From: Rhizobium sp. Q54
Lineage (GTDB): Bacteria > Pseudomonadota > Alphaproteobacteria > SHVZ01
Length of the DNA stretch: 64,000 nt
Assembly: GCA_945871425.1 (NCBI GenBank)
Contig: CAMBVS010000006.1
Location: 1 to 64,000, forward strand
Reading direction: 5' to 3'
Part shown: piece by piece, positions 1 through 64,000 of the stretch
Numbering within the stretch: position 1 is the stretch's first letter
How the letters are laid out: each line of letters begins with the position of its first letter
Translations under genes and position numbers: made by a program
Notes under the pieces: model-generated
What the model saw: the letters and a program-made list of their open reading frames with translations, nothing else
The model's database searches: none
Told to the model about the DNA's origin: nothing

Positions 1-399
1 ACTTTCCTCGGTGTCTGGCTCCGCCTCGTCCTCGAAGGCAAACCCTTCGAGGTCTGGGGTGGCGAGCAGCTCCGCGACTTCACCTTCGTCGACGATGCCG
101 TCGACGCGCTGCTACGGGCCGCATGGACGCCGGAGGTCGACGGCCAGGCGCTCAACATCGGGGGATTCCCGCCGATCTCGCTGAAGACGCTGGCCGACGC
201 CCTGATCCAGGCCAATGGCGGCGGCGAGATGGTGATCCGCGAGTTCCCGGCCGAGCGCAAGCGCATCGACATCGGCGACTACTATGCCGACGACAGCCGC
301 TTTCGCGGCCTCACCGGCTGGGAGGCGAAGGTGCAGCTGGAGGAGGGCCTCCGCCACTGCCTCGCCTATTACCGCCAGAACCTGGACAAGTATCTCTGA
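1..399 (+). CDS. NAD-dependent epimerase/dehydratase, C-terminal part (5' end outside window)
   Basis: The reading frame is open from the first base and stops at 397-399, giving 132 residues that match the C-terminal, substrate-binding half of extended short-chain dehydrogenases acting on nucleotide sugars. Visible marks are RDFTFVDDAVDALLRA, the family's typical 'YV.D.a.A...a' stretch, and NIGGFPPISLKTLADAL, where most homologues have a NIGxG..xS motif before helix packing. The Rossmann cofactor motif and YxxxK pair must lie upstream, outside the window. The stop codon overlaps the next start by one base (TGATG), so the gene is almost certainly translationally coupled to the aminotransferase. 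Together they fit synthesis of a nucleotide-linked amino sugar. The exact sugar cannot be told. Confidence 0.85.
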   Translation, partial: TFLGVWLRLVLEGKPFEVWGGEQLRDFTFVDDAVDALLRAAWTPEVDGQALNIGGFPPISLKTLADALIQANGGGEMVIREFPAERKRIDIGDYYADDSRFRGLTGWEAKVQLEEGLRHCLAYYRQNLDKYL

Positions 400-1505
400 T
401 GATCCCCCAAGCCGATCCCAAGGCGGGCTACCTCGCCCACACGGCCGAGATCGACGCCGCCGTCGCCAAGGTTCTGGCCAGCGGCTGGTACATCCTGGGC
501 GAGGAGGTGAAGGGCTTCGAGGCCGAGTTCGCCCGCTTCGTCGGCGTCGGGCACGGCATCGGCGTCGCCAACGGCACCGACGCGCTGGAGATCGCGCTGC
601 GCGCGCTCGGCATCGGCCCCGGCGACAAGGTGGCGACGGTCTCGCACACCGCGGTCGCGACCGTGGCGGCGATCGAGCTGGTCGGCGCCGTGCCGGTCCT
701 GCTCGACGTCGATCCCGACCGCTACACCATGGACGCGGACGAGCTGGCCGAGCTGCTGGCGCGCGACGCCATCAAGGCGGTGATCCCGGTCCATCTCTAC
801 GGCCAGCCGGCGGCGATCGACCGCATCGTCCAGCTCTGCGACGCCGCCAAGGTGCCGGTGATCGAGGACTGCAGCCAGGCCCATGGCGCCATGCTCGGCA
901 ATCGCCAGGTCGGCGCCTTCGGCCGCATCGCCTGCTGGTCGCTCTATCCGACCAAGAACCTCGGTGCCTTCGGCGACGGCGGCATCGTCGCTACCGACGA
1001 CGCCACGCTCGCCCAGCGCGTCCGCGAGATCCGCGAATACGGCTGGCGCGACCGCTACGTCAGCGCCATCACCGGCATGAACACGCGCCTGGACGAGCTG
1101 CACGCGGCGATCCTGCGCGTCCGGCTCCGCCATCTTCCCGCCGACAACGCCCGCCGCCGCGCGATCGCGGCGATCTACGATGCCGAGCTCCGCCATATCG
1201 GCAAACCGCTGCTCGCCGTCGGCGCCACCCACGTCTATCACCAATATGTCGTCCGCCACCGCCACCGCGACGGGCTCCGCCAACGGCTCAAGGCGATGGG
1301 GGTCGCGACCAACGTCCACTACCCGATGCCGGTCCATTTGCAGCCGGCTTATGCCGGCCGCATCACCCTCGGCCCCAAGGGCTGCAAGGCGACCGAGGCG
1401 CTGGCGTCGGAGATCCTCAGCCTGCCGATGTTCCCAGAGCTCAGCGATGAGCAGGCGAAGCGGGTGGTCCAGGCGATCCACTCCTGCATCCAGCTGCTGC
1501 ACTAG
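399..1505 (+). CDS. DegT/DnrJ/EryC1/StrS family PLP-dependent sugar aminotransferase
   Basis: A 368-residue enzyme of the size usual for the DegT family, which transfers an amino group (normally from glutamate) to a keto-sugar nucleotide using pyridoxal phosphate. The Schiff-base lysine is K186 in SLYPTKNLGAFGDGG. The N-terminal GVANGTDALEIALRAL stretch and IEDCSQAHGA, which contacts the cofactor, are also present. The start is the ATG at 399, overlapping the upstream epimerase stop. A longer open frame from 123 exists but would run through the epimerase gene. With the polyprenyl-phosphate glycosyltransferase and small flippase encoded downstream on the other strand, it may make a lipid-linked amino sugar, as ArnB does in the lipid A pathway. 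Substrate unknown. Confidence 0.93.
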   Translation: MIPQADPKAGYLAHTAEIDAAVAKVLASGWYILGEEVKGFEAEFARFVGVGHGIGVANGTDALEIALRALGIGPGDKVATVSHTAVATVAAIELVGAVPVLLDVDPDRYTMDADELAELLARDAIKAVIPVHLYGQPAAIDRIVQLCDAAKVPVIEDCSQAHGAMLGNRQVGAFGRIACWSLYPTKNLGAFGDGGIVATDDATLAQRVREIREYGWRDRYVSAITGMNTRLDELHAAILRVRLRHLPADNARRRAIAAIYDAELRHIGKPLLAVGATHVYHQYVVRHRHRDGLRQRLKAMGVATNVHYPMPVHLQPAYAGRITLGPKGCKATEALASEILSLPMFPELSDEQAKRVVQAIHSCIQLLH

Positions 1506-1753
1506 TCGAAGGGCCAAAAATAGTCATCAAATATCTATGGAAATTGGGTATTTTAGCCGTTTGATCGTCTGATTTTTCTTCGAAATAATTTAATTCTCTA
1601 TATTTTACAGACTCAGACTTCTATGCTGGATGTCGGCAGAATACTTGCCGCTTCACAAGAATTTCACGTCGCCGGGGCCGATCTGCCCCAAGCCGCATGC
1701 AGCGGCTGCGACGGTCGTTCAATCGAAACCAGATACCGGGTAGGGAGATCGTC

Positions 1754-2080
1754 ATGGACTTTCTGAAGGGCCTCGGCGCCTCGTGGCGCTCGCACAAATC
1801 GCTCGTCTACGCCTTCGTCGTCGGCATGCTGGTGGGCCCCTTCGTCTCCAGCTATTTCGGCATCCAGGTGACGAGCCGGACGGCGCGGGCCGACCTTCAC
1901 GCCGGCATCATCGACCTGCAGGCCTCGCTGTGCGACACGCGGGCGCGGGCGGAGGTGAAGGAGCCGGGCAAGCTCGACTGGAACGCCCGTCGCGACCTCG
2001 CGACCAAGTTCGCCGCCATGCCCGGCCAGAAGGCCGACTCGGAAGTCGAGAGCCTCTGCTCCAACAAGCTCGCGAGCTGA
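1754..2080 (+). CDS. Small membrane-anchored protein of unknown function
   Basis: I do not recognise this 108-residue protein. It has one clear membrane segment at about residues 17-36 (LVYAFVVGMLVGPFVSSYFG) after a short positively charged start, then a soluble tail with two cysteines (CDTRARAE and the near-terminal ESLCSNK) that could form a disulfide outside the membrane. The ATG at 1754 has a good ribosome-binding site (GGGAG, about 7 bases upstream). The 248 bases before it are strikingly AT-rich for this chromosome and hold no gene that I can see, but probably contain the promoter. It stands alone, convergent with the - strand genes that follow. Existence is likely; function is open. 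Confidence 0.7.
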   Translation: MDFLKGLGASWRSHKSLVYAFVVGMLVGPFVSSYFGIQVTSRTARADLHAGIIDLQASLCDTRARAEVKEPGKLDWNARRDLATKFAAMPGQKADSEVESLCSNKLAS

Positions 2081-2101
2081 TGCCGGGCCGAAAGGGCCGT
2101 C

Positions 2102-2353
2102 CTACTCGGCGGCCCGTTCGACCGGCGTTTCGGTTGCGGACTTGCGGGCCAGGGCGGCTCGCCCCGAGGGTGTCAGCTCGATGACGCGGCCGCCGCCCTC
2201 GTAGCGGACCAGGCCGTCGAGGACCGCATCCTCCCAGATGGAGAGGCGCGGGCACGAGCTGCGCCAGGTCTCCATCAGATCGGCGTGGCTGCGCCGGCCG
2301 CTCGTGACCCACTCCAGGAACTGCAGCGTCAGCGCGCTCACGTCTTGCGGCAT
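2102..2353 (-). CDS. Small winged-helix-like hypothetical protein
   Basis: An 83-residue protein with no name that I can give. The second half, DAVLDGLVRYEGGGRVIELT followed by a PSGRAAL stretch, resembles the beta-wing and final helix of small winged-helix domains, in which a 'LTp.Gr.aL' ending is common, so a DNA-binding or adaptor role is possible. Its ATG at 2353 lies 16 bases after the stop of the ParB-like gene on the same strand, so the two are probably co-transcribed. It is convergent with the membrane protein at 1754-2080, with about 20 bases between the stops. The call rests on reading frame, base composition and position rather than family recognition. Confidence 0.6.
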   Translation of the reverse strand: MPQDVSALTLQFLEWVTSGRRSHADLMETWRSSCPRLSIWEDAVLDGLVRYEGGGRVIELTPSGRAALARKSATETPVERAAE

Positions 2354-2369
2354 CGTCGTCGCTCGGGAC

Positions 2370-2627
2370 CTAGCTGCGGCGGGCGTGAACCAGGATCCCG
2401 GCGATCATCGTCTCGCCGAGCGCCTTGCACGCCTCCAGCCGATGCAGCCCCTCGACCAGGACGAAGCGCTTGCCGTCGGCGCGCACCATGATCGGCGTGA
2501 GCTGCCCGGATGCCAGCATGCTCTCGGCGATCTCGTCGACCTTCTTCTGATCGAGCGTCGTCCGCCGCTTGGTCGGGACGTAGACGTCGCCGACCGCGAA
2601 CTTCTGGACCTTCAGCAGCTCCGCCAT
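2370..2627 (-). CDS. Stand-alone ParB-like (ParB/Srx fold) domain protein
   Basis: An 85-residue protein that is essentially just a ParB-type N-terminal domain. The family pattern runs VPTKRRTTLDQKKVDEIAES, then a 'G.l.Pi.Vr.dg' stretch (SGQLTPIMVRADG), then VEGLHRLEACKALG at about 58-71, which corresponds to the GxHRxxA nucleotide-binding box, here with LHRLEA. The helix-turn-helix and dimerisation domains of true chromosome-partitioning ParB are absent, and there is no parA or parS nearby, so a partition role is unlikely. Similar single-domain proteins act as small nucleotidases, sulfiredoxin-like enzymes or regulators. It is probably co-expressed with the small winged-helix-like gene just downstream. 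Confidence 0.78.
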   Translation of the reverse strand: MAELLKVQKFAVGDVYVPTKRRTTLDQKKVDEIAESMLASGQLTPIMVRADGKRFVLVEGLHRLEACKALGETMIAGILVHARRS

Positions 2628-2663
2628 TCACGCCTCGCTGGCAAAGACGCATCCTAGCACCGG

Positions 2664-3077
2664 CTAGGCCGGCTCCTTGAAACGCTCTCTCGGCACCTCG
2701 GCGACGGCGGTGATCTCGACCACGACGTCGCGATGGTAGAGCCGGGCCACCTCGACGGTGGTCGTCGTCGGGTGGGGCTCGGCGAAGAACTCCTTCCGGA
2801 TCGGGCCGGTCGTCATGAAGGCGCGGATGTCGGTGACGTAGTGGGTGAGGGAGATGACGTCCTTCATCTCGCCGCCGACATGGGCCAGCACGTCCCGGAT
2901 GTTCTCCAGCACCTTCCGGGTCTGAATCTGCATATCGCCGCGGCCGACGACCTGGCCGTCGAGGCCGAGGGGAACCTGGCCTTTCAGGTGGACGATGCGG
3001 CCGTCACCCTGGACGGCGCCCATCGAGAAGGCGCCGAAGGGCTTCCAGACGGTCGGCGGATTGAAGAACCGCGGCAT
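2664..3077 (-). CDS. RidA family protein lacking the usual active-site arginine
   Basis: A 137-residue protein of the RidA/YjgF family, whose best-known members are trimers that hydrolyse reactive enamine/imine intermediates released by PLP enzymes. Fold landmarks are GQVPLGLDGQVVGRGDMQIQ, ALENI-type helix TRKVLENIRDVLAHVG and the C-terminal VEVARL...VVVEITAVAEVP. In catalytic RidA the strand before 'VEVA' reads PARS and carries the key arginine. Here that place reads PTTTT, so imine deaminase activity is doubtful and another ligand is likely. The gene starts 13 bases after the flippase-like gene, at the end of the - strand run that begins with the solute-binding protein, and may be transcribed with it. 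Confidence 0.88.
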   Translation of the reverse strand: MPRFFNPPTVWKPFGAFSMGAVQGDGRIVHLKGQVPLGLDGQVVGRGDMQIQTRKVLENIRDVLAHVGGEMKDVISLTHYVTDIRAFMTTGPIRKEFFAEPHPTTTTVEVARLYHRDVVVEITAVAEVPRERFKEPA

Positions 3078-3090
3078 GGCCGCTCCTCCT

Positions 3091-3423
3091 TCAGGCCTTC
3101 CAGTAGAGGAGTCCGATGCCTCCGGTGATCATGGCGACGGCCGCGATCTGCTGGAGGCCGAGCGGCTCGTCCCAGAGAAGGTGGGCCGCGACGACGACGA
3201 TGACGTAGCTCGCCGACACGCTGGGATACGCCACCGACAGCGGTACGCCTCTCAGCGCCAGCGTGTAGCAGATGCCGGCGATGCCGTAGCAGCCGAGGCC
3301 GGCGATGGTGGAGAGGCGGAGGAACTGCTCGACCACGCCGCCGGCGTCCGAGCCGCTCTTCAGCAGGAACTGGCCGCCGACGCCGAGCACGATGCCGAGC
3401 CCGAGCAGAAGGTAGTGCGTCAT
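3091..3423 (-). CDS. Small EamA/SMR-type membrane protein, possible lipid-linked sugar flippase subunit
   Basis: A 110-residue, very hydrophobic protein with four predicted membrane helices. It resembles one half of an EamA/small-multidrug-resistance transporter. The family-like features are the opening GLGIVLGVGGQFLLKSGS, the central YPSVSASYVIVVVAAHLLW and the closing GIGLLYWKA. ArnE/ArnF, which flip undecaprenyl-phosphate aminoarabinose across the inner membrane, have this size and fold. The ATG at 3423 overlaps the glycosyltransferase stop by four bases (ATGA), which decides the start and implies translational coupling. The coupling to a polyprenyl-phosphate glycosyltransferase makes a lipid-linked sugar flippase the best guess. 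Export of a small cation cannot be excluded from sequence alone. Confidence 0.82.
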   Translation of the reverse strand: MTHYLLLGLGIVLGVGGQFLLKSGSDAGGVVEQFLRLSTIAGLGCYGIAGICYTLALRGVPLSVAYPSVSASYVIVVVAAHLLWDEPLGLQQIAAVAMITGGIGLLYWKA

Positions 3424-4391
3424 GCCGGATCGGCCTCGGCGATCAGGCGACCTTCGGTATCGCGCCTGAACACCTGGCGGACGGTCGCCTGCGGTTTCCG
3501 GTTGAGCGTCAGGTAGATGCGGCCGAGATACTCCCCGAAGATGCCGAGGATCATCAGCTGCATGCCCGAGAGGAACAGGACCGCTGCCATCAGCGAGCCC
3601 CAGCCGGGCGGCGTGTCGCGGCGGATCATCGCCTCGATGAAGACGATGATGACGCCGAGCAGCCCGAGGCCGGCCAGCACCATGCCGGCGACGGTGGCGA
3701 GTCTCAGCGGCATCACCGAAAAGTTGACGAACATGTTGAGCCAGAGCCGCACCAGCCGACGGATGGTGTAGTTGCTGCGCCCGATGGCGCGCGGCAGATG
3801 CTGGACCTTGAGCCGGCCGATGTCGCGGGTGACCTGAAGGATCAGGCCGTCGATGTAGGGGAAGGGCCCGTGGTAGTCGAGGATGCGCTCGACCAGGAAG
3901 GCGCTCATGCAGCGGAAGCTCGAGAGGTAGAGATCCTTCGGCTTGTCGAGCAGCTGGGTCGCGCACCAGTTGGTGAACTGGCTGCCGAGATTGCGCCAGC
4001 CGGCATGCTGCTTCTCGTCGTAGTAGGTGTAGACGACCTCGAACTTGTTCTCCTGCGCGAAGGCGAGGAGGCGGGCGACCTCGGACGGCGGGTTCTGCAG
4101 GTCGTCGTCCATGTTGATGACCCACTTGCCGCGCGCATGGCGCAAGCCGGTCATCACCGCATTGTGCTCGCCGTAGTTCCTCGCGTGGTCGACCAGGGTC
4201 ACCGGAATCTTGGCGGTCTTCACCAGCTCGAGGCAGACCTCGCGGCTGTTGTCGGGACTGCCGTCGTTGACCAGCACGATCTCGTGCCCGCCCGGGATGT
4301 CGAGCGCCTCGAGCGCGTGGACGAGCTCGCCGACCGAAGCGGCGCCGTTATAGACGGGCACGACGATCGAGAGGGTATAGGGCCTATGCAT
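3420..4391 (-). CDS. GT2 family polyprenyl-phosphate glycosyltransferase (DPM1/GtrB/ArnC type)
   Basis: A 323-residue enzyme with an N-terminal GT-A domain and two C-terminal membrane helices (about 235-258 and 270-292), the architecture of enzymes that move a sugar from a nucleotide donor to undecaprenyl phosphate at the inner membrane. Landmarks are SIVVPVYNGAASVGELV at the start, VLVNDGSPDNS, ARNYGEHNAVMTGLRHA, the metal-binding INMDDDLQNPP, and FGEYLGRIYLTLNRKP at the end, all typical of the GtrB/ArnC group. It overlaps the methyltransferase upstream by eight bases and the flippase-like gene downstream by four, so the three are one translational unit. The sugar is probably the product of the epimerase and aminotransferase at the window start, but that link is inferred. 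Confidence 0.93.
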   Translation of the reverse strand: MHRPYTLSIVVPVYNGAASVGELVHALEALDIPGGHEIVLVNDGSPDNSREVCLELVKTAKIPVTLVDHARNYGEHNAVMTGLRHARGKWVINMDDDLQNPPSEVARLLAFAQENKFEVVYTYYDEKQHAGWRNLGSQFTNWCATQLLDKPKDLYLSSFRCMSAFLVERILDYHGPFPYIDGLILQVTRDIGRLKVQHLPRAIGRSNYTIRRLVRLWLNMFVNFSVMPLRLATVAGMVLAGLGLLGVIIVFIEAMIRRDTPPGWGSLMAAVLFLSGMQLMILGIFGEYLGRIYLTLNRKPQATVRQVFRRDTEGRLIAEADPA

Positions 4392-5100
4392 CCTTCACTC
4401 CGACCGCCAGCACCGAGCCGCCAAAAGGAAGCGGGACGCCGCGCGAGATGAGTCGGCTCTCGATCAGCACCGCCGCCCGGAACAGCGCCTCGACCGGCTC
4501 CGGCATCAGCCGGACGTCGCCCGTATCGCCGCCTGAAAAGAGAAGCCGTCGCGCCACCATCAGGGGAAACAGGATGGTGTTCCAATACGTCGTAAAGATG
4601 GCGCGGAATCCGGCGGCACCGAGAAGCCGGGCGACGCTGCCGCGGGTATAGCGCCGGGGCTGATGGACGCGCCGGTCATGGTCGGAGCGGAGCCAGCCAT
4701 AGGCGGGCAGGTTGAGGACGACCACGCCGCCCGGCGCGAGGCAGCGGCGGGCCTCGGCGAGCGCGCGCGCCTCGTCGACGCTCTGGTGCGCCAGCACGTC
4801 GGCCGAGACCACCGCGGCGAAGGCCCCGGCAGCGAACGGCAGGTCGTTGATGCTTCCCACCACCACCGGACGGCCGCTCTTGTCCTGGGCATGGCGGGCG
4901 GCGACCTCGGCGTAGTCGAGGCCGACGGCTTTGCCGGCGAGGCGCTTCAGCAGCCCGCCGGTGCCACAGCCCGCGTCGAGCACCGGCGCCTCGGGCGCGG
5001 CATGACGGGCGAGCTGGCCGAGCAGGTTGGCGTGGAGGCCGCGATACCACCACATCCGCTCCTCGACGGCGTGCATCTTGTCGTATTCGGCCGGCTCCAT
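4384..5100 (-). CDS. Class I SAM-dependent methyltransferase
   Basis: A 238-residue protein with the Rossmann-like methyltransferase fold. Motif I is VLDAGCGTGGLLKRLAG at about residues 40-56, followed by an acidic residue in GLDYAE, then ADVLAHQSVDEARAL and PGGVVVLNLPAY at the post-motif positions. The N-terminal MEPAEYDKMHAVEERMWWYR is a helical cap seen in methyltransferases that travel with polyprenyl-sugar genes. The substrate may be the sugar or lipid carrier handled by the adjacent glycosyltransferase, but nothing in the protein proves that. It begins six bases after tatA and overlaps the glycosyltransferase start by eight bases, so it sits in the middle of the - strand operon. Confidence 0.9.
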   Translation of the reverse strand: MEPAEYDKMHAVEERMWWYRGLHANLLGQLARHAAPEAPVLDAGCGTGGLLKRLAGKAVGLDYAEVAARHAQDKSGRPVVVGSINDLPFAAGAFAAVVSADVLAHQSVDEARALAEARRCLAPGGVVVLNLPAYGWLRSDHDRRVHQPRRYTRGSVARLLGAAGFRAIFTTYWNTILFPLMVARRLLFSGGDTGDVRLMPEPVEALFRAAVLIESRLISRGVPLPFGGSVLAVGVKDA

Positions 5101-5105
5101 GGACG

Positions 5106-5270
5106 TCAGCCCTTGCGGTCGTGGTCGCCGGGTTCGTCCTTGCCCTTCATCCCGTCCTTGAAGCGGGAGATCGACTTGCCAATGTCGCCCATCAAGTCCG
5201 GGATCTTGCCCGAGCTGAACAGCACCACGACGATGAGAAGGACGATCAGCAGCTCGAGCGGGCCGATCAT
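5106..5270 (-). CDS. tatA: Sec-independent translocase component TatA, very short form
   Basis: A 54-residue TatA/E-type protein. It has an N-terminal membrane helix (about residues 2-19), a hinge reading [20 protein letters not shown] where the family has F.xxKLP.lg.slG.ai..F, and a short amphipathic helix and charged tail. TatA oligomers form or line the pore for folded proteins carrying twin-arginine signals. No tatB or tatC is nearby, so this is either the main TatA encoded away from tatBC or an accessory copy. The ATG at 5270 is five bases after the solute-binding protein stop. An upstream in-frame extension to 5330 would run into that gene and lacks TatA character. A Tat-type signal is seen on the protein at 9542. 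Confidence 0.9.
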
Positions 5271-5275
5271 CCTGT

Positions 5276-6088
5276 TTACCTCAGTCTCTGGTTCATGTCG
5301 GAAAGGAAGCCGTTGGCCGGCAGGCCCCATTTTTCCTGGAGGCCGAGGAGGACCCCGGAGCGGTGCCAGTCGGTGACGATGTTCGAGATCAGCTGGCCGA
5401 AGGGGCCGTCGCGCTCGGCGAGCGGCACCCCGATCGCCCAGGGCCTCGGCTCGTCGGTGACGAGCGCCAGCGTATGGCCGGCCCAGCGCGCCTTCTGCGA
5501 GAGGATGCCGGCCAGCGTCGCCTCATCGAAGACCCAGCCGACGCAGCGGTGACCGAGAACGGCCTCCTCGACCTCCGGTCCGGTCGTAAACGGCGCGATG
5601 GAGGCGCCGTAGCGTTCGGCCACCCGGTTGTAGGCGCTGTTGCGAAGCCCGCAGACCTTCCGGTTGGCGAGGTCGCGCCAGGACTTGAGTCCGACCTCGG
5701 CGGGGGCCAGCACGGCGACGCCCGAGGCGTAGTAGGGCGGGTCGACCAGGCCGACCTCGCTCTTGCGCTCCTCGGTCACCGGCATCGACGCCAAAATCAG
5801 GTCGATGCGGCCCTGGCGGAGCCAGGGGATCCGGTTGGCGGCGGCGACCGGCACCAGGCGCGGCTTGACGCCCAGGAACTCGGCGATCGACTGGGCGAGG
5901 TCGATCTCCAGGCCGACGATGCGCCCGTCGTCCTCGACATAGCCATAGGGCCGGAAGGTGTTGGTGACGCCGATGGCGACCTCGCCCCTCTCGGCGACGC
6001 GCTCCAGGGTCTGCGCGGCCGCAGAAACGGAGGGCGCGGCCGCCAGCAGAGCCAGGAGGAACGCGGATCTGAAGGCCCGTCCGAACAT
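5276..6088 (-). CDS. Family 3 extracellular solute-binding protein (amino-acid ABC transporter type)
   Basis: A 270-residue periplasmic binding protein. It opens with a cleavable signal peptide (about residues 1-23, hydrophobic [18 protein letters not shown]) and then shows the family 3 pattern: [52 protein letters not shown] with 'pvTeeR', and [11 protein letters not shown]. Such proteins usually deliver polar amino acids or similar small solutes to an ABC permease. No permease or ATPase gene is adjacent. Instead it is followed five bases later by tatA. The ATG at 6088 is chosen because it creates the signal peptide. The frame stays open far upstream (to 7438), but that part is antisense to the metallo-beta-lactamase-fold gene. 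Confidence 0.9.
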
Positions 6089-6190
6089 GCGCCGGACGCT
6101 ACAGGCAGGGTCGGCCCCATGCAACATGGCCGCGCTTCGCGCGGACCGCGGATCTGGCCTATGCTTGGCGCCGACAACCGGGAGGAATCG

Positions 6191-7141
6191 ATGTCGAAAC
6201 CCTTCGCCTCGCAGGGTGACCTCGCCGAGAAGAGAGCCACCTTCGCCGAGCTGGCGAAGGGCGTCTACGCCTACACCACCGAGGGTGATCCCAACACCGG
6301 CATCGTCGTCGGCCCGGACGGGGTCATGGTGATCGACGCCCGGGCGACACCGGTGCTGGCGCACGAACTGATGGAGGTCATCCGGACGGTCACGGACAAG
6401 CCGGTGACCCATGTGCTGCTGACCCACTACCATGCGGTCCGGGTGATGGGGGCCTCGGCCTATGGCGCGCATACCATCATCGCCAGCCGGAAGACCCGCG
6501 ACCTGATCCGCGAGCGGGGCGCCCAGGACTTCAAGAGCGAGGTCGATCGCTTCCCCCGGCTGTTCCGGGCCGTCGAGACGGTGCCGGGCCTGACCTGGCC
6601 GACCGTTACTTTCGAGGACGAGATGAGCGTCTGGTTCGGCGAGCGCGAGATCCGTATCTGGCATCCCGGTGCCGGCCACACCGCCGGCGACACCGTCGCC
6701 TGGCTGCCGAAGGAGAAGGTGCTGTTCTCGGGCGACCTGGTCGAGGAGGGGGCGACCCCCTATTGCGGCGATGCTCATCTCGGGGAGTGGCCGCGGACGC
6801 TGGAGAAGATCGCGGCGCTCGGCCCCCGGAAGCTGGTGCCCGGCCGGGGCGAGGCGATGACGACGCCGAAGGCCTCGCTGCAGGCGATCGCGGCGACCCG
6901 CAGCTTCATCCGGGACATGACCGCCGAGGTGAGAAAGGGGGTCCGGGCGAAGCGGTCGCTGAAGCAGGTCTTCGACGCCGCCCATGCCCGTCTCAAGCCG
7001 GCTTATGGCGGCTGGGTGATCTTCGATCATTGCCTGCCGTTCAATGTCAGCCGGGCCTATGACGAGGCGACGGGTATTTCGCATCCGCGTATCTGGACTG
7101 CCAAGCGAGACAAGGAGATGTGGGCGAGTCTTCAGAAATAA
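6191..7141 (+). CDS. Metallo-beta-lactamase-fold hydrolase with altered HxHxDH box
   Basis: A 316-residue MBL-fold protein. The first metal motif, normally HxHxDH, reads THYHAVRVMG, so the aspartate and last histidine of metal site 2 are replaced by V-R-V context. Later landmarks are intact: HPGAGHTAGDT supplies the third histidine and LFSGDLVEEGATPYCGDAH supplies the bridging aspartate. I recall related alphaproteobacterial proteins with the same THYHAVRV box, so this looks like a subfamily property rather than a mutation. It may bind one metal or do different chemistry. The start at 6191 has GGAGG directly upstream at a 5-base spacing. It is transcribed divergently from the solute-binding protein gene. 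Confidence 0.88.
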   Translation: MSKPFASQGDLAEKRATFAELAKGVYAYTTEGDPNTGIVVGPDGVMVIDARATPVLAHELMEVIRTVTDKPVTHVLLTHYHAVRVMGASAYGAHTIIASRKTRDLIRERGAQDFKSEVDRFPRLFRAVETVPGLTWPTVTFEDEMSVWFGEREIRIWHPGAGHTAGDTVAWLPKEKVLFSGDLVEEGATPYCGDAHLGEWPRTLEKIAALGPRKLVPGRGEAMTTPKASLQAIAATRSFIRDMTAEVRKGVRAKRSLKQVFDAAHARLKPAYGGWVIFDHCLPFNVSRAYDEATGISHPRIWTAKRDKEMWASLQK

Positions 7142-7176
7142 CAGTAAGATTTTGTTTAGGATTTTTTGCATTCGGG

Positions 7177-7191
7177 GTAACCGATCCTTAA
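7177..7191. promoter_or_regulatory. Candidate near-consensus CtrA site upstream of the Hpt gene
   Basis: The sequence GTAA-CCGATCC-TTAA differs by one base from the CtrA half-site pair TTAA-N7-TTAA. It lies 52 bases before the Hpt-protein start, in an unusually AT-rich gap. CtrA control is known for alphaproteobacteria carrying DivK, and a divK homologue is in this window. One-mismatch sites do occur by chance, so this is only a candidate. Confidence 0.3.
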
Positions 7192-7243
7192 GGAAAGTCG
7201 GGCATGTTCGGGGCCACAGGATCGTCAGTCCGGAGTGGTCGCC

Positions 7244-7708
7244 ATGTCGCAGCAAACCGCCACGCTCATCCCGCTGCCGAACCGGCTCAAGGATCGCGTC
7301 TCCGGCGGCGGCGAGGGTCTCAGCTTCGAAGAGATCATCGCCAAGTCGGCGGCGATCGTGTCCAGCCTCAGGGGCGAATGGCGGATCGGGGCACTCCATG
7401 ACGTCGCCGGGCTGACCAGGCTCGCAGCGGAGATGCACGCCGAACCCCTGGCGTTGGGGCCGCTGCTGCCGGCCTTCTTCTCACTCGCCCACGGCATCCA
7501 GGGCCAGGCCGGGACCTTCGGCTATGCTGAGGTGAGCGACGTCGCCGCCGATCTCTGCAGCTATCTCGCCGATCTCGATGCCGAAGGCGGCAACCTCGGC
7601 GACCCTCGCCGTCATCTCGCGGTGTTCGACCGCCACCTGGCCCGGCTGCGCCGGCTCCTGATCGACGACGTCAAGGCCGCGGCCGTGGATCTCCGCCAGG
7701 CGGGGTGA
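7244..7708 (+). CDS. Hpt-domain (histidine phosphotransfer) protein
   Basis: A 154-residue protein built mainly of helices. The phosphotransfer motif is AHGIQGQAGTFGYAEVSDVA at residues 82-101, matching the Hpt pattern HxLKGxAxxxG with H83 as the likely phosphorylated residue. Helices after it (DLCSYLADL, LARLRRLLIDDV) complete a four-helix bundle. The first ~60 residues are a less conserved N-terminal extension. Hpt proteins relay phosphate between response-regulator receiver domains in multistep phosphorelays, but no partner kinase is adjacent. I chose the ATG at 7244 because GGAG sits 8 bases before it. A GTG at 7235 is possible. An AT-rich 100-base leader with a near-CtrA site precedes it. 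Confidence 0.82.
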   Translation: MSQQTATLIPLPNRLKDRVSGGGEGLSFEEIIAKSAAIVSSLRGEWRIGALHDVAGLTRLAAEMHAEPLALGPLLPAFFSLAHGIQGQAGTFGYAEVSDVAADLCSYLADLDAEGGNLGDPRRHLAVFDRHLARLRRLLIDDVKAAAVDLRQAG

Positions 7709-7710
7709 GG

Positions 7711-7890
7711 CTAAGTCTCCTCGCGAGCGGCGGTGATCAGCCGCTTCAGGGTCTCGGCGTCGCCGATCTCGGCGGCTAAGAGCAGGATCAGGCGCGCATC
7801 GGCGCGTCGGCCCGCGTCCTCGTCGAGACCGCGGTGCAGCTCGATCAGCGCCTCGTAGACCTCGTCCGGTCGGTCGATGCCCTTGGTCAT
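7711..7890 (-). CDS. DUF2783 family small protein, monooxygenase partner
   Basis: A 59-residue protein: a short start, then DEVYEALIELHRGLDEDAGR, ARLILLLAAEIGDAETLKRL and a charged end. The 'l...HrgL...s...naRLiLLLAn.igD' pattern is that of the DUF2783 family, which is repeatedly found next to FAD-dependent aromatic or phenol-type monooxygenases. Its function is not established, and a small partner or stabilising role is usually assumed. Its ATG overlaps the stop of the upstream monooxygenase gene by four bases (ATGA), which fixes the start and indicates coupled translation. Its stop lies only a few bases from the end of the Hpt gene on the other strand. Confidence 0.82.
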   Translation of the reverse strand: MTKGIDRPDEVYEALIELHRGLDEDAGRRADARLILLLAAEIGDAETLKRLITAAREET

Positions 7891-9434
7891 CTGCTCACTC
7901 CCCGAGCGCGTGCGAGGGCCGCGGCGACGCCCTCCGGTGTCGGATGACGCCAGCGGGCGGCGATGTGCTGGTCGGGCCGGATAAGGTACGCGGTTCCCAC
8001 TGTCGCATCGTAGCGCTCGGCGGCAAGGCCAGAGATCGGCGCTGCGACCGACGGCACGGACGTCTCGACGTCCGTCCCGAACCCGAGGAGCGTGAAGTCG
8101 CCGCCGCCAAGGCGGGGCAGGAGCCAGCCGTCGCCGAGCGGCGCATCAGGAGCCGCGTCGCCGGGGCAGGCGCGACCGGAGAAGGCATCGACGTCCGCCG
8201 TATTGAGGGGTGAGTCCAGATAGACGGTCGGCACCGACAGGCGGCCGGAGTTGATCAGGCTGCGGGCGAAGGGGTGATCGCCGGCCAGGGACAACGCGGC
8301 GGCGCGGAGCCGACGGCTCGCCCCGGTCTTCGGCGTGATGAAGTCGGTCGATCGCGTCGAATTCAGGATGTTCTCGTCGGCCGCCGGCCCGCGTTCGGCA
8401 TCGTAGCTGTCGAGCAACCCCTCCGGCGCCAGGCCTGCGAGCACCGCCTTCAGCTTCCAGGCGAGGTTGTCGGCGTCCTGGACGCCGCTGTTGCCGCCGC
8501 GCGCGCCGAAGGGCGAGACGGTGTGCGCGGCATCGCCGAGGAAGATCACCCGGCCGTGGCGGAAGCGCTCGAGCCTCCGGCACTGGAAGGTATAGACGCT
8601 GACCCAGTCGAGCTCGAACGGCCGCTCGGGCCCGAGCATGGCACGAAGGCGCGGGAGGACGCGTTCGGGCTTCCGCTCCTCCGCGGGATCGGCGTCGGGG
8701 CCGAGCTGCAGGTCGATCCGCCAGATGTCGTCGGCTTGGCGATGAAGCAGGGCGGAACCGCCCGGATGGAAGGGCGGGTCGAACCAGAACCAGCGTTCGG
8801 TCGGGAAATCCGCCTGCATGCGGACGTCGGCGATGAGGAAGCGGTCCTCGAACGCCTGCCCCTTGAAGTCGAGGCTCATCAGCTTGCGGATCTGGCTGCG
8901 GGCGCCATCACAGGCGAGCAGCCAGCCGGCTTCGATGGTGCAGGCGCCCTCGGGCGTCTCGACCGCCAGCGTCGGCGCCTCGCGGAGGTCGAGCCCTACC
9001 ACCCGGTGCTTCCACAGGATCTCGACGCCAAGCGCCTCGGCGCGGGCAACCAGGGCCTCCTCGACATGATACTGCTGCAGATTGACGAAGGCCGGGAAGG
9101 CATGGCCGGCCTCGGCCAGCAGATTGAACTCGTAGACCTGCCGGTCGCGGTGAAAGACACGCCCGGTGTTCCAGGTGATGCCGCGCGCGACCATCGGCCC
9201 GGCGACGCCGAGGCGATCGAAGATCTCGAGGCTGCGCTTGGCCCAGCAGATGGCGCGGCTGCCGGTGGAGACGGTGTCGTCCTCGTCGACCAGGGTGACG
9301 TCGAGTCCCTTCAGCCTCAGGTCGATGGCGAGGGTGAGGCCGACCGGGCCGGCGCCGACGACCACGACCTTGCGATGGACGCGGGAGGCACCGAGCGGCC
9401 GGAAGGGGAAGCGAACCATCTGTTCGGATCGCAT
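7887..9434 (-). CDS. FAD-dependent oxidoreductase / aromatic-ring monooxygenase (PheA/TfdB/MhpA type)
   Basis: A 515-residue class A flavoprotein monooxygenase. The dinucleotide-binding motif VVVGAGPVGLTLA is at residues 24-36. DGARSQIRKLM corresponds to the DG motif that contacts both FAD and NAD(P)H, and GDAAHTVSPFGARGGNSGVQ with DADNLAWKL is the second FAD motif. A smaller C-terminal thioredoxin-like region, typical of phenol hydroxylases, follows. Such enzymes hydroxylate aromatic rings with O2 and NAD(P)H. No ring-cleavage genes are nearby, so the substrate is unknown. It is coupled to the DUF2783 gene by an ATGA overlap, a common pairing. The start may be the ATG at 9434 or Met6. Either keeps the FAD domain intact. 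Confidence 0.92.
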   Translation of the reverse strand: MRSEQMVRFPFRPLGASRVHRKVVVVGAGPVGLTLAIDLRLKGLDVTLVDEDDTVSTGSRAICWAKRSLEIFDRLGVAGPMVARGITWNTGRVFHRDRQVYEFNLLAEAGHAFPAFVNLQQYHVEEALVARAEALGVEILWKHRVVGLDLREAPTLAVETPEGACTIEAGWLLACDGARSQIRKLMSLDFKGQAFEDRFLIADVRMQADFPTERWFWFDPPFHPGGSALLHRQADDIWRIDLQLGPDADPAEERKPERVLPRLRAMLGPERPFELDWVSVYTFQCRRLERFRHGRVIFLGDAAHTVSPFGARGGNSGVQDADNLAWKLKAVLAGLAPEGLLDSYDAERGPAADENILNSTRSTDFITPKTGASRRLRAAALSLAGDHPFARSLINSGRLSVPTVYLDSPLNTADVDAFSGRACPGDAAPDAPLGDGWLLPRLGGGDFTLLGFGTDVETSVPSVAAPISGLAAERYDATVGTAYLIRPDQHIAARWRHPTPEGVAAALARARGVSR

Positions 9435-9541
9435 GGCCGCGCCAGTCTCGGGTTGCGTGTATTGGGGACTTGCGAACGCAGTTACTTTTAGCGAGGGGTA
9501 TTCTCGCTGAACCTAGGTCAATCAGGGAAGAGGATCGGATC

Positions 9542-10174
9542 ATGAGGAAATCGATACGCGACACAGCCGATCGCCGGAAAGTCCTGGCCGGCGGCGCAGC
9601 TCTGCTGGTAGGCGCGCTCGCGACCCGCGATGCAGCCGCGCAGAGCGCGGCGCCGGCTCTCGACTATGCGGTATTCACGGAGCTCTCGCCCGAGTCAAAG
9701 CCGATTAAGGCGGGCTTCAACACGCGCGTCTTCACCGATACCGATGTGCGAATGGGAAGTGCCATACAGTGCGATTTCGAGACCGGGGTCATCACCCTGG
9801 CACCTGGGCTCTACCACATCACGGGGATGTCCATGGCACCGTACTTCAGTCCCAACGAGCCGCCCGAGATGACCACGATACGGGCGCCGGCATCGGCCGG
9901 TTATTGCCGGTTGCGGACTTACGATCCGAGTTTTGTCGTACCTGCCGGAATGCGCGGGATTCCCAATGAAGACCTCAGCATCATCTGCGTCGGCAGCCCG
10001 GCTTCCGCCAACCTGACGCCGAGCCTGATCGACACATATTTCGAAGCGGGCAAGTCGACGCAGATCATCCTGGAACACCAGTCGGGATCGAACCCGAGCC
10101 ATATCTATCTGCGGGTCTACTCGGAGAATTCCAAGTGGCACGCAATGGCCAGACTCAGCATCCGCCGGGTCTGA
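9542..10174 (+). CDS. Tat-exported protein of unknown function
   Basis: A 210-residue protein that I cannot name. Its first 34 residues form a twin-arginine-type signal: RR at 11-12 in DRRKVLAGGAALLVGALA, then a DAAAQ-like cleavage region. The mature part is mostly beta-strand-like, with VRMGSAIQCDFETGVITLAP, YHITGMSMAPYF and a C-terminal VYSENSKWHAMARLSIRRV. It could be a small beta-sandwich exported in folded form, and the two or three cysteines might pair. The ATG at 9542 follows a purine-rich AGAGG region. Base composition is less GC-rich than the neighbours, hinting at more recent arrival. It is divergent from the monooxygenase gene. The tatA at 5106 is a possible export partner. Confidence 0.72.
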   Translation: MRKSIRDTADRRKVLAGGAALLVGALATRDAAAQSAAPALDYAVFTELSPESKPIKAGFNTRVFTDTDVRMGSAIQCDFETGVITLAPGLYHITGMSMAPYFSPNEPPEMTTIRAPASAGYCRLRTYDPSFVVPAGMRGIPNEDLSIICVGSPASANLTPSLIDTYFEAGKSTQIILEHQSGSNPSHIYLRVYSENSKWHAMARLSIRRV

Positions 10175-10193
10175 TGGCACGCCGACGCTGGCC

Positions 10194-10436
10194 TTATGTG
10201 AAGGCCTTGAAGGTGATCATCGTGAAGGTGTCCTTGACGCCGCCCAGGCGCTGCACCTTCTCGGTGACGAAGTGGCCGATGTCGTCCTCTTCCGACAGGT
10301 AGCACTTCATCAGAAGGTCGTACTGGCCGGAGATCGAATAGACCTCGGACACCTTGTCGATGTTGAGGATGGCCTCGTCAGCGACCTGGTAAGCCTTCCC
10401 CAACTCGCATTTGACCATGACGAAGATCGTCTTCAT
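10194..10436 (-). CDS. Stand-alone Lrp/AsnC ligand-binding (RAM) domain protein
   Basis: An 80-residue protein equal to the C-terminal effector domain of Lrp/AsnC regulators, without the N-terminal helix-turn-helix. The pattern is clear: FVMVKCELGKAYQVADEA, then VSEVYSISGQYDLLMKCYL, where the family shows 'v...y.vtG.yDyll.v', and a closing TFTMITFKAFT. Such orphan domains assemble into rings and may bind amino acids, but they do not bind DNA themselves. They are common in alphaproteobacteria. It is convergent with the Tat-exported gene (20 bases between stops, with a small inverted repeat GGCCTT/AAGGCC across the gap). The start is 19 bases after the RhlE stop on the same strand, so read-through from rhlE is possible. 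Confidence 0.9.
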   Translation of the reverse strand: MKTIFVMVKCELGKAYQVADEAILNIDKVSEVYSISGQYDLLMKCYLSEEDDIGHFVTEKVQRLGGVKDTFTMITFKAFT

Positions 10437-10456
10437 GGCCGCAAGCGTGCCATGGA

Positions 10457-11941
10457 TCAGCCGCGGACGCTACCGGCCGCCTTGACAGTACGGAGCAGGA
10501 AAGCCGGCACGTGATCGCCGAGCCCGACGACCGGCGTGCGGTCTTCCCGGTCCTCGTGACGTCCCCGCTCGTCGCGGCGGGGCGGCCGTTGGCGGAACGG
10601 CGTGACGTTGGCGACGGGGGCAGCCGAGGGGATGGGCGCGGCCGCATCCAGCGGGATGGGCGCGTCCTCGGCCTCAGCCTCCGCAGGAGCGCGCGAGCGA
10701 GGGGCGGCCCGGGGGCGGGGCTCGGCCTTCGGCCGGGGCGCGCGCTTCGGCGCCTCGTCCTTCGGCGCGGCACCGCGGCGACGGCGGTGGCCGTCGGCGG
10801 AGAGCTCGCCGCCGGAATGGCCCTCGACGTCGATCCGCGGAATCTCGCGGCCGAGCAGGCGCTCGATCGCCGAGACGAACTTGCCGTCCTCGGGCGTCGC
10901 CAGGGTGTAGGCGGTGCCGGAGCGCCCGGCGCGGCCGGTGCGGCCGATGCGGTGGATGTAGTCCTCGGCGTGGATGGGCACGTCGAAGTTGAAGACATGG
11001 GACATGTCGTCGATGTCGAGGCCGCGCGCGGCGACGTCGGAGCAGACCAGCAGGGTGATCTCGCCCGCCTTGAACTTGTCCAGCGTCTCGGTGCGCACGC
11101 TCTGGTGCATGTCGCCGTGAAGCGAGCCGGCATTGAAGCCGTGGCGCGCCAGCGACTTGTGGAGCACGCCGACGTCCCGCTTGCGGTTGCAGAAGATCAG
11201 GGCGTTCTTCACCGGCTCGCGGCGCAAGAGGGCGCGCAGCGCCTCGCGCTTGGCCTCGGCGGCGGGAACGATGATCAGGCCCTGGGTGACGCTCTCGGCC
11301 GCCGGCTTGGAGGCGGGGGCGACGGAGATCTGCTTGGGGTTGATCAGGAAGGTCTCGGTCAGGCGCCGGATCTCCGGCGGCATGGTCGCCGAGAAGAACA
11401 GGGTCTGGCGGATCTTCGGCAGGAAGCCGACAATCTTCTCGATGTCGGGGATGAAGCCCATGTCGAGCATGCGGTCGGCTTCGTCGATGACCAGCAGCTT
11501 GACGTCGTTCAGCAGGACCTTGCCGCGCTCGAACTGGTCCATCAGGCGGCCGGGAGTGGCGATCAGCACATCGACGCCGCGGTCGAGGATCTGCTCCTGG
11601 TCGGAAAAGCTCACGCCGCCGATCAGCAGCGCCTTTGTGAGCTTGGTGTACTTGCCGTAGGTGTCGAAGTTCTCGGCCACCTGGGCGGCCAGCTCACGGG
11701 TCGGCTCGAGGATCAGCGAGCGCGGCATCCGCGCCTTCGCCCGCCCGGCGGACAGGATATCGATCATCGGCAGCGTGAAGGAGGCCGTCTTGCCCGTGCC
11801 GGTCTGGGCGATGCCCAGCACGTCCCGGCCCATCAGCACATACGGAATGGCCTGGGCCTGGATCGGGGTGGGGGTCTGGTAGCCGGCGTCGGTGACGGCC
11901 TTGAGGACCTGCTCGCTCAGGCCGAGATCCGAAAAAGACAT
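10457..11941 (-). CDS. rhlE: DEAD-box ATP-dependent RNA helicase, RhlE type
   Basis: A 494-residue RNA helicase. In order it shows the Q motif (GYQTPTPIQ, 20-28), motif I AQTGTGKT (45-52), PTRELA (80-85), TPGR (129-132), DEAD (153-156), SAT (184-186), and in the second domain SDVAARGLDI and HRIGRTGRAGR. The last ~120 residues are a low-complexity Arg/Pro/Ala tail typical of RhlE proteins and likely to bind RNA. It probably remodels RNA in ribosome assembly or decay. The ATG at 11941 starts directly at the family's usual N-terminus (MSFSDLGLSEQVLKAV). A much longer in-frame extension to 12691 is antisense to the isochorismatase-like gene and is rejected. A DnaA-box-like site lies in its promoter region. 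Confidence 0.95.
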   Translation of the reverse strand: MSFSDLGLSEQVLKAVTDAGYQTPTPIQAQAIPYVLMGRDVLGIAQTGTGKTASFTLPMIDILSAGRAKARMPRSLILEPTRELAAQVAENFDTYGKYTKLTKALLIGGVSFSDQEQILDRGVDVLIATPGRLMDQFERGKVLLNDVKLLVIDEADRMLDMGFIPDIEKIVGFLPKIRQTLFFSATMPPEIRRLTETFLINPKQISVAPASKPAAESVTQGLIIVPAAEAKREALRALLRREPVKNALIFCNRKRDVGVLHKSLARHGFNAGSLHGDMHQSVRTETLDKFKAGEITLLVCSDVAARGLDIDDMSHVFNFDVPIHAEDYIHRIGRTGRAGRSGTAYTLATPEDGKFVSAIERLLGREIPRIDVEGHSGGELSADGHRRRRGAAPKDEAPKRAPRPKAEPRPRAAPRSRAPAEAEAEDAPIPLDAAAPIPSAAPVANVTPFRQRPPRRDERGRHEDREDRTPVVGLGDHVPAFLLRTVKAAGSVRG

Positions 11942-11985
11942 CGTATTTTTACTTCTTTCAATCGTTTCGTAGTTGCGCTGTAGAT

Positions 11986-12009
11986 TGTGGATAAACCCCG
12001 AAATGTCAA
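11986..12009 (-). promoter_or_regulatory. Candidate rhlE promoter with DnaA-box 9-mer in the spacer
   Basis: Reading the - strand, a perfect -35 hexamer TTGACA (12009-12004) is followed by a perfect DnaA-box 9-mer TTATCCACA (11994-11986) before a weak -10 (CAATCT or AATCTA, spacing 16-17). The rhlE start is about 45 bases further on. Binding of DnaA here would cover the promoter. The -10 is poor, so the promoter assignment is tentative. The DnaA 9-mer itself is exact. Confidence 0.4.
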
Positions 12010-12082
12010 ACCTGGGGGCGTTACAAGTCACGGATTTCCCGAACGCGTGGCGAATTGGTCCCTGTTCCGGTAGGTTCCGATC

Positions 12083-12622
12083 ATGCTCATAGAACGTGAC
12101 CGTTCCATGCTTCTGGTCGTCGACGTCCAGGAGCGTCTTATGCCTGCGATCGCCCAGATGCGGTCGATTCTTGGAAGAATCTTGCTCCTGATGAAGGCGG
12201 CGAAGCGGCTCGGCGTCCCGATGCTGGCGACCGAGCATTGGCCGGAGAACATCGGCCCCATCGCCACGGCGGTCAAAAGCCAGCTCGGCGGGGCCGAGAT
12301 CTTCGTTAAGCGACATTTCGACGCAACGGCGGAGTCGGGCTTCAGCCAGCGCCTCGACAAGGGCCGCCCGCAGGTGGTGATCTGCGGCACCGAGGCGCAT
12401 GTCTGCGTGCTGCAGACCGCGCTCGGCCTGCTGGCGGCCGGCATGGTGCCGGTGGTGGTGGCCGACGGCGTCGGTTCGCGCGAGCCGGCCGACAAGGACA
12501 TCGCGATCGCCCGGTTCCGTGATGCCGGCGTCATCGTCGCCTCGGCCGAGATGGTGGCCTTCGAGTGGCTGCAGCAGGCCGGCACGCCCGAGTTCCGCGA
12601 CCTCATCACGCTGATAAAGTAA
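12083..12622 (+). CDS. Isochorismatase-like cysteine hydrolase
   Basis: A 179-residue member of the isochorismatase-like hydrolase superfamily, of the short YcaC/nicotinamidase-like kind. The likely catalytic triad is complete: D14 in LLVVDVQERL, K76 in EIFVKRHFDA, and C108 in CGTEAHVCVLQTALGL. These enzymes attack amides or related bonds through the cysteine, and the substrate cannot be assigned. The start ATG at 12083 is the first in frame, with no strong ribosome-binding site, and lies in a region divergent from rhlE. Its TAA overlaps the ATG of the next gene (TAATG), so it begins a three-gene operon with an alpha/beta hydrolase and a GT41-type protein. Confidence 0.92.
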   Translation: MLIERDRSMLLVVDVQERLMPAIAQMRSILGRILLLMKAAKRLGVPMLATEHWPENIGPIATAVKSQLGGAEIFVKRHFDATAESGFSQRLDKGRPQVVICGTEAHVCVLQTALGLLAAGMVPVVVADGVGSREPADKDIAIARFRDAGVIVASAEMVAFEWLQQAGTPEFRDLITLIK

Positions 12623-13347
12623 TGGGTGGCGGAGGGATGGCCGGGCGGCCGTCGCTGCTCCTGCTGCCGGGGCTCCTTTGCGACGAGGCACTGTGGGGGC
12701 CCCAGGTCGCGGCGCTCGGCGATCGAGCGGATATCCGCATCGCAGACCTTACGCAGGATGACTCGGTGGCGGCGATGGCCAGGCGTGCGCTCCACGGCGC
12801 GCCCGAGCGCTTCGCCCTCGCCGGCCTGTCAATGGGCGGCTACGTTGCTCTCGAGATCATGGCGAAGGCGCCCGAGCGGGTCGAGCGTCTGGCGCTGCTG
12901 GACACCTCGGCCCGCGCCGATACGCCCGAGCAGGGGCGCCGGCGCCGGGGCCTGATCGAACTCGCCGGTCGCGGCCAGTTCAAGGGGGTCACGCCTCGCC
13001 TCCTTCCGATGCTGATCCACCCGGCGAGGATCGCCGACGAAGCGCTGAGGGGGATCGTCATAGGCATGGCGGAACGGGTCGGTAAGGACGCCTTCCTCCG
13101 CCAGCAGCAGGCGATCATGGGGCGGCCGGATCGCCGTTCGCTTCTCTCCGCAATCCGCGTGCCGACGCTCGTTCTCTGCGGCAACGAGGATGCGCTGACG
13201 CCCGTCGAGCTCCACCGCGAGCTGGCGTCGGGCATCGCTACCAGCCGGCTCACCGTCGTTCCGGAATGCGGCCATCTCTCCACCATCGAGCGTCCGAAGG
13301 CGGTCAGTGCCGCGTTCGCACGATGGCTGGCACCGAGCGACGAGTGA
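12622..13347 (+). CDS. Alpha/beta-fold hydrolase
   Basis: A 241-residue alpha/beta hydrolase. It carries the oxyanion region LLLLPGLLCDEALWGPQ, the nucleophile elbow GLSMGG (S70), an acidic residue in LCGNEDALTPVE, and a histidine in PECGHLSTIERP, giving an intact Ser-Asp-His triad. A cap region rich in Arg and Leu separates the core strands. Esterase, lactonase or enol-lactone hydrolase activity are all possible. The start at 12622 overlaps the preceding stop (TAATG). An ATG at 12637 is in frame, but its GGAGG is only one base away, which is too close to work well for that start. The last 25 bases overlap the start of the GT41 gene, so all three are likely coupled. Confidence 0.9.
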   Translation: MGGGGMAGRPSLLLLPGLLCDEALWGPQVAALGDRADIRIADLTQDDSVAAMARRALHGAPERFALAGLSMGGYVALEIMAKAPERVERLALLDTSARADTPEQGRRRRGLIELAGRGQFKGVTPRLLPMLIHPARIADEALRGIVIGMAERVGKDAFLRQQQAIMGRPDRRSLLSAIRVPTLVLCGNEDALTPVELHRELASGIATSRLTVVPECGHLSTIERPKAVSAAFARWLAPSDE

Positions 13348-15416
13348 CGCCGACTGCCGATGAGATCGCGGGGCAGATCCTGGCCCTGGTCGGGGCCGGT
13401 CGGGGTGGCGAGGCATATTCGCTGGCCGCGGCGGCGCTCCAGCGGATGCCGGAGGCCCCGCCGCTCTGGAACGCCTTCGCCGTGACCCTGATCGTGACCG
13501 GGCAGGCCGAAGAAGCGAGGCGGGTGCTGTCGGCCTGCGTCTCGACGCTTCCCGGGGAAAGCGACTTCATCGCCAATCTCGGCAATGCCTTCCTCACCGC
13601 CCGGGGCCACAAGGCGGCGGCGACCTGGTTTCGCCGGGCGATCGTCCTCGGCGCCCGGGACGAGGGGACGCTGACCGGGCTCGGCATCGCCCTCGACGCG
13701 ACGGAGGAGTACGGGGCGGCGATGGCCGCATTTGCCGCCGCGCTCGATCAGGCTCCCGGCTCTCAGGTCGCTTTGCTCGGCTATGGGCATGCCGCCCATG
13801 GCCATGGGAATGCGGCCGTTGCGATCGTGCCGCTGAGACGTGCGGCCGCTCTCGCGCCGGCACATGCCGATATCTGGAAGACGCTGGCCGCGGCGTTGCT
13901 GGCGCTCGGCGACTTCAGCGAAGCCACTGCCGCCGGTCGGCGCGCGCTGGTCTGCGGCGCGGCCGACCCGAAGCTCCTCGCCAACCTCGCCTCCGCGTTC
14001 GTCTTCCTGCAGCGGGTCAGCGAAGGCCTGGGCGTGGCCCGGCGCGGCCTCGCGATCGATCCGGGTGCCGCGTCCGCCTGGGAAGCGATCGGCAATGCGC
14101 TGCTCTACGCCGGAGAGGTCGGCGAGGCCCGCGCGTCGTTTTCCCGTTCGCTCGCCGTCGATCCGGCGCAGCCCAAGTGCCACAGCAACCTTCTGTTCGC
14201 GCTCGCCTACGACCAGACCCTCTCGAACCGGGCGCTGTTCGCGGCTTACCGCGACTGGGAGCGCCGGCACGCGCTGCCGCTCTATCCGAAGTCAGCGCCT
14301 CCATTGCGGCGGCGGGGCGATAGGCGGATCAGGATCGGCTACGTCTCGGCGGAATTCCGCGATCATCCGATCGCCCAGCTGAGCGAGGGGCTCTTCGCCC
14401 ATCACGACCGCGGGCGGTTCGAGGTCCACGGCTATGCCGGCGTCGACAAGCCCGATCACGTCACCCGGCGCCTCGCTGCCGCCGCCGACGGCTGGCACTC
14501 GATCGTCGGCCTCAGGGACGCGGAGGCGGCCGCCGGCATCCGCGCCGACGGCATCGACATCCTGGTGATGCTGGGAGCCCATACCGGGCGCAACCGTCCG
14601 CTGATCCTGGCGATGAGGCCGGCACCGCTCCAGGCGGTGATGCATGATCTTTCGACCAGCGGCATGAGGACCGTGGATGCCTGGCTGACCGATGCGGCCC
14701 TGCATCCCGCCGGCACCACGGAAGGACATACGGAAGAGCTGGTGCGGCTGCCGTCGCTCTATCTGCACCGGATGCCGGACTCTTCGCCCGATGTCGCCCC
14801 GCTGCCAAGTGCGAGTGCCGGCTTCATCACCTTCGGCTCGTTCAGCACGCCGGCGAAGCTCAACGACCGCGTGCTCGGCCTGTGGTCACGGATCCTTGCG
14901 GCCGTGCCCGGATCGCGGCTGATGGTCGGGCACAACGCCGCTTTCGGCGATCCGCTGATCGCCGCCCGCTTTCGCCGGCGCTGTGCCGTCGCCGGCATTG
15001 CCATGGGGCGCGTCGATCTGGTCGCCGACCGCGTCGGCCGCGACGCGCATCTGGCGCGGATCGGGCGGATGGACGTCGCCCTCGATCCTTTCCCCTTCAA
15101 CGGCGGGATCACCACTTTCGAGGCGCTGTGGATGGGGGTGCCGGTGGTGGCTCTCGACGGCCCGCGCTTCGCCGCCCGCGGATGCGCGAGCCATCTGGCG
15201 CAGGTCGGGCTTCACCGTCAGATCGCGCCGACGGAGGATGCCTATGTGGCGGAAGCCGTCCGGCTGGCGGGCTCGCCCGCAGAGCTGGCGGAGATCCGCG
15301 GAGCGCTGAGAGGCCGGGTCCGGATCTCGCGTCTTTGCGATGCGCCTGCCTATGTCCGTGCGCTCGAGGAAGCGCTGGGCGATCTCTGGTCGAGGCGCAC
15401 CGACGGTTCGATCTAG
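13323..15416 (+). CDS. TPR-repeat GT41 family glycosyltransferase (O-GlcNAc transferase/SPINDLY-like)
   Basis: A 697-residue protein. Residues ~1-300 are helical tetratricopeptide repeats (motifs such as NLGNAFLTARGHKAAATWFR and GNALLYAGEVGEARASF). The rest is a GT41 catalytic region: RIGYVSAEFRDHPIAQLSEG near 335, then TFGSFSTPAKLNDRVLGLWS, and the donor-binding end DPFPFNGGITTFEALWMGVP followed by a cysteine-containing GCASHLAQVGL. Bacterial GT41 enzymes glycosylate proteins such as flagellins or adhesins on Ser/Thr or Asn, with the TPRs selecting the acceptor. No flagellar or adhesin gene is close, so the target is unknown. The ATG at 13323 is used; GTG at 13344 is an alternative that overlaps the hydrolase stop as GTGA. 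Confidence 0.93.
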   Translation: MAGTERRVTPTADEIAGQILALVGAGRGGEAYSLAAAALQRMPEAPPLWNAFAVTLIVTGQAEEARRVLSACVSTLPGESDFIANLGNAFLTARGHKAAATWFRRAIVLGARDEGTLTGLGIALDATEEYGAAMAAFAAALDQAPGSQVALLGYGHAAHGHGNAAVAIVPLRRAAALAPAHADIWKTLAAALLALGDFSEATAAGRRALVCGAADPKLLANLASAFVFLQRVSEGLGVARRGLAIDPGAASAWEAIGNALLYAGEVGEARASFSRSLAVDPAQPKCHSNLLFALAYDQTLSNRALFAAYRDWERRHALPLYPKSAPPLRRRGDRRIRIGYVSAEFRDHPIAQLSEGLFAHHDRGRFEVHGYAGVDKPDHVTRRLAAAADGWHSIVGLRDAEAAAGIRADGIDILVMLGAHTGRNRPLILAMRPAPLQAVMHDLSTSGMRTVDAWLTDAALHPAGTTEGHTEELVRLPSLYLHRMPDSSPDVAPLPSASAGFITFGSFSTPAKLNDRVLGLWSRILAAVPGSRLMVGHNAAFGDPLIAARFRRRCAVAGIAMGRVDLVADRVGRDAHLARIGRMDVALDPFPFNGGITTFEALWMGVPVVALDGPRFAARGCASHLAQVGLHRQIAPTEDAYVAEAVRLAGSPAELAEIRGALRGRVRISRLCDAPAYVRALEEALGDLWSRRTDGSI

Positions 15417-15943
15417 CGCGCCTTCATCTCCCGCCTGGCTTCCGCGAAGGCGCCTGAAAGCTTGGCGAGAAGGTCGTCGGTTTCGCCGCCCGACTTGAGC
15501 GCGGTCTCGAGGGCCTCGGCGGCGCGCGCGAGGTCGCGCTCGCGCTTGCGCAGCTTCTCGGCGCGCTCGGTGACGTCGGTGAAGGTGAAGGCATAGCCGC
15601 CATTCGCGAGCGCATGCTCGGTGAGCGCGATCATCGTGCCGTTGGGCAGTCGGCGGTCGGCGGCAAAGTCCTTGCGGGCGGCGAGCGAGGCGAGGCGCGC
15701 GGCGATCTGCCGGTCGGGATCGGCGCCGGTGATCAACCCGCGCTCGGCCATCATCCGGACATGCTCGGCGAAGGGAATGCCCGGCCGGATCGCGGTCTCG
15801 TCGACCCCGTACATCTCGCAGAAGCGACGGTTTCCCCTCACCATGCGGCCGTCTGGCCCGACGATCAGCAAGCCCTGGCCGATGCCGTCCAGGGCATCGG
15901 TGATCGGGGCGCTGGCGTCTTGGCGCTGGCCATCGGCGGCCAT
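15413..15943 (-). CDS. PAS-domain protein with C-terminal coiled coil
   Basis: A 176-residue protein with one PAS fold (about residues 12-130). Landmarks are DALDGIGQGLLIVGPDGRMV, NRRFCEMYGV and the closing GYAFTFTDVTERAEKLRKRE, a standard PAS ending. The remainder is a charged coiled coil. It resembles the sensor part of PAS-type histidine kinases or diguanylate cyclases, but no output domain follows in this frame, so it may act as a stand-alone adaptor or be a shortened kinase. It is convergent with the GT41 gene, and their 3' ends overlap by four bases. A short ~60-base gap separates its start from the end of the D-aminoacylase gene, so co-transcription with that gene is possible. Confidence 0.83.
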   Translation of the reverse strand: MAADGQRQDASAPITDALDGIGQGLLIVGPDGRMVRGNRRFCEMYGVDETAIRPGIPFAEHVRMMAERGLITGADPDRQIAARLASLAARKDFAADRRLPNGTMIALTEHALANGGYAFTFTDVTERAEKLRKRERDLARAAEALETALKSGGETDDLLAKLSGAFAEARREMKAR

Positions 15944-16005
15944 GCGGAACTCCGGGACGAGGATACCGCCGGCAATTTGGCAAAATTGCGGGCGCTGGTA
16001 TCCGC

Positions 16006-17625
16006 CTACGCAGTCCCCTGCCGGAAGCGCAGCACCCGGCCGGGAAGGATGCCGGTCGCCGCTCCCTGCTCAAGCGTCATCTGGCCGTTGGCGACGACCC
16101 AGTCGATGCCGCGGGCATAGCGGTATGGATCGCCGAAGTCATTGGTCTCGGAGACCTGCTCGGGGTCGATGACGCAGATGTCGGCGAAGGCGCCGGGCGT
16201 GATCACGCCGCGTCCGGAGAGCCGGAAGCGGCTGGCCGGGTGTCCGGTCAGCTTGTGGATCGCCTGCTCCCAGGAGAGCCTGCCGTCCTCGCGGACGAAG
16301 CGGCGGAGGAAGCGGACGAAGGCGCCGTAGGATCGCGGATGGTGGCGGCCGCGGGAGAGGGGACCTTCCGGATGCAGCGAGAAGCCGTCGGAGATGACCC
16401 CGCCGACGGCGTGGCGGGCGATGTCGAGGAAATCCTCCTCGGACACGTCCTCGGCCAGCATCCAGGGCTTTCCGTCCTCCTCGATCAGGATGTCGAGGAG
16501 CGCGTCATACGGGTCCTGGCCGCGGGCCTTGGCGATGGCGCGGAAGTCCTGTCCGACAAGGTTGGCGTTCCGCGTGCCGCTGGCGAGCCAGATCTTGTGC
16601 CAGTCGCCGTTCTTGCAGAGCGTGCGCTTGCGGCTGCCGCCGGACTCGGCGCCATGGGTGTTGGTGTCGTCGATGATCTTCCTGCGGATGGCCGGGTCCT
16701 TGAGGCGCTGGATCATCGCCGCATCGCCGCCGTCGCAGGCCCAGGGCGGCAGCAGCGACTTCAAGGTGGTCGAGCCGATCGTATAGGGGATGGCATCGCA
16801 GCTGGCATCGAGGCCGCTGCGGCGCTCGTCGTCGATCAGGGACAGGAGCTCATGCGCGCAGCCAAGACGCGGGGCTCCCGGCTGCATGTGGGAGACATGG
16901 GCGGGGATGCCGGCCTGGCGGCCGACGTCGAGGCACTCGCGCACCGAGGCGACGATGCTCTCGGTCTGGTTCCTGATATGCGAGGCGTAGAGCCCGCCAT
17001 ACCGGGCGACGACGCGGGCCAGCCGCACGATCTCCTCCGACTTGGCATAGCTGCCGGGGATGTAGGCAAGGCCGGTGGTCATGCCGATGGCGCCGTCCCG
17101 CATCGCCTCGTCGGTCAGCTCCTCCATCCGCGTCATTTCGGCGTCGGTCGGTGCGCGGTCGTCATAGCCCATGGCAGAGGCCCGGACGTTGCCATGACCG
17201 ACGAAGCTGGCGATATTGGTGGCGACACCCTGGCGCTCGAGGCGCTCGAAGTATCCGGCGAAGCCGGTCCAGTCGCAGCCGAGCCCCTCGGTGAGCGTCG
17301 GGTCGAGCGGGCCGTAGTAGGGTTTGCCACCGATGGTCGGCGCCGCCGAGACCCCGCAATTGCCGGCGACCTGGGTGGTGACGCCCTGGGTCACGGCAGA
17401 CGACGCGCGGGGCTCGATGGCGATGGTGAGATCGGAATGGGTGTGGGCATCGATCAGGCCGGGCGTGACCAGCCGGTCCTTGGCGTCGACCGTGCGTTTT
17501 GCCGCGACCCCGTCGAGGCGTCCGACCGCGGCGATGCGGTCGCCCTCGATGCCGATGTCGGCCCGGAACCACGGCGCCCCGGTCCCGTCGACGACGCGGC
17601 CACCCTTGATCATCAGGTCGAGCAT
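16006..17625 (-). CDS. N-acyl-D-amino-acid deacylase (D-aminoacylase) family amidohydrolase
   Basis: A 539-residue metal-dependent amidohydrolase. It has the N-terminal beta sandwich (MLDLMIKGGRVVDGTGAPWF), then the metal motif PGLIDAHTHSD, the cysteine-containing QVAGNCGVSAAP characteristic of D-aminoacylases, GLYASHIRNQTE with the second-metal histidine, and ISDGFSLH carrying the catalytic aspartate. These enzymes release free D-amino acids from N-acyl forms, or open related cyclic amides, in the cytoplasm. The start at 17625 gives the family's normal N-terminus. It lies 11 bases after the serine hydrolase gene, so the two are probably one operon for processing an acylated or cyclic amide. 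The true substrate is unknown. Confidence 0.93.
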   Translation of the reverse strand: MLDLMIKGGRVVDGTGAPWFRADIGIEGDRIAAVGRLDGVAAKRTVDAKDRLVTPGLIDAHTHSDLTIAIEPRASSAVTQGVTTQVAGNCGVSAAPTIGGKPYYGPLDPTLTEGLGCDWTGFAGYFERLERQGVATNIASFVGHGNVRASAMGYDDRAPTDAEMTRMEELTDEAMRDGAIGMTTGLAYIPGSYAKSEEIVRLARVVARYGGLYASHIRNQTESIVASVRECLDVGRQAGIPAHVSHMQPGAPRLGCAHELLSLIDDERRSGLDASCDAIPYTIGSTTLKSLLPPWACDGGDAAMIQRLKDPAIRRKIIDDTNTHGAESGGSRKRTLCKNGDWHKIWLASGTRNANLVGQDFRAIAKARGQDPYDALLDILIEEDGKPWMLAEDVSEEDFLDIARHAVGGVISDGFSLHPEGPLSRGRHHPRSYGAFVRFLRRFVREDGRLSWEQAIHKLTGHPASRFRLSGRGVITPGAFADICVIDPEQVSETNDFGDPYRYARGIDWVVANGQMTLEQGAATGILPGRVLRFRQGTA

Positions 17626-17636
17626 CGAGACTCTCC

Positions 17637-18431
17637 TCAGGAAACGGCCGCGAGGGCGGCCTTGGCGATGTCGCCGATGATCTGCTCGCCGGCGAGCGGA
17701 TCCATCGGCTTCTCGCAGTAGACACTAAGGATCAGCGGCCCCTTCGCGGTCATGATGAAGCCGACATCGTTGACGACGCCCGGCAGCGATCCGGTCTTGG
17801 TGCCCCAGCGCGGCCCGTCCTTCTTCGGCAGGTGGCGGGCGATGCGGCGGTCGTTCTGCTGCTTCTCCAGCAGCGCGACCATCTGCGCGCAGGCGGCAGG
17901 GGAGGCGGCACGGTTCTCCAGGATCGCGGCGATCATGGTCGCGTATTCGTCGGGAACCGCCCAGTTCTCCTGCTCGCCCGCCAGCACCGGGCGCCCGCGC
18001 ATCTTCCGGCCCAGCACCGAGCTCGCCATGCCGAGGCTCCGCATCGCGGCGTTCACCTCGGCCATGCCGGTGTAGTCGATCAGCACGTTGGTCGCGGTGT
18101 TGTCGCTGATGCTCATCATCAGATAGACGAGGTCGCCCAGTGTGAACTCGATGCCGTCGTGAAGATGCAGGATGACGCCGCCGCCGGTCGACTTGTCGTC
18201 GGGCAAAAGCTTGTGCCGCTGATCGAGCGACAATTTACCGGCATCGATGCGACGGAACAGCTCGATCATGATGGAGATCTTGACCGTGCTGGCGGCGACG
18301 AAGCGTCGGCCGCCGTTGTGGGAGAACCGCTCGCCGGAGGGCGAGATCGCCGCAAAGCCGATGGTGGCGCCGGTCGCTTCCGCGCGGGCGATGGTCTCGG
18401 TGACGCCGGTCCAGTTCGTGCCTGCAGCCAT
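17637..18431 (-). CDS. Serine hydrolase of class A beta-lactamase fold, no signal peptide
   Basis: A 264-residue protein with the penicillin-recognising fold. It has the active-site AASTVK (S48-x-x-K51), a SDN loop in LMMSISDNTATNVLID, and the third box WGTKTGSLPG. Two things differ from a true class A beta-lactamase. No signal peptide is seen before the domain, so it is probably cytoplasmic. The omega-loop position reads GEQENWAVPDEYA rather than ExxLN, so the deacylating glutamate is not evident. A peptidase or amidase role is more likely than antibiotic resistance, in keeping with the D-aminoacylase just downstream. The ATG at 18431 is the natural start. No strong ribosome-binding site is evident. 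Confidence 0.87.
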   Translation of the reverse strand: MAAGTNWTGVTETIARAEATGATIGFAAISPSGERFSHNGGRRFVAASTVKISIMIELFRRIDAGKLSLDQRHKLLPDDKSTGGGVILHLHDGIEFTLGDLVYLMMSISDNTATNVLIDYTGMAEVNAAMRSLGMASSVLGRKMRGRPVLAGEQENWAVPDEYATMIAAILENRAASPAACAQMVALLEKQQNDRRIARHLPKKDGPRWGTKTGSLPGVVNDVGFIMTAKGPLILSVYCEKPMDPLAGEQIIGDIAKAALAAVS

Positions 18432-18578
18432 GATCTTCCCCTCGTCCCAGGTAACAGACTGTCTAGCACAGCCCGCGAGGTGCGGCGGCTGGTCACCACC
18501 TGTACGAGGAACGATCGGTTGCCGAAAGAATTAAACGGTCGAGGAGGCATCCTCTAGCAGCGACCGGAGGTGGCGAAC

Positions 18579-18953
18579 ATGAACAAGCTCAAACCGCTCT
18601 TGCTCGCGAGCGCACACGCCTCACCGGTGCTCATCGCACCGTTGGCGCAGGCTCAGCCCGGCGTGATCGTTCCCCAATCGGCGGCCGGCTCAACAGCGCC
18701 GCCGCCCGCCGCTGCGCCCGCGGCACCGACGGCTCCCACCGCGGCGGCGGCGCAGGCTCCCGCACCGTCGCCGGGTACCCGCACCTTTATGCGCCGTTCA
18801 GGAGAGACGGCGCCGGCCGCTGCTGCTCTCAGGCACGGGCAGCGCGGGCTGAGCCGATCTCGGCGAACTGGTAGCGGTCGAACCAGCCGGGAAACGCGCG
18901 AGCGAGGGCCTTCGGGCCTTCGACCGCGAGGCCCATTCTCTGCGCCGCGGTGA
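18579..18953 (+). CDS. Putative short exported Ala/Pro-rich protein, doubtful 3' end
   Basis: An open frame of 124 residues with GGAGG eight bases before an ATG at 18579 and a believable signal peptide (KPLLLASAHASPVLIAPLAQ, cleavage near AQAQ). The mature part begins with an Ala/Pro/Thr-rich stretch and has no recognisable domain. From about residue 84 on it becomes Arg/Gly-rich and overlaps the antisense HxlR coding region by 125 bases, where composition simply reflects the other gene. The original gene may therefore have been cut short or frameshifted, with only a secretion signal and linker left. It could be a real small exported protein, but I would not rely on it. Confidence 0.4.
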   Translation: MNKLKPLLLASAHASPVLIAPLAQAQPGVIVPQSAAGSTAPPPAAAPAAPTAPTAAAAQAPAPSPGTRTFMRRSGETAPAAAALRHGQRGLSRSRRTGSGRTSRETRERGPSGLRPRGPFSAPR

Positions 18954-19506
18954 AGTCGACATCGCCCCGCCACCAGGCGACCAGGGCAGGCAGGTGGGAA
19001 CGCACGCAGAGCGGTTCCGGAAAGCCGGGGTTCTGCGTGCACAGCGAAGCCTCGGCGGCCTTGAGCAGCATGAAGCGGGGGTGGCGGCGCCCGTCGACCT
19101 CGAAGCGGATGACGAGCGGGTCCTCGGGCAGCGCTTCGAAGCGGACCCGCCTTTGCATGTCGACGAGCAGGGGATCCAGATCCAGGTCCTCGGCCTCGGC
19201 CCGCCGCGGCAGCCAGCGCTGTCCCCAGACGGCGAGCCCGCCGACCAGCGTCGCCAGCTCCGATCCCGCCTCGGTGAGCACGTATTCGGGGCCGTGCCGA
19301 CCGTCGCTGCGGGCGACGGCACCGATCGAGACCAGGGCCTGCAGCCGCTCGGAGAGCATGGTGCGCGAGATCCGCGGGATGCCGCGCCTGATGTCGTTGA
19401 AGCGCCGGCTACCGCAGAGGAGCTCGCGCACGATGAGAAGCGTCCAGCGGCCGCCCAGCGCCTCGTGAGCGCGAGCGATCGAGCAGAATTGACCGTAGCC
19501 CGTCAT
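18829..19506 (-). CDS. HxlR family winged-helix transcriptional regulator
   Basis: A 225-residue protein. The N-terminal ~95 residues are a HxlR-type winged helix: CSIARAHEALGGRWTLLIVR, then LLCGSRRFNDIRRGIPRISR and LSERLQALVSIGAV with the wing GPEYVLTEAGSEL. This family binds DNA as a dimer and often responds to redox or aromatic signals. A ~100-residue C-terminal extension beyond the usual HxlR length, with VRFEALPEDPLVIRFEVDG and FTAAQRMGLAVEG, resembles a sterol-carrier-like fold seen in some members and may bind a ligand. It is divergent from the cysteine-synthase-like gene, about 110 bases apart, and may control it. Confidence 0.9.
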   Translation of the reverse strand: MTGYGQFCSIARAHEALGGRWTLLIVRELLCGSRRFNDIRRGIPRISRTMLSERLQALVSIGAVARSDGRHGPEYVLTEAGSELATLVGGLAVWGQRWLPRRAEAEDLDLDPLLVDMQRRVRFEALPEDPLVIRFEVDGRRHPRFMLLKAAEASLCTQNPGFPEPLCVRSHLPALVAWWRGDVDFTAAQRMGLAVEGPKALARAFPGWFDRYQFAEIGSARAARA

Positions 19507-19616
19507 GCCGAAACCCTAGCACGACGTCGCCGTCTTACCCGGTCCGGATTCCGGACCTGACTTGCCCGCCGCTGAGCCCTATCGCTGGGTCTTCTTTGGT
19601 TTCGGAGGCGCGCGTC

Positions 19617-20561
19617 ATGACTGAACGGGTTCGGACCATCCTCGATCGCATCGGCAGCACCTCGCTGCTGGCCTTGCGCAACGTCGTGCCGGGGGGCGGC
19701 GCCCGCATCCTGTTGAAGCTGGAGAACGAGAACCCGACCGGCAGCATGAAGGACCGGATGGCGCTGGCGATGATCGAGGCGGCGGAGGCGGACGGGCGCC
19801 TCAGGCCCGGCGGGGCGGTGGTCGAGTACACCGGCGGCAGCACCGGCGTGTCGCTGTCTCTCGTCTGCGCGGTGAAGCGCTATCCCCTGCATATCGTGAC
19901 CTCGGATGCCTTCGCCAGGGAGAAGCTCGATCACATGCGGATCCTGGGGGCGAGGCTCCGGCTCGTGCCGAGCGAGGGTGGGCGCATGACCAAGAAGCTG
20001 ACCCAGGACATGATCGAGGCCGCCCGCGTCATCGCCGAGGAGACCGGAAGCTTCTGGACCGACCAGATGAAGAACAAGGACCAGCTCGCCGCCTATCACA
20101 AGCTGGCGGATGAGATCTGGGGCCAGACGGAGGGACGGATCGACGGGTTCGTCCAGAGCGTCGGCACGGCCGCGTCGCTTCGCGGAACCGCGGAGGGTCT
20201 CCGCCGGCGCAACGATCGGATCAGGATCGCCGCCGTGGAGCCGGCGGAGTCCGCAGTTCTGTCCGGAGGCCCGTCGGGAGCCCACAAGATCGACGGGGTG
20301 GGCGCCGGATATGTGGTGCCGCTCTGGCAGGCGGGCATCGCCGATCGGATCGAGCGGGTGTCGACGGAAGAGGCGGTGGCCATGGCGCTCCGGCTGGCGC
20401 GGGGGGAGGGGCTGTTCGCCGGCACATCAACCGGCGCCAATGTCATCGGCGCGCTGCGATTGGCCGAGCAGCTCGGACCTGACGCGACGATCGTCACGCT
20501 CATGTGCGACACTGGGATGAAGTACCTGAAAACCTTCGGCGACGCCGTCCAACGCCCATAG
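19617..20561 (+). CDS. PLP-dependent cysteine synthase family protein
   Basis: A 314-residue fold-type II PLP enzyme. The Schiff-base lysine is K45 in ENPTGSMKDRMAL. YTGGSTGVSLSL (near 80) and SVGTAASLRGTAEGL near 185 are the phosphate- and substrate-binding loops, where O-acetylserine sulfhydrylase shows PTSGNTG and GTGGT. The altered loops mean it may not be a housekeeping cysteine synthase; a cystathionine synthase-like or diaminopropionate-type synthase role is possible. The ATG at 19617 has GGAGG eight bases upstream, which decides it over an in-frame start at 19596. It is transcribed away from the HxlR regulator, a likely controller. Confidence 0.92.
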   Translation: MTERVRTILDRIGSTSLLALRNVVPGGGARILLKLENENPTGSMKDRMALAMIEAAEADGRLRPGGAVVEYTGGSTGVSLSLVCAVKRYPLHIVTSDAFAREKLDHMRILGARLRLVPSEGGRMTKKLTQDMIEAARVIAEETGSFWTDQMKNKDQLAAYHKLADEIWGQTEGRIDGFVQSVGTAASLRGTAEGLRRRNDRIRIAAVEPAESAVLSGGPSGAHKIDGVGAGYVVPLWQAGIADRIERVSTEEAVAMALRLARGEGLFAGTSTGANVIGALRLAEQLGPDATIVTLMCDTGMKYLKTFGDAVQRP

Positions 20562-20585
20562 GGCGCGCGCCGGCCTGAGGGGGCG

Positions 20586-20879
20586 TCAGGCGGACGCGAA
20601 CCGCCGGACCGTCGCCGGCAATGGCGACGCGTGCCCGGGGTTGTCCTCGGCATAGAGAACGCTGAATCCCGACTTGTGCTCGGCGCCGAGGCGGTTGAAC
20701 GGCGGCATCAACGCGCGGGCCGTCGCGACCATGTCGCGTTCGACGCTCGCGCGTTCGCGTCGATAGGACTCGAGGTTCAGGAACGCGGCCGTCACCGCCG
20801 CCTGGACGATGCAGGCGGTCACCGTTGACGATGTTACTCGTCGCCTTCGGTAGTCGTTGCACCACGGCCGGTTTGCCAA
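20586..20879 (-). pseudogene. Decayed sensor-kinase-like fragment
   Basis: This frame encodes 97 residues with no complete domain, in an otherwise gene-free stretch from 20562 to 21059. A short part, LESYRRERASVERDMVATAR followed by ALM, strongly resembles the linker after the first membrane helix of PAS/CHASE-type sensor histidine kinases. What follows (residues ~59-97) does not continue such a protein. On the + strand at about 20945-21040, RLSLLALAGPAFPLLNDR resembles the start of a similar kinase. I read this as debris of a lost signalling gene. A small real protein is possible, but no good ribosome-binding site is seen. Nothing else is recognisable between 20880 and 21059 apart from an AT-richer patch. 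Confidence 0.35.
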
Positions 20880-21059
20880 GCCTTAGCTAAGTGGCAAAGC
20901 CTATGGGAGGAAACTGAAGGATCTATTGGCGATAACTCCTCAAATTCGTCTTAGGGCGGCGTTCTGCGGTATTTCGGTCCGCCTTTCGCTGTTGGCCCTT
21001 GCAGGTCCGGCCTTTCCCCTCCTCAATGACCGCATACTTCCCCACCGCCCGCGTTCCCC

Positions 21060-22586
21060 ATGACCCCGCCCAACATCCTGCTCATCACCTCCGATCAGCA
21101 GCGCGGCGACTGCTTTGGATTCGAAGGGCGACGGGTGAAGACGCCGCATCTCGACCGGATGGCGGCCGAGGGAACCCGGTTCTCCGCCTGTATCACGCCC
21201 AACGTGGTCTGCCAGCCGTCCCGGGCCTCGATCCTGACCGGCCTTCTGCCGCGCACCCACGGCGCCTGGGACAACGGCATCGACCTCGACGAAGGCATCG
21301 GCCGGGGCGGGTTCGCCGGCACCTTCGCGAAAGCCGGATGGCGGACGGGATTCATCGGCAAGGCGCATTTCTCCACGGTGCATACCTTCCAGCCGACCGG
21401 CCGGCCGGAGTGCCGCCGCAGCTCGGTCGATTTCGGGCCCGACTGGCTCGGCCCTTACATGGGCTTCGAGCATGTCGAGATCGTGCTCACCGGCCACAAT
21501 TCCTTCCTGCCGCAGGAGCCGCCGGAGGGGCTGCATTACGAGCGCTGGTATCACCAGGGCGGGCGCGGCGAGCGCTTGAACGCCCTCTACGCGACCCGGC
21601 TGCCCCCCGACGTCGATGCCGCGCAGACCCACAACTCGGCCCTGCCGACGGCCTTCCACAACTCGACCTGGGTCGGCGACCGCACCATCGAGTTCCTTCG
21701 CGACCATCGCGACGGGCGCTTTGTCGCCTGGGCCTCGTTCCCCGATCCGCACCACCCGTTCGATGCGCCCGATCCCTGGTGCTGGATGCATCGGCCTGAC
21801 GAGGTCGATCTCCCCGAGCATCGGACGCTCGACCTGGACCGGCGGCCGTGGTGGCACCGCGCCAGCCTTGAAGGGGTGCCGGCGATGGCCGATCCGGCGC
21901 TCCGCGCCTTCCGCCAGAAGCAGTCGCGGGTGCCGCTGCAGACCGACGAGCAGCTCCGCCACATGATCGCCAGCTACTACGGCATGATCTCGCTGGTCGA
22001 CCACAACGTCGGCCGCGTCCTGCAGTCGCTCGACGATCTCGGCCTTGCAGACAACACGATCGTCGTCTTCACCTCCGATCATGGCGACTGGCTCGGCGAC
22101 CACGGCCTGATCCTGAAGGGGCCGATGCACTATGACGGCGTCCTGCGGGTCGGCTGTGTCATGCGGGGACCGGGCGTGCCGGCGGGCAAGTTGGTGCTCG
22201 ATCCGGTCTCCACGCTCGACCTGCCGGCGACCTTCCATGACTACGCCGGCGTCCCGCCGTCACGCGACCTGCATTCGCGCTCGCTCCGCCCGCTGCTCGA
22301 AGGCAAGGGGACACGCGACTTCGCCTACAACGAATGGGACCTGCACCCGGCGCGCTGCGGCGTCGCGCTCAAGCTCCGGACCGTGAGGACGCGGACGCAC
22401 AAGCTGACACTGGAGATGGATTCCGGTGCCGGCGAGCTCTACGACCTCACCGCCGATCCGACCGAGATGGATGACCGCTTCGGCGATCCCGGCCTCGCCG
22501 GGGTCCAGCGCGAGCTCACCGACATGATCCGCAGCCGCCCTGACGACGTGCACATCACCCAGACCGAGCCGTCCGGGATGGCGTGA
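21060..22586 (+). CDS. Type I sulfatase (formylglycine-dependent)
   Basis: A 508-residue sulfatase. It opens with PNILLITSDQQRGDCFG, where the family's first metal-binding aspartate lies, and has the maturation motif CQPSRASILTG with C51, the cysteine converted to formylglycine by a separate enzyme. The second metal site appears in FTSDHGDWLGDHGL. The enzyme cleaves sulfate (or phosphonate) esters; there is no signal peptide, so it works in the cytoplasm, like choline sulfatase and related enzymes. The start at 21060 begins exactly at the family's N-terminus. It is convergent with the aspartoacylase-like gene; the two stop codons are 9 bases apart and share a hairpin. Confidence 0.94.
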   Translation: MTPPNILLITSDQQRGDCFGFEGRRVKTPHLDRMAAEGTRFSACITPNVVCQPSRASILTGLLPRTHGAWDNGIDLDEGIGRGGFAGTFAKAGWRTGFIGKAHFSTVHTFQPTGRPECRRSSVDFGPDWLGPYMGFEHVEIVLTGHNSFLPQEPPEGLHYERWYHQGGRGERLNALYATRLPPDVDAAQTHNSALPTAFHNSTWVGDRTIEFLRDHRDGRFVAWASFPDPHHPFDAPDPWCWMHRPDEVDLPEHRTLDLDRRPWWHRASLEGVPAMADPALRAFRQKQSRVPLQTDEQLRHMIASYYGMISLVDHNVGRVLQSLDDLGLADNTIVVFTSDHGDWLGDHGLILKGPMHYDGVLRVGCVMRGPGVPAGKLVLDPVSTLDLPATFHDYAGVPPSRDLHSRSLRPLLEGKGTRDFAYNEWDLHPARCGVALKLRTVRTRTHKLTLEMDSGAGELYDLTADPTEMDDRFGDPGLAGVQRELTDMIRSRPDDVHITQTEPSGMA

Positions 22587-22598
22587 GGCGGAGCCTCA
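22584..22598. terminator. Short hairpin holding both convergent stop codons
   Basis: TGAGGC-GGA-GCCTCA is a perfect 6-base stem with a 3-base loop. It contains the TGA of the sulfatase (22584-22586) on the + strand and the TGA of the aspartoacylase-like gene (22598-22596) on the - strand. No U-tract follows on either side, so it would be a weak or Rho-assisted bidirectional terminator. Confidence 0.35.
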
Positions 22599-23636
22599 GC
22601 TCCTGTCTGTTGCCAGGTGGAACAGGCAGTCGCCGCGCTCGACGCGGCCGGGGACGCGCTTGCACAGCACCATGCCGTCGCGGGCGAAGACCGCTGGCAC
22701 CGGCTCGCGCAGCGGGTTGTCGACGAACTGCACGACACCGGCGGTCTGGCCCTTCTTCACCATGGCGCCGAGATCGACATAGGGCTCGAACAGGCCGGCG
22801 TCCGGTGCGTAGCAGTAGTAGTCGTCGCCGCCGACATCCATCACGCGGGTTTTCGGCTTGTTCGTCGTGAGCACGCTCTTCGGTAGGATGCCCATGTGCT
22901 CCATGACGCGGCGGACGCCGTCCTCGGCGAACTGCTTCGCGTCGACGCCGACCATGCCGGCACCGCCCAACTCGGTGCCGACGCGGAGCTTGCCGGCGCG
23001 CTCGGCCGCACCGGTCGAGGTGCGGTCGCCGCCGCCGACATTGACGTAGCCCACGGGCGCGCCGAAGGCCTCGACCAGCTCGATCAGCTTCGCCGTGCGC
23101 GCCTTGTCCGGACTGATGGCGACCAGCGCGCTCGGGATGTAGAGGAGGCTCGATCCGCCGGAATGCAGATCGAGGATGACGTCGGCGCGCGACACCAGCT
23201 CGGTCTCGATGAAGTGCGAGATCATCCAGGTCGGCGTACCGTCCGGATCGCCGGGGAAGGTGCGGTTGAGGTTGCCCTGGTCGATCGGCGAGGTCCGCGT
23301 GCCGGCCATCGCCGCCGGGAAGTTCGCCGCCGGCAGGATGATGACGCGACCCTTGATGTCCTTCGGCTGAAGCTCGCGGATCAGCTTGGTCGTGGCGACT
23401 TGCCCCTCGTACTCATCGCCATGATTGCCGGACATGGCGAGGAGCGTCGGACCCTTGCCGTTCTTGACCATCGCGATCGGAATCGCGATGTGGCCATAGG
23501 CGGAGCGATGGACGGAGAACGGCAGCTTGAGCCAGCTCACCTGCTTGCCGTCGGCCTCGAAGTCGATGTCGCAGCCGATGCGGGTCTTGCCGCCGCCCAT
23601 CCCGCCATTCGCCGTCGCATTCACAGTCGTCGTCAT
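22596..23636 (-). CDS. Succinylglutamate desuccinylase/aspartoacylase family metal-dependent deacylase
   Basis: A 346-residue zinc carboxypeptidase-fold enzyme of the AstE/AspA group. The zinc ligands lie in MSGNHGDEYEGQ (His and Glu) and in DVILDLHSGGSSL (His). ARMQ-type loops are replaced by GNLNRTFPGDPDGTP, which usually positions the carboxylate of the substrate. The C-terminal ~100 residues form a beta-rich domain with lipoyl-like hammerhead features (LGAMVKKGQTAGVVQFV), as in other family members. It probably removes an acyl group from an N-acyl amino acid or similar amide. It starts 13 bases after the peptide-type binding protein gene, suggesting that an imported compound is its substrate. 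Confidence 0.9.
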   Translation of the reverse strand: MTTTVNATANGGMGGGKTRIGCDIDFEADGKQVSWLKLPFSVHRSAYGHIAIPIAMVKNGKGPTLLAMSGNHGDEYEGQVATTKLIRELQPKDIKGRVIILPAANFPAAMAGTRTSPIDQGNLNRTFPGDPDGTPTWMISHFIETELVSRADVILDLHSGGSSLLYIPSALVAISPDKARTAKLIELVEAFGAPVGYVNVGGGDRTSTGAAERAGKLRVGTELGGAGMVGVDAKQFAEDGVRRVMEHMGILPKSVLTTNKPKTRVMDVGGDDYYCYAPDAGLFEPYVDLGAMVKKGQTAGVVQFVDNPLREPVPAVFARDGMVLCKRVPGRVERGDCLFHLATDRS

Positions 23637-23649
23637 CAGGCGCTGTTCC

Positions 23650-25251
23650 TCAACTCTTCTTCACGTTCCAGAAGTAGCGGACCGACGAGTTGTGCACGCC
23701 GCTCAGGTTCGAGCGGAAGGCGATCGGCGGGAACCACTGTCCGTAGGTGTACCAAGTGCCGTGCTCGTAGAGCTTGCGGTGAACGGTCTCGAGCAGCTCG
23801 CGCTGCTTTTTGGTATCGATCTCCCGCGTCCAGGCGTCGCGCAGCCGCTCGATCTCGGCGTCGCAGGGCCAGCCGAACCACGCCTTGTCGCAGGCGGTCG
23901 AGGCCGGGTTGGTGAAGGGGTCGCCGCCGGAGACGCCGGCGCCGGAGGTGAAGAAGATGTTCCAGCCGCCTTCGGCCGGCGGCTTGCGCACGGCGCGGCG
24001 GGTGAGGACCGAATTCCAATCGGTCGGCTGCACGTCGACTTTGACCCCGATGCGCTTCAAGGAGTCGGCGAGCACCAGCGAGGCGGCGCTGAAGATCGGA
24101 AAATCGGTCGCCTGCAGGATGACGATCGGCTCGCCCTTGTATCCGGCCTCCTCGAACAGCTTCTTGGCCTTGGCGTCGCGTTCGGCGCGGGTGCCGGTGG
24201 TGTAGGGCTCGGATCCCACGAGCGTGTCGTTGGGCGAACCGCAGACGAAAAGCGACCAGCAGACCTTCCAGTCGTTGGGATCGCTGGAGATCGAGGCGCG
24301 GAGATAGTCCTCCTGCTCCAGGAGATAGCCCAGCGCCTGGCGCGCCTTGACGTTGTTGAACGGCGGATACAGGTGGTTGGGCCGGAGCGTGCCGACGTTG
24401 CCGAGCGGATCGCCGCGTTGGATGGTGACGCCGGCATTGCGCTTGAGCAGCGGGATCATGTCGTGGGTCGGCGTCTCCACCATGTCGACCTCGTTGGCGA
24501 TCAGCGCATTGGCCGCGGTCGAGGGGTCGGGGATGTAGAGCCATTCGACGCGATCGACGTTGACGATCTTGTTGCCGGCCGACCAGTCCGACGGCTCGGG
24601 CCGCGAGACGTATTTCGCGTTCTTCCGCAGCACGATCTTCGATCCGGGGACCCATTCCTTCGGGTCGTAGGTGAAGGGACCGGAGCCGATATGCTCGGGC
24701 ACCTGCGTACCGGCATCGGTCTTCGCCATCCGCTCGGTCATGATCGCCGGGATCAACCCGCCGATGCGTCCGAGCGAGGAGATCACCAGGCCGTAGGGTT
24801 CCTTCAGGATCAGGGTGAAGCTGCGGTCGTCGATCGCCTCCAGCTTGGCGACCGACTGGAACAGCCTCTGCCCCATGATATCGCGCTTGCCCCAGCGCTC
24901 CAGCGACGGGATCACGTCCTTGGACGTCACCGGCGTGCCGTCATGGAAGGTGAGGCGGGGGCGCATGGTGAATCGGTAGGTGAGGCCGTCCGGAGACACG
25001 GACCAGGTCTCGGCCATCTGCGGCTGGACCTCGAGCTTGCCGTCGCGGGCGAACAGCGTGTCGTAGATCATCGAGCCGAAGACCTGGGTCACCGTGCCGG
25101 TGGTCCAGATCGGGTCGAGGACGCGGAGGTCGCCCTGGGGCACGTAGCGGATGACCGTCCCGCCGGCGGTCTGCGCCACGGCCGCCGGGGCGGCACCGAG
25201 GGCGGAGGAGAGCAGCAGCGCCGTGGCGATCAATCGAAGGGTGTTGCGCAT
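23650..25251 (-). CDS. Family 5 solute-binding protein of a peptide/opine-type ABC transporter
   Basis: A 533-residue periplasmic protein with a signal peptide (residues ~1-26, IATALLLSSALGAAPAAVAQ) and the SBP_bac_5 fold. It shows TFHDGTPVTSKDVIPSLERW, the family signature near residue 105, plus KARQALGYLLEQEDYLRAS and the repeated GVKVDVQPTDWNSVL domain. Such proteins deliver oligopeptides, opines, nickel or glutathione-like solutes to DppBCDF-type permeases, but no permease or ATPase gene is adjacent. The gene precedes the deacylase by 13 bases in one operon. The start at 25251 gives the signal peptide. The 255 bases upstream contain no gene that I can see. Confidence 0.93.
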   Translation of the reverse strand: MRNTLRLIATALLLSSALGAAPAAVAQTAGGTVIRYVPQGDLRVLDPIWTTGTVTQVFGSMIYDTLFARDGKLEVQPQMAETWSVSPDGLTYRFTMRPRLTFHDGTPVTSKDVIPSLERWGKRDIMGQRLFQSVAKLEAIDDRSFTLILKEPYGLVISSLGRIGGLIPAIMTERMAKTDAGTQVPEHIGSGPFTYDPKEWVPGSKIVLRKNAKYVSRPEPSDWSAGNKIVNVDRVEWLYIPDPSTAANALIANEVDMVETPTHDMIPLLKRNAGVTIQRGDPLGNVGTLRPNHLYPPFNNVKARQALGYLLEQEDYLRASISSDPNDWKVCWSLFVCGSPNDTLVGSEPYTTGTRAERDAKAKKLFEEAGYKGEPIVILQATDFPIFSAASLVLADSLKRIGVKVDVQPTDWNSVLTRRAVRKPPAEGGWNIFFTSGAGVSGGDPFTNPASTACDKAWFGWPCDAEIERLRDAWTREIDTKKQRELLETVHRKLYEHGTWYTYGQWFPPIAFRSNLSGVHNSSVRYFWNVKKS

Positions 25252-25506
25252 CGGAAATCCTCGTTCAGGTCGGCGGGGTGGAATTCCAGTCGGGCGTGTT
25301 TCTTCGACGACACGCTAGCACCGGGACGGGCCGGCGGTAAGACGTGAGGTCGGGATCGGCTACGAGCCGGCCGGGCGGCGTTCCGGTCGGCGGTCCGGGT
25401 CAGGGGGCGGTCGTGGCCTTCCCGGGAATTGGCTCTGGCCTGGTGTACCGCCGGCGTCGCGTCAACGCTCGGGCTTTAACACCTGCCTTCGGCCGCTATG
25501 GATCGC

Positions 25507-26295
25507 TTATCGCCACAGCGCGCCCTTGCTCGCTTTCACGCGCGTGCGCGCGCGCTTGTCCAGCGCGCTGAAGAATTGGATGCCGGCCTTCTCTTCGATC
25601 TCGTTGACGGTGACCAGATAGGAACTGTCGAGCTTGGCTTTCGGGTAGGGCTTGTTGTCGAAGTAGAACGCCAGCGCGCGCTGCGCTGCCGGGTCGTAGA
25701 CTATCTTGAAGAATCCCTCGGGGACCGCGACCTTGTTGTCGCCGATGGTCTTCGGCTTGGCGCCGTAGATCGGACCGGAGACAACGACCAGCCGCTCGCG
25801 GCTGATGGCCCAGTCGCGCACCCGCGCTTCCAGCTGCGCCCAGATGCCGCGATTCATGCTGGGGCCGTACTGCGGAGCGATATTCGACAGGTAGAACGAC
25901 TCTGCCATCGCCTCTTCGAGCCAGGTGTTGTCGGCGGCCGGCGACATGTGCCCCCGATCGAAGCCGCTTTTGGCGTAGTCGCCGGTGACGGCGCTCTTGT
26001 TGGCCCGGGCGACGTCGGGATCCGGGACGAAGGGCCGGTTGTCGCGCGTCACGTTCTTGGCGAAGCGCTCGGGCGTGAGCACCTCGAGCACCCAGGCCGG
26101 CGTCCGATGCCCGGTGTGATAGGAGACCAGGTATCCGGTCCGGCACAGCACCATGTGGTCGTCGTCGCTCGACCGGGTCTCGGGTTCGCCGGTATCCGCG
26201 ACCAGCGCCGCGCACTCGCCGAGTCCGGCGGCGTGGCCGCCGGGGCCGAAGAGGAGGAAAAAGAGAAGGAGGAAGACGAGGATCCGTGACGGCAT
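25507..26295 (-). CDS. Secreted DNA/RNA non-specific endonuclease (NUC1 type)
   Basis: A 262-residue protein with a signal peptide (MPSRILVFLLLFFLLFGPGG, mature start near residue 24) and the beta-beta-alpha-metal nuclease fold. The catalytic DRGH box is at 113-116 in SGFDRGHMSPAADN, with H116 as general base. NTWLEEAMAESFYLSNIAPQ carries the metal-binding asparagine, and VVVSGPIYG is the next conserved strand. It should cut DNA and RNA in the periplasm or outside the cell, for nutrient scavenging or against foreign DNA. No inhibitor gene is obvious. It is the last gene of a three-gene operon after two small membrane proteins, 11 bases from the second. Upstream in-frame codons to 26529 lie within that gene and are rejected. 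Confidence 0.92.
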   Translation of the reverse strand: MPSRILVFLLLFFLLFGPGGHAAGLGECAALVADTGEPETRSSDDDHMVLCRTGYLVSYHTGHRTPAWVLEVLTPERFAKNVTRDNRPFVPDPDVARANKSAVTGDYAKSGFDRGHMSPAADNTWLEEAMAESFYLSNIAPQYGPSMNRGIWAQLEARVRDWAISRERLVVVSGPIYGAKPKTIGDNKVAVPEGFFKIVYDPAAQRALAFYFDNKPYPKAKLDSSYLVTVNEIEEKAGIQFFSALDKRARTRVKASKGALWR

Positions 26296-26306
26296 GGCGC
26301 TCTCCG

Positions 26307-26642
26307 CTACTTGGGAAGCCCCTTGGAGATGAGAAAGCTGCCGCCGCTGATGCCGAGCAATCCGAGGACACCGTTGGGAATCTCGACGAAGGTGCCGGCC
26401 TCGAGCGAGAGCACCACGAACAATCCGCCGATCAGGAAGGTGAACAGAAGCAGCTGGAACCGCGAGATGCTGGCCTTGCCCGGAACCGGCGGCATGCCCG
26501 GCATTGCGCCGGCGGGCGGCGACTCGCACAGCATGTCGGATAGATCGACCTTGGTCAGCTTCTGCAAGACGATGACGGCAAACGCCGTGAACACCGCGAG
26601 CATCACCGCATAGCTCGCCAGCGAATAGATTTGGGGCTGCAT
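26307..26642 (-). CDS. Small membrane protein, related to the next gene upstream
   Basis: A 111-residue protein with three likely membrane helices (about 8-27, 62-83 and 90-108) and a Pro/Gly-rich linker, PPAGAMPGMPPVPG, between the first two. The second helix is introduced by SISRFQLLLFTFLIGGLF, and the end reads GLLGISGGSFLISKGLPK. The same layout and similar motifs occur in the neighbouring 109-residue protein (SPERVQLLIASLF and ALGGSNALYLVSKIG), so the two are probably ancient duplicates. I know no function for either. It lies one base after that gene and 11 bases before the nuclease, so they are clearly co-expressed. Confidence 0.75.
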   Translation of the reverse strand: MQPQIYSLASYAVMLAVFTAFAVIVLQKLTKVDLSDMLCESPPAGAMPGMPPVPGKASISRFQLLLFTFLIGGLFVVLSLEAGTFVEIPNGVLGLLGISGGSFLISKGLPK

Positions 26643-26643
26643 G

Positions 26644-26973
26644 TCATGTCCTCCCGGTCAAGGTTCTGCCGATTTTGGAAACGAGGTACAGCGCGTTGCT
26701 GCCGCCGAGAGCGGCCACCAGCCATGTCGATGGCTCGGGCAAGCGGGCTTCCGCGCGGACGGTCTGGAACTGGCTGAGGGTGTCGAAGCCGTAGGCGGCC
26801 ATGGCAAACAGGCTGGCGATCAGAAGCTGAACGCGCTCTGGCGACGGGGCGCCGTTGCGATCGCTGGAGAGCATCCCGGACGTGCGGATCTCGCCGCGCA
26901 GGAGGCGCATGAAGACCATGGCGAACAGCACGCCATACACCGCATAGATCGTGGCGGTGACGTACCACCTCAT
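26644..26973 (-). CDS. Small membrane protein, first gene of the nuclease operon
   Basis: A 109-residue hydrophobic protein that I do not recognise. The predicted membrane helices are about 4-24 (YVTATIYAVYGVLFAMVFMR), 48-68 and 84-102. Between helix 1 and 2 it has a polar segment with TSGMLSSDRNGAPSPERVQL. Its similarity to the next protein in the layout 'S.eR.QLL' then 'GG..al.lvSK' suggests they form a hetero-oligomer. The start is the ATG at 26973. Upstream, 26974-27218 is a 245-base gap without a gene that I can support. In this operon the nuclease is secreted and these two stay in the membrane, so they might help anchor, export or guard against it, but that is conjecture. Confidence 0.72.
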   Translation of the reverse strand: MRWYVTATIYAVYGVLFAMVFMRLLRGEIRTSGMLSSDRNGAPSPERVQLLIASLFAMAAYGFDTLSQFQTVRAEARLPEPSTWLVAALGGSNALYLVSKIGRTLTGRT

Positions 26974-27218
26974 GGCGGGTCCACGACGTCGGCCTCGCCC
27001 GCGCCGAGAGGCGGCTCGCAGCTATGTTCGGTTTCGGCACCGGCGGAGAGCGCAGGCGATCGCGCGGGGCCGGAAGCGGCCGCCGCCGGATACGTCGCGG
27101 GTCGAGATACCGAAGGCGCTCGCATGGCCGTCCCCCAACAGCCCGACCGCAGAAATACAACCTTGTGCGACTACAGGCAAGTCGAATCGCAACCGGGGAC
27201 GTGACGCGAGTCCGCAGC

Positions 27219-28271
27219 CTACGCCGGCAGCGTCAGCCGGTAGAACCGGGCGGCGGTGCCCGAGAACAGGTCCGTGGTCTCGGCGGCGCCGGCGCCCCTC
27301 GCCAGTTTCTTGCAGGCGTTCCAGAATACCGGGTAGCTGTAGGAGCCCTTGTCGACCGGGAAGTTGCTCTCGAACATGCAGCGGCTGGCGCCGAAGGCTT
27401 CGATGCAGGTCTCGACATAGGGCCGCCACGCCGCCGCCAGCTCGTCGGAGGAGGGCGGCTCGGCCTTGCCCTCGAAGCCGAAGCCGTTGAGCCGCATGCC
27501 GAGTCCGCCCAGCTTCGCATGGACGTTCGGGCACTTGGCGAGGTTGCGGATCGCGGTCGACCAGGTCTCGAAGATCTCGTCGCGGCGGCCGGCATAGGGA
27601 CCAAGGCCGAGCGGGCCGCCGGCGTGGTTGATCACGATCTGCGTCGCGGGAAAGGCGCGGGCGAGGCCGGTGAGATCGTCGATCTGTGGATGGTAGAGCC
27701 AGGCATCGAAGCTGAGCCCCATCGTCTCCAGCACCGAGAAGCCCTCGCGGAAGCTGCGCGTTCCCATCAGGCCTTGCGGCATCTCGAAGGCGGGGTTGCG
27801 CAGGCCGGGGAAGTCGTCCCAGGCGGAGATGTGGCGGATGCCGCGGAAGCGATCGGTGATGCGCGCATGTGCCTCCAGCACGCGGCGGACCCCGGCGCCG
27901 AGGCGGAGGTCGGCATAGCCGACGATGCCCTCGCAGATCCGGGTCTTGCCGTAGGTGCCGCTGGCGCTCATCGCGGCGACGCCGTTGACGAATTCGGTCT
28001 CGCCCACCGGACGCAGCTCCTCCGGCCCGTCGGCGCGATGCATGGAGCGGGCCTGGAGATAGACGGTGGAGACGATGTTGTGGCCGCTGTTCAGGTCTTC
28101 CAGCAGCTCCGGCAGCAGATAGCGCCAGCCCGGCCGGTCCCAAAGATGGTGGTGGGGATCGACGATCGGCAGCCCAGGCTCGAGGATCTCCTCCTTCCGG
28201 CGGTCCAGCCATTCCTGGCGGACCGCGAGGTAGGGGGCAAGGGCGGCGGGCGGTTTGGCGGCGGCGGTCAA
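27219..28271 (-). CDS. Amidohydrolase family 2 (TIM-barrel) metal-dependent hydrolase
   Basis: A 350-residue amidohydrolase of the decarboxylase/lactonase (PF04909-type) group. It has the metal motif LPIVDPHHHLWDRPG near residue 35, RGIRHISAWDD, FDAWLYHPQIDDL, VINHAGGPLG with the histidine that closes the barrel, and CMFESNFPVD near the end, typical of this family's terminal aspartate-containing strand. Members hydrolyse lactones or decarboxylate aromatic acids in the cytoplasm. The substrate cannot be stated. It appears to be monocistronic or part of a loose run with the SDR gene upstream (48 bases away, same strand). The ATG at 28271 is the first in frame and gives the usual N-terminal length. 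Confidence 0.92.
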   Translation of the reverse strand: MTAAAKPPAALAPYLAVRQEWLDRRKEEILEPGLPIVDPHHHLWDRPGWRYLLPELLEDLNSGHNIVSTVYLQARSMHRADGPEELRPVGETEFVNGVAAMSASGTYGKTRICEGIVGYADLRLGAGVRRVLEAHARITDRFRGIRHISAWDDFPGLRNPAFEMPQGLMGTRSFREGFSVLETMGLSFDAWLYHPQIDDLTGLARAFPATQIVINHAGGPLGLGPYAGRRDEIFETWSTAIRNLAKCPNVHAKLGGLGMRLNGFGFEGKAEPPSSDELAAAWRPYVETCIEAFGASRCMFESNFPVDKGSYSYPVFWNACKKLARGAGAAETTDLFSGTAARFYRLTLPA

Positions 28272-28319
28272 GGCAGTCCTCCCGGGATTTCGGGGGATGC
28301 TAGTGCAGATCGCGCGCGA

Positions 28320-29024
28320 TTACTTCTGCGCCTTCACCCACTCGCCATGCCGCTGGCAGGAGGCCTCGGCGAGGTCGACGAAGACGCCGGCGATCGCCTC
28401 CGGCGGGGTCACCGTGGCCGGGTCCTCACCGGGGAAGGCGCCGGCCCGCATCTGCGTGCGGACGGCGCCGGGGGAGAGGAGGTTGGCCTTGATGTTGGTT
28501 TTCTCGATCTCCTTGCACCACGTGTAAACGAGCGCCTCCATGCCGGCCTTGGTCGCGGTATAGGCGCCGAAATAGGCCGGGATCATCTTGGTGACGCCCG
28601 AGGTCACGAAGACGGCGCGGCCGGCCGGGGAAACCTTCAGCAAGGGCTCCATCGAGCGGATCAGCCGCCAGCCCGCCGTCATGTTGAGGACGACCGACTC
28701 CTCCCACGCCTTGGGCGCGAGCTGGGAGACCGGTCCCAGCGGAGCGGCGACGGCAGCATTGGCGACCAGCACGTCCAGACGTTTGAAGCGGTCGAAGATC
28801 GCCTGGCCCAGCTCCTCGATGCCGTTGGGCTTGGCGAGGTCGAGCGGCACCAGGGTCGCCGTACCGCCGGCCTTCTTGATCGCGTCGTCCAGCTCTTCGA
28901 GCCCGCCGACGGTGCGGGCGGTCGCCACCACATGGGCGCCCTCCCGGGCGAAGCGTTCGGCGACGGCGCGGCCGATGCCGCGGGACGCACCGGTGACGAG
29001 CGCGATCCGGTCTTTCAGGCGCAT
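28320..29024 (-). CDS. SDR family NAD(P)-dependent oxidoreductase
   Basis: A 234-residue short-chain dehydrogenase. It has the cofactor loop TGASRGIGRAVAERF (11-25), NAAVAAPLG where most members have NNAG, a catalytic serine in VFVTSGVTKM, and YTATKAGMEAL with the Tyr-x-x-x-Lys pair, then SPGAVRTQM. The NAAV variant is common in the alphaproteobacterial SDR that follows purF, as here: purF ends 70 bases upstream on the same strand. The substrate is unknown and the enzyme may reduce a 3-oxo group. A 9-G run (29055-29063) lies in the gap before its start. The ATG is at 29024. Confidence 0.93.
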   Translation of the reverse strand: MRLKDRIALVTGASRGIGRAVAERFAREGAHVVATARTVGGLEELDDAIKKAGGTATLVPLDLAKPNGIEELGQAIFDRFKRLDVLVANAAVAAPLGPVSQLAPKAWEESVVLNMTAGWRLIRSMEPLLKVSPAGRAVFVTSGVTKMIPAYFGAYTATKAGMEALVYTWCKEIEKTNIKANLLSPGAVRTQMRAGAFPGEDPATVTPPEAIAGVFVDLAEASCQRHGEWVKAQK

Positions 29025-29094
29025 GGGGACTTACTCGTTAGGAGGAGAGGGCGAGGGGGGGGGTGCGTGAGGCACGAACGACGGGGGAGCGGCG

Positions 29095-30552
29095 CTAGAC
29101 GGTCTCGGTCAGGAGCGAGAGCTGGCGGGTCTGGCCGCCCTCGAGCTGGTCGACCAGCGGGATCGGGTAGTCGCCGGTGAAGCAGGCGTCGCAATAGGCC
29201 GGGTTCCTGGCGTCGCGGCCTTTCATGCCGACGGCGCGGTAGAGGCCGTCGAGCGAGACGAAGGCGAGCGTATCGGCGCCGATATGCTCGGCCATCGCCT
29301 TCACGTCCATCTGCGCGGCCAGCAGCTTGGACCGCTCCGGCGTGTCGACGCCGTAGAAGCAGGAATGCGTGGTCGGCGGGCTGGCGATGCGGAAATGCAC
29401 CTCCTTGGCGCCGGCGGCGCGGACCATCTGGATGATCTTCATCGAGGTGGTGCCGCGGACGATCGAGTCGTCGACCAGGATGACGCGCTTGCCCGCGATC
29501 TGGGCACGGGCGGCATTGTGCTTCAGCTTCACGCCGAGGTGGCGGATGTGGTCGGTCGGCTCGATGAAGGTGCGGCCGACATAGTGGTTCCTGATGATGC
29601 CGAGCTCGAAGGGGATGCGGCTCTCGGCGGCATAGCCGATCGCCGCCGGCACGCCCGAGTCAGGCACCGGGATGACGAGGTCGGCATCGACGTGGCTCTC
29701 ACGCGCCAGCTCGGCGCCGATGCGCTTTCGCGCCTCGTAGACGCTCAGGCCCTCGACGACGCTGTCGGGGCGGGAGAAGTAGATGTATTCGAAGATGCAG
29801 AAGCGCTTGTCCTTTTCGCGGAACGGGTGGTGGCTGTGCACCCCCGCCTCGTCGATCAGGACGACCTCGCCGGCCTCGATGTCGCGCACGAAGTCGGCGC
29901 CGATGATGTCGAGGCCGCAGGTCTCCGACGCCAGGATGTAGGCGTCGCCGATCCTGCCCAGCACCAGCGGGCGGACGCCGTGCGGATCGCGGACGCCGAT
30001 GAGGCCGGTCGGCGACAGCGCCACCAGCGAGTAGGCGCCTTCGACCTGGCGGAGCGCGCCGACCAGGCGCTCGACCACGCTGACGCCGCGGCCGATCGCC
30101 ATCAGGTGGATGATGACCTCGCTGTCGGTGGTCGACTGGAACAGGCAGCCGCGGCGGACCAGGTCCTTCCGCACTTCCATGGCGTTGGTGAGATTGCCGT
30201 TGTGGCCGACGGCGAAGCCGCCCGATTCGAACTCGGCGAACAGCGGCTGGGAGTTGCGCGCGATGGTGGCGCCGGTGGTGGCGTAGCGGTTGTGGCCGAT
30301 GGCCGCATAGCCCTTCAGCTGCTGGATCACGCGGGGATCGCCGAAATTGTCGCCGACGTGACCCAGGCCGCGGTGTGCGCTGAACTGCTGGCCGTCGAAG
30401 GCGACGATGCCGGTCGCCTCCTGGCCGCGGTGCTGCTGGGCATGAAGGCCGAGCGCGGTGTGCGCGGCGGCGTCGGGGGTGCCGAAGATGCCGAAGAGGG
30501 CGCACTCCTCGTGCAGCTTGTCGTCGTCGAAGGGATGGGTGCTGAGGCTCAT
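29095..30552 (-). CDS. purF: Amidophosphoribosyltransferase
   Basis: A 485-residue enzyme that makes phosphoribosylamine from PRPP and glutamine, the first committed step of purine synthesis. The N-terminal nucleophile cysteine is C17 in HEECALFGIFG, so an N-terminal propeptide of about 16 residues would be removed. The PRPP loop is VILVDDSIVRGTTSMKI. The C-terminal YCDACFTGDYPIP supplies cysteines of the iron-sulfur cluster, marking the Bacillus-like, Fe-S-containing type. Regulation by nucleotides is expected from the family. It is downstream of cvpA (10 bases) in a cluster also holding radA, as in many alphaproteobacteria. Confidence 0.97.
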   Translation of the reverse strand: MSLSTHPFDDDKLHEECALFGIFGTPDAAAHTALGLHAQQHRGQEATGIVAFDGQQFSAHRGLGHVGDNFGDPRVIQQLKGYAAIGHNRYATTGATIARNSQPLFAEFESGGFAVGHNGNLTNAMEVRKDLVRRGCLFQSTTDSEVIIHLMAIGRGVSVVERLVGALRQVEGAYSLVALSPTGLIGVRDPHGVRPLVLGRIGDAYILASETCGLDIIGADFVRDIEAGEVVLIDEAGVHSHHPFREKDKRFCIFEYIYFSRPDSVVEGLSVYEARKRIGAELARESHVDADLVIPVPDSGVPAAIGYAAESRIPFELGIIRNHYVGRTFIEPTDHIRHLGVKLKHNAARAQIAGKRVILVDDSIVRGTTSMKIIQMVRAAGAKEVHFRIASPPTTHSCFYGVDTPERSKLLAAQMDVKAMAEHIGADTLAFVSLDGLYRAVGMKGRDARNPAYCDACFTGDYPIPLVDQLEGGQTRQLSLLTETV

Positions 30553-30562
30553 CGGCGGGCCT

Positions 30563-31249
30563 TTACTGGGTGGTCCGGATCAGGCCGTCGAGATCGCGAC
30601 GTTGCTCGGCATTATAGCCGGGGCGCGCTTCTTGGGCAGCGGGATTCGCCTGCGGCTGAGGGTTGGTCAGCCGCTCGTAGCTCCGTTTCAGCTCCATCGC
30701 CTGCTCCGCCTTGCGCTTGGCCTCGTCGGCAGCGGCGCGGGACGGCGATGTGGCCTCGCGAGGCAGCAGGTTCAAGAGCCACTGGGCCCCCATCTCGATC
30801 GCCGGCAGGGAGCGGGCGCTCGATATCCAGTCTGGGCGCTGGTCCTTGGGCACCGCCCAGTTCACGACCAGGAGGGCGAGGCAGACGACGACCGCGCCGC
30901 GGGCGAGGCCGAAGAGGAATCCCAGCGAGCGGTCGAGGGCGGACAGCGCGCTCGCCTGGACCCGGCGCGAGATCGGCCCGGAGATGATGCTCAGCACGAT
31001 CAAGGCGGCGATGAACAGCACCGCGGCGGCCGTGACGTCGGCGATCATCTCGACGGTGATGAACTGGCGCGCGATCGGGCGGGCGTATTTGAAGCCGTAG
31101 AGGGCGGCGAAGGCGGCACCGATCCAGGTGCCGATCGCCAGCGCCTCGCGGACGAAGCCGCGGAAGAAGGCGAAGAGTCCGGACAGCAGGATGACGCCGA
31201 CGACCAGGCCGTCGGTGAAGGTGAAGGCAACGCCGGTCATGCCGCTCAT
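30563..31249 (-). CDS. cvpA: CvpA family inner-membrane protein
   Basis: A 228-residue membrane protein. Four hydrophobic segments are seen at about 12-30, 36-52, 66-90 and 105-128 (GVILLSGLFAFFRGFVREAL, TAAAVLFIAALIVLSIISGP, GFLFGLARGAVVVCLALLVV). The LDRSLGFLFGLARG motif is the family hallmark. The C-terminal third is charged and helical (ADEAKRKAEQAMELKRSYE). CvpA proteins, named for colicin V production, are linked to envelope integrity and purine metabolism genes. The ATG at 31249 overlaps the radA stop by four bases, and purF begins 10 bases after, which is the classical radA-cvpA-purF arrangement of alphaproteobacteria. Confidence 0.92.
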   Translation of the reverse strand: MSGMTGVAFTFTDGLVVGVILLSGLFAFFRGFVREALAIGTWIGAAFAALYGFKYARPIARQFITVEMIADVTAAAVLFIAALIVLSIISGPISRRVQASALSALDRSLGFLFGLARGAVVVCLALLVVNWAVPKDQRPDWISSARSLPAIEMGAQWLLNLLPREATSPSRAAADEAKRKAEQAMELKRSYERLTNPQPQANPAAQEARPGYNAEQRRDLDGLIRTTQ

Positions 31250-32634
31250 GCGTGTCTCCGGCGGAGCGTCGACTCGCCATCGAGGCGGGTCACCAGCTCG
31301 GCCAGCTGGTCGATCTCGACGAGCTCGAGCGGGGCCTCGCCGGTCCCCTGCTTTCGCCGCCGGCGCGGCAGGAAGGCCCTGGAGAAGCCCAGCTTCGCCG
31401 CCTCCTTGAGGCGGGCGTCGGACTGTCCGACCTGCCTGATCTCGCCGGCGAGCCCGATCTCGCCGAAGACCACGGTGTCCGGCGGAACCGGGGTCTGCGT
31501 CAAGGACGAGATGAGGGCGGCGGCGCAGGCGAGGTCGGCCGCCGGCTCGTTGATCTTGAGGCCGCCGGCGACGTTCAGGTAGACGTCGGTGCCGGCGAGG
31601 CTGACCCCGCAGCGCGCTTCCAGCACCGCCATGACCATGGCGAGCCGTCCGGTATCCCAGCCGACCACGGCCCGCCTCGGGGTCGAGAAGGTTGACGGCG
31701 CGACCAGCGCCTGGACCTCGACCAGCACCGGGCGGGTGCCTTCCATGCCGGCCAGCACGGCCGCGCCGGAGACGTCGCCCCGGCGCTCGGCCAGGAACAG
31801 GGCCGACGGGTTGGAGACCTCCGAAAGGCCGCGCTCGGTCATCTCGAAGACGCCGATCTCGTCGGTCGGCCCGAATCGGTTCTTGACCGCGCGGAGGATG
31901 CGGAAGTGATGCCCGCGCTCGCCCTCGAAGTAGAGGACGGTGTCGACCATGTGCTCGAGCACCCGGGGGCCGGCGATGGCGCCCTCCTTGGTGACATGGC
32001 CGACCAGGAAGAGGGCGAAGCCCCGCCGCTTGGCGAGCCGGATCAGCTCCTGGGCCGAGGCGCGGACCTGGGCGACGGTGCCCGGCGCCGAATCCAGGGT
32101 GTCGACATACATGGTCTGGATCGAGTCGATCACCACCACGTCCGGCCGGTCGGCATGGTCCAGGCTCGCCAGGATGTCGCGGACCGAGGTTGCGGCGGCC
32201 AGCGCCACCTTGGCGCCCTCGACCTTGAGCCGCCTGGCGCGGAGCCGCACCTGGTCGATCGACTCCTCGCCGGAGATGTAGATGGTCGACCCCCGCACCG
32301 AGAGCTTCGCCACCACCTGCAGCAGCAGCGTCGACTTGCCGATCCCGGGGTCGCCGCCGATCAGGATCGCCGAGCCCGGCACCAGGCCGCCGCCGCAGAC
32401 CCGGTCGAACTCGGCGATGCCGGTGACCGAGCGCTCGACCTCGGTCGAGGGGCCGGCGAGCTCGAAGACCTCGATCTTCCGCCCGCCCTTGGCCGACTGG
32501 CCTTTCGGCGCCAGCGCCTCCGCCGCCTCTTCGACGATGGTGTTCCAGGCGCCGCAGGACTCGCAACGCCCCGCCCACTTGGCCGTGCTCGCCCCGCAGG
32601 ACTGGCAGACATAGCGGGTTTGGGGTTTGGCCAT
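31246..32634 (-). CDS. radA: DNA repair protein RadA
   Basis: A 462-residue RecA-like ATPase that promotes branch migration in recombination. It opens with a four-cysteine zinc finger (C10, C13, C24, C27 in YVCQSCGASTAKWAGRCESC). The Walker A loop is GGDPGIGKST, then ISGEESIDQVRLRA, then the RadA-specific KNRFGPTDEIGVFEM. The C-terminal Lon-protease-like domain has GGLKINEPAADLACAAAL. Length matches the family. Its stop overlaps the cvpA start by four bases. Upstream it is separated from mlaF by an inverted-repeat element (32661-32770) that could terminate transcription from the alr-mla genes or carry radA's own promoter region. Confidence 0.97.
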   Translation of the reverse strand: MAKPQTRYVCQSCGASTAKWAGRCESCGAWNTIVEEAAEALAPKGQSAKGGRKIEVFELAGPSTEVERSVTGIAEFDRVCGGGLVPGSAILIGGDPGIGKSTLLLQVVAKLSVRGSTIYISGEESIDQVRLRARRLKVEGAKVALAAATSVRDILASLDHADRPDVVVIDSIQTMYVDTLDSAPGTVAQVRASAQELIRLAKRRGFALFLVGHVTKEGAIAGPRVLEHMVDTVLYFEGERGHHFRILRAVKNRFGPTDEIGVFEMTERGLSEVSNPSALFLAERRGDVSGAAVLAGMEGTRPVLVEVQALVAPSTFSTPRRAVVGWDTGRLAMVMAVLEARCGVSLAGTDVYLNVAGGLKINEPAADLACAAALISSLTQTPVPPDTVVFGEIGLAGEIRQVGQSDARLKEAAKLGFSRAFLPRRRRKQGTGEAPLELVEIDQLAELVTRLDGESTLRRRHA

Positions 32635-32660
32635 CGGCGGAGTTCAGCCCTCGTCGTGCA

Positions 32661-32770
32661 CCCTCACCCCTCTGTGGGGGAGGGATGGGGTGGGGGGTAG
32701 GGGCAAGCGCCAAGTGCCGGAGCCCGGGGCTCCGCCCCCACCCCAACCCTTCCCCATCAAGGGGGAGGGG
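32661..32770. repeat. Imperfect inverted-repeat element (REP-like) between radA and mlaF
   Basis: Two C-rich/G-rich arms face each other: 32676-32696 reads GGGGGAGGGATGGGGTGGGG, and the arm at 32733-32755 is its near complement (CCCCCACCCCAACCCTTCCCC). Each arm also has its own small hairpin (CCCTCACCCC/GGGGGAGGG at 32661-32684, and CCCTTCCCC/GGGGGAGGG at 32748-32769). Such elements with the GGGTTGGGGTGGGG core are common in alphaproteobacterial genomes and usually intergenic. Here it lies between genes on the same strand and may act as a terminator for the upstream operon. Confidence 0.65.
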
Positions 32771-32792
32771 GTATGAAAGCGGGTTCGCTCGC

Positions 32793-33566
32793 TCACGGCC
32801 GTCTCACCGCCATTCGGATCGGGCCCTCGGCGCGGCCGTGGATGAACTGGTCGACGTACTCGTTGCCGGAGTGGCCGATCTCGGAGGCGGGGCCGGACCA
32901 GATGAACTTGCCAGCGTAGATCATGGCGATGCGGGTCGCGATCTTCCTGGCGCTCGCCATGTCGTGGGTGATCGAGATGGTGGTGGCTCCGAGCTTCTTC
33001 ACGCTGGCGACGATCAGATCGTTGATGACGTCGGCCATGATCGGATCGAGGCCGGTGGTCGGCTCGTCGAAGAAGATGATCTCAGGCTCGCTGGCGATGG
33101 CGCGGGCGAGCGCGACCCGCTTCTGCATGCCGCCGGAGAGCTCGGCCGGGTGGAGCTCGGCGACCGGGGCCCCCAAGCCCACCTGGGCGAGCTTGTCGAG
33201 CGCGATCTCCTTCGCCTCTTTCCGGTCCATGCCCTGGCCCTGGATCAGGCGGAAGGCGACGTTCTCCCACACCGGCAGGCTGTCGAAGAGGGCCGAGCCC
33301 TGGAACAGCATGCCGATCTTCTTCACGACATTCTCGCGCGCCTGGCCCTTGGCGCCGACCGTCTCGACCCCGTCGATGCGGATCGAGCCGGCATCGGGGC
33401 GGAGGATGCCGAGGATGCATTTCAGCAGCACCGACTTGCCCGAGCCGGAGCCGCCGATGACGACCAGGCTCTCGCCCTTCGGCAGCGCGTAGTCGATGCC
33501 GTCGAGCACGACCTTCTCGCCGAACGCCTTCCTCACCCCGCTGAGCTCGATCTTGGGTGCGGTCAT
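32793..33566 (-). CDS. mlaF: ABC transporter ATP-binding protein, MlaF type
   Basis: A 257-residue ABC ATPase. Walker A is GGSGSGKSVLLKCILG (38-53). The signature is ELSGGMQKRVALARA, Walker B is IIFFDEPTTGLDP and the H-loop is ITHDM. The C-terminal YVDQFIHGRAEGPIRM is the tail seen in MlaF, which binds its regulator MlaB. With MlaE it powers transport of phospholipids between outer and inner membranes to keep outer membrane asymmetry, or a related Mce-type lipid import. mlaD and mlaC are not in the window. It overlaps the permease stop by four bases (ATGA), so they are coupled. Confidence 0.93.
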   Translation of the reverse strand: MTAPKIELSGVRKAFGEKVVLDGIDYALPKGESLVVIGGSGSGKSVLLKCILGILRPDAGSIRIDGVETVGAKGQARENVVKKIGMLFQGSALFDSLPVWENVAFRLIQGQGMDRKEAKEIALDKLAQVGLGAPVAELHPAELSGGMQKRVALARAIASEPEIIFFDEPTTGLDPIMADVINDLIVASVKKLGATTISITHDMASARKIATRIAMIYAGKFIWSGPASEIGHSGNEYVDQFIHGRAEGPIRMAVRRP

Positions 33567-34339
33567 TTGGCGAAGAACATCTCGGTGATGAGGTAGTTGA
33601 AGACCAGGATCAGGATCGAGGCGGAGACGACGGCGTTGGTGGTCGCCTGGCCGACACCCTGGGCGCCGCCCTTGGAGTTGTAGCCGTGGTAGCAGCCGGT
33701 CAGCGAGATCAGGAAGCCGAAGGCCCCAGCCTTCACTAGGCCTGAGACCACGTCCATCATCTCGAGATAGTCCCAGGTGCGGCGGATATAGGCCGCGGCG
33801 TTGAAGTCGAGCTTGTAGACCGCGACCAGGTAGCCGCCGAAGACGCCGAGGATGTCGCCGGTGAGCACCAGCAGCGGCAGCATGGTGGCGCCGGCGATCA
33901 GGCGCGGCACCACCAGGTATTTGTAGGGATTGGTCGAAAGCACGGTGAGCGCGTCGATCTGCTCGGTCACGCGCATGGTGCCGATCTCGGCCGCCATGGC
34001 GGCGCCGATGCGGCCGGCGACCATCAATCCTGCCAGCACCGGTGCCAGCTCGCGGGTCATCGACAGCACGACGACGGTGGCGACCGCGCCTTCGGCCGAG
34101 AAGCGTGCGAAGCCGGTGAAGCTCTGCAGCGCCAGCACCATGCCGGAGAAGATGGTGGTGAGCGCCACCACCGGCAGCGAGAAGTAGCCGATCTCGATCA
34201 TCTGCCGGCCGATCAGCGCCGGGTAGAAGGGCGGCCTGAACATGTGGCCGACGGCGGTGATGGCGAACAGCACCAGCCGGCCGAGCGCCGCCAAAGCATC
34301 CAGGAAGGCCCGGCCGATGGTAGCGAGCAGGTCGCTCAC
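33563..34339 (-). CDS. mlaE: ABC transporter permease, MlaE type
   Basis: A 258-residue membrane protein of the MlaE/YrbE family with about five membrane helices. Landmarks are GYFSLPVVALTTIFSGMVLA, ELAPVLAGLMVAGRIGAAMA with EIGTMRVTEQIDAL, the cytoplasmic coupling helix typical of the family, and CYHGYNSKGGAQGVGQATTN near the end. The start is a GTG at 34339, overlapping the alr stop as GTGA. An upstream ATG at 34480 lies within alr and is not used. It forms the membrane channel with MlaF for lipid transport. The alr-mlaE-mlaF order, inserted before radA, makes this region a mixed envelope and replication operon. Confidence 0.92.
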   Translation of the reverse strand: MSDLLATIGRAFLDALAALGRLVLFAITAVGHMFRPPFYPALIGRQMIEIGYFSLPVVALTTIFSGMVLALQSFTGFARFSAEGAVATVVVLSMTRELAPVLAGLMVAGRIGAAMAAEIGTMRVTEQIDALTVLSTNPYKYLVVPRLIAGATMLPLLVLTGDILGVFGGYLVAVYKLDFNAAAYIRRTWDYLEMMDVVSGLVKAGAFGFLISLTGCYHGYNSKGGAQGVGQATTNAVVSASILILVFNYLITEMFFAK

Positions 34340-35436
34340 GCGCCGGTTCCGAGGTAGCGGCGCGCATAGCGGCGGGAGAGCCCGGTCAGCATCTGGTATC
34401 CGTTGGTTCCGGCGAGCTGTCCGAGCTCGTCCGGCGGCAGCTCCGGTCCCATCAGGACGATGGGCGTCCCCGGCCGGCATTCGGCCTCAGGCAGGTCGGT
34501 CACGTCGAAGGTCACGAGATCCATCGAGACGCGCCCCACCAGAGGGATCGGACGGCCGGCAATATATCCGCGGCCCCGGTTGGTGAGCGAGCGCAAATAC
34601 CCGTCGGCGTATCCGACGCCGACCGTGGCGATCCGGGTCATGCGATTCGCCCGCCATTGCGCGTTGTAGCCGACCGAGCGTCCGGCCGGGATTTCGCGCA
34701 CCGTCAGGATCTCGGCCTCGAGCTTTACCGTGGTCTTCATCGGATTCGGCGCGTGGTCGACCGGCGCCAGGCCGTACATCGCCGCGCCCGGACGGACCAG
34801 GTCGAAGTGATAGGCGGGGCCGAGGAAGATGCCGGCGGAGTTGGCGAGACTCGCCTTCGCTTTCGGCAGGCGGACGAGGGCATCGCGGAATCGGGCGAGC
34901 TGGGCTGGGTTGTCCGGGTCTGGCTGGACCTCGCCCGAGACCAGGTGGCTCATGATCCAGGCGAGCTCGATGCCGCCGAGGAGATCGGGCGAGGCGGCGA
35001 GGCCGGCGACCTCGGCTTCCGAGAGCCCGAGCCGGCTCATGCCGGTGTCGAGATGCAGGACCGCGCGTCCGCCGCCGGACTCACGCCAGCGGCGGAGCTG
35101 CTCCAGCGAGTTCAGAACCGGCGTCAGTCTGTGCCGGCGATGCTCGCCTTCGGTGCCGGGTCGTGGTCCTTCGAGGACGCCGATCTCCTGCGTGATCGCG
35201 CCGCGGAGCCGGATGCCTTCGTCCAGCGTGGCGACGAAGAAGACGCGGGCGCCGGCCCGGGCGAGGGCGGGGCCGACCTGCTCGGCGCCGAGGCCGTAGG
35301 CGTCCGCCTTCACCATCGCCGCGCAGTCGGCATGCGGGGCCGAGCGTGCGGCGAGCAGGCGCCAGTTGGCGGCGACGGCATCGAGGTCGACGGTGAGGAG
35401 GGCGCCGGCGTTCGCCGGCGTGTCAGCCGATCGCAT
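34336..35436 (-). CDS. alr: Alanine racemase
   Basis: A 366-residue PLP enzyme converting L- to D-alanine for peptidoglycan. The Schiff-base lysine is K43 in AMVKADAYGLGAEQV, HLDTGMSRLGL is a cofactor-domain motif, and SVGYNAQWRA carries the catalytic tyrosine in the C-terminal domain, followed by VGVGYADGYLRSL and PLVGRVSMDLVTFDV, all standard. The length is normal. The start ATG at 35436 overlaps the 3' end of dnaB by 14 bases, and its stop overlaps the mlaE start, so it is tightly embedded in the operon. The dnaB-alr-radA order is a known alphaproteobacterial arrangement. Cytoplasmic. Confidence 0.96.
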   Translation of the reverse strand: MRSADTPANAGALLTVDLDAVAANWRLLAARSAPHADCAAMVKADAYGLGAEQVGPALARAGARVFFVATLDEGIRLRGAITQEIGVLEGPRPGTEGEHRRHRLTPVLNSLEQLRRWRESGGGRAVLHLDTGMSRLGLSEAEVAGLAASPDLLGGIELAWIMSHLVSGEVQPDPDNPAQLARFRDALVRLPKAKASLANSAGIFLGPAYHFDLVRPGAAMYGLAPVDHAPNPMKTTVKLEAEILTVREIPAGRSVGYNAQWRANRMTRIATVGVGYADGYLRSLTNRGRGYIAGRPIPLVGRVSMDLVTFDVTDLPEAECRPGTPIVLMGPELPPDELGQLAGTNGYQMLTGLSRRYARRYLGTGA

Positions 35437-36937
35437 CGGCGATGTGGCCGGGCAGCGCGAGATTGGAGAACTTGGTGATCGCCCCCTCGAACTGCAGCCG
35501 CACGGTCCCCGTCGGTCCGTGCCGCTGCTTGCCGACGATCACTTCGGCGATGCCGTAGATCGCCTCGCCATGCGCCTTCCAGCGCTCGACGCGGTCGTGG
35601 AACTTGTCGTCGTGCTCGTCGGCGCGCCGAACCGGTTCCTCGCGCTTGTGATAATACTCCTCGCGGAAGATGAACATGACGACGTCGGCGTCCTGCTCGA
35701 TCGATCCGGACTCGCGGAGGTCCGCCAGCTGCGGGCGCTTGTCCTCGCGCTGCTCGACGGCACGGGAGAGCTGGGAGAGAGCCAGAACGGGCACGTTCAG
35801 CTCCTTGGCCACCGCCTTCAGCGACCTTGTGATGTCGGAGATTTCCTGGACGCGGTTCTCCGACTTGGTGCCGGCGGATCCCCGCAGAAGCTGAAGATAG
35901 TCGACGACGATCAGGTGGAGCCCGTGCTGGCGCTTAAGGCGCCGGGCGCGCGTCCGGAGCGCCGTCACCGTGATCGCCGGCGTATCGTCGATGAAGATCG
36001 GCGTGCGCTCCAGCCGCTGGCTCGCCTGGACCAGGCGGCGAAAATCGGCGTCGTTCATCTCGCCACGACGGATCTTCTCGCCCGACACCTCGATCTGTTC
36101 GGCGAGGATGCGCGTGGCGAGCTGCTCGGCCGACATTTCCAGCGAGAAGAAGGCGACGACGAAGCGTTCGGCTTCGGGATCGTCGACCGACTGGACGGCA
36201 GCATTGAAAGCGATGTTGGCGGCAAGCGCGGTCTTGCCCATCGCCGGCCTGGCCGCGAGCACGACCAGGTCGGAGGGATGGAGGCCGCCCAGCAGTTTGT
36301 CCATGTCGATCAGGCCGGTCGGCACGCCCGTCAGCTTGCCGTCGCGCTTGAAGGCCTTCTCGGCCATCTCGATGGCGGCGGTCAGCGCGTTGGCGAAGGG
36401 GAGGAAGCCGCGCTCGGCATTGTCGGTTTCAGCGAGTGTGAACAGCTTCTGCTCGGCGAGCTCGATCTGGTCCTTGCCCGAGGTCTCGAGCTCGTGCTTG
36501 TGGGCGTCGTTGACCATGTCCTCGCCGACGGCGATGAGCTGGCGGCGGAGGTAGAGGTCGTGGACGGTGCGGCCGTAGTCCTCGGCGTTGACGATGGCGA
36601 CGATCGAGGCGGCGAGCTTGACCAGGTACTGGGCGCCGCCGACCTCGTTGAGCCCGCCGTCCTGGTCGAACATCGACTTCAGCGTGACTGGGTTGGCGAT
36701 CTGGCCGCGGTCGACCAGCTTGCCGATTGCCTCGAAGATCCGGCCGTGAACGGGATTGGCGAAGTGGTCGGGGCGAAGGAAGTCGCCGACCCGCTCATAG
36801 GCCGCGTTGTTGACCAGGAGGGCGCCGAGAAGGCCCTGCTCGGCCTCGTAGTTGTGCGGCGGGGTGCGGTATCCGGCCGGCTGCGGCTCGCGGCGCGCTT
36901 CCGGCCAGGCGGCGGGAAGCGGCTTCAAGTCGGTCAC
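35423..36937 (-). CDS. dnaB: Replicative DNA helicase DnaB
   Basis: A hexameric helicase that unwinds DNA ahead of the fork. From the GTG at 36937 it has 504 residues. The N-terminal helical domain begins at PPHNYEAEQGLLGALLVNN. Walker A is AARPAMGKTALAANIAF, Walker B is LIVVDYLQLLRG, and PVLALSQLSRAVEQRED and DLRESGSIEQDADVVMFI are the following conserved loops. An ATG at 37045 would add 36 residues without DnaB character and would run across a perfect hairpin downstream of rplI, so I prefer the GTG, though its ribosome-binding site is weak. The 14-base overlap with alr implies coupling. A DnaA-box 9-mer lies upstream. Confidence 0.95.
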   Translation of the reverse strand: MTDLKPLPAAWPEARREPQPAGYRTPPHNYEAEQGLLGALLVNNAAYERVGDFLRPDHFANPVHGRIFEAIGKLVDRGQIANPVTLKSMFDQDGGLNEVGGAQYLVKLAASIVAIVNAEDYGRTVHDLYLRRQLIAVGEDMVNDAHKHELETSGKDQIELAEQKLFTLAETDNAERGFLPFANALTAAIEMAEKAFKRDGKLTGVPTGLIDMDKLLGGLHPSDLVVLAARPAMGKTALAANIAFNAAVQSVDDPEAERFVVAFFSLEMSAEQLATRILAEQIEVSGEKIRRGEMNDADFRRLVQASQRLERTPIFIDDTPAITVTALRTRARRLKRQHGLHLIVVDYLQLLRGSAGTKSENRVQEISDITRSLKAVAKELNVPVLALSQLSRAVEQREDKRPQLADLRESGSIEQDADVVMFIFREEYYHKREEPVRRADEHDDKFHDRVERWKAHGEAIYGIAEVIVGKQRHGPTGTVRLQFEGAITKFSNLALPGHIADAIG

Positions 36938-36999
36938 GCGCGGACCTGTCGGCGCAAGTCGGTCATTCGTTGAGCGCCCAAATCCCCCAAAACGCGCAA

Positions 37000-37094
37000 G
37001 GCCGGCATAGTCCCCCTTGGGGTGCCGGCCTCGCAACGCATTCATCGTTCCGACTCACAGCTTTGTTTTCCACAGGCTGTGAGTATGTGGATAA
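37000..37094 (-). promoter_or_regulatory. rplI-dnaB gap: two hairpins and a DnaA-box 9-mer
   Basis: The gap between rplI and dnaB contains a hairpin with perfect arms GGCCGGCA (37000-37007) and TGCCGGCC (37023-37030), extended by CCCC/GGGG inside. A second has perfect 9-base arms ACTCACAGC (37053-37061) and GCTGTGAGT (37076-37084). Beside the second, 37086-37094 on the - strand is TTATCCACA, an exact DnaA box, and its loop holds TTTTCCACA, one mismatch away. The first hairpin, with a TTTT nearby on the - strand, could end rplI transcription. The DnaA boxes could tie dnaB expression to DnaA. Confidence 0.5.
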
Positions 37095-37102
37095 GCGTCG
37101 GC

Positions 37103-37615
37103 TCAGCCGGCTTCCGGAGCCTCGGCGGCGGCAGTCTCGTCGGCCGCCCCCTGTTGGGCAGCGGCCTCCTCGGTCGAGCGCCCGACATTCACTGTCACCG
37201 TCACCCGGACCTCGGGGTGAAGGCCGATGCGGACGTCGTGAACGCCGAGCTCCTTGATCGGCTGGCCAAGCAGCACCTGGCTCTTCTGCACGGTGAAACC
37301 GGCGGTGGTGATCTCGTCGGCGATGTCGCGGAGCGTCACCGAGCCGTAGAGCGATCCGCTCTCGGCCGCCTGGCGGACAATGGTGATCTTGAGGCCGTTG
37401 AGCTTGGCCCCGACCTTCTCCGCCTCTTCCCGGCGCTTCAGGTTGTCGGCTTCGAGCTGCGTTCTCCGCTTCTCGAAGACCGAGAGGTTCTCCTTGGTGG
37501 CGCGGAGCGCCTTCTTCTTCGGCAAGAGGAAGTTGCGGGCGAAGCCCGGCTTCACCTTCACCACCTCGCCCATCTGGCCGAGGCTCTCGATGCGCTCCAA
37601 CAGGATGACGTCCAT
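37103..37615 (-). CDS. rplI: 50S ribosomal protein L9
   Basis: A 170-residue L9, which binds 23S rRNA at the base of the L1 stalk. The N-terminal domain is unmistakable: [20 protein letters not shown], then [21 protein letters not shown] long connecting helix ([19 protein letters not shown]) and the C-terminal domain with [16 protein letters not shown] follow, then a short Ala/Glu-rich tail (~20 residues) common in alphaproteobacteria. The start at 37615 is the conserved one. It lies 10 bases after the DUF2232 gene, in the rpsF-rpsR-DUF2232-rplI operon, and is followed by the hairpins before dnaB. Confidence 0.97.
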
Positions 37616-37625
37616 GGTTGGCTCC

Positions 37626-38561
37626 TCACTCCGCCGGGCCGACGGACGCCAGACGGCGACGCAGGCCCAGCCATTGATCGAAAAGACCCAGTCCCGCCAC
37701 CAGCGCCACCGGCCAGCCGAGCACGAGCATGGCGGCATAGGCAGCGACGAGGATGAAGGGCCTCTGGGGGGAAAACTTGCGGGCGACGGCGTGGACCACG
37801 CCGAGCCCCAGGAAAAAGAACGGCACCAGCAGGATCAGGAACAGGTTCCGGCCGAGAAAACCGACGCCGTCGGGACCGATCAGCGCCGCCGCCCCGGCGA
37901 TGCCGAGCGCCAGCGTGAGCAGCTGGGGAAGCTCGATATCGGCCAGCTCCGGCGTCGGGCGCAGATTGCGCCCGAAGCGGGCGAGCACGCCCTGGGCCAG
38001 GGCGGCGTTGACCGCCACCATCGCCAGCCAGGACATGATCACCGCCGCCGGGAACCACGGCACGATCGCGTCCAGGATGCGCCGGCGATCGCCTTCAGCC
38101 ATGTCCGCCATGAGCCGATCGACCGCCTGGCCGAGGAAGTCCCGGATTGCGGGCTCGATGCCGTCGGTGGCGAACTGCAGCGCCAAGCCGGCGACGATGA
38201 AGGCGCCGGCCCCCATCCACACCAGCCAGGCGACGAGAAGGCCGAGCGGATACCACTCGGTCTTGCCGTCGGCGTCGGTGCGGTTGAGGAGGGCCTTTCG
38301 GCCGACCACCATCACCGGAATGCCGCTGACGACGAGGAAAAGGCCGCCGGCGATGGCACCGCCCAACAGGGCGACCACCGCGGTGGCGCTTCCGGTCGCC
38401 GTCATGCCGGCCATTCCCCCCATCCCGAGCGCCACGGCGAAGAGCGGAAGCTGTGCCAGATAGGCAAGCAGCATCGCGCTCGGCTGCCCGAGGACGACCG
38501 AAATGTAGAGGAGGCCGCTGACGACGCCGGCGCCTGCCGCGATGAGCCAGAACCGAACCAT
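37626..38561 (-). CDS. DUF2232 family integral membrane protein
   Basis: A 311-residue protein with about eight to nine hydrophobic segments, e.g. [20 protein letters not shown] at the start and [20 protein letters not shown] with [15 protein letters not shown] at the end. The middle contains an amphipathic segment with [20 protein letters not shown]. This is the DUF2232 (YybS-like) family, commonly encoded between rpsR and rplI in alphaproteobacteria and near them in Bacillus. Its role is unknown; resemblance to energy-coupling-type membrane components (S-component-like helices) has been suggested for relatives, but the sequence gives no substrate. It is 30 bases after rpsR and 10 before rplI, so it is co-transcribed with ribosomal proteins. 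Confidence 0.88.
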
Positions 38562-38591
38562 TCCCGTTAGTCCTGCCTTACGCCTTCTGCC

Positions 38592-38897
38592 TTACTTGAT
38601 CACGTAAGGCATGAGCGCCAGGTAGCGCGAACGCTTGACCGCCTGGGCGAGCTCGCGCTGCTTCTTTGCCGACACCGCGGTGATGCGGCTCGGCACGATC
38701 TTGCCGCGCTCGGACACGAAGCGCTGGAGCAGCTTGATGTCCTTATAGTCGATCTTGGGCGCGTTCGGATGCGCGAACGGGCACGACTTCCGCCGGCGGA
38801 AGAAGGGCCGGCGTCCACCGCCCGCACCGCCACCCGCTCCGGCACCGCCGCGGCCTTCGCCGCCGCCGCCACCACCGCCCATGCGACCGCCGGTCAT
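38592..38897 (-). CDS. rpsR: 30S ribosomal protein S18 with glycine-rich N-terminal extension
   Basis: A 101-residue S18, longer than the ~75-80 usual. The core runs from [20 protein letters not shown] through [20 protein letters not shown] to [10 protein letters not shown]. About 33 residues before it are almost all glycine, alanine and arginine. S18 pairs with S6 on the platform of the small subunit. The ATG overlaps the rpsF stop by four bases (ATGA), so the two partners are made in step. The extension is encoded opposite, in sequence space, to a charged repeat tail on S6, so both have low-complexity ends that may have grown together. Confidence 0.96.
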
Positions 38898-39364
38898 GCG
38901 TCACCTCCACGAGTCTCGACGGCTGCCTCGTCCCGGCGGGGAGCCTCGTCGCGGCGCGGCCCGTCGTCGCGGCGCGGGCCGTCCTCGCGATCCCGGCGCC
39001 AGCCGCCGCGGTCACCCCGGTCTCCGCGATCACCGCGGTCGGACCGGCTCTGCATCATCGCCGAGGGCGCTTCCTCGAGGGTCTCGACCCGGACCGTGAG
39101 GTAGCGGATCACGTCCTCGTTGATGCGCATGTTGCGCTCGAGTTCGTGGATCGCCGCCGCCGGGGCGTCGATGTTGAGGAGCATGTAGTGCCCCTTGCGG
39201 TTCTTCTTGATCCGATATGAGAGCGACTTCAGGCCCCAATACTCTTTCTTGGTGACCTTGCCGCCATTCGCTTCAATAAGGGTGTTGAACGCGTCGGTCA
39301 GGGTCTCGACCTGGGTGGTCGAGACGTCCTGACGCGCGATGAACACGTTCTCGTAGAACGCCAC
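38894..39364 (-). CDS. rpsF: 30S ribosomal protein S6 with Arg/Asp-repeat C-terminal tail
   Basis: A 156-residue S6. The core (residues 1-~100) has [20 protein letters not shown], then [28 protein letters not shown] and [20 protein letters not shown]. The last ~50 residues are low-complexity repeats of DRGDRGDRG and [18 protein letters not shown], longer than in most S6. In E. coli S6 is modified by added glutamates at the tail, and here the tail is Arg/Asp instead. The start is a GTG at 39364 with AAGGAG nine bases upstream. A ~90-base leader with a plausible promoter precedes it. Expression may be autoregulated by the S6-S18 complex as in other bacteria. Confidence 0.95.
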
Positions 39365-39489
39365 CGTCGTCTCTCCTTCTGGCTGTTAGCGGCCCGGAGC
39401 CACCATGGCCTCCCGGACCTAGCCGGACCTTGAGGCCCGGCAAGGAGCTATGAGGGCGCGGACTATACACATGCCGCGGACGGGGGCAA
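39365..39489 (-). promoter_or_regulatory. rpsF operon promoter and leader
   Basis: On the - strand, TTGCCC (39489-39484) and TATAGT (39467-39462) with 16 bases between them form a good sigma-70-type promoter, giving a ~90-base leader before the GTG at 39364. The leader has a bulged hairpin, GGAG(G)CCA-TGG-TGGCTCC, at about 39396-39414, and C/G-rich flanks. Leaders of rpsF in many bacteria bind the S6-S18 complex through a hairpin with a CCG element. Whether this one does is not clear from sequence. Confidence 0.45.
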
Positions 39490-39512
39490 GCTCCGCGCGA
39501 ACAGGGGGCAGG

Positions 39513-40037
39513 ATGAGCGTTACCGAGCAGATCGCCGCAGTTCTCCAGGCCAAGGCAGAGGGGCTGGTAAAGAAATCGTCCAAGATTCTTTCGGAGATCA
39601 TGGACCCGGCCTTCGTCTATGTGAGTTCCGGCGGCAGGAGGGCCGAGAAACAAGCCTATATCGACCGGGTTTGCGCCGCGGCCGACTGGAGCTTCGGTCG
39701 CCAGCTCGTTGAAAATCTTGAGGTTGTGGACTTCGGAAGCTTCGCTGTCGCCACCATGACCCTGCACGACCAATTCGTCCACTCGAGCGGGGCCGTCGAG
39801 CGAACCTACCTGTCGCTCTGCGTCTTTCGGAAGGAAGGAGAACGTTGGCTCTGGGCCGCAGGCCAGACCATGACGCCGGACGTGCCGTTCACCGCCGACA
39901 TAGAGGAAGCCAAGAAGCACCTTTCATCGCTGTACGACCGAGCCGTCGCCGGCGAGGAGATCACCATTTCGATAGCGGGAACGCCGAAAGGGAAGTTGAT
40001 CCGCGCCGACGCCTCGATGAGCAAAGGCAGGGCGTGA
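39513..40037 (+). CDS. NTF2-like (DUF4440-type) domain fused to a Phd/YefM antitoxin-like motif
   Basis: A 174-residue protein that joins two unrelated pieces. Residues ~1-125 look like a DUF4440/SnoaL-type NTF2-like domain: KAEGLVKKSSKILSEIMDPA, FVYVSSGGRRAEKQAYIDRV and the C-terminal strand ERWLWAAGQTM. Residues 130-166, IEEAKKHLSSLYDRAVAGEE plus ITISIAGTPKGKLIRAD, match the Phd/YefM antitoxin pattern (eAK.hLs.Ll..v..GEei.I...Gkp.a.lv). No toxin gene (RelE, Doc, VapC) is next to it; an AEC transporter follows after 28 bases. It is divergent from rpsF. It could be an autoregulated DNA-binding sensor with an NTF2 ligand pocket, but this is inference. GGGGG 5 bases before the ATG may serve as the ribosome-binding site. 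Confidence 0.82.
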   Translation: MSVTEQIAAVLQAKAEGLVKKSSKILSEIMDPAFVYVSSGGRRAEKQAYIDRVCAAADWSFGRQLVENLEVVDFGSFAVATMTLHDQFVHSSGAVERTYLSLCVFRKEGERWLWAAGQTMTPDVPFTADIEEAKKHLSSLYDRAVAGEEITISIAGTPKGKLIRADASMSKGRA

Positions 40038-40065
40038 GCGCTTCCCCGGCTCTGGTTCTTTCCAA

Positions 40066-41004
40066 GTGATCTCGCTCCTCGAGATCGTGCTGCCGATCTT
40101 CGCCGTGGTCCTGGTCGGCTGGATCGTCGGGCGGTTCGAGATCATCAAGGGCGAGCGGGTCAACGGGCTCGCCGATTTCACCTTCTTCATCGCCATCCCG
40201 GCGCTGATGTTCCGCTCGGTGGTCCGCAACATCCGCTGGGAGACGGCGGACCCTGGCGTCCTCATCGTCTATTTCGGCTCCGGGCTCCTGGTCTATGCGA
40301 TCGCGATGGCCATCGGCCTGCGGATCTTCCGGACCACGTTCGAGGAGGCGGCGGTTCTCGGGCTCGCCTGCACCTTCGGCAACTCGGTCCAGCTCGGGAT
40401 TCCGATGGTGGTCCGCAGCTTCGGCGAGCACGGCCTGGTGCCGCTGATGCTGATCATCAGCTTCCACTCCCTCGTTCTGATCGGTCTGACGACGGTGCTG
40501 ATCGAGATCGCGCGCGGGCGCGGCGGCGGCGGCAGGGCGGCGGCGATCCAGTCGGCGAAGGGGACGGCGCGGAACCCGATCATCATCTCGATGATCGCCG
40601 GCCTCGCCATCGCCGCGTTCGACCTCGAGCTGCCGCGGATGGCGGACGACGTCCTGGCGCTGCTCGGTGCCGCCGGGATCCCGTGCGCGCTGTTCGCGCT
40701 CGGCGCCCAGCTTGCCCGCTTCAAGTTCGCCGGCTCGCTGGGGCCGACGGCGGTGATCCTGGCGCTCAAGCTGGCGGCGCTGCCGGCCGTCGTCTGGGCG
40801 CTCGCCCTGGCGTTCGGCCTCGCGCCCGAGGCGGAGTCGGTGGCGATCCTGGCCTCCGGTCTCCCGACCGGAGCCAACGTCTTCATCCTTGCCAACCGCT
40901 ACCTGGTCTACCAGGCGCCGGTGGTCTCCGCGGTGGTGGCCTCGACCGTGCTTTCGCTCGGCACCATCACCCTCCTGATCGCCTGGCTCGGCCCTCACCC
41001 TTGA
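40066..41004 (+). CDS. AEC (auxin efflux carrier) family transporter
   Basis: A 312-residue membrane protein with about ten helices. It starts EIVLPIFAVVLVGWIVGRFE and shows FFIAIPALMFRSVV, then the family-typical FGNSVQLGIPMV near residue 105 with LGLACT before it, and ASGLPTGANVFILANRY near the end, which carries the conserved glycine-asparagine pair of the transport fold. AEC members export or import auxin-like acids and malonate-type or dicarboxylate compounds; no substrate can be assigned. The start is a GTG at 40066, 28 bases after the fusion gene, so they may share a transcript. fabD follows 51 bases later, probably with its own promoter. Confidence 0.92.
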   Translation: MISLLEIVLPIFAVVLVGWIVGRFEIIKGERVNGLADFTFFIAIPALMFRSVVRNIRWETADPGVLIVYFGSGLLVYAIAMAIGLRIFRTTFEEAAVLGLACTFGNSVQLGIPMVVRSFGEHGLVPLMLIISFHSLVLIGLTTVLIEIARGRGGGGRAAAIQSAKGTARNPIIISMIAGLAIAAFDLELPRMADDVLALLGAAGIPCALFALGAQLARFKFAGSLGPTAVILALKLAALPAVVWALALAFGLAPEAESVAILASGLPTGANVFILANRYLVYQAPVVSAVVASTVLSLGTITLLIAWLGPHP

Positions 41005-41055
41005 CAGGACGCCGCCCCGTGTCATGACTCCCGCCCTTTTCGAGCGGGGACCAGC

Positions 41056-41997
41056 ATGACGCGCGCCTTCGTCTGTCCGGGCCAGGGCTCCCAGGCCGTC
41101 GGCATGGGAGTGGAGCTGGCCAAGGCCTTTCCGGTGGCCCGCGAGGTGTTCCAGGAGGTCGACGAGGCGCTGAAGCAGAGCCTGTCGAAGCTGATGGAGC
41201 AGGGGCCCGAAGGCGACCTGATCCTCACCGAGAACGCCCAGCCGGCCCTGATGGCGGTGAGCGTCGCCGTGGTCCGCGTCATCGAGACGGAGAGCGGCAG
41301 GCGCCTGTCCGACCTGGCGTCCCACGTCGCCGGCCATTCGCTCGGCGAGTATTCGGCCTTGGCCGCCGCCGGCGCGCTTTCGGTGCCTGACGCCGCGCGC
41401 CTCCTCAAGCTTCGCGGCCAGTCGATGCAGAAGGCGGTGCCGGTGGGCGAGGGGGCGATGTGCGCCCTTCTCGGCGCCGATCTCGACCAGGCCCGCGCGC
41501 TTGCCGCCGAGGCCGCCCAGGGCCAGGTCTGCGACATCGGCAACGACAACGGCCCGGGCCAGGTGGTCCTCTCCGGCGCCAAGGCCGCCATCGACCGCGC
41601 CATCCAGCTGGCGCCGTCGAAGGGGATCAAGCGGGCGATCTCGCTTCCGGTCAGCGCGCCCTTCCACTCGGCATTGATGGCACCGGCCGCCGACGCGATG
41701 CAGGAGGCGCTGGCCAAGGTCGAGCTGAAGCAGCCGAGCGTGCCGGTCATCTCCAATGTCCGGGCCCAGCCCGTTTCCGACCCGGCCGAGATCAAGCGCC
41801 TGCTGGTGAGCCAAGTGACGGGCCTGGTCCGTTGGCGCGAATGCGTGCTGGCCATGGTCGAGCACGGCGTCACCAAGGAGATCGAGGTCGGCGTCGGCAA
41901 GGTGCTGACCGGCCTCGCCAAGCGCATCCACAAGGATCTCGACGCTCTCTCCGTGCACACGCCGGCCGAGGTCGAGGCGTTCCTGAAGACGGTTTAG
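41056..41997 (+). CDS. fabD: Malonyl-CoA-ACP transacylase
   Basis: A 313-residue FabD, transferring malonyl groups from CoA to acyl carrier protein in fatty acid synthesis. The start MTRAFVCPGQGSQAVGMG is diagnostic. The active-site serine is S95 in VAGHSLGEYSALAAAGAL, and the catalytic histidine is in SAPFHSALMAP. QTLEV-type helices follow and the C-terminus has EIEVGVGKVLTGLAKRI. The gene is followed 12 bases later by fabG. A TTGACA at 41001 lies in the upstream gap, but has no good -10 partner. The fabD-fabG-acpP-fabF-mltG order is the usual one, and the first gene of the cluster here. Confidence 0.97.
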   Translation: MTRAFVCPGQGSQAVGMGVELAKAFPVAREVFQEVDEALKQSLSKLMEQGPEGDLILTENAQPALMAVSVAVVRVIETESGRRLSDLASHVAGHSLGEYSALAAAGALSVPDAARLLKLRGQSMQKAVPVGEGAMCALLGADLDQARALAAEAAQGQVCDIGNDNGPGQVVLSGAKAAIDRAIQLAPSKGIKRAISLPVSAPFHSALMAPAADAMQEALAKVELKQPSVPVISNVRAQPVSDPAEIKRLLVSQVTGLVRWRECVLAMVEHGVTKEIEVGVGKVLTGLAKRIHKDLDALSVHTPAEVEAFLKTV

Positions 41998-42009
41998 GAG
42001 GCTCCCGGC

Positions 42010-42747
42010 ATGTTCGACCTCAACGGCCGCAACGCGCTGGTGACCGGCGCCTCCGGCGACATCGGGCGCGCGATCGCACGTGCGCTCCACGCCCAGGGCG
42101 CCAAGGTGGCGCTCTCCGGCACCCGGGCCGAGGCGTTGAACCAGCTCGCCGGCGAACTCGGCGAGCGGGCGGTGGTGGTGGTGGCCAACCTCTCGGATCC
42201 CGCCGATACCGAGCGCCTGGCCAAGGACGCCGAGGCCGCCCTCGGCCAGATCGACATCCTGGTCAACAATGCCGGCATAACCAAGGACGGGCTCCTGCTC
42301 CGGATGAAGGACGAGGACTGGCAGGCGGTCCTTGAAGTGAACCTCAACGCCGGCATGCGGCTCTCCCGGGCGGCGCTCCGGGGCATGATGAAGCGTCGCT
42401 GGGGCCGGATCATCGGGATCTCGTCCGTGGTCGGGGCCACCGGCAATCCCGGCCAGGCCAACTACGCCGCCGCCAAGGCCGGCATGATCGGCTTCTCCAA
42501 GGCGCTGGCCCAGGAGGTCGCCTCCCGCGGCATCACGGTCAACCTCATCGCCCCCGGCATGATCAAGACGCCGATGACCGACGTCCTGACCGAGGAGCAG
42601 AGGGGGCGGATGCTGGAACGAATCCCCCTCGGGCGCCTGGGCACCTCCGAGGAGATCGCGGCCGCCGCCGTCTACCTGGCGTCGGAGGAGGCGGCCTACG
42701 TCACCGGCGCCACGTTGCATGTGAACGGCGGCATGGCGATGCTGTGA
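42010..42747 (+). CDS. fabG: 3-oxoacyl-ACP reductase
   Basis: A 245-residue SDR that reduces 3-oxoacyl-ACP with NADPH in fatty acid elongation. The cofactor loop is [15 protein letters not shown] (12-26), [14 protein letters not shown] is the standard FabG loop, S139, Y152 and K156 (YAAAKAG) make the active site, and [13 protein letters not shown] is the typical later motif. The start has TAGGAGG upstream, partly overlapping the fabD stop region. It is a good match to housekeeping FabG rather than to generic SDRs because of its place between fabD and acpP. Cytoplasmic, tetrameric in the family. Confidence 0.97.
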
Positions 42748-42856
42748 TGAGCCGGATCGCCGGGCCGTCTGGACCGCCCCGGGCGAGTTGTGTTACCACC
42801 CGACCGCCCGGCCGCAATTCGGCACGGAACAAGGTTTTTCCGAAGGAAACGAAGAG

Positions 42857-43093
42857 ATGAGCGACATCGAAGACCGCGTGAAGAAGATCGTGGTCGAGCA
42901 TCTGGGCGTCGAAGAGGCGAAGGTCACGGCCAACGCCAGCTTCGTCGACGACCTCGGCGCCGACAGCCTGGACACGGTCGAGCTGGTCATGGCCTTCGAG
43001 GAGGAGTTCGGCATCGAGATCCCGGACGACGCCGCGGAGAAGATTCTCACCGTCCAGAACGCGATCGAGTTCATCAAGTCCAAGCAAGGCTGA
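42857..43093 (+). CDS. acpP: Acyl carrier protein
   Basis: A 78-residue ACP, the carrier for growing fatty acids. The phosphopantetheine attachment serine is S37 in [20 protein letters not shown], and the protein is strongly acidic, as expected. The start [16 protein letters not shown] is the typical one, with a purine-rich stretch (AAGGAAACGAAGAG) before the ATG at 42857. The 109-base gap from fabG may hold an extra promoter, which is common because ACP is needed in large amounts; I could not pick a convincing one. fabF begins 10 bases downstream. Confidence 0.98.
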
Positions 43094-43103
43094 GCTTAGA
43101 CCC

Positions 43104-44366
43104 ATGCGCCGCGTCGTCGTCACCGGTCTCGGCCTGGTCACCCCGCTCGGGGTCGGCGTCGAGAACACTTGGGCGAAGCTGCTCCGGGGCGAATCCGGGG
43201 TGCGCGCGATCCAGAGCTTCGACGTCTCCGACCTGCCGGCGAAGATCGCCGGGCAGCTGCCTCGGGGCGAGACCAGCGAAGGCAACTTCAATGCCGACGA
43301 CTGGGTCGAGCCGAAAGAGCAGCGGCGGATGGACCCGTTCATCATCTATGCGATGGCGGCCGCCCAGCAGGCGATCGAGGACTCCGGCGCCAGGCCCAAG
43401 ACCGAGGACGAGAAGGAGCGGATGGGGGTCATGATCGGCTCCGGCATCGGTGGCCTGATCGGCATCTCCGAAGGCGCCGTAGTCCTGGCCGAGAAGGGGC
43501 CGCGCCGCGTCAGCCCGTTCTTCATCCCGTCCAATCTGATCAATCTGGCCTCCGGCCACGTCTCCATCCGCTACGGCCTCAAGGGGCCGAACCATGCGGT
43601 GGTCACGGCGTGCTCGACCGGCGCGCACGCGATCGGCGACGCCGCCCGGCTGATCCAATGGGAAGACGCCGACGTCATGGTCGCCGGCGGCACCGAGGCC
43701 GCGGTCTCGCGCCTCGGCATCGCCGGGTTCGCAGCCGCCCGTGCGCTCTCGACCGGCTTCAACGACACGCCGGAGAAGGCGTCCCGCCCCTGGGACAAGC
43801 GCCGCGACGGCTTCGTCATGGGCGAGGGCGCCGGCATCGTCGTGCTCGAGGAGTACGAGCGCGCCAAGGCCCGCGGCGCCAAGATCTATGCCGAGGTCAC
43901 CGGCTACGGCATGTCGGGCGACGCCCACCACATCACCGCGCCGGCCGAGGACGGCAATGGCGGCTTCCGCTCGATGCGGGCGGCGCTCAAACGCGCCGGC
44001 CTCAAGACCTCCGACATCGACTACGTCAACGCCCACGGCACCTCGACTCCGCTCGGCGACGAGATCGAGCTGGGCGCGGTCAAGCGTCTGTTCGGCGAGG
44101 ACGCCTACAAGCTGTCGATGTCCTCGACCAAGTCGGCGATCGGCCACCTGCTGGGCGCTGCCGGCAGCGTCGAGGCGATCTTCTCGGTGCTCGCCATCCG
44201 CGACCAGATCGCACCGCCGACCCTGAACCTCGAAGATCCTTCGGACGGCTGCGACATCGACCTCGTGCCGCTCGCAGCGAGGAAGCGCCCGATCCGCAAC
44301 GCGCTCTCCAACTCCTTCGGCTTCGGCGGCACCAACGCCTCGCTCGTCTTCTCGGCCGTAAGCTGA
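43104..44366 (+). CDS. fabF: 3-oxoacyl-ACP synthase II
   Basis: A 420-residue condensing enzyme that extends acyl-ACP with malonyl-ACP. The nucleophile is C170 in VVTACSTGAHAIGDAARL, and the two histidines are in NAHGTSTPLGD and KSAIGHLLGAAGS. The start RRVVVTGLGLVTPLGVGVEN is diagnostic of FabF. The length is normal and the C-terminal NSFGFGGTNASLVF is complete. It is directed by ACP supplied from the adjacent acpP. mltG follows 13 bases later, so the envelope lytic transglycosylase is co-expressed with fatty acid synthesis. Confidence 0.98.
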   Translation: MRRVVVTGLGLVTPLGVGVENTWAKLLRGESGVRAIQSFDVSDLPAKIAGQLPRGETSEGNFNADDWVEPKEQRRMDPFIIYAMAAAQQAIEDSGARPKTEDEKERMGVMIGSGIGGLIGISEGAVVLAEKGPRRVSPFFIPSNLINLASGHVSIRYGLKGPNHAVVTACSTGAHAIGDAARLIQWEDADVMVAGGTEAAVSRLGIAGFAAARALSTGFNDTPEKASRPWDKRRDGFVMGEGAGIVVLEEYERAKARGAKIYAEVTGYGMSGDAHHITAPAEDGNGGFRSMRAALKRAGLKTSDIDYVNAHGTSTPLGDEIELGAVKRLFGEDAYKLSMSSTKSAIGHLLGAAGSVEAIFSVLAIRDQIAPPTLNLEDPSDGCDIDLVPLAARKRPIRNALSNSFGFGGTNASLVFSAVS

Positions 44367-44379
44367 CAGGGCCCGGCCG

Positions 44380-45372
44380 ATGCGCGCGCGCATCGCCGCC
44401 GGTGTCCTTCTCGGACTGGTGATCGCGGGGATCGCCGGCGCCAAGTGGTGGGATCGCCAGATCCTGAACCCCGGGCCGCTGCCGGCGAGCCGCACCGTCC
44501 TACTCCCCCGCGGCGCCGGCCTGAGCGAGATCGCCGACCGGCTGGAGGCCGCCCGCGTCGTCGCCGACCGGCGGATCTTCCAGCTCGCGGCATGGACGCT
44601 CGGGCAAGGCCGCAACCTCAAGGCCGGCGAATATGCCGTTCCGGCTCACGCGAGTCTTCGCGACGTCGTCCAGCTGCTCTCTTCCGGACGCGTTGTCGTC
44701 CGCAAGGTGACCATCCCGGAGGGGCTGACGGTCCGCCAGACGCTGGCGACCCTGGCGGAGGCCGAAGGCATGGAAGGCACCGTCGCTGCCGAGGCGATCA
44801 AGGAGGGCGAACTCCTGCCCGCGACCTACAATTATGTCTGGGGCGACGAGCGCGGTCGCATGGTCGTCCGCATGCGCGCAGCGATGGCCGAAATGGTGGA
44901 GCGGCTCTGGCGCGAGCGCGCACCCGGCCTGCCGCTGACGACGCCGGCCGAGGCGGTGACGCTGGCCTCCATCGTCGAGAAGGAGACCGGCCGCGCCGAC
45001 GAGCGGGCCCGCATCGCCGGTGTCTTCTTCAATCGGCTGAAGGCCGGCATGAAGCTGCAGTCGGATCCGACGGTGGCCTATGCCGTGGCCGGAGGCCGCG
45101 ACCTCGGCCGGCCGCTGACCCGCGCCGACCTCCGCCTGCTGCATCCCTACAACACCTACATGATCGAAGGCCTGCCGCCGGGCCCGATCGCCAATCCCGG
45201 CAAGGCGGCGCTCGAGGCGGTGATGAAGCCGGCGGAGACGGACGCGCTCTACTTCGTCGCCGACGGCTCCGGCGGCCACGCCTTCGCCAAGACGCTTGAC
45301 GAGCACAACCGCAACGTCGCCCGCTGGCGCCGCCTCATGCGGGAGCGGGGGCAGCCGGTTCCGGAGGAGTAA
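44380..45372 (+). CDS. mltG: Endolytic murein transglycosylase MltG
   Basis: A 330-residue inner-membrane-anchored enzyme that cuts nascent glycan strands and sets their length. An N-terminal membrane segment (RIAAGVLLGLVIAGIAGAKW, about 3-22) is followed by a LysM-like domain (VLLPRGAGLSEIADRLEAA) and the YceG catalytic domain: ASIVEKETGRADERARIAGV with the catalytic glutamate, then KLQSDPTVAYA and PYNTYMIEGLPPGPIANPG. The C-terminus reads FVADGSGGHAFAKTLDEHNR. It is the last gene of the fab cluster, as in many bacteria. Its 3' end overlaps the convergent flavin-protein gene by 38 bases. Confidence 0.95.
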   Translation: MRARIAAGVLLGLVIAGIAGAKWWDRQILNPGPLPASRTVLLPRGAGLSEIADRLEAARVVADRRIFQLAAWTLGQGRNLKAGEYAVPAHASLRDVVQLLSSGRVVVRKVTIPEGLTVRQTLATLAEAEGMEGTVAAEAIKEGELLPATYNYVWGDERGRMVVRMRAAMAEMVERLWRERAPGLPLTTPAEAVTLASIVEKETGRADERARIAGVFFNRLKAGMKLQSDPTVAYAVAGGRDLGRPLTRADLRLLHPYNTYMIEGLPPGPIANPGKAALEAVMKPAETDALYFVADGSGGHAFAKTLDEHNRNVARWRRLMRERGQPVPEE

Positions 45373-45967
45373 GGCCGTGCGCCGCCGCCAGCTGGGATTC
45401 GAGCGTCCTGATGCGGGCGGTCAGCGCGTCGACCGCCGCCATCACCTCCTCGGCCGGGAACATCTGCGGGATGTGCTGCGGGCAATTCCGGTCCCAGGCC
45501 ACGATGGTGAACAGGATCGCCTGCTCCGGTCGGGCGTCGTAGCCCTCGGGGAAGAGGCGGGCGATCATCTCCGGATCGTCGGTGACCCGCGCCATGCCCC
45601 AGATCTTCACCCGGCGGCGGTTGACGTAGTCCATCAGGAACAGGAACGCCCGCGAGTTGTCGGCGAGGTTGCCGGTGGTGATGTATTGCCGGTTGCCGGT
45701 GAAGTCGGCGAAGCCCAACGTCGTCTCGTCGACCACGCGGAGAAACCCCTTCGGTCCGCCCCGGTGCTGGATGTAGGGCTGACCATCGGGCGCAGTGGTC
45801 GCCATGTAGAACGACCTCGCTTCCGCGATCGTCGCCGCGAGATCGGGCGTGACCATGGTCGGCCAGCCGCCCTTTTGCTCCTGGCGGGCATAGGCGGCAC
45901 GCGAGCCGCGCTTGGTCTGGATCTCTTTCACGCGCGGGGTGAAGGCGACATCGGAGGAGGGGATCAT
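45335..45967 (-). CDS. Pyridoxamine 5'-phosphate oxidase family (split-barrel flavin-binding) protein
   Basis: A 210-residue protein with a split-barrel fold of the PNPOx-like family. Landmarks are MATTAPDGQPYIQHRGGPKG, then LGFADFTGNRQYITTGNL, FLFLMDYVNRRRVKIWGMAR and RNCPQHIPQMFP near the end, a motif seen in the larger members that bind FMN. The last 40 residues are a coiled coil with a Pro/Ala tail. It may reduce or oxidise a small substrate, or bind flavin or heme; it is not the pdxH enzyme itself. Divergent from the LysR gene with a strong palindrome between, so it is the likely target of that regulator. The 3' end overlaps mltG by 38 bases. Confidence 0.87.
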   Translation of the reverse strand: MIPSSDVAFTPRVKEIQTKRGSRAAYARQEQKGGWPTMVTPDLAATIAEARSFYMATTAPDGQPYIQHRGGPKGFLRVVDETTLGFADFTGNRQYITTGNLADNSRAFLFLMDYVNRRRVKIWGMARVTDDPEMIARLFPEGYDARPEQAILFTIVAWDRNCPQHIPQMFPAEEVMAAVDALTARIRTLESQLAAAHGLTPPEPAAPAPA

Positions 45968-46046
45968 CGGAGCCTCGTCTTAAGAACTGGTGCCCTCCAA
46001 GATCGTCTCGAACCTTCCTCGTGATAATCTCCAGAGTCTAGGTGAT

Positions 46047-46069
46047 ATTATCCCGAATATCGGGATAAT
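46047..46069. promoter_or_regulatory. Perfect palindromic operator in the LysR/flavin-protein gap
   Basis: ATTATCCCGA-ATA-TCGGGATAAT is a perfect 10-base inverted repeat with a 3-base spacer, in a 107-base divergent gap and ending five bases before the LysR start. The arms include the T-N11-A spacing expected of LysR-type sites. The position over the LysR ribosome-binding region suggests that the protein represses its own gene and controls the divergent flavin-protein gene. Confidence 0.6.
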
Positions 46070-46074
46070 GGGGC

Positions 46075-46995
46075 ATGGATCGGGTCGAGGCCATGGGTCT
46101 GTTCGTCGCCGTTGCCGACGCGGGAAGCCTGGTCGCCGCGGCACGACGGCTGCGCCTGCCGGCGCAGTCGGTCAGCCGCAAGCTGCAGGCGCTCGAGGAG
46201 CATCTGCGCGCGCGCCTCCTCACGCGGACGACGCGCCGGCTCGCGCTCACCGAGGAGGGGCGCCACTACGTCGAGGCCTGCCGGCGCATTCTCGCCGATG
46301 TCGAGGAGGCTGAGCGCGGGGTCGCCGGCCGCCATGACGAGCCGCGTGGCGCGCTCGCCGTCACCGCGCCGGTGGTCTTCGGCCGGCTTCATGTGCTGCC
46401 GGCGCTGATGGCCTTCCTCAGTGCCTACCGCAATGTCCAGGCGCGTCTGGTGCTGATAGATCGAGTCGTTGATCTGGTCGAGGAGGGCATCGACGTCGCC
46501 ATCAGGATCGGGGCGCTGCCGGACTCCTCGCTGGTCGCGCGCCGGGTCGGCAGCCTCCGTCGCGTGATCTGCGCCAGCCCGGGCTATCTCGACGCACACG
46601 GGGTGCCGATACGGCCCGGGGATCTCGCCGACCATGACTGCGTCACCTTCGCCGGGATCTCCCCGACCGATCGCTGGAGCTTCCGGGAAGAGGGGCGAGA
46701 GCTCTCGGTCCCGGTACGCTCCCGCCTGGTCGTGACCACGGCCGAAGCGGCGGTCGATGCCGCCGTCGCCGGCCTCGGCGTCGTCCGTCTGCTCTCCTAC
46801 CAAGTGGCGGCGGCCGTCGCCGAGGGTCGCCTCCGCCTGATCTTGCAGCGGTTCGAGCCGCCGGAGGTCCCCGTCCATCTGGTCTCGGTCGAGACGCGGT
46901 TCGCGCCGGCCCGGGTCCGCGCCTTCCTCGACTTCGCTGTGCCGCGGCTCAGGGCGCAGCTGCAAGCACTCGGCGAGAGTTGGACTTTGCGCTAG
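46075..46995 (+). CDS. LysR family transcriptional regulator
   Basis: A 306-residue LysR regulator. The helix-turn-helix is in residues 3-60: MGLFVAVADAGSLVAAARRL, then SVSRKLQALEEHL and RLLTRTTRRLALTEEG. The remainder is the two-lobed effector domain, with LPDSSLVARRVGSLRRVICA and AGLGVVRLLSYQVAAAVAEG. It belongs to the CrgA/DsdC-like group that often controls a divergent neighbour. Here that is the split-barrel flavin protein, and the palindrome 46047-46069 between them is the probable operator. The ATG at 46075 follows the operator closely with only GGGG as a ribosome-binding site, consistent with tight autoregulation. The effector is unknown. Confidence 0.95.
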   Translation: MDRVEAMGLFVAVADAGSLVAAARRLRLPAQSVSRKLQALEEHLRARLLTRTTRRLALTEEGRHYVEACRRILADVEEAERGVAGRHDEPRGALAVTAPVVFGRLHVLPALMAFLSAYRNVQARLVLIDRVVDLVEEGIDVAIRIGALPDSSLVARRVGSLRRVICASPGYLDAHGVPIRPGDLADHDCVTFAGISPTDRWSFREEGRELSVPVRSRLVVTTAEAAVDAAVAGLGVVRLLSYQVAAAVAEGRLRLILQRFEPPEVPVHLVSVETRFAPARVRAFLDFAVPRLRAQLQALGESWTLR

Positions 46996-47019
46996 GTTCG
47001 ACCGAACAGCGAGGGCGCG

Positions 47020-47379
47020 ATGCGTATCTCCGGGCGGATGCTCTTGGAAGGCTTCGCGGCCGCGGTCTTCATCGCCGCCGGCCTCCTCGGCATGGCGCTG
47101 GTCGCCCGCGTCGGCTTCATCGGTGTCGGCATCGTCGGCGCGTTGATCTGGTTCGTTTGCGTGAGGATCGAACTGAACAGCGATGGCCCGATCGACATCG
47201 TGCGTTCGCCCGATCTCTACGCCCGCCTGGTGCGCGAACGCCAGTCGCGGTCGTCGGCGGAAAAGGCGGCGATGCGCCTTGAGAAGCGGGTGCTCGCCCG
47301 CTCGCTGCCGTTCTTCCGCTATCTCGGCATAGGCCTGACGATCATCGGCTTCGGCGTCTTCCTGGTGTTCCGGGTCTAG
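47020..47379 (+). CDS. Small membrane protein of unknown function
   Basis: A 119-residue protein with three likely membrane helices: about 9-30 (EGFAAAVFIAAGLLGMALVA), 31-48 (VGFIGVGIVGALIWFVCV) and 98-117 (LGIGLTIIGFGVFLVF). A cytoplasmic or periplasmic loop of ~45 charged residues (SPDLYARLVRERQSRSSAEK) lies between helices 2 and 3. I do not recognise the family. It begins 24 bases after the LysR gene on the same strand and is convergent with rnd, overlapping its end by four bases. It may be expressed with the LysR gene, although a relation is not evident. Confidence 0.72.
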   Translation: MRISGRMLLEGFAAAVFIAAGLLGMALVARVGFIGVGIVGALIWFVCVRIELNSDGPIDIVRSPDLYARLVRERQSRSSAEKAAMRLEKRVLARSLPFFRYLGIGLTIIGFGVFLVFRV

Positions 47380-48551
47380 GAGGCGAGAACGTCGGGTGAG
47401 GCATCCGGCAGTTCGATCACCTCGATGCGGCCGTCGCGACCGGCGAGCGCCAGGCGTCCTGCCTTGAGCTTCAGCGCGGCGTCGCCGAAGACCTCTCGGC
47501 GCCAGCCGTGGAGCGCCGGAATGTCGGCGTCATCGCTCGATGCCAGGGCGTCGATATCGGATGAAGACGCGATAAGTTTCTGAGCAACTTCAAAATCTTC
47601 ACAGCGAAGCTTCAGAAGAACCTTCAAGAGATCTACCAGCGGGAGCCGTCCCAGCGGGGCGTCGTTGCGCATGTCATCGTCGAGGGGCGGCGGCGTCCGG
47701 TGTCGGCCGCGTTCGACGGCGGCGAGCACGTCGGCGCCGAGCTTGCCCTCGGCGAAGCCCTGGGGGACGAGACGCACGCGGCTGAGCTCGGACAGCGATT
47801 TAGGCCCCTGATGCGCGATGTCCATCAGCGCGTCGTCCTTGAGGATGCGCTGGCGCGGCACGTCGCGGCGTTGCGCCTCGATCTCGCGCCAGGCCGCCAG
47901 CTCGGCCAGGATGGCCAGTATCTTCGGCTTTGTCGTCTTCGGCTTCAGCCGGCGCCAAGCGGCCTCGGGGTCTGGGCGATAGGTGGCGGGGTCGGTCAGC
48001 ACCGCCCATTCCTCGGCGAGCCAGGCCCGACGGCCGGTCGTCTCGAGCTTCTTCTCCATCACCTCGTAGATCTTGCGGAGCGGCACCACGTCCGCCAGCG
48101 CATAGGTCAGCTGACGGTCGGTCAGCGGCCGGTGGCTCCAGTCGGAGAAGCGCGAGGACTTGTCCAGCCGCTGGCCAGTCAGCTTGGCGACCAGGGTCTC
48201 GTAGCTGACGGAGTCGCCGAAGCCGCAGACCATTCCGGCGACCTGGGTGTCGAACAGCGGGGCAGGGACCTGGTCGGTCTTGTGGACGAAGATCTCGATG
48301 TCCTGGCGGGCGGCGTGGAAGACCTTCAGCACCTTCGGATCGGCCATCAGCTCGTAGAGCGGGTCCAGGGACAGCCCCTCGGCCATCGGATCGATGGCCA
48401 CCGCCTCGTCGTGGGAGGCGACCTGGACCAGGCACAGGATCGGATAGTAGGTGCGCTCGCGCAGGAACTCTGTGTCGATGGCGATGTACGGGTGGGCCGC
48501 AAGGCGCCGGCAAAGCTGGGCGAGGGAGTCGGTGGTGGTAACGGGCTGCAT
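47376..48551 (-). CDS. rnd: Ribonuclease D
   Basis: A 391-residue 3'-5' exoribonuclease involved in tRNA end processing. The DEDD catalytic residues are visible: D26 and E28 in IAIDTEFLRERTYYPILCLV, the next aspartate in KVFHAARQDIEIF, and Tyr/Asp in LTYALADVVPLRKIY. A C-terminal HRDC domain follows (LAELAAWREIEAQRRDVPRQ and RILKDDALMDIA) and a second helical HRDC-like region. The start at 48551 matches the family's N-terminus; an upstream extension to 48746 would cross an intergenic region. It overlaps the 3' end of the small membrane protein gene by four bases. Confidence 0.96.
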   Translation of the reverse strand: MQPVTTTDSLAQLCRRLAAHPYIAIDTEFLRERTYYPILCLVQVASHDEAVAIDPMAEGLSLDPLYELMADPKVLKVFHAARQDIEIFVHKTDQVPAPLFDTQVAGMVCGFGDSVSYETLVAKLTGQRLDKSSRFSDWSHRPLTDRQLTYALADVVPLRKIYEVMEKKLETTGRRAWLAEEWAVLTDPATYRPDPEAAWRRLKPKTTKPKILAILAELAAWREIEAQRRDVPRQRILKDDALMDIAHQGPKSLSELSRVRLVPQGFAEGKLGADVLAAVERGRHRTPPPLDDDMRNDAPLGRLPLVDLLKVLLKLRCEDFEVAQKLIASSSDIDALASSDDADIPALHGWRREVFGDAALKLKAGRLALAGRDGRIEVIELPDASPDVLAS

Positions 48552-48780
48552 GCCCGCACTATAGGCCAAGGGCGCCGCCGGGCGAGAGCGACCGGCGCCA
48601 CCCGATAGCGAAATCCCCGACGCCAGGTTCTCAGAGCGTCCCGACGCCCCGAATACGCCGGTCGACCTCGACCGGATCTGCCTCAATCCCCGGAAAAAGC
48701 GGGTGTTCTCGTAATATCCCAACGATTTCTTGCCAAGATTGCGCAATCGTCTTACTTTGCCACGGGATGATTCGCCTTTC

Positions 48781-48789
48781 GGGGGGGGG
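48781..48789 (+). promoter_or_regulatory. Nine-G tract in the ribosome-binding position
   Basis: Nine consecutive Gs followed by AGCCA lead directly into the ATG at 48795. The only Shine-Dalgarno-like sequence available is this tract (GGGGA). Homopolymers of this length can change by one base through slippage, which would alter SD spacing and could switch translation of the lipoprotein gene. A second G9 run (29055-29063) exists in the window. Confidence 0.4.
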
Positions 48790-48794
48790 AGCCA

Positions 48795-49646
48795 ATGCGC
48801 AGGTTCGTGCCGTTAATGGCCGTAACGCTGCTAGGCGGATGCGGGGCCATTCCTCCAGCCATCGGACTTGCCAGCTACGCCCTCGACGGGGTGTCGTTGC
48901 TGGCCAGCGGACGGACTGTCTCCGATCACGCGCTCTCCTACGCCGCTCGCCAGGACTGCAAGGTCTTCCGCGCCGCCCAGAACCTCGAGGTCTGCACCGA
49001 TTGGGGAACCCAGCCGCAGGTCGCGGCCGCCCGACCGGTCCGGACCGGTCATGACCGCGACAGCGGCCTCAGCCCGAGCGAGCAGTGGATCGGCGTGGCC
49101 TCGATCAAGCCGATCCCGACGATCGTTGCCGACCGCGACGTACCCATGGTGCTGCCGACTGAGCTGGCCGACATTGCGCAGGCACTGCCGGGCGTCGCCA
49201 AGGTCGAGCCGCCGCTGCTGATGAACGCCGCGCTCGCCATGCCGACGAAGCCCGCCGTTGCCCCGCAGGCGATCACGCCGCTGGCGCCGGCCAAGCTGGC
49301 GATGACGGCGCTGTTGGCGCCGCCGGTCCCCGCCAAGGCGCCGACTGCGGCGGCGGACGTTCGCGCAGATGACATGAAGGCCAACCGCGATGCGGTTCGC
49401 GCCGCTTCGGAAGGCCGCTACCTGATGGTTCTCGGCAGCTTCAAGGGACCGGAGATGGCCGGGCGCCTGGCGAAGCTGCATGCCGGTCTCGGCGCCAAGG
49501 TGGTGAAGGTCGACGTGCAGGGCGAGAGCTATTACCGGGTCGTCGTCGAGCCGGATCGGGGCGCGCGCCTGCAGCAGCAGCAGCTGAAGGGGGCCGACCA
49601 GCCCTGGCTGATGCAGACCGCCAGCATCGCCGGCACGCTGCGCTAG
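48795..49646 (+). CDS. SPOR-like domain lipoprotein
   Basis: A 283-residue lipoprotein. The lipobox is LLGGC with C16, after a short signal (MRRFVPLMAVTLLGG), so the protein is tethered to a membrane in the periplasm. The middle is a Pro/Ala-rich linker (PAKLAMTALLAPPVPAKAPT). The C-terminal ~75 residues, from YLMVLGSFKGPEMAGRLAKL to YYRVVVEPDRGARLQQQQL, resemble the SPOR fold that binds denuded peptidoglycan glycans at the septum. It may be a cell-division or wall-remodelling factor. The ribosome-binding position is a run of nine Gs (48781-48789) followed by A, unusual and possibly slippage-prone. The gene is divergent from rnd. Confidence 0.8.
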   Translation: MRRFVPLMAVTLLGGCGAIPPAIGLASYALDGVSLLASGRTVSDHALSYAARQDCKVFRAAQNLEVCTDWGTQPQVAAARPVRTGHDRDSGLSPSEQWIGVASIKPIPTIVADRDVPMVLPTELADIAQALPGVAKVEPPLLMNAALAMPTKPAVAPQAITPLAPAKLAMTALLAPPVPAKAPTAAADVRADDMKANRDAVRAASEGRYLMVLGSFKGPEMAGRLAKLHAGLGAKVVKVDVQGESYYRVVVEPDRGARLQQQQLKGADQPWLMQTASIAGTLR

Positions 49647-49662
49647 ATTTCCGGGACGCGGG

Positions 49663-50379
49663 CTAGTTGACCAGCCGCAGGGCGCGGACGCCGCGCGAGC
49701 GCTTCTTTTCGTACATGGTGTGATCGGCACGGGCGAGCACGTCCTCGGCGAGGTCGCCGGGGGCGAACGGGGCGATGCCGACCGAGCCACGGATCTTGAG
49801 CTGGCGCCGCCCCCAGCGGGCGACCAGCCGGTTGAGCTGGCGATCGAGCTCCGCACCGCGGGCGCAGCCGTTCTCCGATCCGGTTCCCGGCATCAGCACG
49901 GCAAATTCATCGCCGCCGAGACGGGCCACGGTGTCGCCAGGGCGTACATGGCCGTCGAGCCAGCCCGCGACCGTCTGCAGGACGAAGTCGCCGGCGGCGT
50001 GGCCGTTGGTGTCATTGATGGCCTTGAAGCCGTCCAGGTCGATGAGCAGCACGATGCCGCCCTTCCTGGTGCGCGTCGCATCGGCGAGCGCGCGCTCGAG
50101 TTCGTTGCGGAAACCGCGGCGATTGCGGACCTGGGTCAACTCGTCGGTGACCGAAAGACTCTCGAGATGGACGATGCGCTGGCGTTGGGCCTCCATGCGC
50201 AGTTCGGCCTCCGCGACCGCAGCCAGCGCGAGGTCGAGGACGCGCGGGTCGATCTGGGCGATCGCGAGGCCGCTCGCTTCGGCCATCATGGCGAAGCGCT
50301 CGGCGAGGAGGGTACGCCCCGGCTCGGCACGTTCCGGAGCGGAGAGGGCGGGGAGGAGAGGGGGACGCATGCGGGTCAT
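49663..50379 (-). CDS. Diguanylate cyclase (GGDEF domain)
   Basis: A 238-residue protein with a GGDEF domain making cyclic di-GMP. The active site is VARLGGDEFAVLMPG, intact. Five residues before it the RPGD gives the RxxD product-inhibition site (RPGDTVARLGGDEF). The substrate-binding stretch LIDLDGFKAINDTNGHAAGD is normal. The first ~80 residues are helical with LAVAEAELRMEAQRQRIVHL, no recognisable sensor domain, and no membrane segment, so activation may depend on dimerisation through that helix. It is convergent with the SPOR lipoprotein gene. A PleD homologue further down is the second cyclase in the window. Confidence 0.94.
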   Translation of the reverse strand: MTRMRPPLLPALSAPERAEPGRTLLAERFAMMAEASGLAIAQIDPRVLDLALAAVAEAELRMEAQRQRIVHLESLSVTDELTQVRNRRGFRNELERALADATRTRKGGIVLLIDLDGFKAINDTNGHAAGDFVLQTVAGWLDGHVRPGDTVARLGGDEFAVLMPGTGSENGCARGAELDRQLNRLVARWGRRQLKIRGSVGIAPFAPGDLAEDVLARADHTMYEKKRSRGVRALRLVN

Positions 50380-50562
50380 GGCTGGCGCTGTAGAAGCAGG
50401 GCGCGTGCCAGCCGGGAATTCGCCGTAAAGCCTTGATCCGCCGATGCCCCCCTGTGTCGTCGGCGAGACAGGTCGGCAGAATTTTCCCTAGTGCCGGGGC
50501 ATCGTCTGCCACTGTCGGAGTCCCCATGTCATATTTGCATGATTGTGATCGGAGGGTGTCTG

Positions 50563-51366
50563 ATGTCAGAGGCGTGGGTCCGGAGGCGGCAGAGCGCATA
50601 TGGCGCCCTGGCGGGGATTGCCCTGCTTTCGACCGCGGCTGCGGCTGTCGAGGTTTCGCCCCATCGCGTCATCTACGATCTCTCCCTAGCTTCGGCGAAG
50701 TCCTCGAGCGGCGTCGTCGACGCCAAGGGCTCGATGCTGGTCGAGTGGGCCGACGCCTGCGATGGCTGGACCATCGACCAGCGCTACCGCCTCACGGTGA
50801 CCAACGACGAATCCGAGGAATCCCTGGTCGTCGTCACCTTCTCGACCTGGGAGAGCAAGGACGGGCTGTCCTACCGCTTCTTCATCCGCAAGCTGAGGGA
50901 CGGCGACGTCGCTGAGGAAGCGCGTGGCCGCGCCCGGCTCTCGGCGCCGGGCGAAGCGGGGGAGGCGGTCTTCACCCAGCCGGAGACCACCACCATCGCG
51001 CTGCCGCGCGGCACCATGTTCCCGACCGACCACACCCTCCTCCTGATCCGCGCCGCGGAGGGCAGCGAGCGCTTCCTAACCCGCCAGGTGTTCGACGGCG
51101 GCGAGGTCGAAGGGCCGAGCGAGGTGACCGCGGCGATTGGCCAGCCGTCGCCGCCGCCGGCCGATGCGAATCCGCTCCTCGCCCGCCGCGGCTGGCCGCT
51201 GCGTCTCGCCTTCTACAAGCCCGACGCGCCCGGCTCCGAGCCCGATTACGAGGTCGGCATGAAGCTTCTCGACAACGGCGTCGCCGAGGGGATGACCCTC
51301 GACTACGGCGACATGGTGGTCCGCGCCAAGCTGCGCGAGGTCGAGGCGATCAAGCCGACCTGCTGA
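50563..51366 (+). CDS. eipB: Cell envelope integrity protein EipB (DUF1849)
   Basis: A 267-residue exported protein. The signal peptide covers about 1-27 (SAYGALAGIALLSTAAAAVE). The mature part begins VSPHRVIYDLSLASAKSSSG, then DGWTIDQRYRLTVTND and TMFPTDHTLLLIRAAEGSER, then a C-terminal YEVGMKLLDNGVAEGMTLDY. These are hallmarks of the DUF1849/EipB family, a beta-spiral periplasmic protein needed for envelope integrity in Brucella. Two cysteines (in DACDGW and the C-terminal PTC) could form its known disulfide. The ATG at 50563 has GGAGG seven bases upstream. It is convergent with dinB, 20 bases apart. Confidence 0.9.
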   Translation: MSEAWVRRRQSAYGALAGIALLSTAAAAVEVSPHRVIYDLSLASAKSSSGVVDAKGSMLVEWADACDGWTIDQRYRLTVTNDESEESLVVVTFSTWESKDGLSYRFFIRKLRDGDVAEEARGRARLSAPGEAGEAVFTQPETTTIALPRGTMFPTDHTLLLIRAAEGSERFLTRQVFDGGEVEGPSEVTAAIGQPSPPPADANPLLARRGWPLRLAFYKPDAPGSEPDYEVGMKLLDNGVAEGMTLDYGDMVVRAKLREVEAIKPTC

Positions 51367-51385
51367 TGGCTCATAGGGCCGATTG

Positions 51386-52648
51386 TCAGCTCTCGAAACC
51401 CCGCCCCTTGACCACCGCGTCCTTACCGAGCTTTTCCCGCACCCTGTCCATGGCGCGCTCGGCCTTGGCGCGCTTGGCGATGCCTGGATCGAGGAGGTCG
51501 GCGGCGTCGTCGCCGCTGAACGGCTTCAGGTGGTCGGCACCGATGCCGATCAGGCGGAACCTGGTGCCGTCGGCCTCGCGCTCGAGCAGCGGCAGGGCGG
51601 CGCGGTAGAGCTGGTCGGCGAGCTGGGTCGGCGTCTCCAGCGCGCGATGTCGGGTCAGGATCTTGAAGCCCGAGGTCTTGAGCTTGAGGGCGACACCGCC
51701 GCCGGCGAGGCCGGCGCGCTTGAGGCGCCGTGACAGCCTCTCCGTCAGTTGCCACAGCTCCTTCGCCAGCTGATCGCGGTCGCTCAGATCCTCGTTGAAG
51801 GTGGTCTCGGCCGAGATCCCGACCGCATCGCGCTCGGGCTCGACGGTGCGGTCGTCGTCTCCGCGCGAGAGCCGGGAGAGCCTGCGGCCCATGCTGCCGT
51901 AGCGCCGTATCAGCTCGTCTTCCGGCAATTCCTGCAGCTGGCCGATCATGGTGATGCCGTCCCTGGCCAGGCGCTCGCGGGTGACGTTGCCGACACCGAA
52001 GATCAGGCCGACCGGCTGGGCCGCGAGGAAGCCTTTGGCCTCCGCCCCGCCGATGATGGCGAAGCCGCGCGGCTTGTCGCGGTCGGAGGCGATCTTGGCC
52101 AGAAACTTGTTGACGCTGAGCCCGACCGAAACCGTGACGCGGATCTCGCGCTCGATCTTGAGGGCGAGCTGGGCCAGCGTGCGTGCCGGCGCGCCGCCAT
52201 GCAGGCGCTCGGTGCCGGAGAGGTCGAGGAAGGCCTCGTCGATCGACACCGCCTCGACCAGCGGCGTCGTCTCCAGCATGAGGTCGCGGACCTCGCGGCC
52301 GACGCGCACGTATTTCTCCATGTCCGGGCGGATGACCACCGCCTCGGGGCAGGCCTTCAGCGCCTTGAACATCGGCATGGCCGAGCGCACACCGTAGATG
52401 CGGGCGACGTAGCAGGCGGCCGAGACGACGCCGCGATGGCCCCCGCCGATGATCACCGGCTTGTCGGCGAGCTCCGGGCGGTCGCGCTTCTCGACGCTGG
52501 CATAGAAGGCGTCGCAGTCGATATGGGCCATGAACAGGCGGTCGAGCTCCTCGTGCTGGATCAGCCGGGGCGAGCCGCAGGCGGCGCAGCGGTTGCGGCC
52601 GCTGACCCCGGCCGGGAGCGCCAGACAGTCGCGGCAGAGACGGCTCAC
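51386..52648 (-). CDS. dinB: DNA polymerase IV with N-terminal zinc-finger-like extension
   Basis: A 420-residue Y-family translesion polymerase. The catalytic core begins [20 protein letters not shown] (D44) and includes [11 protein letters not shown] with the second acidic pair, then [20 protein letters not shown]. The little-finger domain ends the protein. In front of the core are four cysteines (C5, C8, C21, C24 in LCRDCL and CAACGSPR), an alphaproteobacterial form that likely binds zinc. The GTG at 52648 overlaps the ROK gene stop (GTGA) and gives this extension; an ATG at the core start would drop it. Coupling to the ROK kinase gene is unusual. Confidence 0.94.
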
Positions 52649-53595
52649 CTGGGAAGGCTCAAGGCCGTCGCCGGCGGCCACAGCCAGGCGGCGCCGCGCA
52701 CGCCGCTGGCGTCGCCATGCTTCGGAGGCACGATGCGGACGACGATCTTGTCGGAGAAGACGTGCGGCGCCAGCAGCTCGGGAAGGCGGCGGTAGAGGCT
52801 CCGGATGTTGGAAAGGCCGCCGCCGAGAACGATCACCTGCGGGTCGAGGATGTTGACGACGACGGCAAGGGCACGGGCCAGCCGCTCGGCGTGGCGCTCC
52901 AGGGTGGCGACAGGCGCCTCGTCGCCGGCCTCGGCCCGATCGGCGATCTCGGCGGCGGTCCGCGCCTCGCCGGTCCGCTCCTGGTGGTCGCGGGCCAGCG
53001 ACGGGCCGGAGAGGAAGGCCTCGACGCATCCCAACCGCCCGCAATAGCAGCGCGGCCCCGGACGCTCGTCGTCCCGTGGGCGCGGCAGCGGGTTGTGTCC
53101 CCATTCGCCGGCGATGGCGCTGGCGCCGACCACCGGGCGACCGCCGACCACCAGCCCGCCGCCGACGCCGGTGCCGAGGATGACCCCGAAGACCGGGTCG
53201 GCGCCGGCGGCGGCGCCGTCGGTCGCCTCGGAAACGGCGAAGCAGTTGGCATCGTTGTCGATCCGGACCAGCCGCTCCAGACGCCGCTCCAGGTCCTCGC
53301 GGAAGGGGTGGCCGATGAGCCAGGTCGAGTTGGCGTTCTTGACCAGCCCGGTCGCCGGCGAAACGGCCCCGGGGATCCCGATGCCGACCGTCGCCTCCCG
53401 GCCGATCCGGCGCTCGAGATCGAGGGCGAGGTCGACGACCGCCGCGAGCGTCGCCTGGTAGGAGCCGGAGGGGCTGGCGAGGCGCCGTCTGGCCAGCACC
53501 GCACCGTCGGCGCCAAGCGCGATCCCTTCGATCTTGGTACCGCCGAGATCGATGCCGATCCGGGCCTCCGGGGCCGAGCGTTGATTCCGAGACAA
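52645..53595 (-). CDS. ROK family sugar kinase
   Basis: A 316-residue ROK protein. The ATP-binding start is [30 protein letters not shown] and [16 protein letters not shown] follow, and the zinc motif is [15 protein letters not shown] with [15 protein letters not shown]. The pattern fits fructokinase or N-acetylglucosamine/mannosamine kinases. No helix-turn-helix is present, so it is an enzyme, not a repressor. The TTG at 53595 is chosen because it lies after AGGAGG (11 bases) and gives the usual length; a frame open to 53751 has no better start. In related genomes I recall a DUF3572 gene between dinB and divK; here the ROK kinase occupies that place. Divergent from divK by 82 bases. Confidence 0.9.
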
Positions 53596-53677
53596 TGCTT
53601 CCCTTTCCTCCTGCCTTGGGTAAACTGTTGTCAGGACGTGACTTCCCGCACCGGACGTCCGATAAGGTCCGTCAACC

Positions 53678-54043
53678 ATGCCAAAAACCGTGATGATCGT
53701 CGAAGACAACGAGCTCAACATGAAGCTCTTCAACGATCTCCTGGAAGCCAACGGCTACAATATCATCCAGACGCGCGATGGGCTCGAGGCTCTCAAGCTC
53801 GCCCGCCTGCACAAGCCCGATCTGATCCTGATGGACATCCAGCTGCCCGAGGTTTCGGGGCTCGAGGTGACCAAGTGGATCAAGGAAGACGATAACCTCA
53901 AATCCATCCCCATCATCGCCGTCACCGCATTTGCGATGAAGGGCGACGAGGAGAAGATCCGCGAGGGCGGATGCGAGGCCTATATCGCCAAGCCGATCTC
54001 CGTCGCGACCTTCCTGCAGACGGTCCAGCGCTTTCTTCAGTGA
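53678..54043 (+). CDS. divK: Single-domain response regulator DivK
   Basis: A 121-residue receiver domain. The phosphorylated aspartate is D53 in [13 protein letters not shown], with the acidic pair E9-D10 ([17 protein letters not shown]) and the lysine in AYIAKPISV. There is no output domain. In Caulobacter, DivK binds the kinases DivJ and PleC and turns down the CckA-CtrA pathway. The protein is followed 6 bases later by a PleD homologue, an arrangement special to alphaproteobacteria. A candidate CtrA site near 56459 supports a working CtrA circuit in this organism. Confidence 0.96.
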
Positions 54044-54049
54044 CCGCCG

Positions 54050-55507
54050 ATGCCGGGCCGCATCCTGGTCGTCGATGACATCCCGGCCAATGTCCGGCTG
54101 CTCGAGGCGAAGCTAAGCAGCGAGTACTTCGACGTCATCACCGCGTCCGGCGGGCCGCAGGCGATCGAGATCGCCCGCGCCGAGTCCCCCGACATCGTGC
54201 TGCTCGACGTGATGATGCCGGGGATGGACGGCTTCGAAGTGTGCAAGCGGCTCAAGGCCGATCCGCTGACCACCCATATCCCGGTGGTGATGGTGACCGC
54301 ACTCTCCGATGTTTCCGATCGGGTGCGCGGCCTCGAGGCCGGGGCCGACGACTTCCTCACCAAGCCGGTTCGCGACGTGGCGCTGTTCGCGCGCGTGCGC
54401 TCGCTGATCCGCCTCAAGATGATGATGGACGAGTGGCGGCTTCGCCAGCAGACCTCGTCCGAGTTCGGCATCGTGCCGCCGACGGCGACGCCCGAAGGCG
54501 AGAGCTATCACCAAGCCCGAATCCTGATCTGCGAGGCGAGCGTGATCGAGACCGCCAACCTGCAGGAGGTGCTCGCCCGCGACGGCCATGCGCTCCAGGT
54601 CGCGGTCACCATCGCCGAGAGCCAGCGCCTGGCGGCGGCGGGCGAGTTCGACCTGGTGATCGTCGACCTGGCACTCGGCGACGACGAGGCGCTCAGGCTC
54701 TGCTCGCATCTTCGCGCCCAGGAGAAGACGCGGCAGACCCCGATCCTGCTGATCGCCGAAGAGGACCAGACGGCGAAGCTCGCCAAGAGCCTGGATCTCG
54801 GCGTCAACGACTACCTGATGCAGCCGGTCGACCGGAACGAGCTTCTGGCCCGCGTGCGCACCCAGATCCGCCGCCGGCGCTTCCAGGACCGCCTCAGGGC
54901 CTCCTACCAGCAGAGCCTGTCGATGGCGCTGACCGACCAGCTGACCGGCCTCTACAATCGCAACTACCTGATGACCCACCTCTCGGGCCTGATGCAGCGG
55001 ACGCTGGCCAGCGGCAAGGCGCTGGCGCTGGCCATGATCGACGTCGACACCTTCAAGCAGGTCAACGACACCCACGGCCATGCCGCCGGCGACGAGGTCC
55101 TGGCCGAGCTCGCCCAGCGCATGACCCACTACACGCGGAACTTCGACACGGTGGCGCGCTTCGGCGGCGAGGAATTCGTGGTGGTGATGCCGGACATCAC
55201 GCCCGAGCTGGCGATGCTGGTGGCCGAACGGCTGAGGATGCGTATCGCCGAGACTCAGTTTCGACTCAAGGACGGGATCGCGTTGCCGATCACCATCTCG
55301 GTCGGCGTCGCCGTGTCGCGCCATCAGGCCGACCGCTCCGAGGATCTCTTGAGCCGGGCGGACCGCGCGCTCTATGCCGCGAAGCGCCAGGGGCGCAACC
55401 GCGTCGTGCTCGCGAATGACGACGCCGGAACGGTCGCTCCGGCGGCGGATCTGGTCAGTCTGAGGGAACGGGCCGAGAAGCCGGGAGCCAGGTCCGAGCT
55501 TATTTGA
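54050..55507 (+). CDS. pleD: Response regulator PleD (two receiver domains, GGDEF output)
   Basis: A 485-residue PleD. The first receiver has D53 in [20 protein letters not shown] and the start [19 protein letters not shown]; a second, less conserved receiver covers about 155-285 with [20 protein letters not shown], its adaptor role known from Caulobacter. The cyclase domain has [16 protein letters not shown], and RNFD five residues before supplies the inhibition site. It makes cyclic di-GMP when phosphorylated and drives polar development. It lies 6 bases after divK in one operon, and its 3' end overlaps the convergent rpmG by eight bases. Confidence 0.97.
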
Positions 55508-55667
55508 TCTTGGCTTCGCGGAAGACGACGTGCTTCCGCGCCACCGGATCGTACTTCTTCATTTCCATCTTCTCGGTGGTCTTCCGCGGGTTCTTGCTGG
55601 TCACGTAGTAGAACCCGGTGTCCGCGGTCGACTGCAGCTTGATGGTGATGGTGCTCGGCTTGGCCAT
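55500..55667 (-). CDS. rpmG: 50S ribosomal protein L33
   Basis: A 55-residue L33: [20 protein letters not shown] followed by [20 protein letters not shown] and [15 protein letters not shown]. It lacks the zinc-binding cysteine pairs of the C+ form, so it is the C- type. The start at 55667 and the length match the family exactly. Its TAA overlaps the last eight bases of pleD on the other strand. The pleD-rpmG neighbourhood is standard in alphaproteobacteria. The protein is a basic component of the large subunit, near the E site. Confidence 0.97.
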
Positions 55668-55724
55668 GGCTTGATCACTTCCGTCTCGGAACGAGCCCGG
55701 AAAATAGAGGCCACCGCCGCTGTG

Positions 55725-56372
55725 TCAAGCCTGCACGTCGACAGCGTGCCCGCTCAAGGACTTGGCACTCAGCGAACTGCTGAGCGACTGAAGCTCCTTC
55801 TCGCCGTCCCTCAGGTTCTTCTCGGCTTCCTTCACATCCTGGGGGGTGGCCCCGCGGATCTGGGCGGCGACCAGCGCGATCCTCAACTTGGAGATGACCT
55901 TCTTGAGCTCCTTGACCAGCTCCCGGGCGCTGTCGCGTGCCTGAGCGGCCTCGGCGGGCACGGCTTCTGCCACCGGCGCGGCGGTCGCGTCTGAATCCGG
56001 CGGCCGGGGGCCATGAGCGGCGGGCCCGCCGACGACACCCGCATCCTTGAGCGCCCGGGCCAGATCCTTGACCAGGGCCCGCATGTCGTGGATCGCCGAC
56101 CGGGCGAATTCGAGGTCGCCGGTCGCCGACGCCGTGCCGACGGCGAGCTGGACCGCCATCATCTTGTTGCGGAGGTAGGCAACCTTGGCGGCCGCGGCCT
56201 TCTTCGGCGCGTCCTTGAGATCGGCCTGGACGGCGCTGAGCCGATCGAGGGCTTCAGACTGGCCCGAGGTGAGCGGCGGGCGCTGCTTCAGCCGGTCGAA
56301 CGCTCCGGTCAGGGCGGTCGCGCGGGCAACGTCGGATGGCGTAAGCGAGGTGGGCCCGCTGGTGGTGACCAT
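55725..56372 (-). CDS. Helical/coiled-coil protein of unknown function, possible CtrA target
   Basis: A 215-residue protein that I cannot place in a family. It is predicted almost entirely helical, with AVQADLKDAPKKAAAAKVAY, ARSAIHDMRALVKDLARALK and SARELVKELKKVISKLRIAL, separated by a Pro/Ala-rich linker (residues ~112-140). There is no signal peptide or membrane segment. The C-terminal part (DVKEAEKNLRDGEKELQSLS) is a heptad-like coil. It is well-formed as a gene. A perfect TTAA-N7-TTAAC motif (56459-56474) lies ~87 bases upstream, so it may be cell-cycle regulated. Placed among divK-pleD-rpmG-rnr, it could serve in development or flagellar biology, but that is a guess. Confidence 0.72.
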   Translation of the reverse strand: MVTTSGPTSLTPSDVARATALTGAFDRLKQRPPLTSGQSEALDRLSAVQADLKDAPKKAAAAKVAYLRNKMMAVQLAVGTASATGDLEFARSAIHDMRALVKDLARALKDAGVVGGPAAHGPRPPDSDATAAPVAEAVPAEAAQARDSARELVKELKKVISKLRIALVAAQIRGATPQDVKEAEKNLRDGEKELQSLSSSLSAKSLSGHAVDVQA

Positions 56373-56458
56373 TCTGGTCCCCCTTTCAGATCCGATGCGG
56401 GCCAGTTCAGCCCGAGCAATGCAAAGGGTACGGCGTTACCCGACGTCCTGCAATAAGG

Positions 56459-56474
56459 TTAACGACGGGTTAAC
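56459..56474. promoter_or_regulatory. Perfect CtrA-type binding motif (TTAA-N7-TTAAC)
   Basis: TTAA-CGACGGG-TTAAC matches the full CtrA consensus. Read from the - strand it is again TTAA-CCCGTCG-TTAAC, so it is symmetric. It lies 87 bases before the start of the coiled-coil gene and about 28 bases from the S41 protease stop. CtrA is the master cell-cycle regulator controlled by DivK, whose gene is 2.5 kb away. Confidence 0.6.
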
Positions 56475-56501
56475 GGCAGCGCGGCATCACCGCCTCGTGT
56501 G

Positions 56502-58073
56502 TCAGGGCGTCAGGGCGACCTGGGCCTGACGAGCGGCGATCGCGAAAAGACCAGATTCCTCAAGCATCTGCTTGGCGACCTTAAACTCAAAATCGGTCTC
56601 GGCGGAGCGGGCGGCGCAGGCCTTGCGCGCGGCTTCGGCCCCGGCGCTTTCGCCTTGCCGGACGAACTGGCTGCGCTGGGCGTAGGCGGCCCCGAGCTCC
56701 GGCGCGTTCCGGCGGAGATCGGCGATGAACGGCGCCGGATCGCCGGAGTAGTTGCTGGTGCACACGCTCGGCAGCACGCCGATGCGGTTCCAGGGATGGC
56801 CGGTGGGAGAGAACATGCGGGCCCAGGTGATGGTCATCTCGCCATCGTTGGGCAGGCGCATGACCGTCTGGACGCTGCCCTTGCCGTAGGAGGTCGAGCC
56901 GATGACGACCGCGCGGTGGTTGTCCTGGAGCGCCGCTGCCACGATCTCGGCCGCCGAGGCCGAGCCGCCGTTGATCAGGACGATCATCGGCAGGCCGCGG
57001 GTGATGTCGCCGCTGGTCGCGCGGTAGCTCTGCTTGGCACGCGGGTGGCGTCCCTCGGTCGCCAGGATTTGGCCGTCGTCGAGGAAGAGGTCGGCGACGT
57101 AGACCGCCTGGTCCAGGAGGCCGCCGGGGTTGCCGCGAAGGTCGAGGATCAGGCCCTTGAGGCCGGGGCCGTGATCGGCGATGGCGCCGGTGACCGCATT
57201 CTCGACCTGCTTGGCGGTGCGCTGGTTGAAGCCGGTGACCCGGACCGCGGCGGCACCGCCTTCATGCTTCACCGTCACCGTCGCCGGCACGATCCGCGAC
57301 CGCTTGAGGGATACATCGAGGCGCTTGCCCTCCCGCTCGATCGTCAGATTCAGGGTCGAGTCGATCGGACCACGGAGCTTGTCGAGGACGTCGGTCGAGG
57401 AGAGACCGGCCAGCGGCTTGCCCCCGGCCATGACGATCTTGTCGCCGTCCTTGAGGCCGGCGCGGGCGGCCGGCGTCTCCGGCATGACCGAGGAGATGGC
57501 GACCCCGGCTTCGGTGATCGCCAGAGTGACGCCGATGCCGCCGAAGCCCTCGCGGGACGCCCGCGACTGCCGGGCGGCGTCGGCGGAGGAGTAGCGCGAG
57601 AAGGCGTCGAGATCCGACAGCTCGGCCTCGAAGACCGCCTTGTACAAGGCCTCGTTCGAGGCATCCTTGAGGGGCGAGTAGTGCAGCCGGCTCTCGGCCA
57701 GGACGTCGACGGTCAGGCGGGCCCAGCGAAAGGGATCGTCACCTCCCGGCAACTGGAAGCTCCGGGCCTCGGACTTGTTCACGGTCAGGGTGAGCTGGCG
57801 GTCATCGGCGGTGAAGGCGAAGCTGGGATCCAGCGTCTTCAGCCCCGAAAGGCCCTGCAACGTCAGGGTCCTGAGGTCGAGGCGGTTGATGTAGTAGTCC
57901 GATAGCCCGTCGTAGCCGACACCGAACACATCGCGTGCGCGATCGAGGCTGGCAGAGGCCGGCAATTGATCGGAGGACGAGGAAGAGGAGGCGCAGCCGG
58001 CTGACAGGAGAAGGGCAAGAACGGTTCCCGCGCGGCCGGCACGATGCAGACGGGGCAGTGAGAAGCGTGTCAT
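56502..58073 (-). CDS. S41 family C-terminal processing peptidase, lipoprotein
   Basis: A 523-residue serine protease. A lipoprotein signal covers 1-26 with lipobox LSAGC (C27), then a Ser-rich linker. A PDZ domain is at about residues 185-270 (ITEAGVAISSVMPETPAARA and GLKDGDKIVMAGGKPLAG). The S41 core has LKGLILDLRGNPGGLLDQAV, then LINGGSASAAEIVAAALQDN with the nucleophile serine, and GSTSYGKGSVQTVMRL with the lysine of the Ser-Lys dyad. It probably processes periplasmic or outer-membrane proteins. The ATG at 58073 gives the lipoprotein signal; two upstream starts (to 58163) do not. It is in the rnr neighbourhood, facing away from a decayed PAS fragment. Confidence 0.93.
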   Translation of the reverse strand: MTRFSLPRLHRAGRAGTVLALLLSAGCASSSSSSDQLPASASLDRARDVFGVGYDGLSDYYINRLDLRTLTLQGLSGLKTLDPSFAFTADDRQLTLTVNKSEARSFQLPGGDDPFRWARLTVDVLAESRLHYSPLKDASNEALYKAVFEAELSDLDAFSRYSSADAARQSRASREGFGGIGVTLAITEAGVAISSVMPETPAARAGLKDGDKIVMAGGKPLAGLSSTDVLDKLRGPIDSTLNLTIEREGKRLDVSLKRSRIVPATVTVKHEGGAAAVRVTGFNQRTAKQVENAVTGAIADHGPGLKGLILDLRGNPGGLLDQAVYVADLFLDDGQILATEGRHPRAKQSYRATSGDITRGLPMIVLINGGSASAAEIVAAALQDNHRAVVIGSTSYGKGSVQTVMRLPNDGEMTITWARMFSPTGHPWNRIGVLPSVCTSNYSGDPAPFIADLRRNAPELGAAYAQRSQFVRQGESAGAEAARKACAARSAETDFEFKVAKQMLEESGLFAIAARQAQVALTP

Positions 58074-58335
58074 CCGAGGGGCATCCGAGTTGTCGCGGCC
58101 ATCGGGGATATGCATCGACTGTGCCGGTTTGCGTTGCGGAAATCCAGGGTCGCCGTGAAACAAGCAGAAAAAAATGTGATTTCCGGTGAGTTTGGGAGAC
58201 TCCGTCGGATAGGGTTCGGCGCACGGCGAACCTCCCGAGCGTCACGGAGATGAGAGGCTGAGTCGCAAGCACGGTATTGAGGGATGTGGCTGCCCGATAT
58301 CCGGATCTGACGCCGGGACCCCGAGACCGGCGGCT

Positions 58336-58605
58336 TCTTCTGTCGACTGCGCCTATCGCTTTTCCGAACGGCGGGTGGTGGGCGAGCGTCTCTTTCTGCC
58401 GCTGGCGCCATCACGCAACGACGACGGCGGCATCCTCGGCATCACCGACGCCCGCGGCCATGAGATCGACGAGGAGGTCTTGCGCGAGGTCTCGGGCGAC
58501 CCTTGCGTCATCCGCGCCGGCGACTGCCTCGCTTACGATGCGACGCCGCCGGAGGCCGCCCCTCCGGCCGCCGTGCCGCCGGCCGGCGCTCTCCCAACAG
58601 GCTGA
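58336..58605 (+). pseudogene. Remnant of a PAS-type signalling protein
   Basis: In the 434-base stretch without an intact gene (58074-58507), a + strand frame is open to the stop at 58605. It encodes VDCAYRFSERRVVGERLFLP followed by LAPSRNDDGGILGITDARG, which resembles the end of an alphaproteobacterial PAS domain where a 'yr...er.llPL..dg..v..ilG' pattern occurs. There is no proper start: the frame upstream lacks a sensor beginning, and the 3' end overlaps the antisense end of rnr by about 100 bases. I read it as a truncated fragment; a GTG at 58375 could still start a 76-residue product. The other part of the gap, 58074-58335, holds only AT-richer promoter-like sequence upstream of the S41 gene. 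Confidence 0.35.
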
Positions 58606-60712
58606 AGACGAGGCCGCCCTTGACCGGGTCGGCATCGGCGAGACGGACCTGGACCGGCTGGCCCAGCTGGAAGACCACCCGTGTCTTCCGGCCGATCAGC
58701 CGGTGGTGCGGGGCATCGTACTCGTAGTAGTCGGAGCCCAGGGTCGAGACCGGCACCAGCCCGTCGGCGCCGGTGTCGTCGAGCGAGATGAACAGGCCGA
58801 AGCGCGAGACGCCGCTGATCCGGCCGGAGAACTCGCCGCCGACCTGGCTCGACAGGAACAGCGCGGTATAGCGGTCGACCGCGTCGCGCTCGGCCACCTG
58901 GGCGCGACGCTCCGTCATCGAGATGTGCTCGCCGATCTGTCGCATCCGCGCCGCCTCGGCGTCGGTCAGCCCGTCCTCGCCGAGCCCGAGCCCCTTGATC
59001 AGGCCACGATGCACCAGCACGTCGGAGTAGCGGCGGATGGGCGAGGTAAAATGCGCATAGCGCCGGAGCGCCAGGCCGAAATGGCCGAGATTGTCGGGGC
59101 TGTACATGGCCTGGGCCTGGGAGCGCAGCACCAGGTCGTTGACCATCTGCTTGTAGGGCGTATCGGCGGCGCGGGAGAGCAGCCGGGTGAAGTGCTTGGG
59201 CTGCAGCACCTGGCCCTTCGGCAGCGAGAGATCGATCGACTCCAGGAACACCCGCAGGCCCTCGAGCTTCTCGTAGGTCGGCCGGTCGTGCACCCGATAC
59301 ATGCAGGGAAGGCCCCTGGCCTCCAGCGTCTCCGCCGCCGCGACGTTGGCGCAGATCATGAACTCCTCGATCAGCTTGTGGCTGTCGAAGCGAAGGCGCG
59401 AGCGGATCGCCAGCACGTCGCCGTCGGGGCCGAGGAAGACCCGGCGTTCGGGAAGATCCAGGTCGAGCGTCCCGCGCTTCTCGCGGGCCCGCAGAAGGGC
59501 ACGAAAGGCGCCGTAGAGCGGTTCGATCACCCGCTCCATCAGCGGGAAGGCGGTCTCGTCCGGCTTGCCGTCGCGGGCATTCTGGACCTGGTCGTAGGTG
59601 AGCCTCGCCGCCGAGCGCATGAGGGCTCGCCCGAAGCGGTGGGAGAGGAGGCGCCCTTCCTTGTCGAGGGTCATGAAGGCGACCATCACCGGCCGCGGCA
59701 CCTTCGGCTTCAGCGAGCAGAGCTCGTTGGAGAGCGCCTCCGGCAGCATCGGCACGACGCGGTCGGGCAGGTAGACCGAGTTGCCGCGCTGGAAGGCAGC
59801 GCGGTCGAGCGGGCTTCCCGGCGTCACGTAGTGGGCGACGTCGGCGATGGCGACGACGATCTTCCAGCCCTCGCCGTCGGGCTCCGCATAGACCGCGTCG
59901 TCGAAGTCGCGGGCATCGTCGCCGTCGATGGTGACCAAAGGCAGCTCGCGCAGGTCCTCGCGGTCGCCGGGCGCGGTCACCGGCTTGGCCGTCTCGGCCT
60001 GGACGACCGCGTCCTCGGGGAAGGCGACGGGAATGTCGTGAGCGGCGACGGCGAGCGCGCCGATGGCGCGCGGATCGTCGGAGGAGCCCAGGCGCTCGAC
60101 GATGCGGGCTTCCGGCAGGCCGTTTCGAGCCGTCGGCAGCACCTCGGCCGAGACCAGCTCGCCGTGCTCGGCGCCGCCGGCATCGACCCGCGAGACCCTG
60201 AACTCGCTACGGCTGCGCTTGTCGGCGGGAACCAGCCGTCCGCCATCCGGGCCGAGCCGGTAGGTGCCGACCACCCGGTCGGAGGTGGTCGGGATGCGGC
60301 GGAGCACCGTCGCTTCGTAGAGGCGGGCCGATCGCTTGGAGAGGCGGGCGAGCAGGCGGGTTCCCGGCGGCAGCGCCGGCGAGCCCCGTTTCTCCTGGAC
60401 GATGATCCGGGGCGGCTCGCCGTCTCCCTCCCAGACCAGCGGCCGGGCTAGGGTCTCACCGTCCTCGTCGGTCCCGGTGATGACGATCGGCGACACTTCG
60501 GCGAGGCGCCCGGGCGGCGGGGCGGACTTGCGGATGCGCCCGACCGTGCCTTCGGCCGACAGCTCCTTCAGCAGCGCCTTGAGCGGCACGCGGTCGTCAC
60601 CGGTGATCTGGAATGCGCGTGCGATCTCGCGCTTGCCGACCGGGGTCGGGCTCTCGGCGATGAAGGTCCGAAGCTGGTCCTTGGTCGGAAGCGGCGGTTT
60701 CTTGCGCGCCAT
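58508..60712 (-). CDS. rnr: Ribonuclease R
   Basis: A 734-residue 3'-5' exoribonuclease able to degrade structured RNA. An N-terminal winged helix (PTPVGKREIARAFQI), cold-shock-like domains, the RNB catalytic domain with IDGDDARDFDDAVYAE (metal-binding aspartates), YLPDRVVPMLPEALSNELCS, and AQAMYSPDNLGHFGLALRRY plus AHFTSPIRRYSDVLVHRGL follow in order. An S1 domain (SGRISGVSRFGLFISLDDTG) and a short basic Arg/Pro tail end it. It matches the alphaproteobacterial pleD-rpmG-rnr-topA order, here separated from topA by two phosphatase genes that look like insertions. The ATG at 60712 is four bases after the inositol-phosphatase stop. Confidence 0.97.
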   Translation of the reverse strand: MARKKPPLPTKDQLRTFIAESPTPVGKREIARAFQITGDDRVPLKALLKELSAEGTVGRIRKSAPPPGRLAEVSPIVITGTDEDGETLARPLVWEGDGEPPRIIVQEKRGSPALPPGTRLLARLSKRSARLYEATVLRRIPTTSDRVVGTYRLGPDGGRLVPADKRSRSEFRVSRVDAGGAEHGELVSAEVLPTARNGLPEARIVERLGSSDDPRAIGALAVAAHDIPVAFPEDAVVQAETAKPVTAPGDREDLRELPLVTIDGDDARDFDDAVYAEPDGEGWKIVVAIADVAHYVTPGSPLDRAAFQRGNSVYLPDRVVPMLPEALSNELCSLKPKVPRPVMVAFMTLDKEGRLLSHRFGRALMRSAARLTYDQVQNARDGKPDETAFPLMERVIEPLYGAFRALLRAREKRGTLDLDLPERRVFLGPDGDVLAIRSRLRFDSHKLIEEFMICANVAAAETLEARGLPCMYRVHDRPTYEKLEGLRVFLESIDLSLPKGQVLQPKHFTRLLSRAADTPYKQMVNDLVLRSQAQAMYSPDNLGHFGLALRRYAHFTSPIRRYSDVLVHRGLIKGLGLGEDGLTDAEAARMRQIGEHISMTERRAQVAERDAVDRYTALFLSSQVGGEFSGRISGVSRFGLFISLDDTGADGLVPVSTLGSDYYEYDAPHHRLIGRKTRVVFQLGQPVQVRLADADPVKGGLVFSLLGERRPAARRPEGRPPAASHRKRGSRRRG

Positions 60713-60715
60713 TAT

Positions 60716-61513
60716 TCAGACTCCGCTTCGGCCGGTGACTGTCGCAACCAGACGGTCGAATATTCCCGGTGCTGATACGACGTAGTCGACTCCGTCGGCG
60801 GGCGCATCTTCATGGCTTGGCCCGAATGCGGCCAAGCGAGCTCCGGCTTCGGTCGCGATGAGTCCCGCGGCAGCAGCGTCCCACAGATGTATGCGATCGA
60901 CGAAGCCGGTCAAGCGACCGTCGGCAACCCAGCAGATGTCCAGCGCAGGAGCGGCAAGACGACGGATGTCGCCGAACGCAGACAAGAGCGGCTTCAGCCT
61001 GTCGACCAGCGCGTCGACATTTGTCCTCACATGAGGGAACCCCGTGGCAATCAACGCGCGTCGGATGTCGGTGAGTGACGATGCCTTGATGGTCTGACCA
61101 TCGCGGTGTGCGCCGTTGCCGCGAATTGCCCAGAAGGTCTGGCCATGAAACGGCGCATGGACAACGCCGAGCACTACTTCGCCCTCAAGCGAGAGAGCGG
61201 CTGACACAGCCACGTGATCTTGTCCGTGAACGAAGTTCGCGGTCCCGTCGAGAGGGTCGACGATCCAGCAAGGCGCCGTCCCCACCTTGATGCCTCCATG
61301 CGACTCTTCCGATAGCATCGCGTGATCGGGATACGTGGAGGCGATGCGTTGCCGGAAATGTAGGGCGACCGCGACATCCGCGTTGGTGACAAGCTCAAAA
61401 CCCGGTTTACCGTCGACGACAACGTCACCCTTGTTACGCGCCTCGCGAAGGATCGCTCCCGCTTCGCGGCAGACGGCCAGCGCGAACTCGAGATATCGGC
61501 TTTCACGGGGCAT
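60716..61513 (-). CDS. Inositol monophosphatase family protein
   Basis: A 265-residue phosphatase of the IMPase/CysQ/FBPase fold. The metal-binding motif is WIVDPLDGTANFVHG (D86, D89, T91), with a preceding acidic pair in AMLSEESHGG (E69, E70) and a second motif in IHLWDAAAAGLIATEAGA near residue 205. It needs magnesium and removes phosphate from inositol phosphates, 3'-phosphoadenosine phosphates or sugar phosphates; it could be any of these. Base composition is visibly less GC-rich than rnr and topA on either side. It ends three bases before rnr and starts 27 bases after the HAD gene on the same strand, so the two phosphatases form one insertion. Confidence 0.92.
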   Translation of the reverse strand: MPRESRYLEFALAVCREAGAILREARNKGDVVVDGKPGFELVTNADVAVALHFRQRIASTYPDHAMLSEESHGGIKVGTAPCWIVDPLDGTANFVHGQDHVAVSAALSLEGEVVLGVVHAPFHGQTFWAIRGNGAHRDGQTIKASSLTDIRRALIATGFPHVRTNVDALVDRLKPLLSAFGDIRRLAAPALDICWVADGRLTGFVDRIHLWDAAAAGLIATEAGARLAAFGPSHEDAPADGVDYVVSAPGIFDRLVATVTGRSGV

Positions 61514-61540
61514 CGCTGGTGGATTGATCGGTGGAAGCCG

Positions 61541-62224
61541 TCATTCGGCGATGCCCGCCGCCGACGCGGTCAGGATGAGCTTGCGGACGGCATGCAGGTC
61601 GCTGACAACGCCCGTGCACAGGGACTGGATCGCTGGCGTTGGGCTAAGAAGATCAGGGACCATTAGAGTCATCATTCCGGCAGCTGACGCGGAGCGAACC
61701 CCGTTGTAGGAATCTTCCAGAGCTAGGCATAGAGCGGGGGCCACACCGAGGCGTTTCGCAGCCGTCAGGAGCGGGTCGGGCGAGGGTTTGCTGGCGACAT
61801 AGTCTCCGTGTCCGATGACCGCATGGAAACGGTCGGCCAAGCCATGGGCAGAGAGATGGCTCTGCACAGTCGAGTGGGCCGACGAAGTCGCAATGCAGCG
61901 AGGCATCTCGAGCTGGTCAAGAAAGTCGAGCAGTTCGACGACGCCGGATTTCAACCGGAGTTGCGTGGCGGCCAGCAGCTCGAAATGACCGATCATCTGT
62001 TCGAAATATTGGTCTATGGGGAAGTCTGATCCCATTTGTTCCAGAAGCATTACTCGGCTCCGGACCCACGGCACTCCTATGGTGCGTTGAACAACCGCTG
62101 TCGGCAGGTTGTGACCTCCAACGGTCGCCGCCGCTAGAAACGCCTCCTGATAGAGCGTCTCCGTATCGAAAATCAGCCCGTCCATGTCGAAGATCACGGC
62201 GACTGGCATATGCGGAAGCGTCAT
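61541..62224 (-). CDS. HAD superfamily phosphatase, beta-phosphoglucomutase-like
   Basis: A 227-residue HAD enzyme. Motif I is IFDMDGLIFDTETLY with nucleophile D13 and general acid D15; the cap follows (FEQMIGHFELLAATQLRLKS); motif II is CIATSSAHSTVQ, motif III has the lysine in DYVASKPSPDPLLTAAKRLG, and motif IV is CLALEDSYNGVRSASAAGM. This is the beta-phosphoglucomutase/YniC-like subgroup (2-deoxyglucose-6-phosphatase or similar sugar-phosphate phosphatase). The start used is the ATG at 62224; 62209 and 62254 are alternatives that leave the core intact. Its base composition is the most AT-rich of any gene in the window, supporting transfer. It sits between topA and the IMPase gene in the same orientation. 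Confidence 0.92.
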   Translation of the reverse strand: MTLPHMPVAVIFDMDGLIFDTETLYQEAFLAAATVGGHNLPTAVVQRTIGVPWVRSRVMLLEQMGSDFPIDQYFEQMIGHFELLAATQLRLKSGVVELLDFLDQLEMPRCIATSSAHSTVQSHLSAHGLADRFHAVIGHGDYVASKPSPDPLLTAAKRLGVAPALCLALEDSYNGVRSASAAGMMTLMVPDLLSPTPAIQSLCTGVVSDLHAVRKLILTASAAGIAE

Positions 62225-62325
62225 TGTCCATGTGTAGTCGCCACCCAGCGGCACCGCAACGTCGGCGGACTGCTCGACCGCTCTCAGTTGTCGCGCGGGT
62301 TACGCACATGGCCGAGACCGGACGC

Positions 62326-64000
62326 TCAGTCGGCAGCGGCCTTCTTGCGACCGCCCGACGTTTTCGCCGTAGGCTTCTTGGCCGCGGGTTTCGCGGCCTT
62401 GGGTGCCGCAGCCGGTTTCTCGGACGGCTTGGCCGCCGCCTTGGCGGCGCGGCCCTTCTTCGGGGGCGGACCCTTGGCGGCCTTTTCGGCGATCAGCTTG
62501 ATCGCTTCGTCGAGGGTGACGGCCGACGGCTCCGTGCCGCGCCTCAAGGTGGCGCGGACGCTGCCGTGCTGGACGTAGGGACCGAAGCGGCCCTTCCTCA
62601 GCGTGATCGGCTTGCCGTCGTCGGGATGCTTGCCGACTTCGACCGCGGGAGATCCCGCGCCTTCGGCCGCCAGCAGGTCGACCGCGCGGTTGATGCCGAC
62701 GGTGAGCACGTCCTCGTCCTTGGGCAGCGACTTGAAGCGCGCGCCGACCTTCAGATAGGGACCGAAGCGGCCGATGCCGGCGGTGATCATCTCGCCCGAC
62801 TCCGGGTGCTTGCCGAGCTCGCGCGGCAGCGCCAGCAGCGCGATCCCCCGCTCGAGCGTGACGTCCGCCGGCGCCAGGCCGCGCGGCAGCGACACCCGCT
62901 TCGGCTTGACCTTGCCCTCGGCCTCGCCGAGCTGGACATACTGACCGTAGGGCCCGCGCTTCAGCGTCACCGCCTTGCCGGTTTCGGGATCCTTGCCGAG
63001 CTCGCGCTCGCCGCCCTCGGCCGACGCGCCGTCCTCGGAGCCGCCTTCGACCACCAGGCGTCGGGTGTACTTGCACTCCGGGTAGTTCGAGCAGCCTAAG
63101 AAGGCGCCGAACTTGCCGAGCTTGAGGCCGAGGCGGCCTTGAGTGCAGGACGGGCAGGCGCGGGGATCGCCCTGGCCCGGGACCTCGGGGAAGAAATGCT
63201 GGCCGAGATCCAGGTCCAGGGTCTCGATCACCTGCTTGATGCCGAGGTCCTTGGTGCCGCCGATGGCGGTGGAGAAGTCACGCCAGAAGTCGCGCAGCAC
63301 CTGCTTCCAGTCGAGGTCGCCCTCGGCCACCTCGTCCAGCTTACCTTCGAGGTCGGCGGTGAAGCCGTATTCGACGTAGCGCTGGAAGAAGTTGGAGAGG
63401 AAGGCGGTGACCACGCGCCCGGTGTCTTCCGGGATGAAGCGCTTGCGCTCGAGGCGCACATAGTCGCGGTCCTGGAGAACCTGCAGGATCGAGGCGTAGG
63501 TCGAGGGCCGGCCGATGCCCAGCTCCTCCAGTCGCTTCACCAGGCTCGCCTCGCTGAATCGGGGCGGAGGCTGGGTGAAGTGCTGCTCGGGCTTGACCTC
63601 GCCCTGGGTCAGGGCCTGGCCGTTGGTCAGCGGCGGCAGGCGGCGGTTGCCGTCGTCGTCGGCATCGTCGTCCTTGCCTTCCTGGTAGAGCTTGAGGAAG
63701 CCATCGAACAGCATGATCGAGCCGGTGGCGCGAAGCACGGTCTTGCCGGCGGCGTCGGCGACGTCGACGCCGGTCTGGTCGAGCTGGGCCGCCTCCATCT
63801 GGCAGGCGACGGCGCGCTTCCAGATCAGGTCGTAGAGCTTCCGCTGATCGTCCTCGAGGTATTGAGACACCTCGGCGGGAAGCCGGCCGAGATCGGTCGG
63901 GCGGATCGCCTCGTGTGCTTCCTGGGCGTTCTTCGCCTGGTTCTTGAAGGTGCGCGGCTCCTTCGGCAGGTAGCGGTCGCCGAATTCGCGCAGGATCACC
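62326..64000 (-). CDS. topA: DNA topoisomerase I, C-terminal part (5' end outside window)
   Basis: The frame covers 557 residues to the window end and continues beyond it. It is the C-terminal half of a type IA topoisomerase: NAQEAHEAIRPTDLGRLPAE, then a helical region with YASILQVLQDRDYVRLERKR and FLSNFFQRYVEYGFTADLEG, the zinc-type CPSCTQGRLGLKLGKFGAFL with CSNYPECKYTRR, and several repeats of the topo C-terminal type (GPYGQYVQLGEAEGK, GRFGPYLKVGARFKS, GRFGPYVQHGSVR). The end is a Lys/Ala-rich tail with KPAAAPKAAKPAAKK. The enzyme relaxes negative supercoils. The active-site tyrosine lies outside the window. It follows the rnr cluster as in related genomes. Confidence 0.96.
   Translation of the reverse strand, partial: VILREFGDRYLPKEPRTFKNQAKNAQEAHEAIRPTDLGRLPAEVSQYLEDDQRKLYDLIWKRAVACQMEAAQLDQTGVDVADAAGKTVLRATGSIMLFDGFLKLYQEGKDDDADDDGNRRLPPLTNGQALTQGEVKPEQHFTQPPPRFSEASLVKRLEELGIGRPSTYASILQVLQDRDYVRLERKRFIPEDTGRVVTAFLSNFFQRYVEYGFTADLEGKLDEVAEGDLDWKQVLRDFWRDFSTAIGGTKDLGIKQVIETLDLDLGQHFFPEVPGQGDPRACPSCTQGRLGLKLGKFGAFLGCSNYPECKYTRRLVVEGGSEDGASAEGGERELGKDPETGKAVTLKRGPYGQYVQLGEAEGKVKPKRVSLPRGLAPADVTLERGIALLALPRELGKHPESGEMITAGIGRFGPYLKVGARFKSLPKDEDVLTVGINRAVDLLAAEGAGSPAVEVGKHPDDGKPITLRKGRFGPYVQHGSVRATLRRGTEPSAVTLDEAIKLIAEKAAKGPPPKKGRAAKAAAKPSEKPAAAPKAAKPAAKKPTAKTSGGRKKAAAD

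Follow-up and report, generated by a model that had tools for sequence, protein, structure and literature searches.

The window, that is, the whole stretch of 64,000 nucleotides of Rhizobium sp. Q54 DNA analysed here, carries a compact locus in which two small membrane proteins (P1 and P2) precede a nuclease (NUC) (Table 1). P1 and P2 are separated by 1 nt and P2 and NUC by 11 nt. A codon-usage gene caller picked exactly the same three open reading frames, and the order, sizes and gaps given in the first-pass annotation, which had been made from the letters of this one stretch, were correct; all three genes lie on the minus strand.

Table 1. Features of the P1-P2-NUC locus (positions in the window)
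Feature	Position	Strand	Remarks
P1	26644-26973	-	109-aa small membrane protein, first gene
P1 motif SPERVQLL, N-terminal to helix 2	26821-26844	-	Family consensus PERxQLL
P2	26307-26642	-	111-aa small membrane protein, P1 paralogue
P2 motif ASISRFQ	26454-26474	-	S58, R61 and Q63 invariant in 43 sequences
P2 helix-3 motif GISGGSFLISK	26322-26354	-	G97, S99 and K107 invariant
NUC	25507-26295	-	262-aa exported DNA/RNA non-specific endonuclease; Pfam PF01223
NUC predicted Sec signal peptide, ~22 aa	26230-26295	-	From sequence, judged by eye
NUC catalytic DRGH motif (His116)	25948-25959	-	N148 and E156 also invariant in family
Stretch missing from three congeneric genomes	25345-27219		31-52 bases there instead; edges vary by up to ~20 bases between comparisons

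NUC matched the Pfam family Endonuclease_NS (PF01223) with E = 2.4e-51 and a score of 175 bits (curated cut-off, 23). The residues H116, N148 and E156 were invariant in 35 nuclease sequences, the N..E motif was present in 37/37, and one cysteine was near-invariant. A hydrophobic N-terminal export signal was found in 35/35 of the paired nucleases tested. The Pfam match and the export signal bear out the proposal that the third gene encodes an exported NUC1 nuclease. When the nuclease family profile was compared with solved structures, the top matches, and hence the closest solved relatives, were EndoG, EXOG and Serratia nuclease. In Pfam, NUC consists of the NUC1 domain only, without a delivery domain, and members of its family are frequent on plasmids. 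Secreted NUC1 nucleases are classic nutritional or eDNA enzymes and are commonly regarded as free-standing and digestive. With its PF01223 domain, its His/Asn/Glu motif and its predicted export, NUC appears to be a member of the NUC1 family of DNA/RNA non-specific endonucleases. What sets it apart from Serratia-type enzymes, which are not known to depend on a paired membrane partner, is the dedicated pair found ahead of the gene at all intact loci of its clade (see below).

The first-pass annotation had proposed that P1 and P2 are a duplicated pair, with alignment by profile comparison set beforehand as the test. Profile-profile comparison (42 P1 and 43 P2 sequences) aligned the two families over 110 columns with a probability of 99.2% and E = 1.9e-19; at the level of sequence, then, P1 and P2 are genuine duplicates that have diverged. 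The short motifs that had been read as common to both proteins turned out to be the conserved ones, namely S..R.Q ahead of helix 2 and, within helix 3, a G-S...K stretch. AlphaFold2 predicted three helices in each protein, comprising residues 2-25, 45-71 and 83-106 of P1 (pLDDT 90.2) and residues 3-31, 59-82 and 90-108 of P2 (mean pLDDT 80.8). Averaged for P1 and P2 over 31 loci, Lys and Arg residues numbered 3.6-4.2 per protein on the first linker plus the C-terminus and 0.1-0.8 on the loop between helices 2 and 3. Because this charge pattern is positive-inside, both proteins are predicted to be oriented N-out/C-in.

P1 and P2 gave no match above cut-off in Pfam, PADLOC, PHROGs or NCBIfam, and the 43 P2 members gave only scattered weak matches to Pfam. 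Profile searches of the PDB yielded no convincing match for either protein. Foldseek returned nothing at E <= 0.001, either for the P1 and P2 models against the PDB or for the P1 model against viral models. In IMG/VR, neither P2, P1 nor the P2 alignment detected a relative, and P2 queries of plasmid and phage records detected no stand-alone pair. A prophage lysis cassette was dropped as a candidate because there were no viral relatives. The nuclease is of a known kind; the membrane pair dedicated to it constitutes an undescribed family.

With P2 alone as the query, the trio was also recovered from an unrelated alphaproteobacterium. For a wider scan of one genome per species, we used a three-member P2 alignment (two trio members and one pair-only member); the nuclease was not used in seeding. 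This P2-seeded scan yielded 54 loci. It relied on two conserved peptide patterns and therefore missed distant pairs. The loci were classified by gene calls together with a six-frame search, which recovered small genes that were otherwise missed. P1, P2 and the nuclease followed one another on one strand in 34/54 loci, the nuclease lay upstream (NUC-P1-P2) in 2/54 (L079 and L082), and 18/54 had the pair without an adjoining nuclease, with a varying partner or none; among these 18, contig ends interrupt L067 and L086, L070 starts within the region, and the P2 of L077 is truncated. By record title, 43/54 loci are from Alphaproteobacteria; these 43 include all 34 ordered trios. The median gaps were 13 nt between P1 and P2 (43 loci) and 16.5 nt between P2 and the nuclease (32 loci). 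Since the order recurs in 34 of 54 loci that were found without the nuclease, it goes beyond chance.

The pair tree was built from concatenated P1 and P2 of 52 loci (35 with the nuclease downstream, i.e. the 34 and the window, 2 with it upstream and 15 with none), leaving out L070, L077 and L086. All 35 nuclease-downstream pairs fell on one side of a branch (support 99/93; 200/200 bootstrap trees), and inside this group there was no intact pair without a nuclease. The genetic tie between nuclease and pair that had been suggested from the window thus holds across genomes, in the 34 ordered loci and in the retention of the nuclease by all intact pairs of the clade. In the nuclease tree, which took in 37 paired and 28 free sequences, the data were compatible with the 35 downstream-type nucleases forming one clade (p-AU 0.497), near the base of which lay three free nucleases (L111-L113). 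Joining the nucleases of L079 and L082 to that clade was rejected (p-AU 1e-43). These two nucleases come from another branch and stand in the opposite gene order; therefore, pair and nuclease have met at least twice. The distance matrices of the three proteins correlated with r of 0.58-0.68 against a permutation maximum below 0.30 (30 loci), a correlation that joint inheritance of three adjacent genes alone would also raise.

Among 372 genomes of the class, 35 bore the nuclease, and a stand-alone pair occurred in 2 of those 35; the same 372 genomes contained stand-alone pairs in 3 and long double-module frames in 7. Loci were available for 30 of the 40 nuclease places; 28 of these were non-trio, with no pair in flanks of ~1.5 kb or less on each side. 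The free nucleases of the tree were drawn from this sample of 372 genomes. The first-pass annotation had named, as a finding that would speak against it, a nuclease occurring mostly without the small proteins. This is so for the nuclease family as a whole (pair in 2/35 nuclease-bearing genomes), but not within the nuclease clade of the trio, where 3 free nucleases stand against 35 paired ones.

Five congeneric genomes had neither the pair nor the nuclease. The flanking genes, for a substrate-binding protein and an amidohydrolase, were adjacent to each other in G002 and G003. By alignment, G002, G003 and G004 had 31, 50 and 52 bases, respectively, where the window has ~1,875-1,902 bases containing just the trio; these are 3/3 of the assessable congeners, G001 and G005 being outside the comparison. 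With 31-52 bases in place of about 1.9 kb, the congeneric site is empty, so the trio was gained or lost whole. The insertion edges showed no terminal inverted repeats and no clear target duplication, just a 10-base GC-rich match. The genus of G361 was alike, with a nuclease match at E <= 1e-30 in G361 only (1/11). The substrate-binding protein encoded beside the cassette (window:23650-25251) is one of a very large set of paralogues, six related genomes having 35-53 matches each at E <= 1e-50. As a separate observation, the reversed locus L082 (L082:2401-9199) lies near a putative serine recombinase and a UmuC-type polymerase (assigned by eye), is followed by a lipoprotein-like protein and an 83-aa protein, and is perhaps part of a mobile element.

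Chance adjacency of unrelated neighbours would fit the fact that the whole nuclease family mostly lacks the pair (2/35 nuclease-bearing genomes). It is already contradicted by the comparative data (the same order in 34/54 loci, a clade of single origin in which the nuclease is fully retained, a second pairing that arose independently, and insertion of the three genes together); we dropped this candidate and regard it as scarcely credible. The finding of the trio is real, and stronger than a sequence-only reading could know. That P1, P2 and NUC would act as one functional unit is well supported by these comparisons of sequence.

The trio loci lie in ordinary chromosomal surroundings. When 146 genes from 31 trio loci were compared with PADLOC at E <= 1e-10, we obtained scattered matches to 13 families with at most two members each. 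Because these family matches are scattered, the trio lies outside defence islands; its neighbours are not defence genes, and membership of a defence island was dropped as a candidate. The upstream regions showed no enrichment of LexA, CtrA, PhoB or RpoN motifs over single-base shuffles.

These surroundings also suit nutrient scavenging, in which the nuclease would digest environmental nucleic acid and the pair would be a small heteromeric carrier taking up or handling the products. Secreted NUC1 enzymes are classically nutritional, and the layout resembles that of paired small multidrug transporters, which are two adjacent paralogous membrane proteins of ~110 aa with the four-helix SMR fold. 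P1 and P2, however, are predicted to have three helices rather than four, and match neither Pfam nor any transporter family. Moreover, 45 upstream regions contained no PhoB box, no nucleotidase or uptake gene recurred beside the trio among the neighbouring genes listed, and the pair is also found without a nuclease. We consider scavenging unlikely.

The P1/P2 module also occurs twice in longer proteins, many of which have a signal peptide or an N-terminal ectodomain. Eight of these double-module proteins were scanned, and no Pfam name was returned for the module. On plasmid p155_1 of Bradyrhizobium sp. 155 (L157:2688-7017), a double-module protein is encoded between a PycC-type cyclase plus a prokaryotic E2 and a Tle1-like phospholipase. 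The cyclase matched the PADLOC PycC model with E = 1.1e-87; the double-module protein itself had no PADLOC match. The operon resembles a variant of Pycsar that includes a membrane component without a name. It is through this long relative that the trio resembles Pycsar, from which it differs in having no cyclase and in that PADLOC was blank for all three proteins. Five other plasmid relatives had no Pycsar-type operon, so this context was seen in one locus only. One of the five, on plasmid p2 of Cupriavidus pinatubonensis (L166:845-12683; annotated as Ig domain-containing), has a patatin-like phospholipase, an N-acetylmuramidase and a metallophosphoesterase as neighbours. In two contigs of one genome (L030 and L031), a fibronectin type III domain was seen beside module copies at the contig ends, perhaps one split gene.

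In two Geobacteraceae loci (L087:7506-9245 and L088:7551-11122), an N-acetylmuramoyl-L-alanine amidase gene comes after the pair, at gaps of 3 and 29 nt. In L088, a caspase/hydrolase protein comes after the amidase, and in L078 the pair is followed by a metallophosphoesterase. Such hydrolase partners near pair-only and double-module loci were recorded without a control; they are suggestive and serve as a lead only.

The nuclease-less pairs bear directly on a toxin-immunity arrangement, in which the nuclease would be an antibacterial toxin and the membrane pair would protect the producer. A nuclease beside small genes is a common layout for such systems. Because the pair also occurs without any nuclease, immunity is the least likely of the earlier guesses, and it was dropped as a candidate. 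The long double-module relatives argue in the same direction, as do the Sec signal of the nuclease and its lack of a delivery domain, and immunity to nucleases is not usually provided by membrane proteins. We judge this arrangement very improbable.

The Geobacteraceae loci are relevant to another alternative, holin-like release. Here P1 and P2 would form a regulated membrane lesion, holin/antiholin-like, that frees the enzyme or lyses the cell, and the nuclease would clear the released DNA. Two adjacent tiny membrane proteins do lie upstream of an enzyme, as small membrane proteins lie ahead of a hydrolase in holin/endolysin and related secretion cassettes (PMC9527704). The amidases behind both Geobacteraceae pairs have no evident signal peptide, as in such a cassette, and some sub-threshold viral fold matches were named holin. 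Set against this, the cargo of holin-dependent export is described as being without a signal peptide (PMC9527704), whereas all 35 nucleases tested have an export signal, in the trio a Sec signal. The trio includes no endolysin gene, and the empty-site comparison leaves no further gene. The pair had no holin family match in PHROGs, Pfam or NCBIfam and no significant viral fold match, and the double-module relatives bear extra N-terminal regions or ectodomains. Release of this kind seems improbable to us.

The reading to which we incline, though only tentatively, is a P1-P2 platform in the inner membrane that cooperates with a periplasmic nuclease at the envelope, most likely as a barrier to incoming DNA. 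P1 and P2 would form a hetero-oligomeric complex in the inner membrane, with three helices each in the N-out/C-in orientation, and might represent the split form of the double module that elsewhere is one long protein. Sec would export the nuclease to the periplasm, where it would cut nucleic acid at the envelope, at or with the membrane complex. P1-P2 would hold or control it on the periplasmic side. We infer both the complex and its docking or control of the nuclease; the role as an anti-DNA barrier is speculative. It would act on DNA crossing the periplasm, be it by phage infection, transformation or conjugation. The barrier is proposed because of the patchy, unit-wise distribution of the trio, the nature of the enzyme and the one relative in an immune operon. 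Counting against this reading are the absence of defence genes around the trio loci, the restriction of the Pycsar-type context to a single locus, the 18/54 pairs without an adjoining nuclease and the classic nutritional or eDNA role of secreted NUC1 enzymes.

A broader version, which we find doubtful, would make P1/P2 the two-gene form of an unrecognised membrane platform with interchangeable destructive enzymes, an envelope defence or conflict module of which the trio is the version that destroys DNA in the periplasm. The enzyme would then be the nuclease in Alphaproteobacteria and the amidase in Geobacteraceae, and in the third form a fused protein would work with a phospholipase under a Pycsar-type cyclase.

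For a barrier, a close comparison is SNIPE, an anti-phage nuclease consisting of one membrane protein with a GIY-YIG domain and a DUF4041 facing the cytoplasm (PMC13190303). SNIPE sits at the inner membrane, at the point of entry of foreign DNA (PMC13190303), and a similar placement is predicted for the trio. The trio differs in that its nuclease is of the NUC1 type, is predicted to be periplasmic and is encoded apart from two proteins of three helices each, with neither DUF4041 nor GIY-YIG. A search of the literature found no description of the trio, and since few subscription papers were covered this absence is weak evidence; the statement of the first-pass annotation that no named system has this content agrees with it, as none was found.

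That the trio is kept together in many bacteria suggests an undescribed envelope device that destroys nucleic acid. Cultured carriers exist among the scan loci (Phenylobacterium kunshanense, Rhizobium halophytocola, Ancylobacter radicis and Caulobacter isolates), and tests are therefore feasible. All intact members of the clade have a two-subunit membrane partner in a clean cassette, and with at least two meetings of pair and nuclease this points to an unnamed membrane-linked nuclease function. If the trio blocks incoming DNA, it would be a periplasmic equivalent of SNIPE and similar membrane-bound nucleases. If the pair is instead a carrier or a release device, this would be the first role for a membrane module that is present in several phyla and has no Pfam entry.

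Follow-up and report, generated by a model that had tools for sequence, protein, structure and literature searches.

An NTF2-like protein with a half-antitoxin tail: very probably the scar of a deleted phd–PIN module in two species of one genus

How does a protein with an NTF2-like domain come to end in part of an antitoxin, with no toxin gene beside it? This question is raised by a gene in the first 64,000 nucleotides of contig CAMBVS010000006.1 of Rhizobium sp. Q54 (assembly GCA_945871425.1), the whole of which we call the window. Its genome is denoted G000, and G000 to G005 are six genomes of the genus. The gene, a fused coding sequence for 174 amino acids, occupies positions 39513..40037 of the plus strand, and its ATG lines up with the NTF2 gene starts of four congeners. 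Residues 1–124 (39513..39884, plus strand) form an NTF2-like DUF4440 domain, as identified by a profile match to residues 7–113 (PF14534, 35.3 bits, E = 1.7e-8, exceeding the cut-off of 25.2) and by the congener orthologues, to which the domain is 83, 79, 76, and 66% identical in G001, G002, G005, and G003, respectively. The fusion junction was placed by DNA alignment at about residues 122–129 (39876..39899, plus strand). It is followed by a Phd/YefM-like segment, residues 130–166 (39900..40010, plus strand), which comprises a helix and a beta-hairpin with an altered strand 1 and lacks the C-terminal toxin-binding half. Residues 167–174 and the stop codon (40011..40037, plus strand) show no visible constraint and no clear derivation from Phd. 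A preliminary description had assigned the open reading frame these coordinates and these two segments, and both assignments hold.

The two parts of the protein were also scored separately. In contrast to the DUF4440 domain, the Phd/YefM segment stayed under the cut-off of 29.8 bits of its Pfam profile, PF02604, which matched residues 130–166 of the whole protein with 20.1 bits (E = 5.6e-4) and the tail alone with 23.1 bits (E = 6.4e-5). With the NCBIfam profile TIGR01552 (phd_fam, cut-off 20.8), the tail alone scored 22.8 bits, above the cut-off, and the whole protein 20.1 bits, below it. A Phd HMM of our own, built solely from 28 intact alphaproteobacterial Phd proteins, gave 35.5 bits for the G000 fusion and 25.5 bits for a second fusion in G002. 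Both values far exceed the best of 2000 shuffles (8.3 bits). Thus, the resemblance of the tail to Phd is not due to chance.

The fused gene lies between rpsF (38894..39364, minus strand), which is divergent, and a downstream gene for an AEC (Mem_trans) transporter (40066..41004, plus strand; PF03547, E = 3.4e-38). This slot, with rpsF and an NTF2 gene at one end and the AEC gene at the other, is kept in five of the six genomes, and both neighbours are the same in all five. No toxin gene adjoins the fused coding sequence, the next gene being that of the AEC transporter in G000 as well as in G002; neighbours and missing toxin had been correctly described. A survey of homologues found the fusion in G000 and G002; in G001, G003, and G005, the slot holds three separate genes, namely the NTF2 gene, a complete phd gene, and a PIN (VapC-type) toxin gene, followed by AEC. 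PHD and PIN pairs are type II toxin–antitoxin modules (Makarova 2009, PMC2701414); in G001, the two slot genes scored 42.1 bits (Phd, PF02604) and 58.2 bits (PIN domain). The NTF2 gene of the three-gene genomes stops at about residue 125–130, and the complete antitoxin of 83–84 amino acids starts about 60–70 bp past this stop. The DNA in between carries an exact, operator-like TTGACCAACTTGACCAACT repeat. Its 17-nt core, TTGACCAACTTGACCAA, occurs in exact form once per genome in G001, G003, and G005, at the slot, and is absent in exact form from the G000 and G002 genomes. The NTF2 gene has a relative in the sixth genome, G004, in different surroundings and without phd. According to the preliminary description, its reading would fail if residues 130–166 merely closed the NTF2 fold as its final helix. 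The tail is instead Phd-derived, since other NTF2 homologues stop at about residue 128 and three congeners encode a complete Phd in a separate, adjacent gene.

Alignment of the DNA revealed that G000 and G002 have two gaps at matching places. Just after base 39880, they lack about 70–74 bp that in the three-gene genomes contain the stop codon of NTF2, the operator-like repeat, and the start of phd. Further on, all of the PIN toxin gene is missing along with the 3′ half of phd; where G001, G005, and G003 have about 500 bp, a scar remains up to the AEC start (40038..40065, plus strand). No PIN-gene remnant scored consistently above shuffled controls in the 55-nt scar. The two species, at 78% protein identity, have both junctions in common. 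Judging from these alignments, the fusion is very probably the scar of a deleted phd–PIN module, common to the two species. The ancestral slot between rpsF and AEC would have held the NTF2 gene, phd, and the PIN toxin gene. In the line leading to G000 and G002, the phd start would have been deleted together with the NTF2 stop and the operator-like repeat that precede it, so that NTF2 came to be read in frame with the first ~40 residues of Phd. Either this same event or a further deletion would have taken the toxin-binding half of Phd together with the whole toxin gene. Since the toxin was lost, loss of the antitoxin would have been harmless, and the remaining Phd core could have been captured by the NTF2 protein once toxin loss had freed the antitoxin.

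In the NTF2/AEC block, divergence is greatest for G003, a three-gene genome, which suits a fusion that is the derived state. The flanking trees conflict: the dnaB side groups G000, G002, and G003, and AEC supports G001 with G005 and leaves the rest open. G000 and G002 were not recovered as supported sisters, and the locus is a mosaic; the conflict indicates that recombination occurred. For this reason, we gave up the attempt to prove a single deletion from a simple species tree, and the single-event reading rests on the common junctions rather than on clade support. The tail has 42–54% identity with the local Phd proteins and 54% with a Phd at G000:C47, so that the donor is identified by its position and not by its sequence. 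This second Phd belongs to a complete, close phd–PIN pair kept in the window's genome (L002/L020, G000:C47:2358-2974, minus strand). As separate observations on the surroundings, the trees of dnaB/rplI/DUF2232, NTF2/AEC, and fabD disagree (window 35423-41997 and L021-L024), and the AEC–fabD distance varies, the two genes being adjacent in G000 and G003 and roughly 2.8–2.9 kb further apart in G001, G002, and G005. Together, these point to recombination and to gene gain or loss around the locus.

To judge what the tail has kept, we aligned it with the 28 intact relatives. The helix and hairpin core is retained, including the A, K, L, L, G, E, I, G, P, and L positions, and K134 occupies the place of R10 in YefM. 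Position 154, which corresponds in the alignment to R31 of YefM from E. coli (MG1655 sequence), is I in G000 and V in G002, whereas all 28 intact relatives have R or K there. Position 129 is D, compared with N in 25 of the 28, and the V-N of strand 1 of intact Phd has become A-D in the fusions. R10 and R31 are both reported to be essential for DNA binding by YefM2–YoeB (PMC4803016). The toxin-binding C-terminal half, with the consensus GG.KGKIWIADDFDEPLPDDIL..FEG in relatives and present in G001, G003, and G005, is absent from the fusion. A structural model of the tail (pLDDT 86), which was built on an alignment of Phd proteins and is therefore partly circular, shows the helix and the hairpin, with strand 1 unformed. 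Its ten best PDB matches are all Phd-fold antitoxins, headed by the N-terminal domains of M. tuberculosis VapB46 (6jqy) and P1 Phd (4zlx, 3hs2), with TM scores of 0.61–0.71 but weak E-values, above 1. The full-length model is poor (pLDDT 54) and shows only that the tail follows the last NTF2 strand. Having lost the toxin-binding half, the tail cannot, to go by its sequence, act as an ordinary antitoxin. A Phd-type repressor role appears unlikely because the basic residue equivalent to R31 has been replaced. The fused protein would neither neutralise a toxin nor, probably, bind Phd operators.

Is the tail maintained, or is it drifting? The two fusions are the only ones that exist for selection tests. 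Their tails differ at 9 synonymous and 13 nonsynonymous codons, giving a dN/dS of about 0.25–0.37 with P = 0.09, and the codon counts of the tail alone are weak evidence of selection. The kind of change is more telling. Nearly all of the ten differences between G000 and G002 within residues 130–166 are conservative; in a BLOSUM simulation, the probability was 0.0003 for the mean score of the changed residues and 0.0009 for the total score. The same simulation gave no such signal for residues 167–174 or for the two other reading frames. Moreover, the tail is without stops or indels over 50 codons at 17% nucleotide divergence. These results, from several tests on one sequence pair, are suggestive of a maintained Phd core. 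They bear on the strongest alternative, namely that the tail is a functionless leftover of the deleted module that the NTF2 protein tolerates. Such a neutral remnant agrees with the junction and the missing toxin, which are what a deletion leaves, with a nonsynonymous count not significantly below neutral expectation (P = 0.09), and with the G002 tail, which has drifted below PF02604 detection. The conservative changes, a pattern seen only in the Phd core and only in the coding frame (P of about 0.001 or less), and the 50 uninterrupted codons speak against it. We regard a tail that does nothing as rather unlikely.

Our preferred reading of the function is that the protein is an NTF2-family small-molecule-binding or enzyme-like protein to whose C-terminus the retained Phd core adds an appendage for structure or dimerisation, a proposal to which we give an even chance. 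Origin and function taken together, i.e. a deletion scar whose Phd core has been exapted in an NTF2 protein, make up an account that we hold to be somewhat more probable than its negation. It is unlikely that the Phd core, exapted after toxin loss, gives the protein a new property, in the most interesting case that of a ligand-dependent DNA-binding or heterodimerising regulator; its DNA specificity would be changed, the R31 and N positions being altered and not simply lost.

A small-molecule-sensing repressor had been proposed in the preliminary description. The NTF2 domain would bind a small molecule and the Phd part would bind DNA, perhaps the gene's own promoter or that of rpsF. The domain content fits this proposal, as do the retained K134 and the role of the N-terminal domain of Phd proteins in DNA binding and dimerisation (PMC4803016). 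The I or V at the R31 equivalent, the D in place of the conserved N in strand 1, and the absence of the module's exact operator-like repeat from the genome argue against it. Nor does the upstream DNA favour it. Five congeners have an identical block of ~39 nt upstream of rpsF (window 39437-39475), with differences of ~20% nearby, but the block overlaps a promoter-like rpsF site, TTGCCC-16-TATAGT (39462..39489, minus strand), and contains its –10 element (TATAGT). The rpsF promoter explains this conservation, which is equally strong in congeners without the fusion. An RNA family search of the region gave no match near any family threshold. A repressor of this kind seems quite improbable.

The other role proposed earlier, that of an orphan antitoxin for a toxin encoded at a distance, here taken to be a PIN toxin, fares worse, as does that of a dominant-negative partner of an intact Phd such as the one at G000:C47. 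G000 does have seven PIN-domain matches, with one close Phd–PIN pair at C47, and the dimerisation core is kept. However, the deletion of the toxin-binding C-terminal half would preclude neutralisation in the known way. G002, moreover, has the fusion but no close PIN-toxin relative; a close intact Phd of the same family was not found there, and the one strong PF02604 match elsewhere in that genome lies on C203, which leaves the G002 fusion without an obvious partner. We consider both roles very improbable. Finally, an assembly artefact, conceivable since the G000 and G002 assemblies are fragmented and G002 is labelled a MAG, is in practice ruled out because two species at 78% protein identity have both junctions in common.

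How widespread is the fusion? Searches of roughly 890 genomes with the protein or the NTF2 profile revealed no other NTF2–Phd fusion, none was found in plasmids, and a scan of GTDB contigs returned one record only, the G002 locus. Two candidates were rejected: G127 has an ordinary phd–PIN pair behind an ABC transporter gene, and the long frame in G204 arises where masked N connects a phd gene to a PIN gene. Among the papers searched, none on a DUF4440/NTF2–Phd fusion was found. The earlier statement that this domain order is not a described family is supported by these searches, and we conclude that the fusion is of restricted distribution and ordinary origin. In G000, an NTF2 paralogue with 64% identity is fused to a BD-FAE/alpha-beta hydrolase (L015, G000:C23:10447-10827, minus strand, in a frame of about 422 amino acids); the same NTF2 family has therefore been joined to another domain, too.

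Compared with Phd/YefM–PIN modules (PMC2701414), the fusion has a tail from the antitoxin N-terminal core, and the complete pair occupies the slot of three congeners. It differs in having neither toxin nor toxin-binding half, in its altered strand 1 and lost R31 equivalent, and in its attachment to the end of an NTF2 domain. Solo antitoxins are abundant and well documented, and other roles, e.g. in regulation, have been proposed for them (PMC2701414; PMC3874152). Like them, the fusion is an antitoxin homologue without a linked toxin; unlike them, it is half an antitoxin inside another protein, with a history of toxin loss that is visible in relatives. With DUF4440/SnoaL-like NTF2-fold proteins (PF14534; PDB 3ksp), it has in common a complete NTF2-like domain (residues 7–113), to which it adds the C-terminal Phd-derived extension.

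Both states of the locus occur within one genus, the complete phd–PIN module in three species and what appears to be a captured half-antitoxin in two. If the proposed origin is correct, they would illustrate a concrete route from a selfish module to a domain of a host protein. It does not follow, then, from a Phd match in a fused protein that the protein acts as an antitoxin or a repressor.
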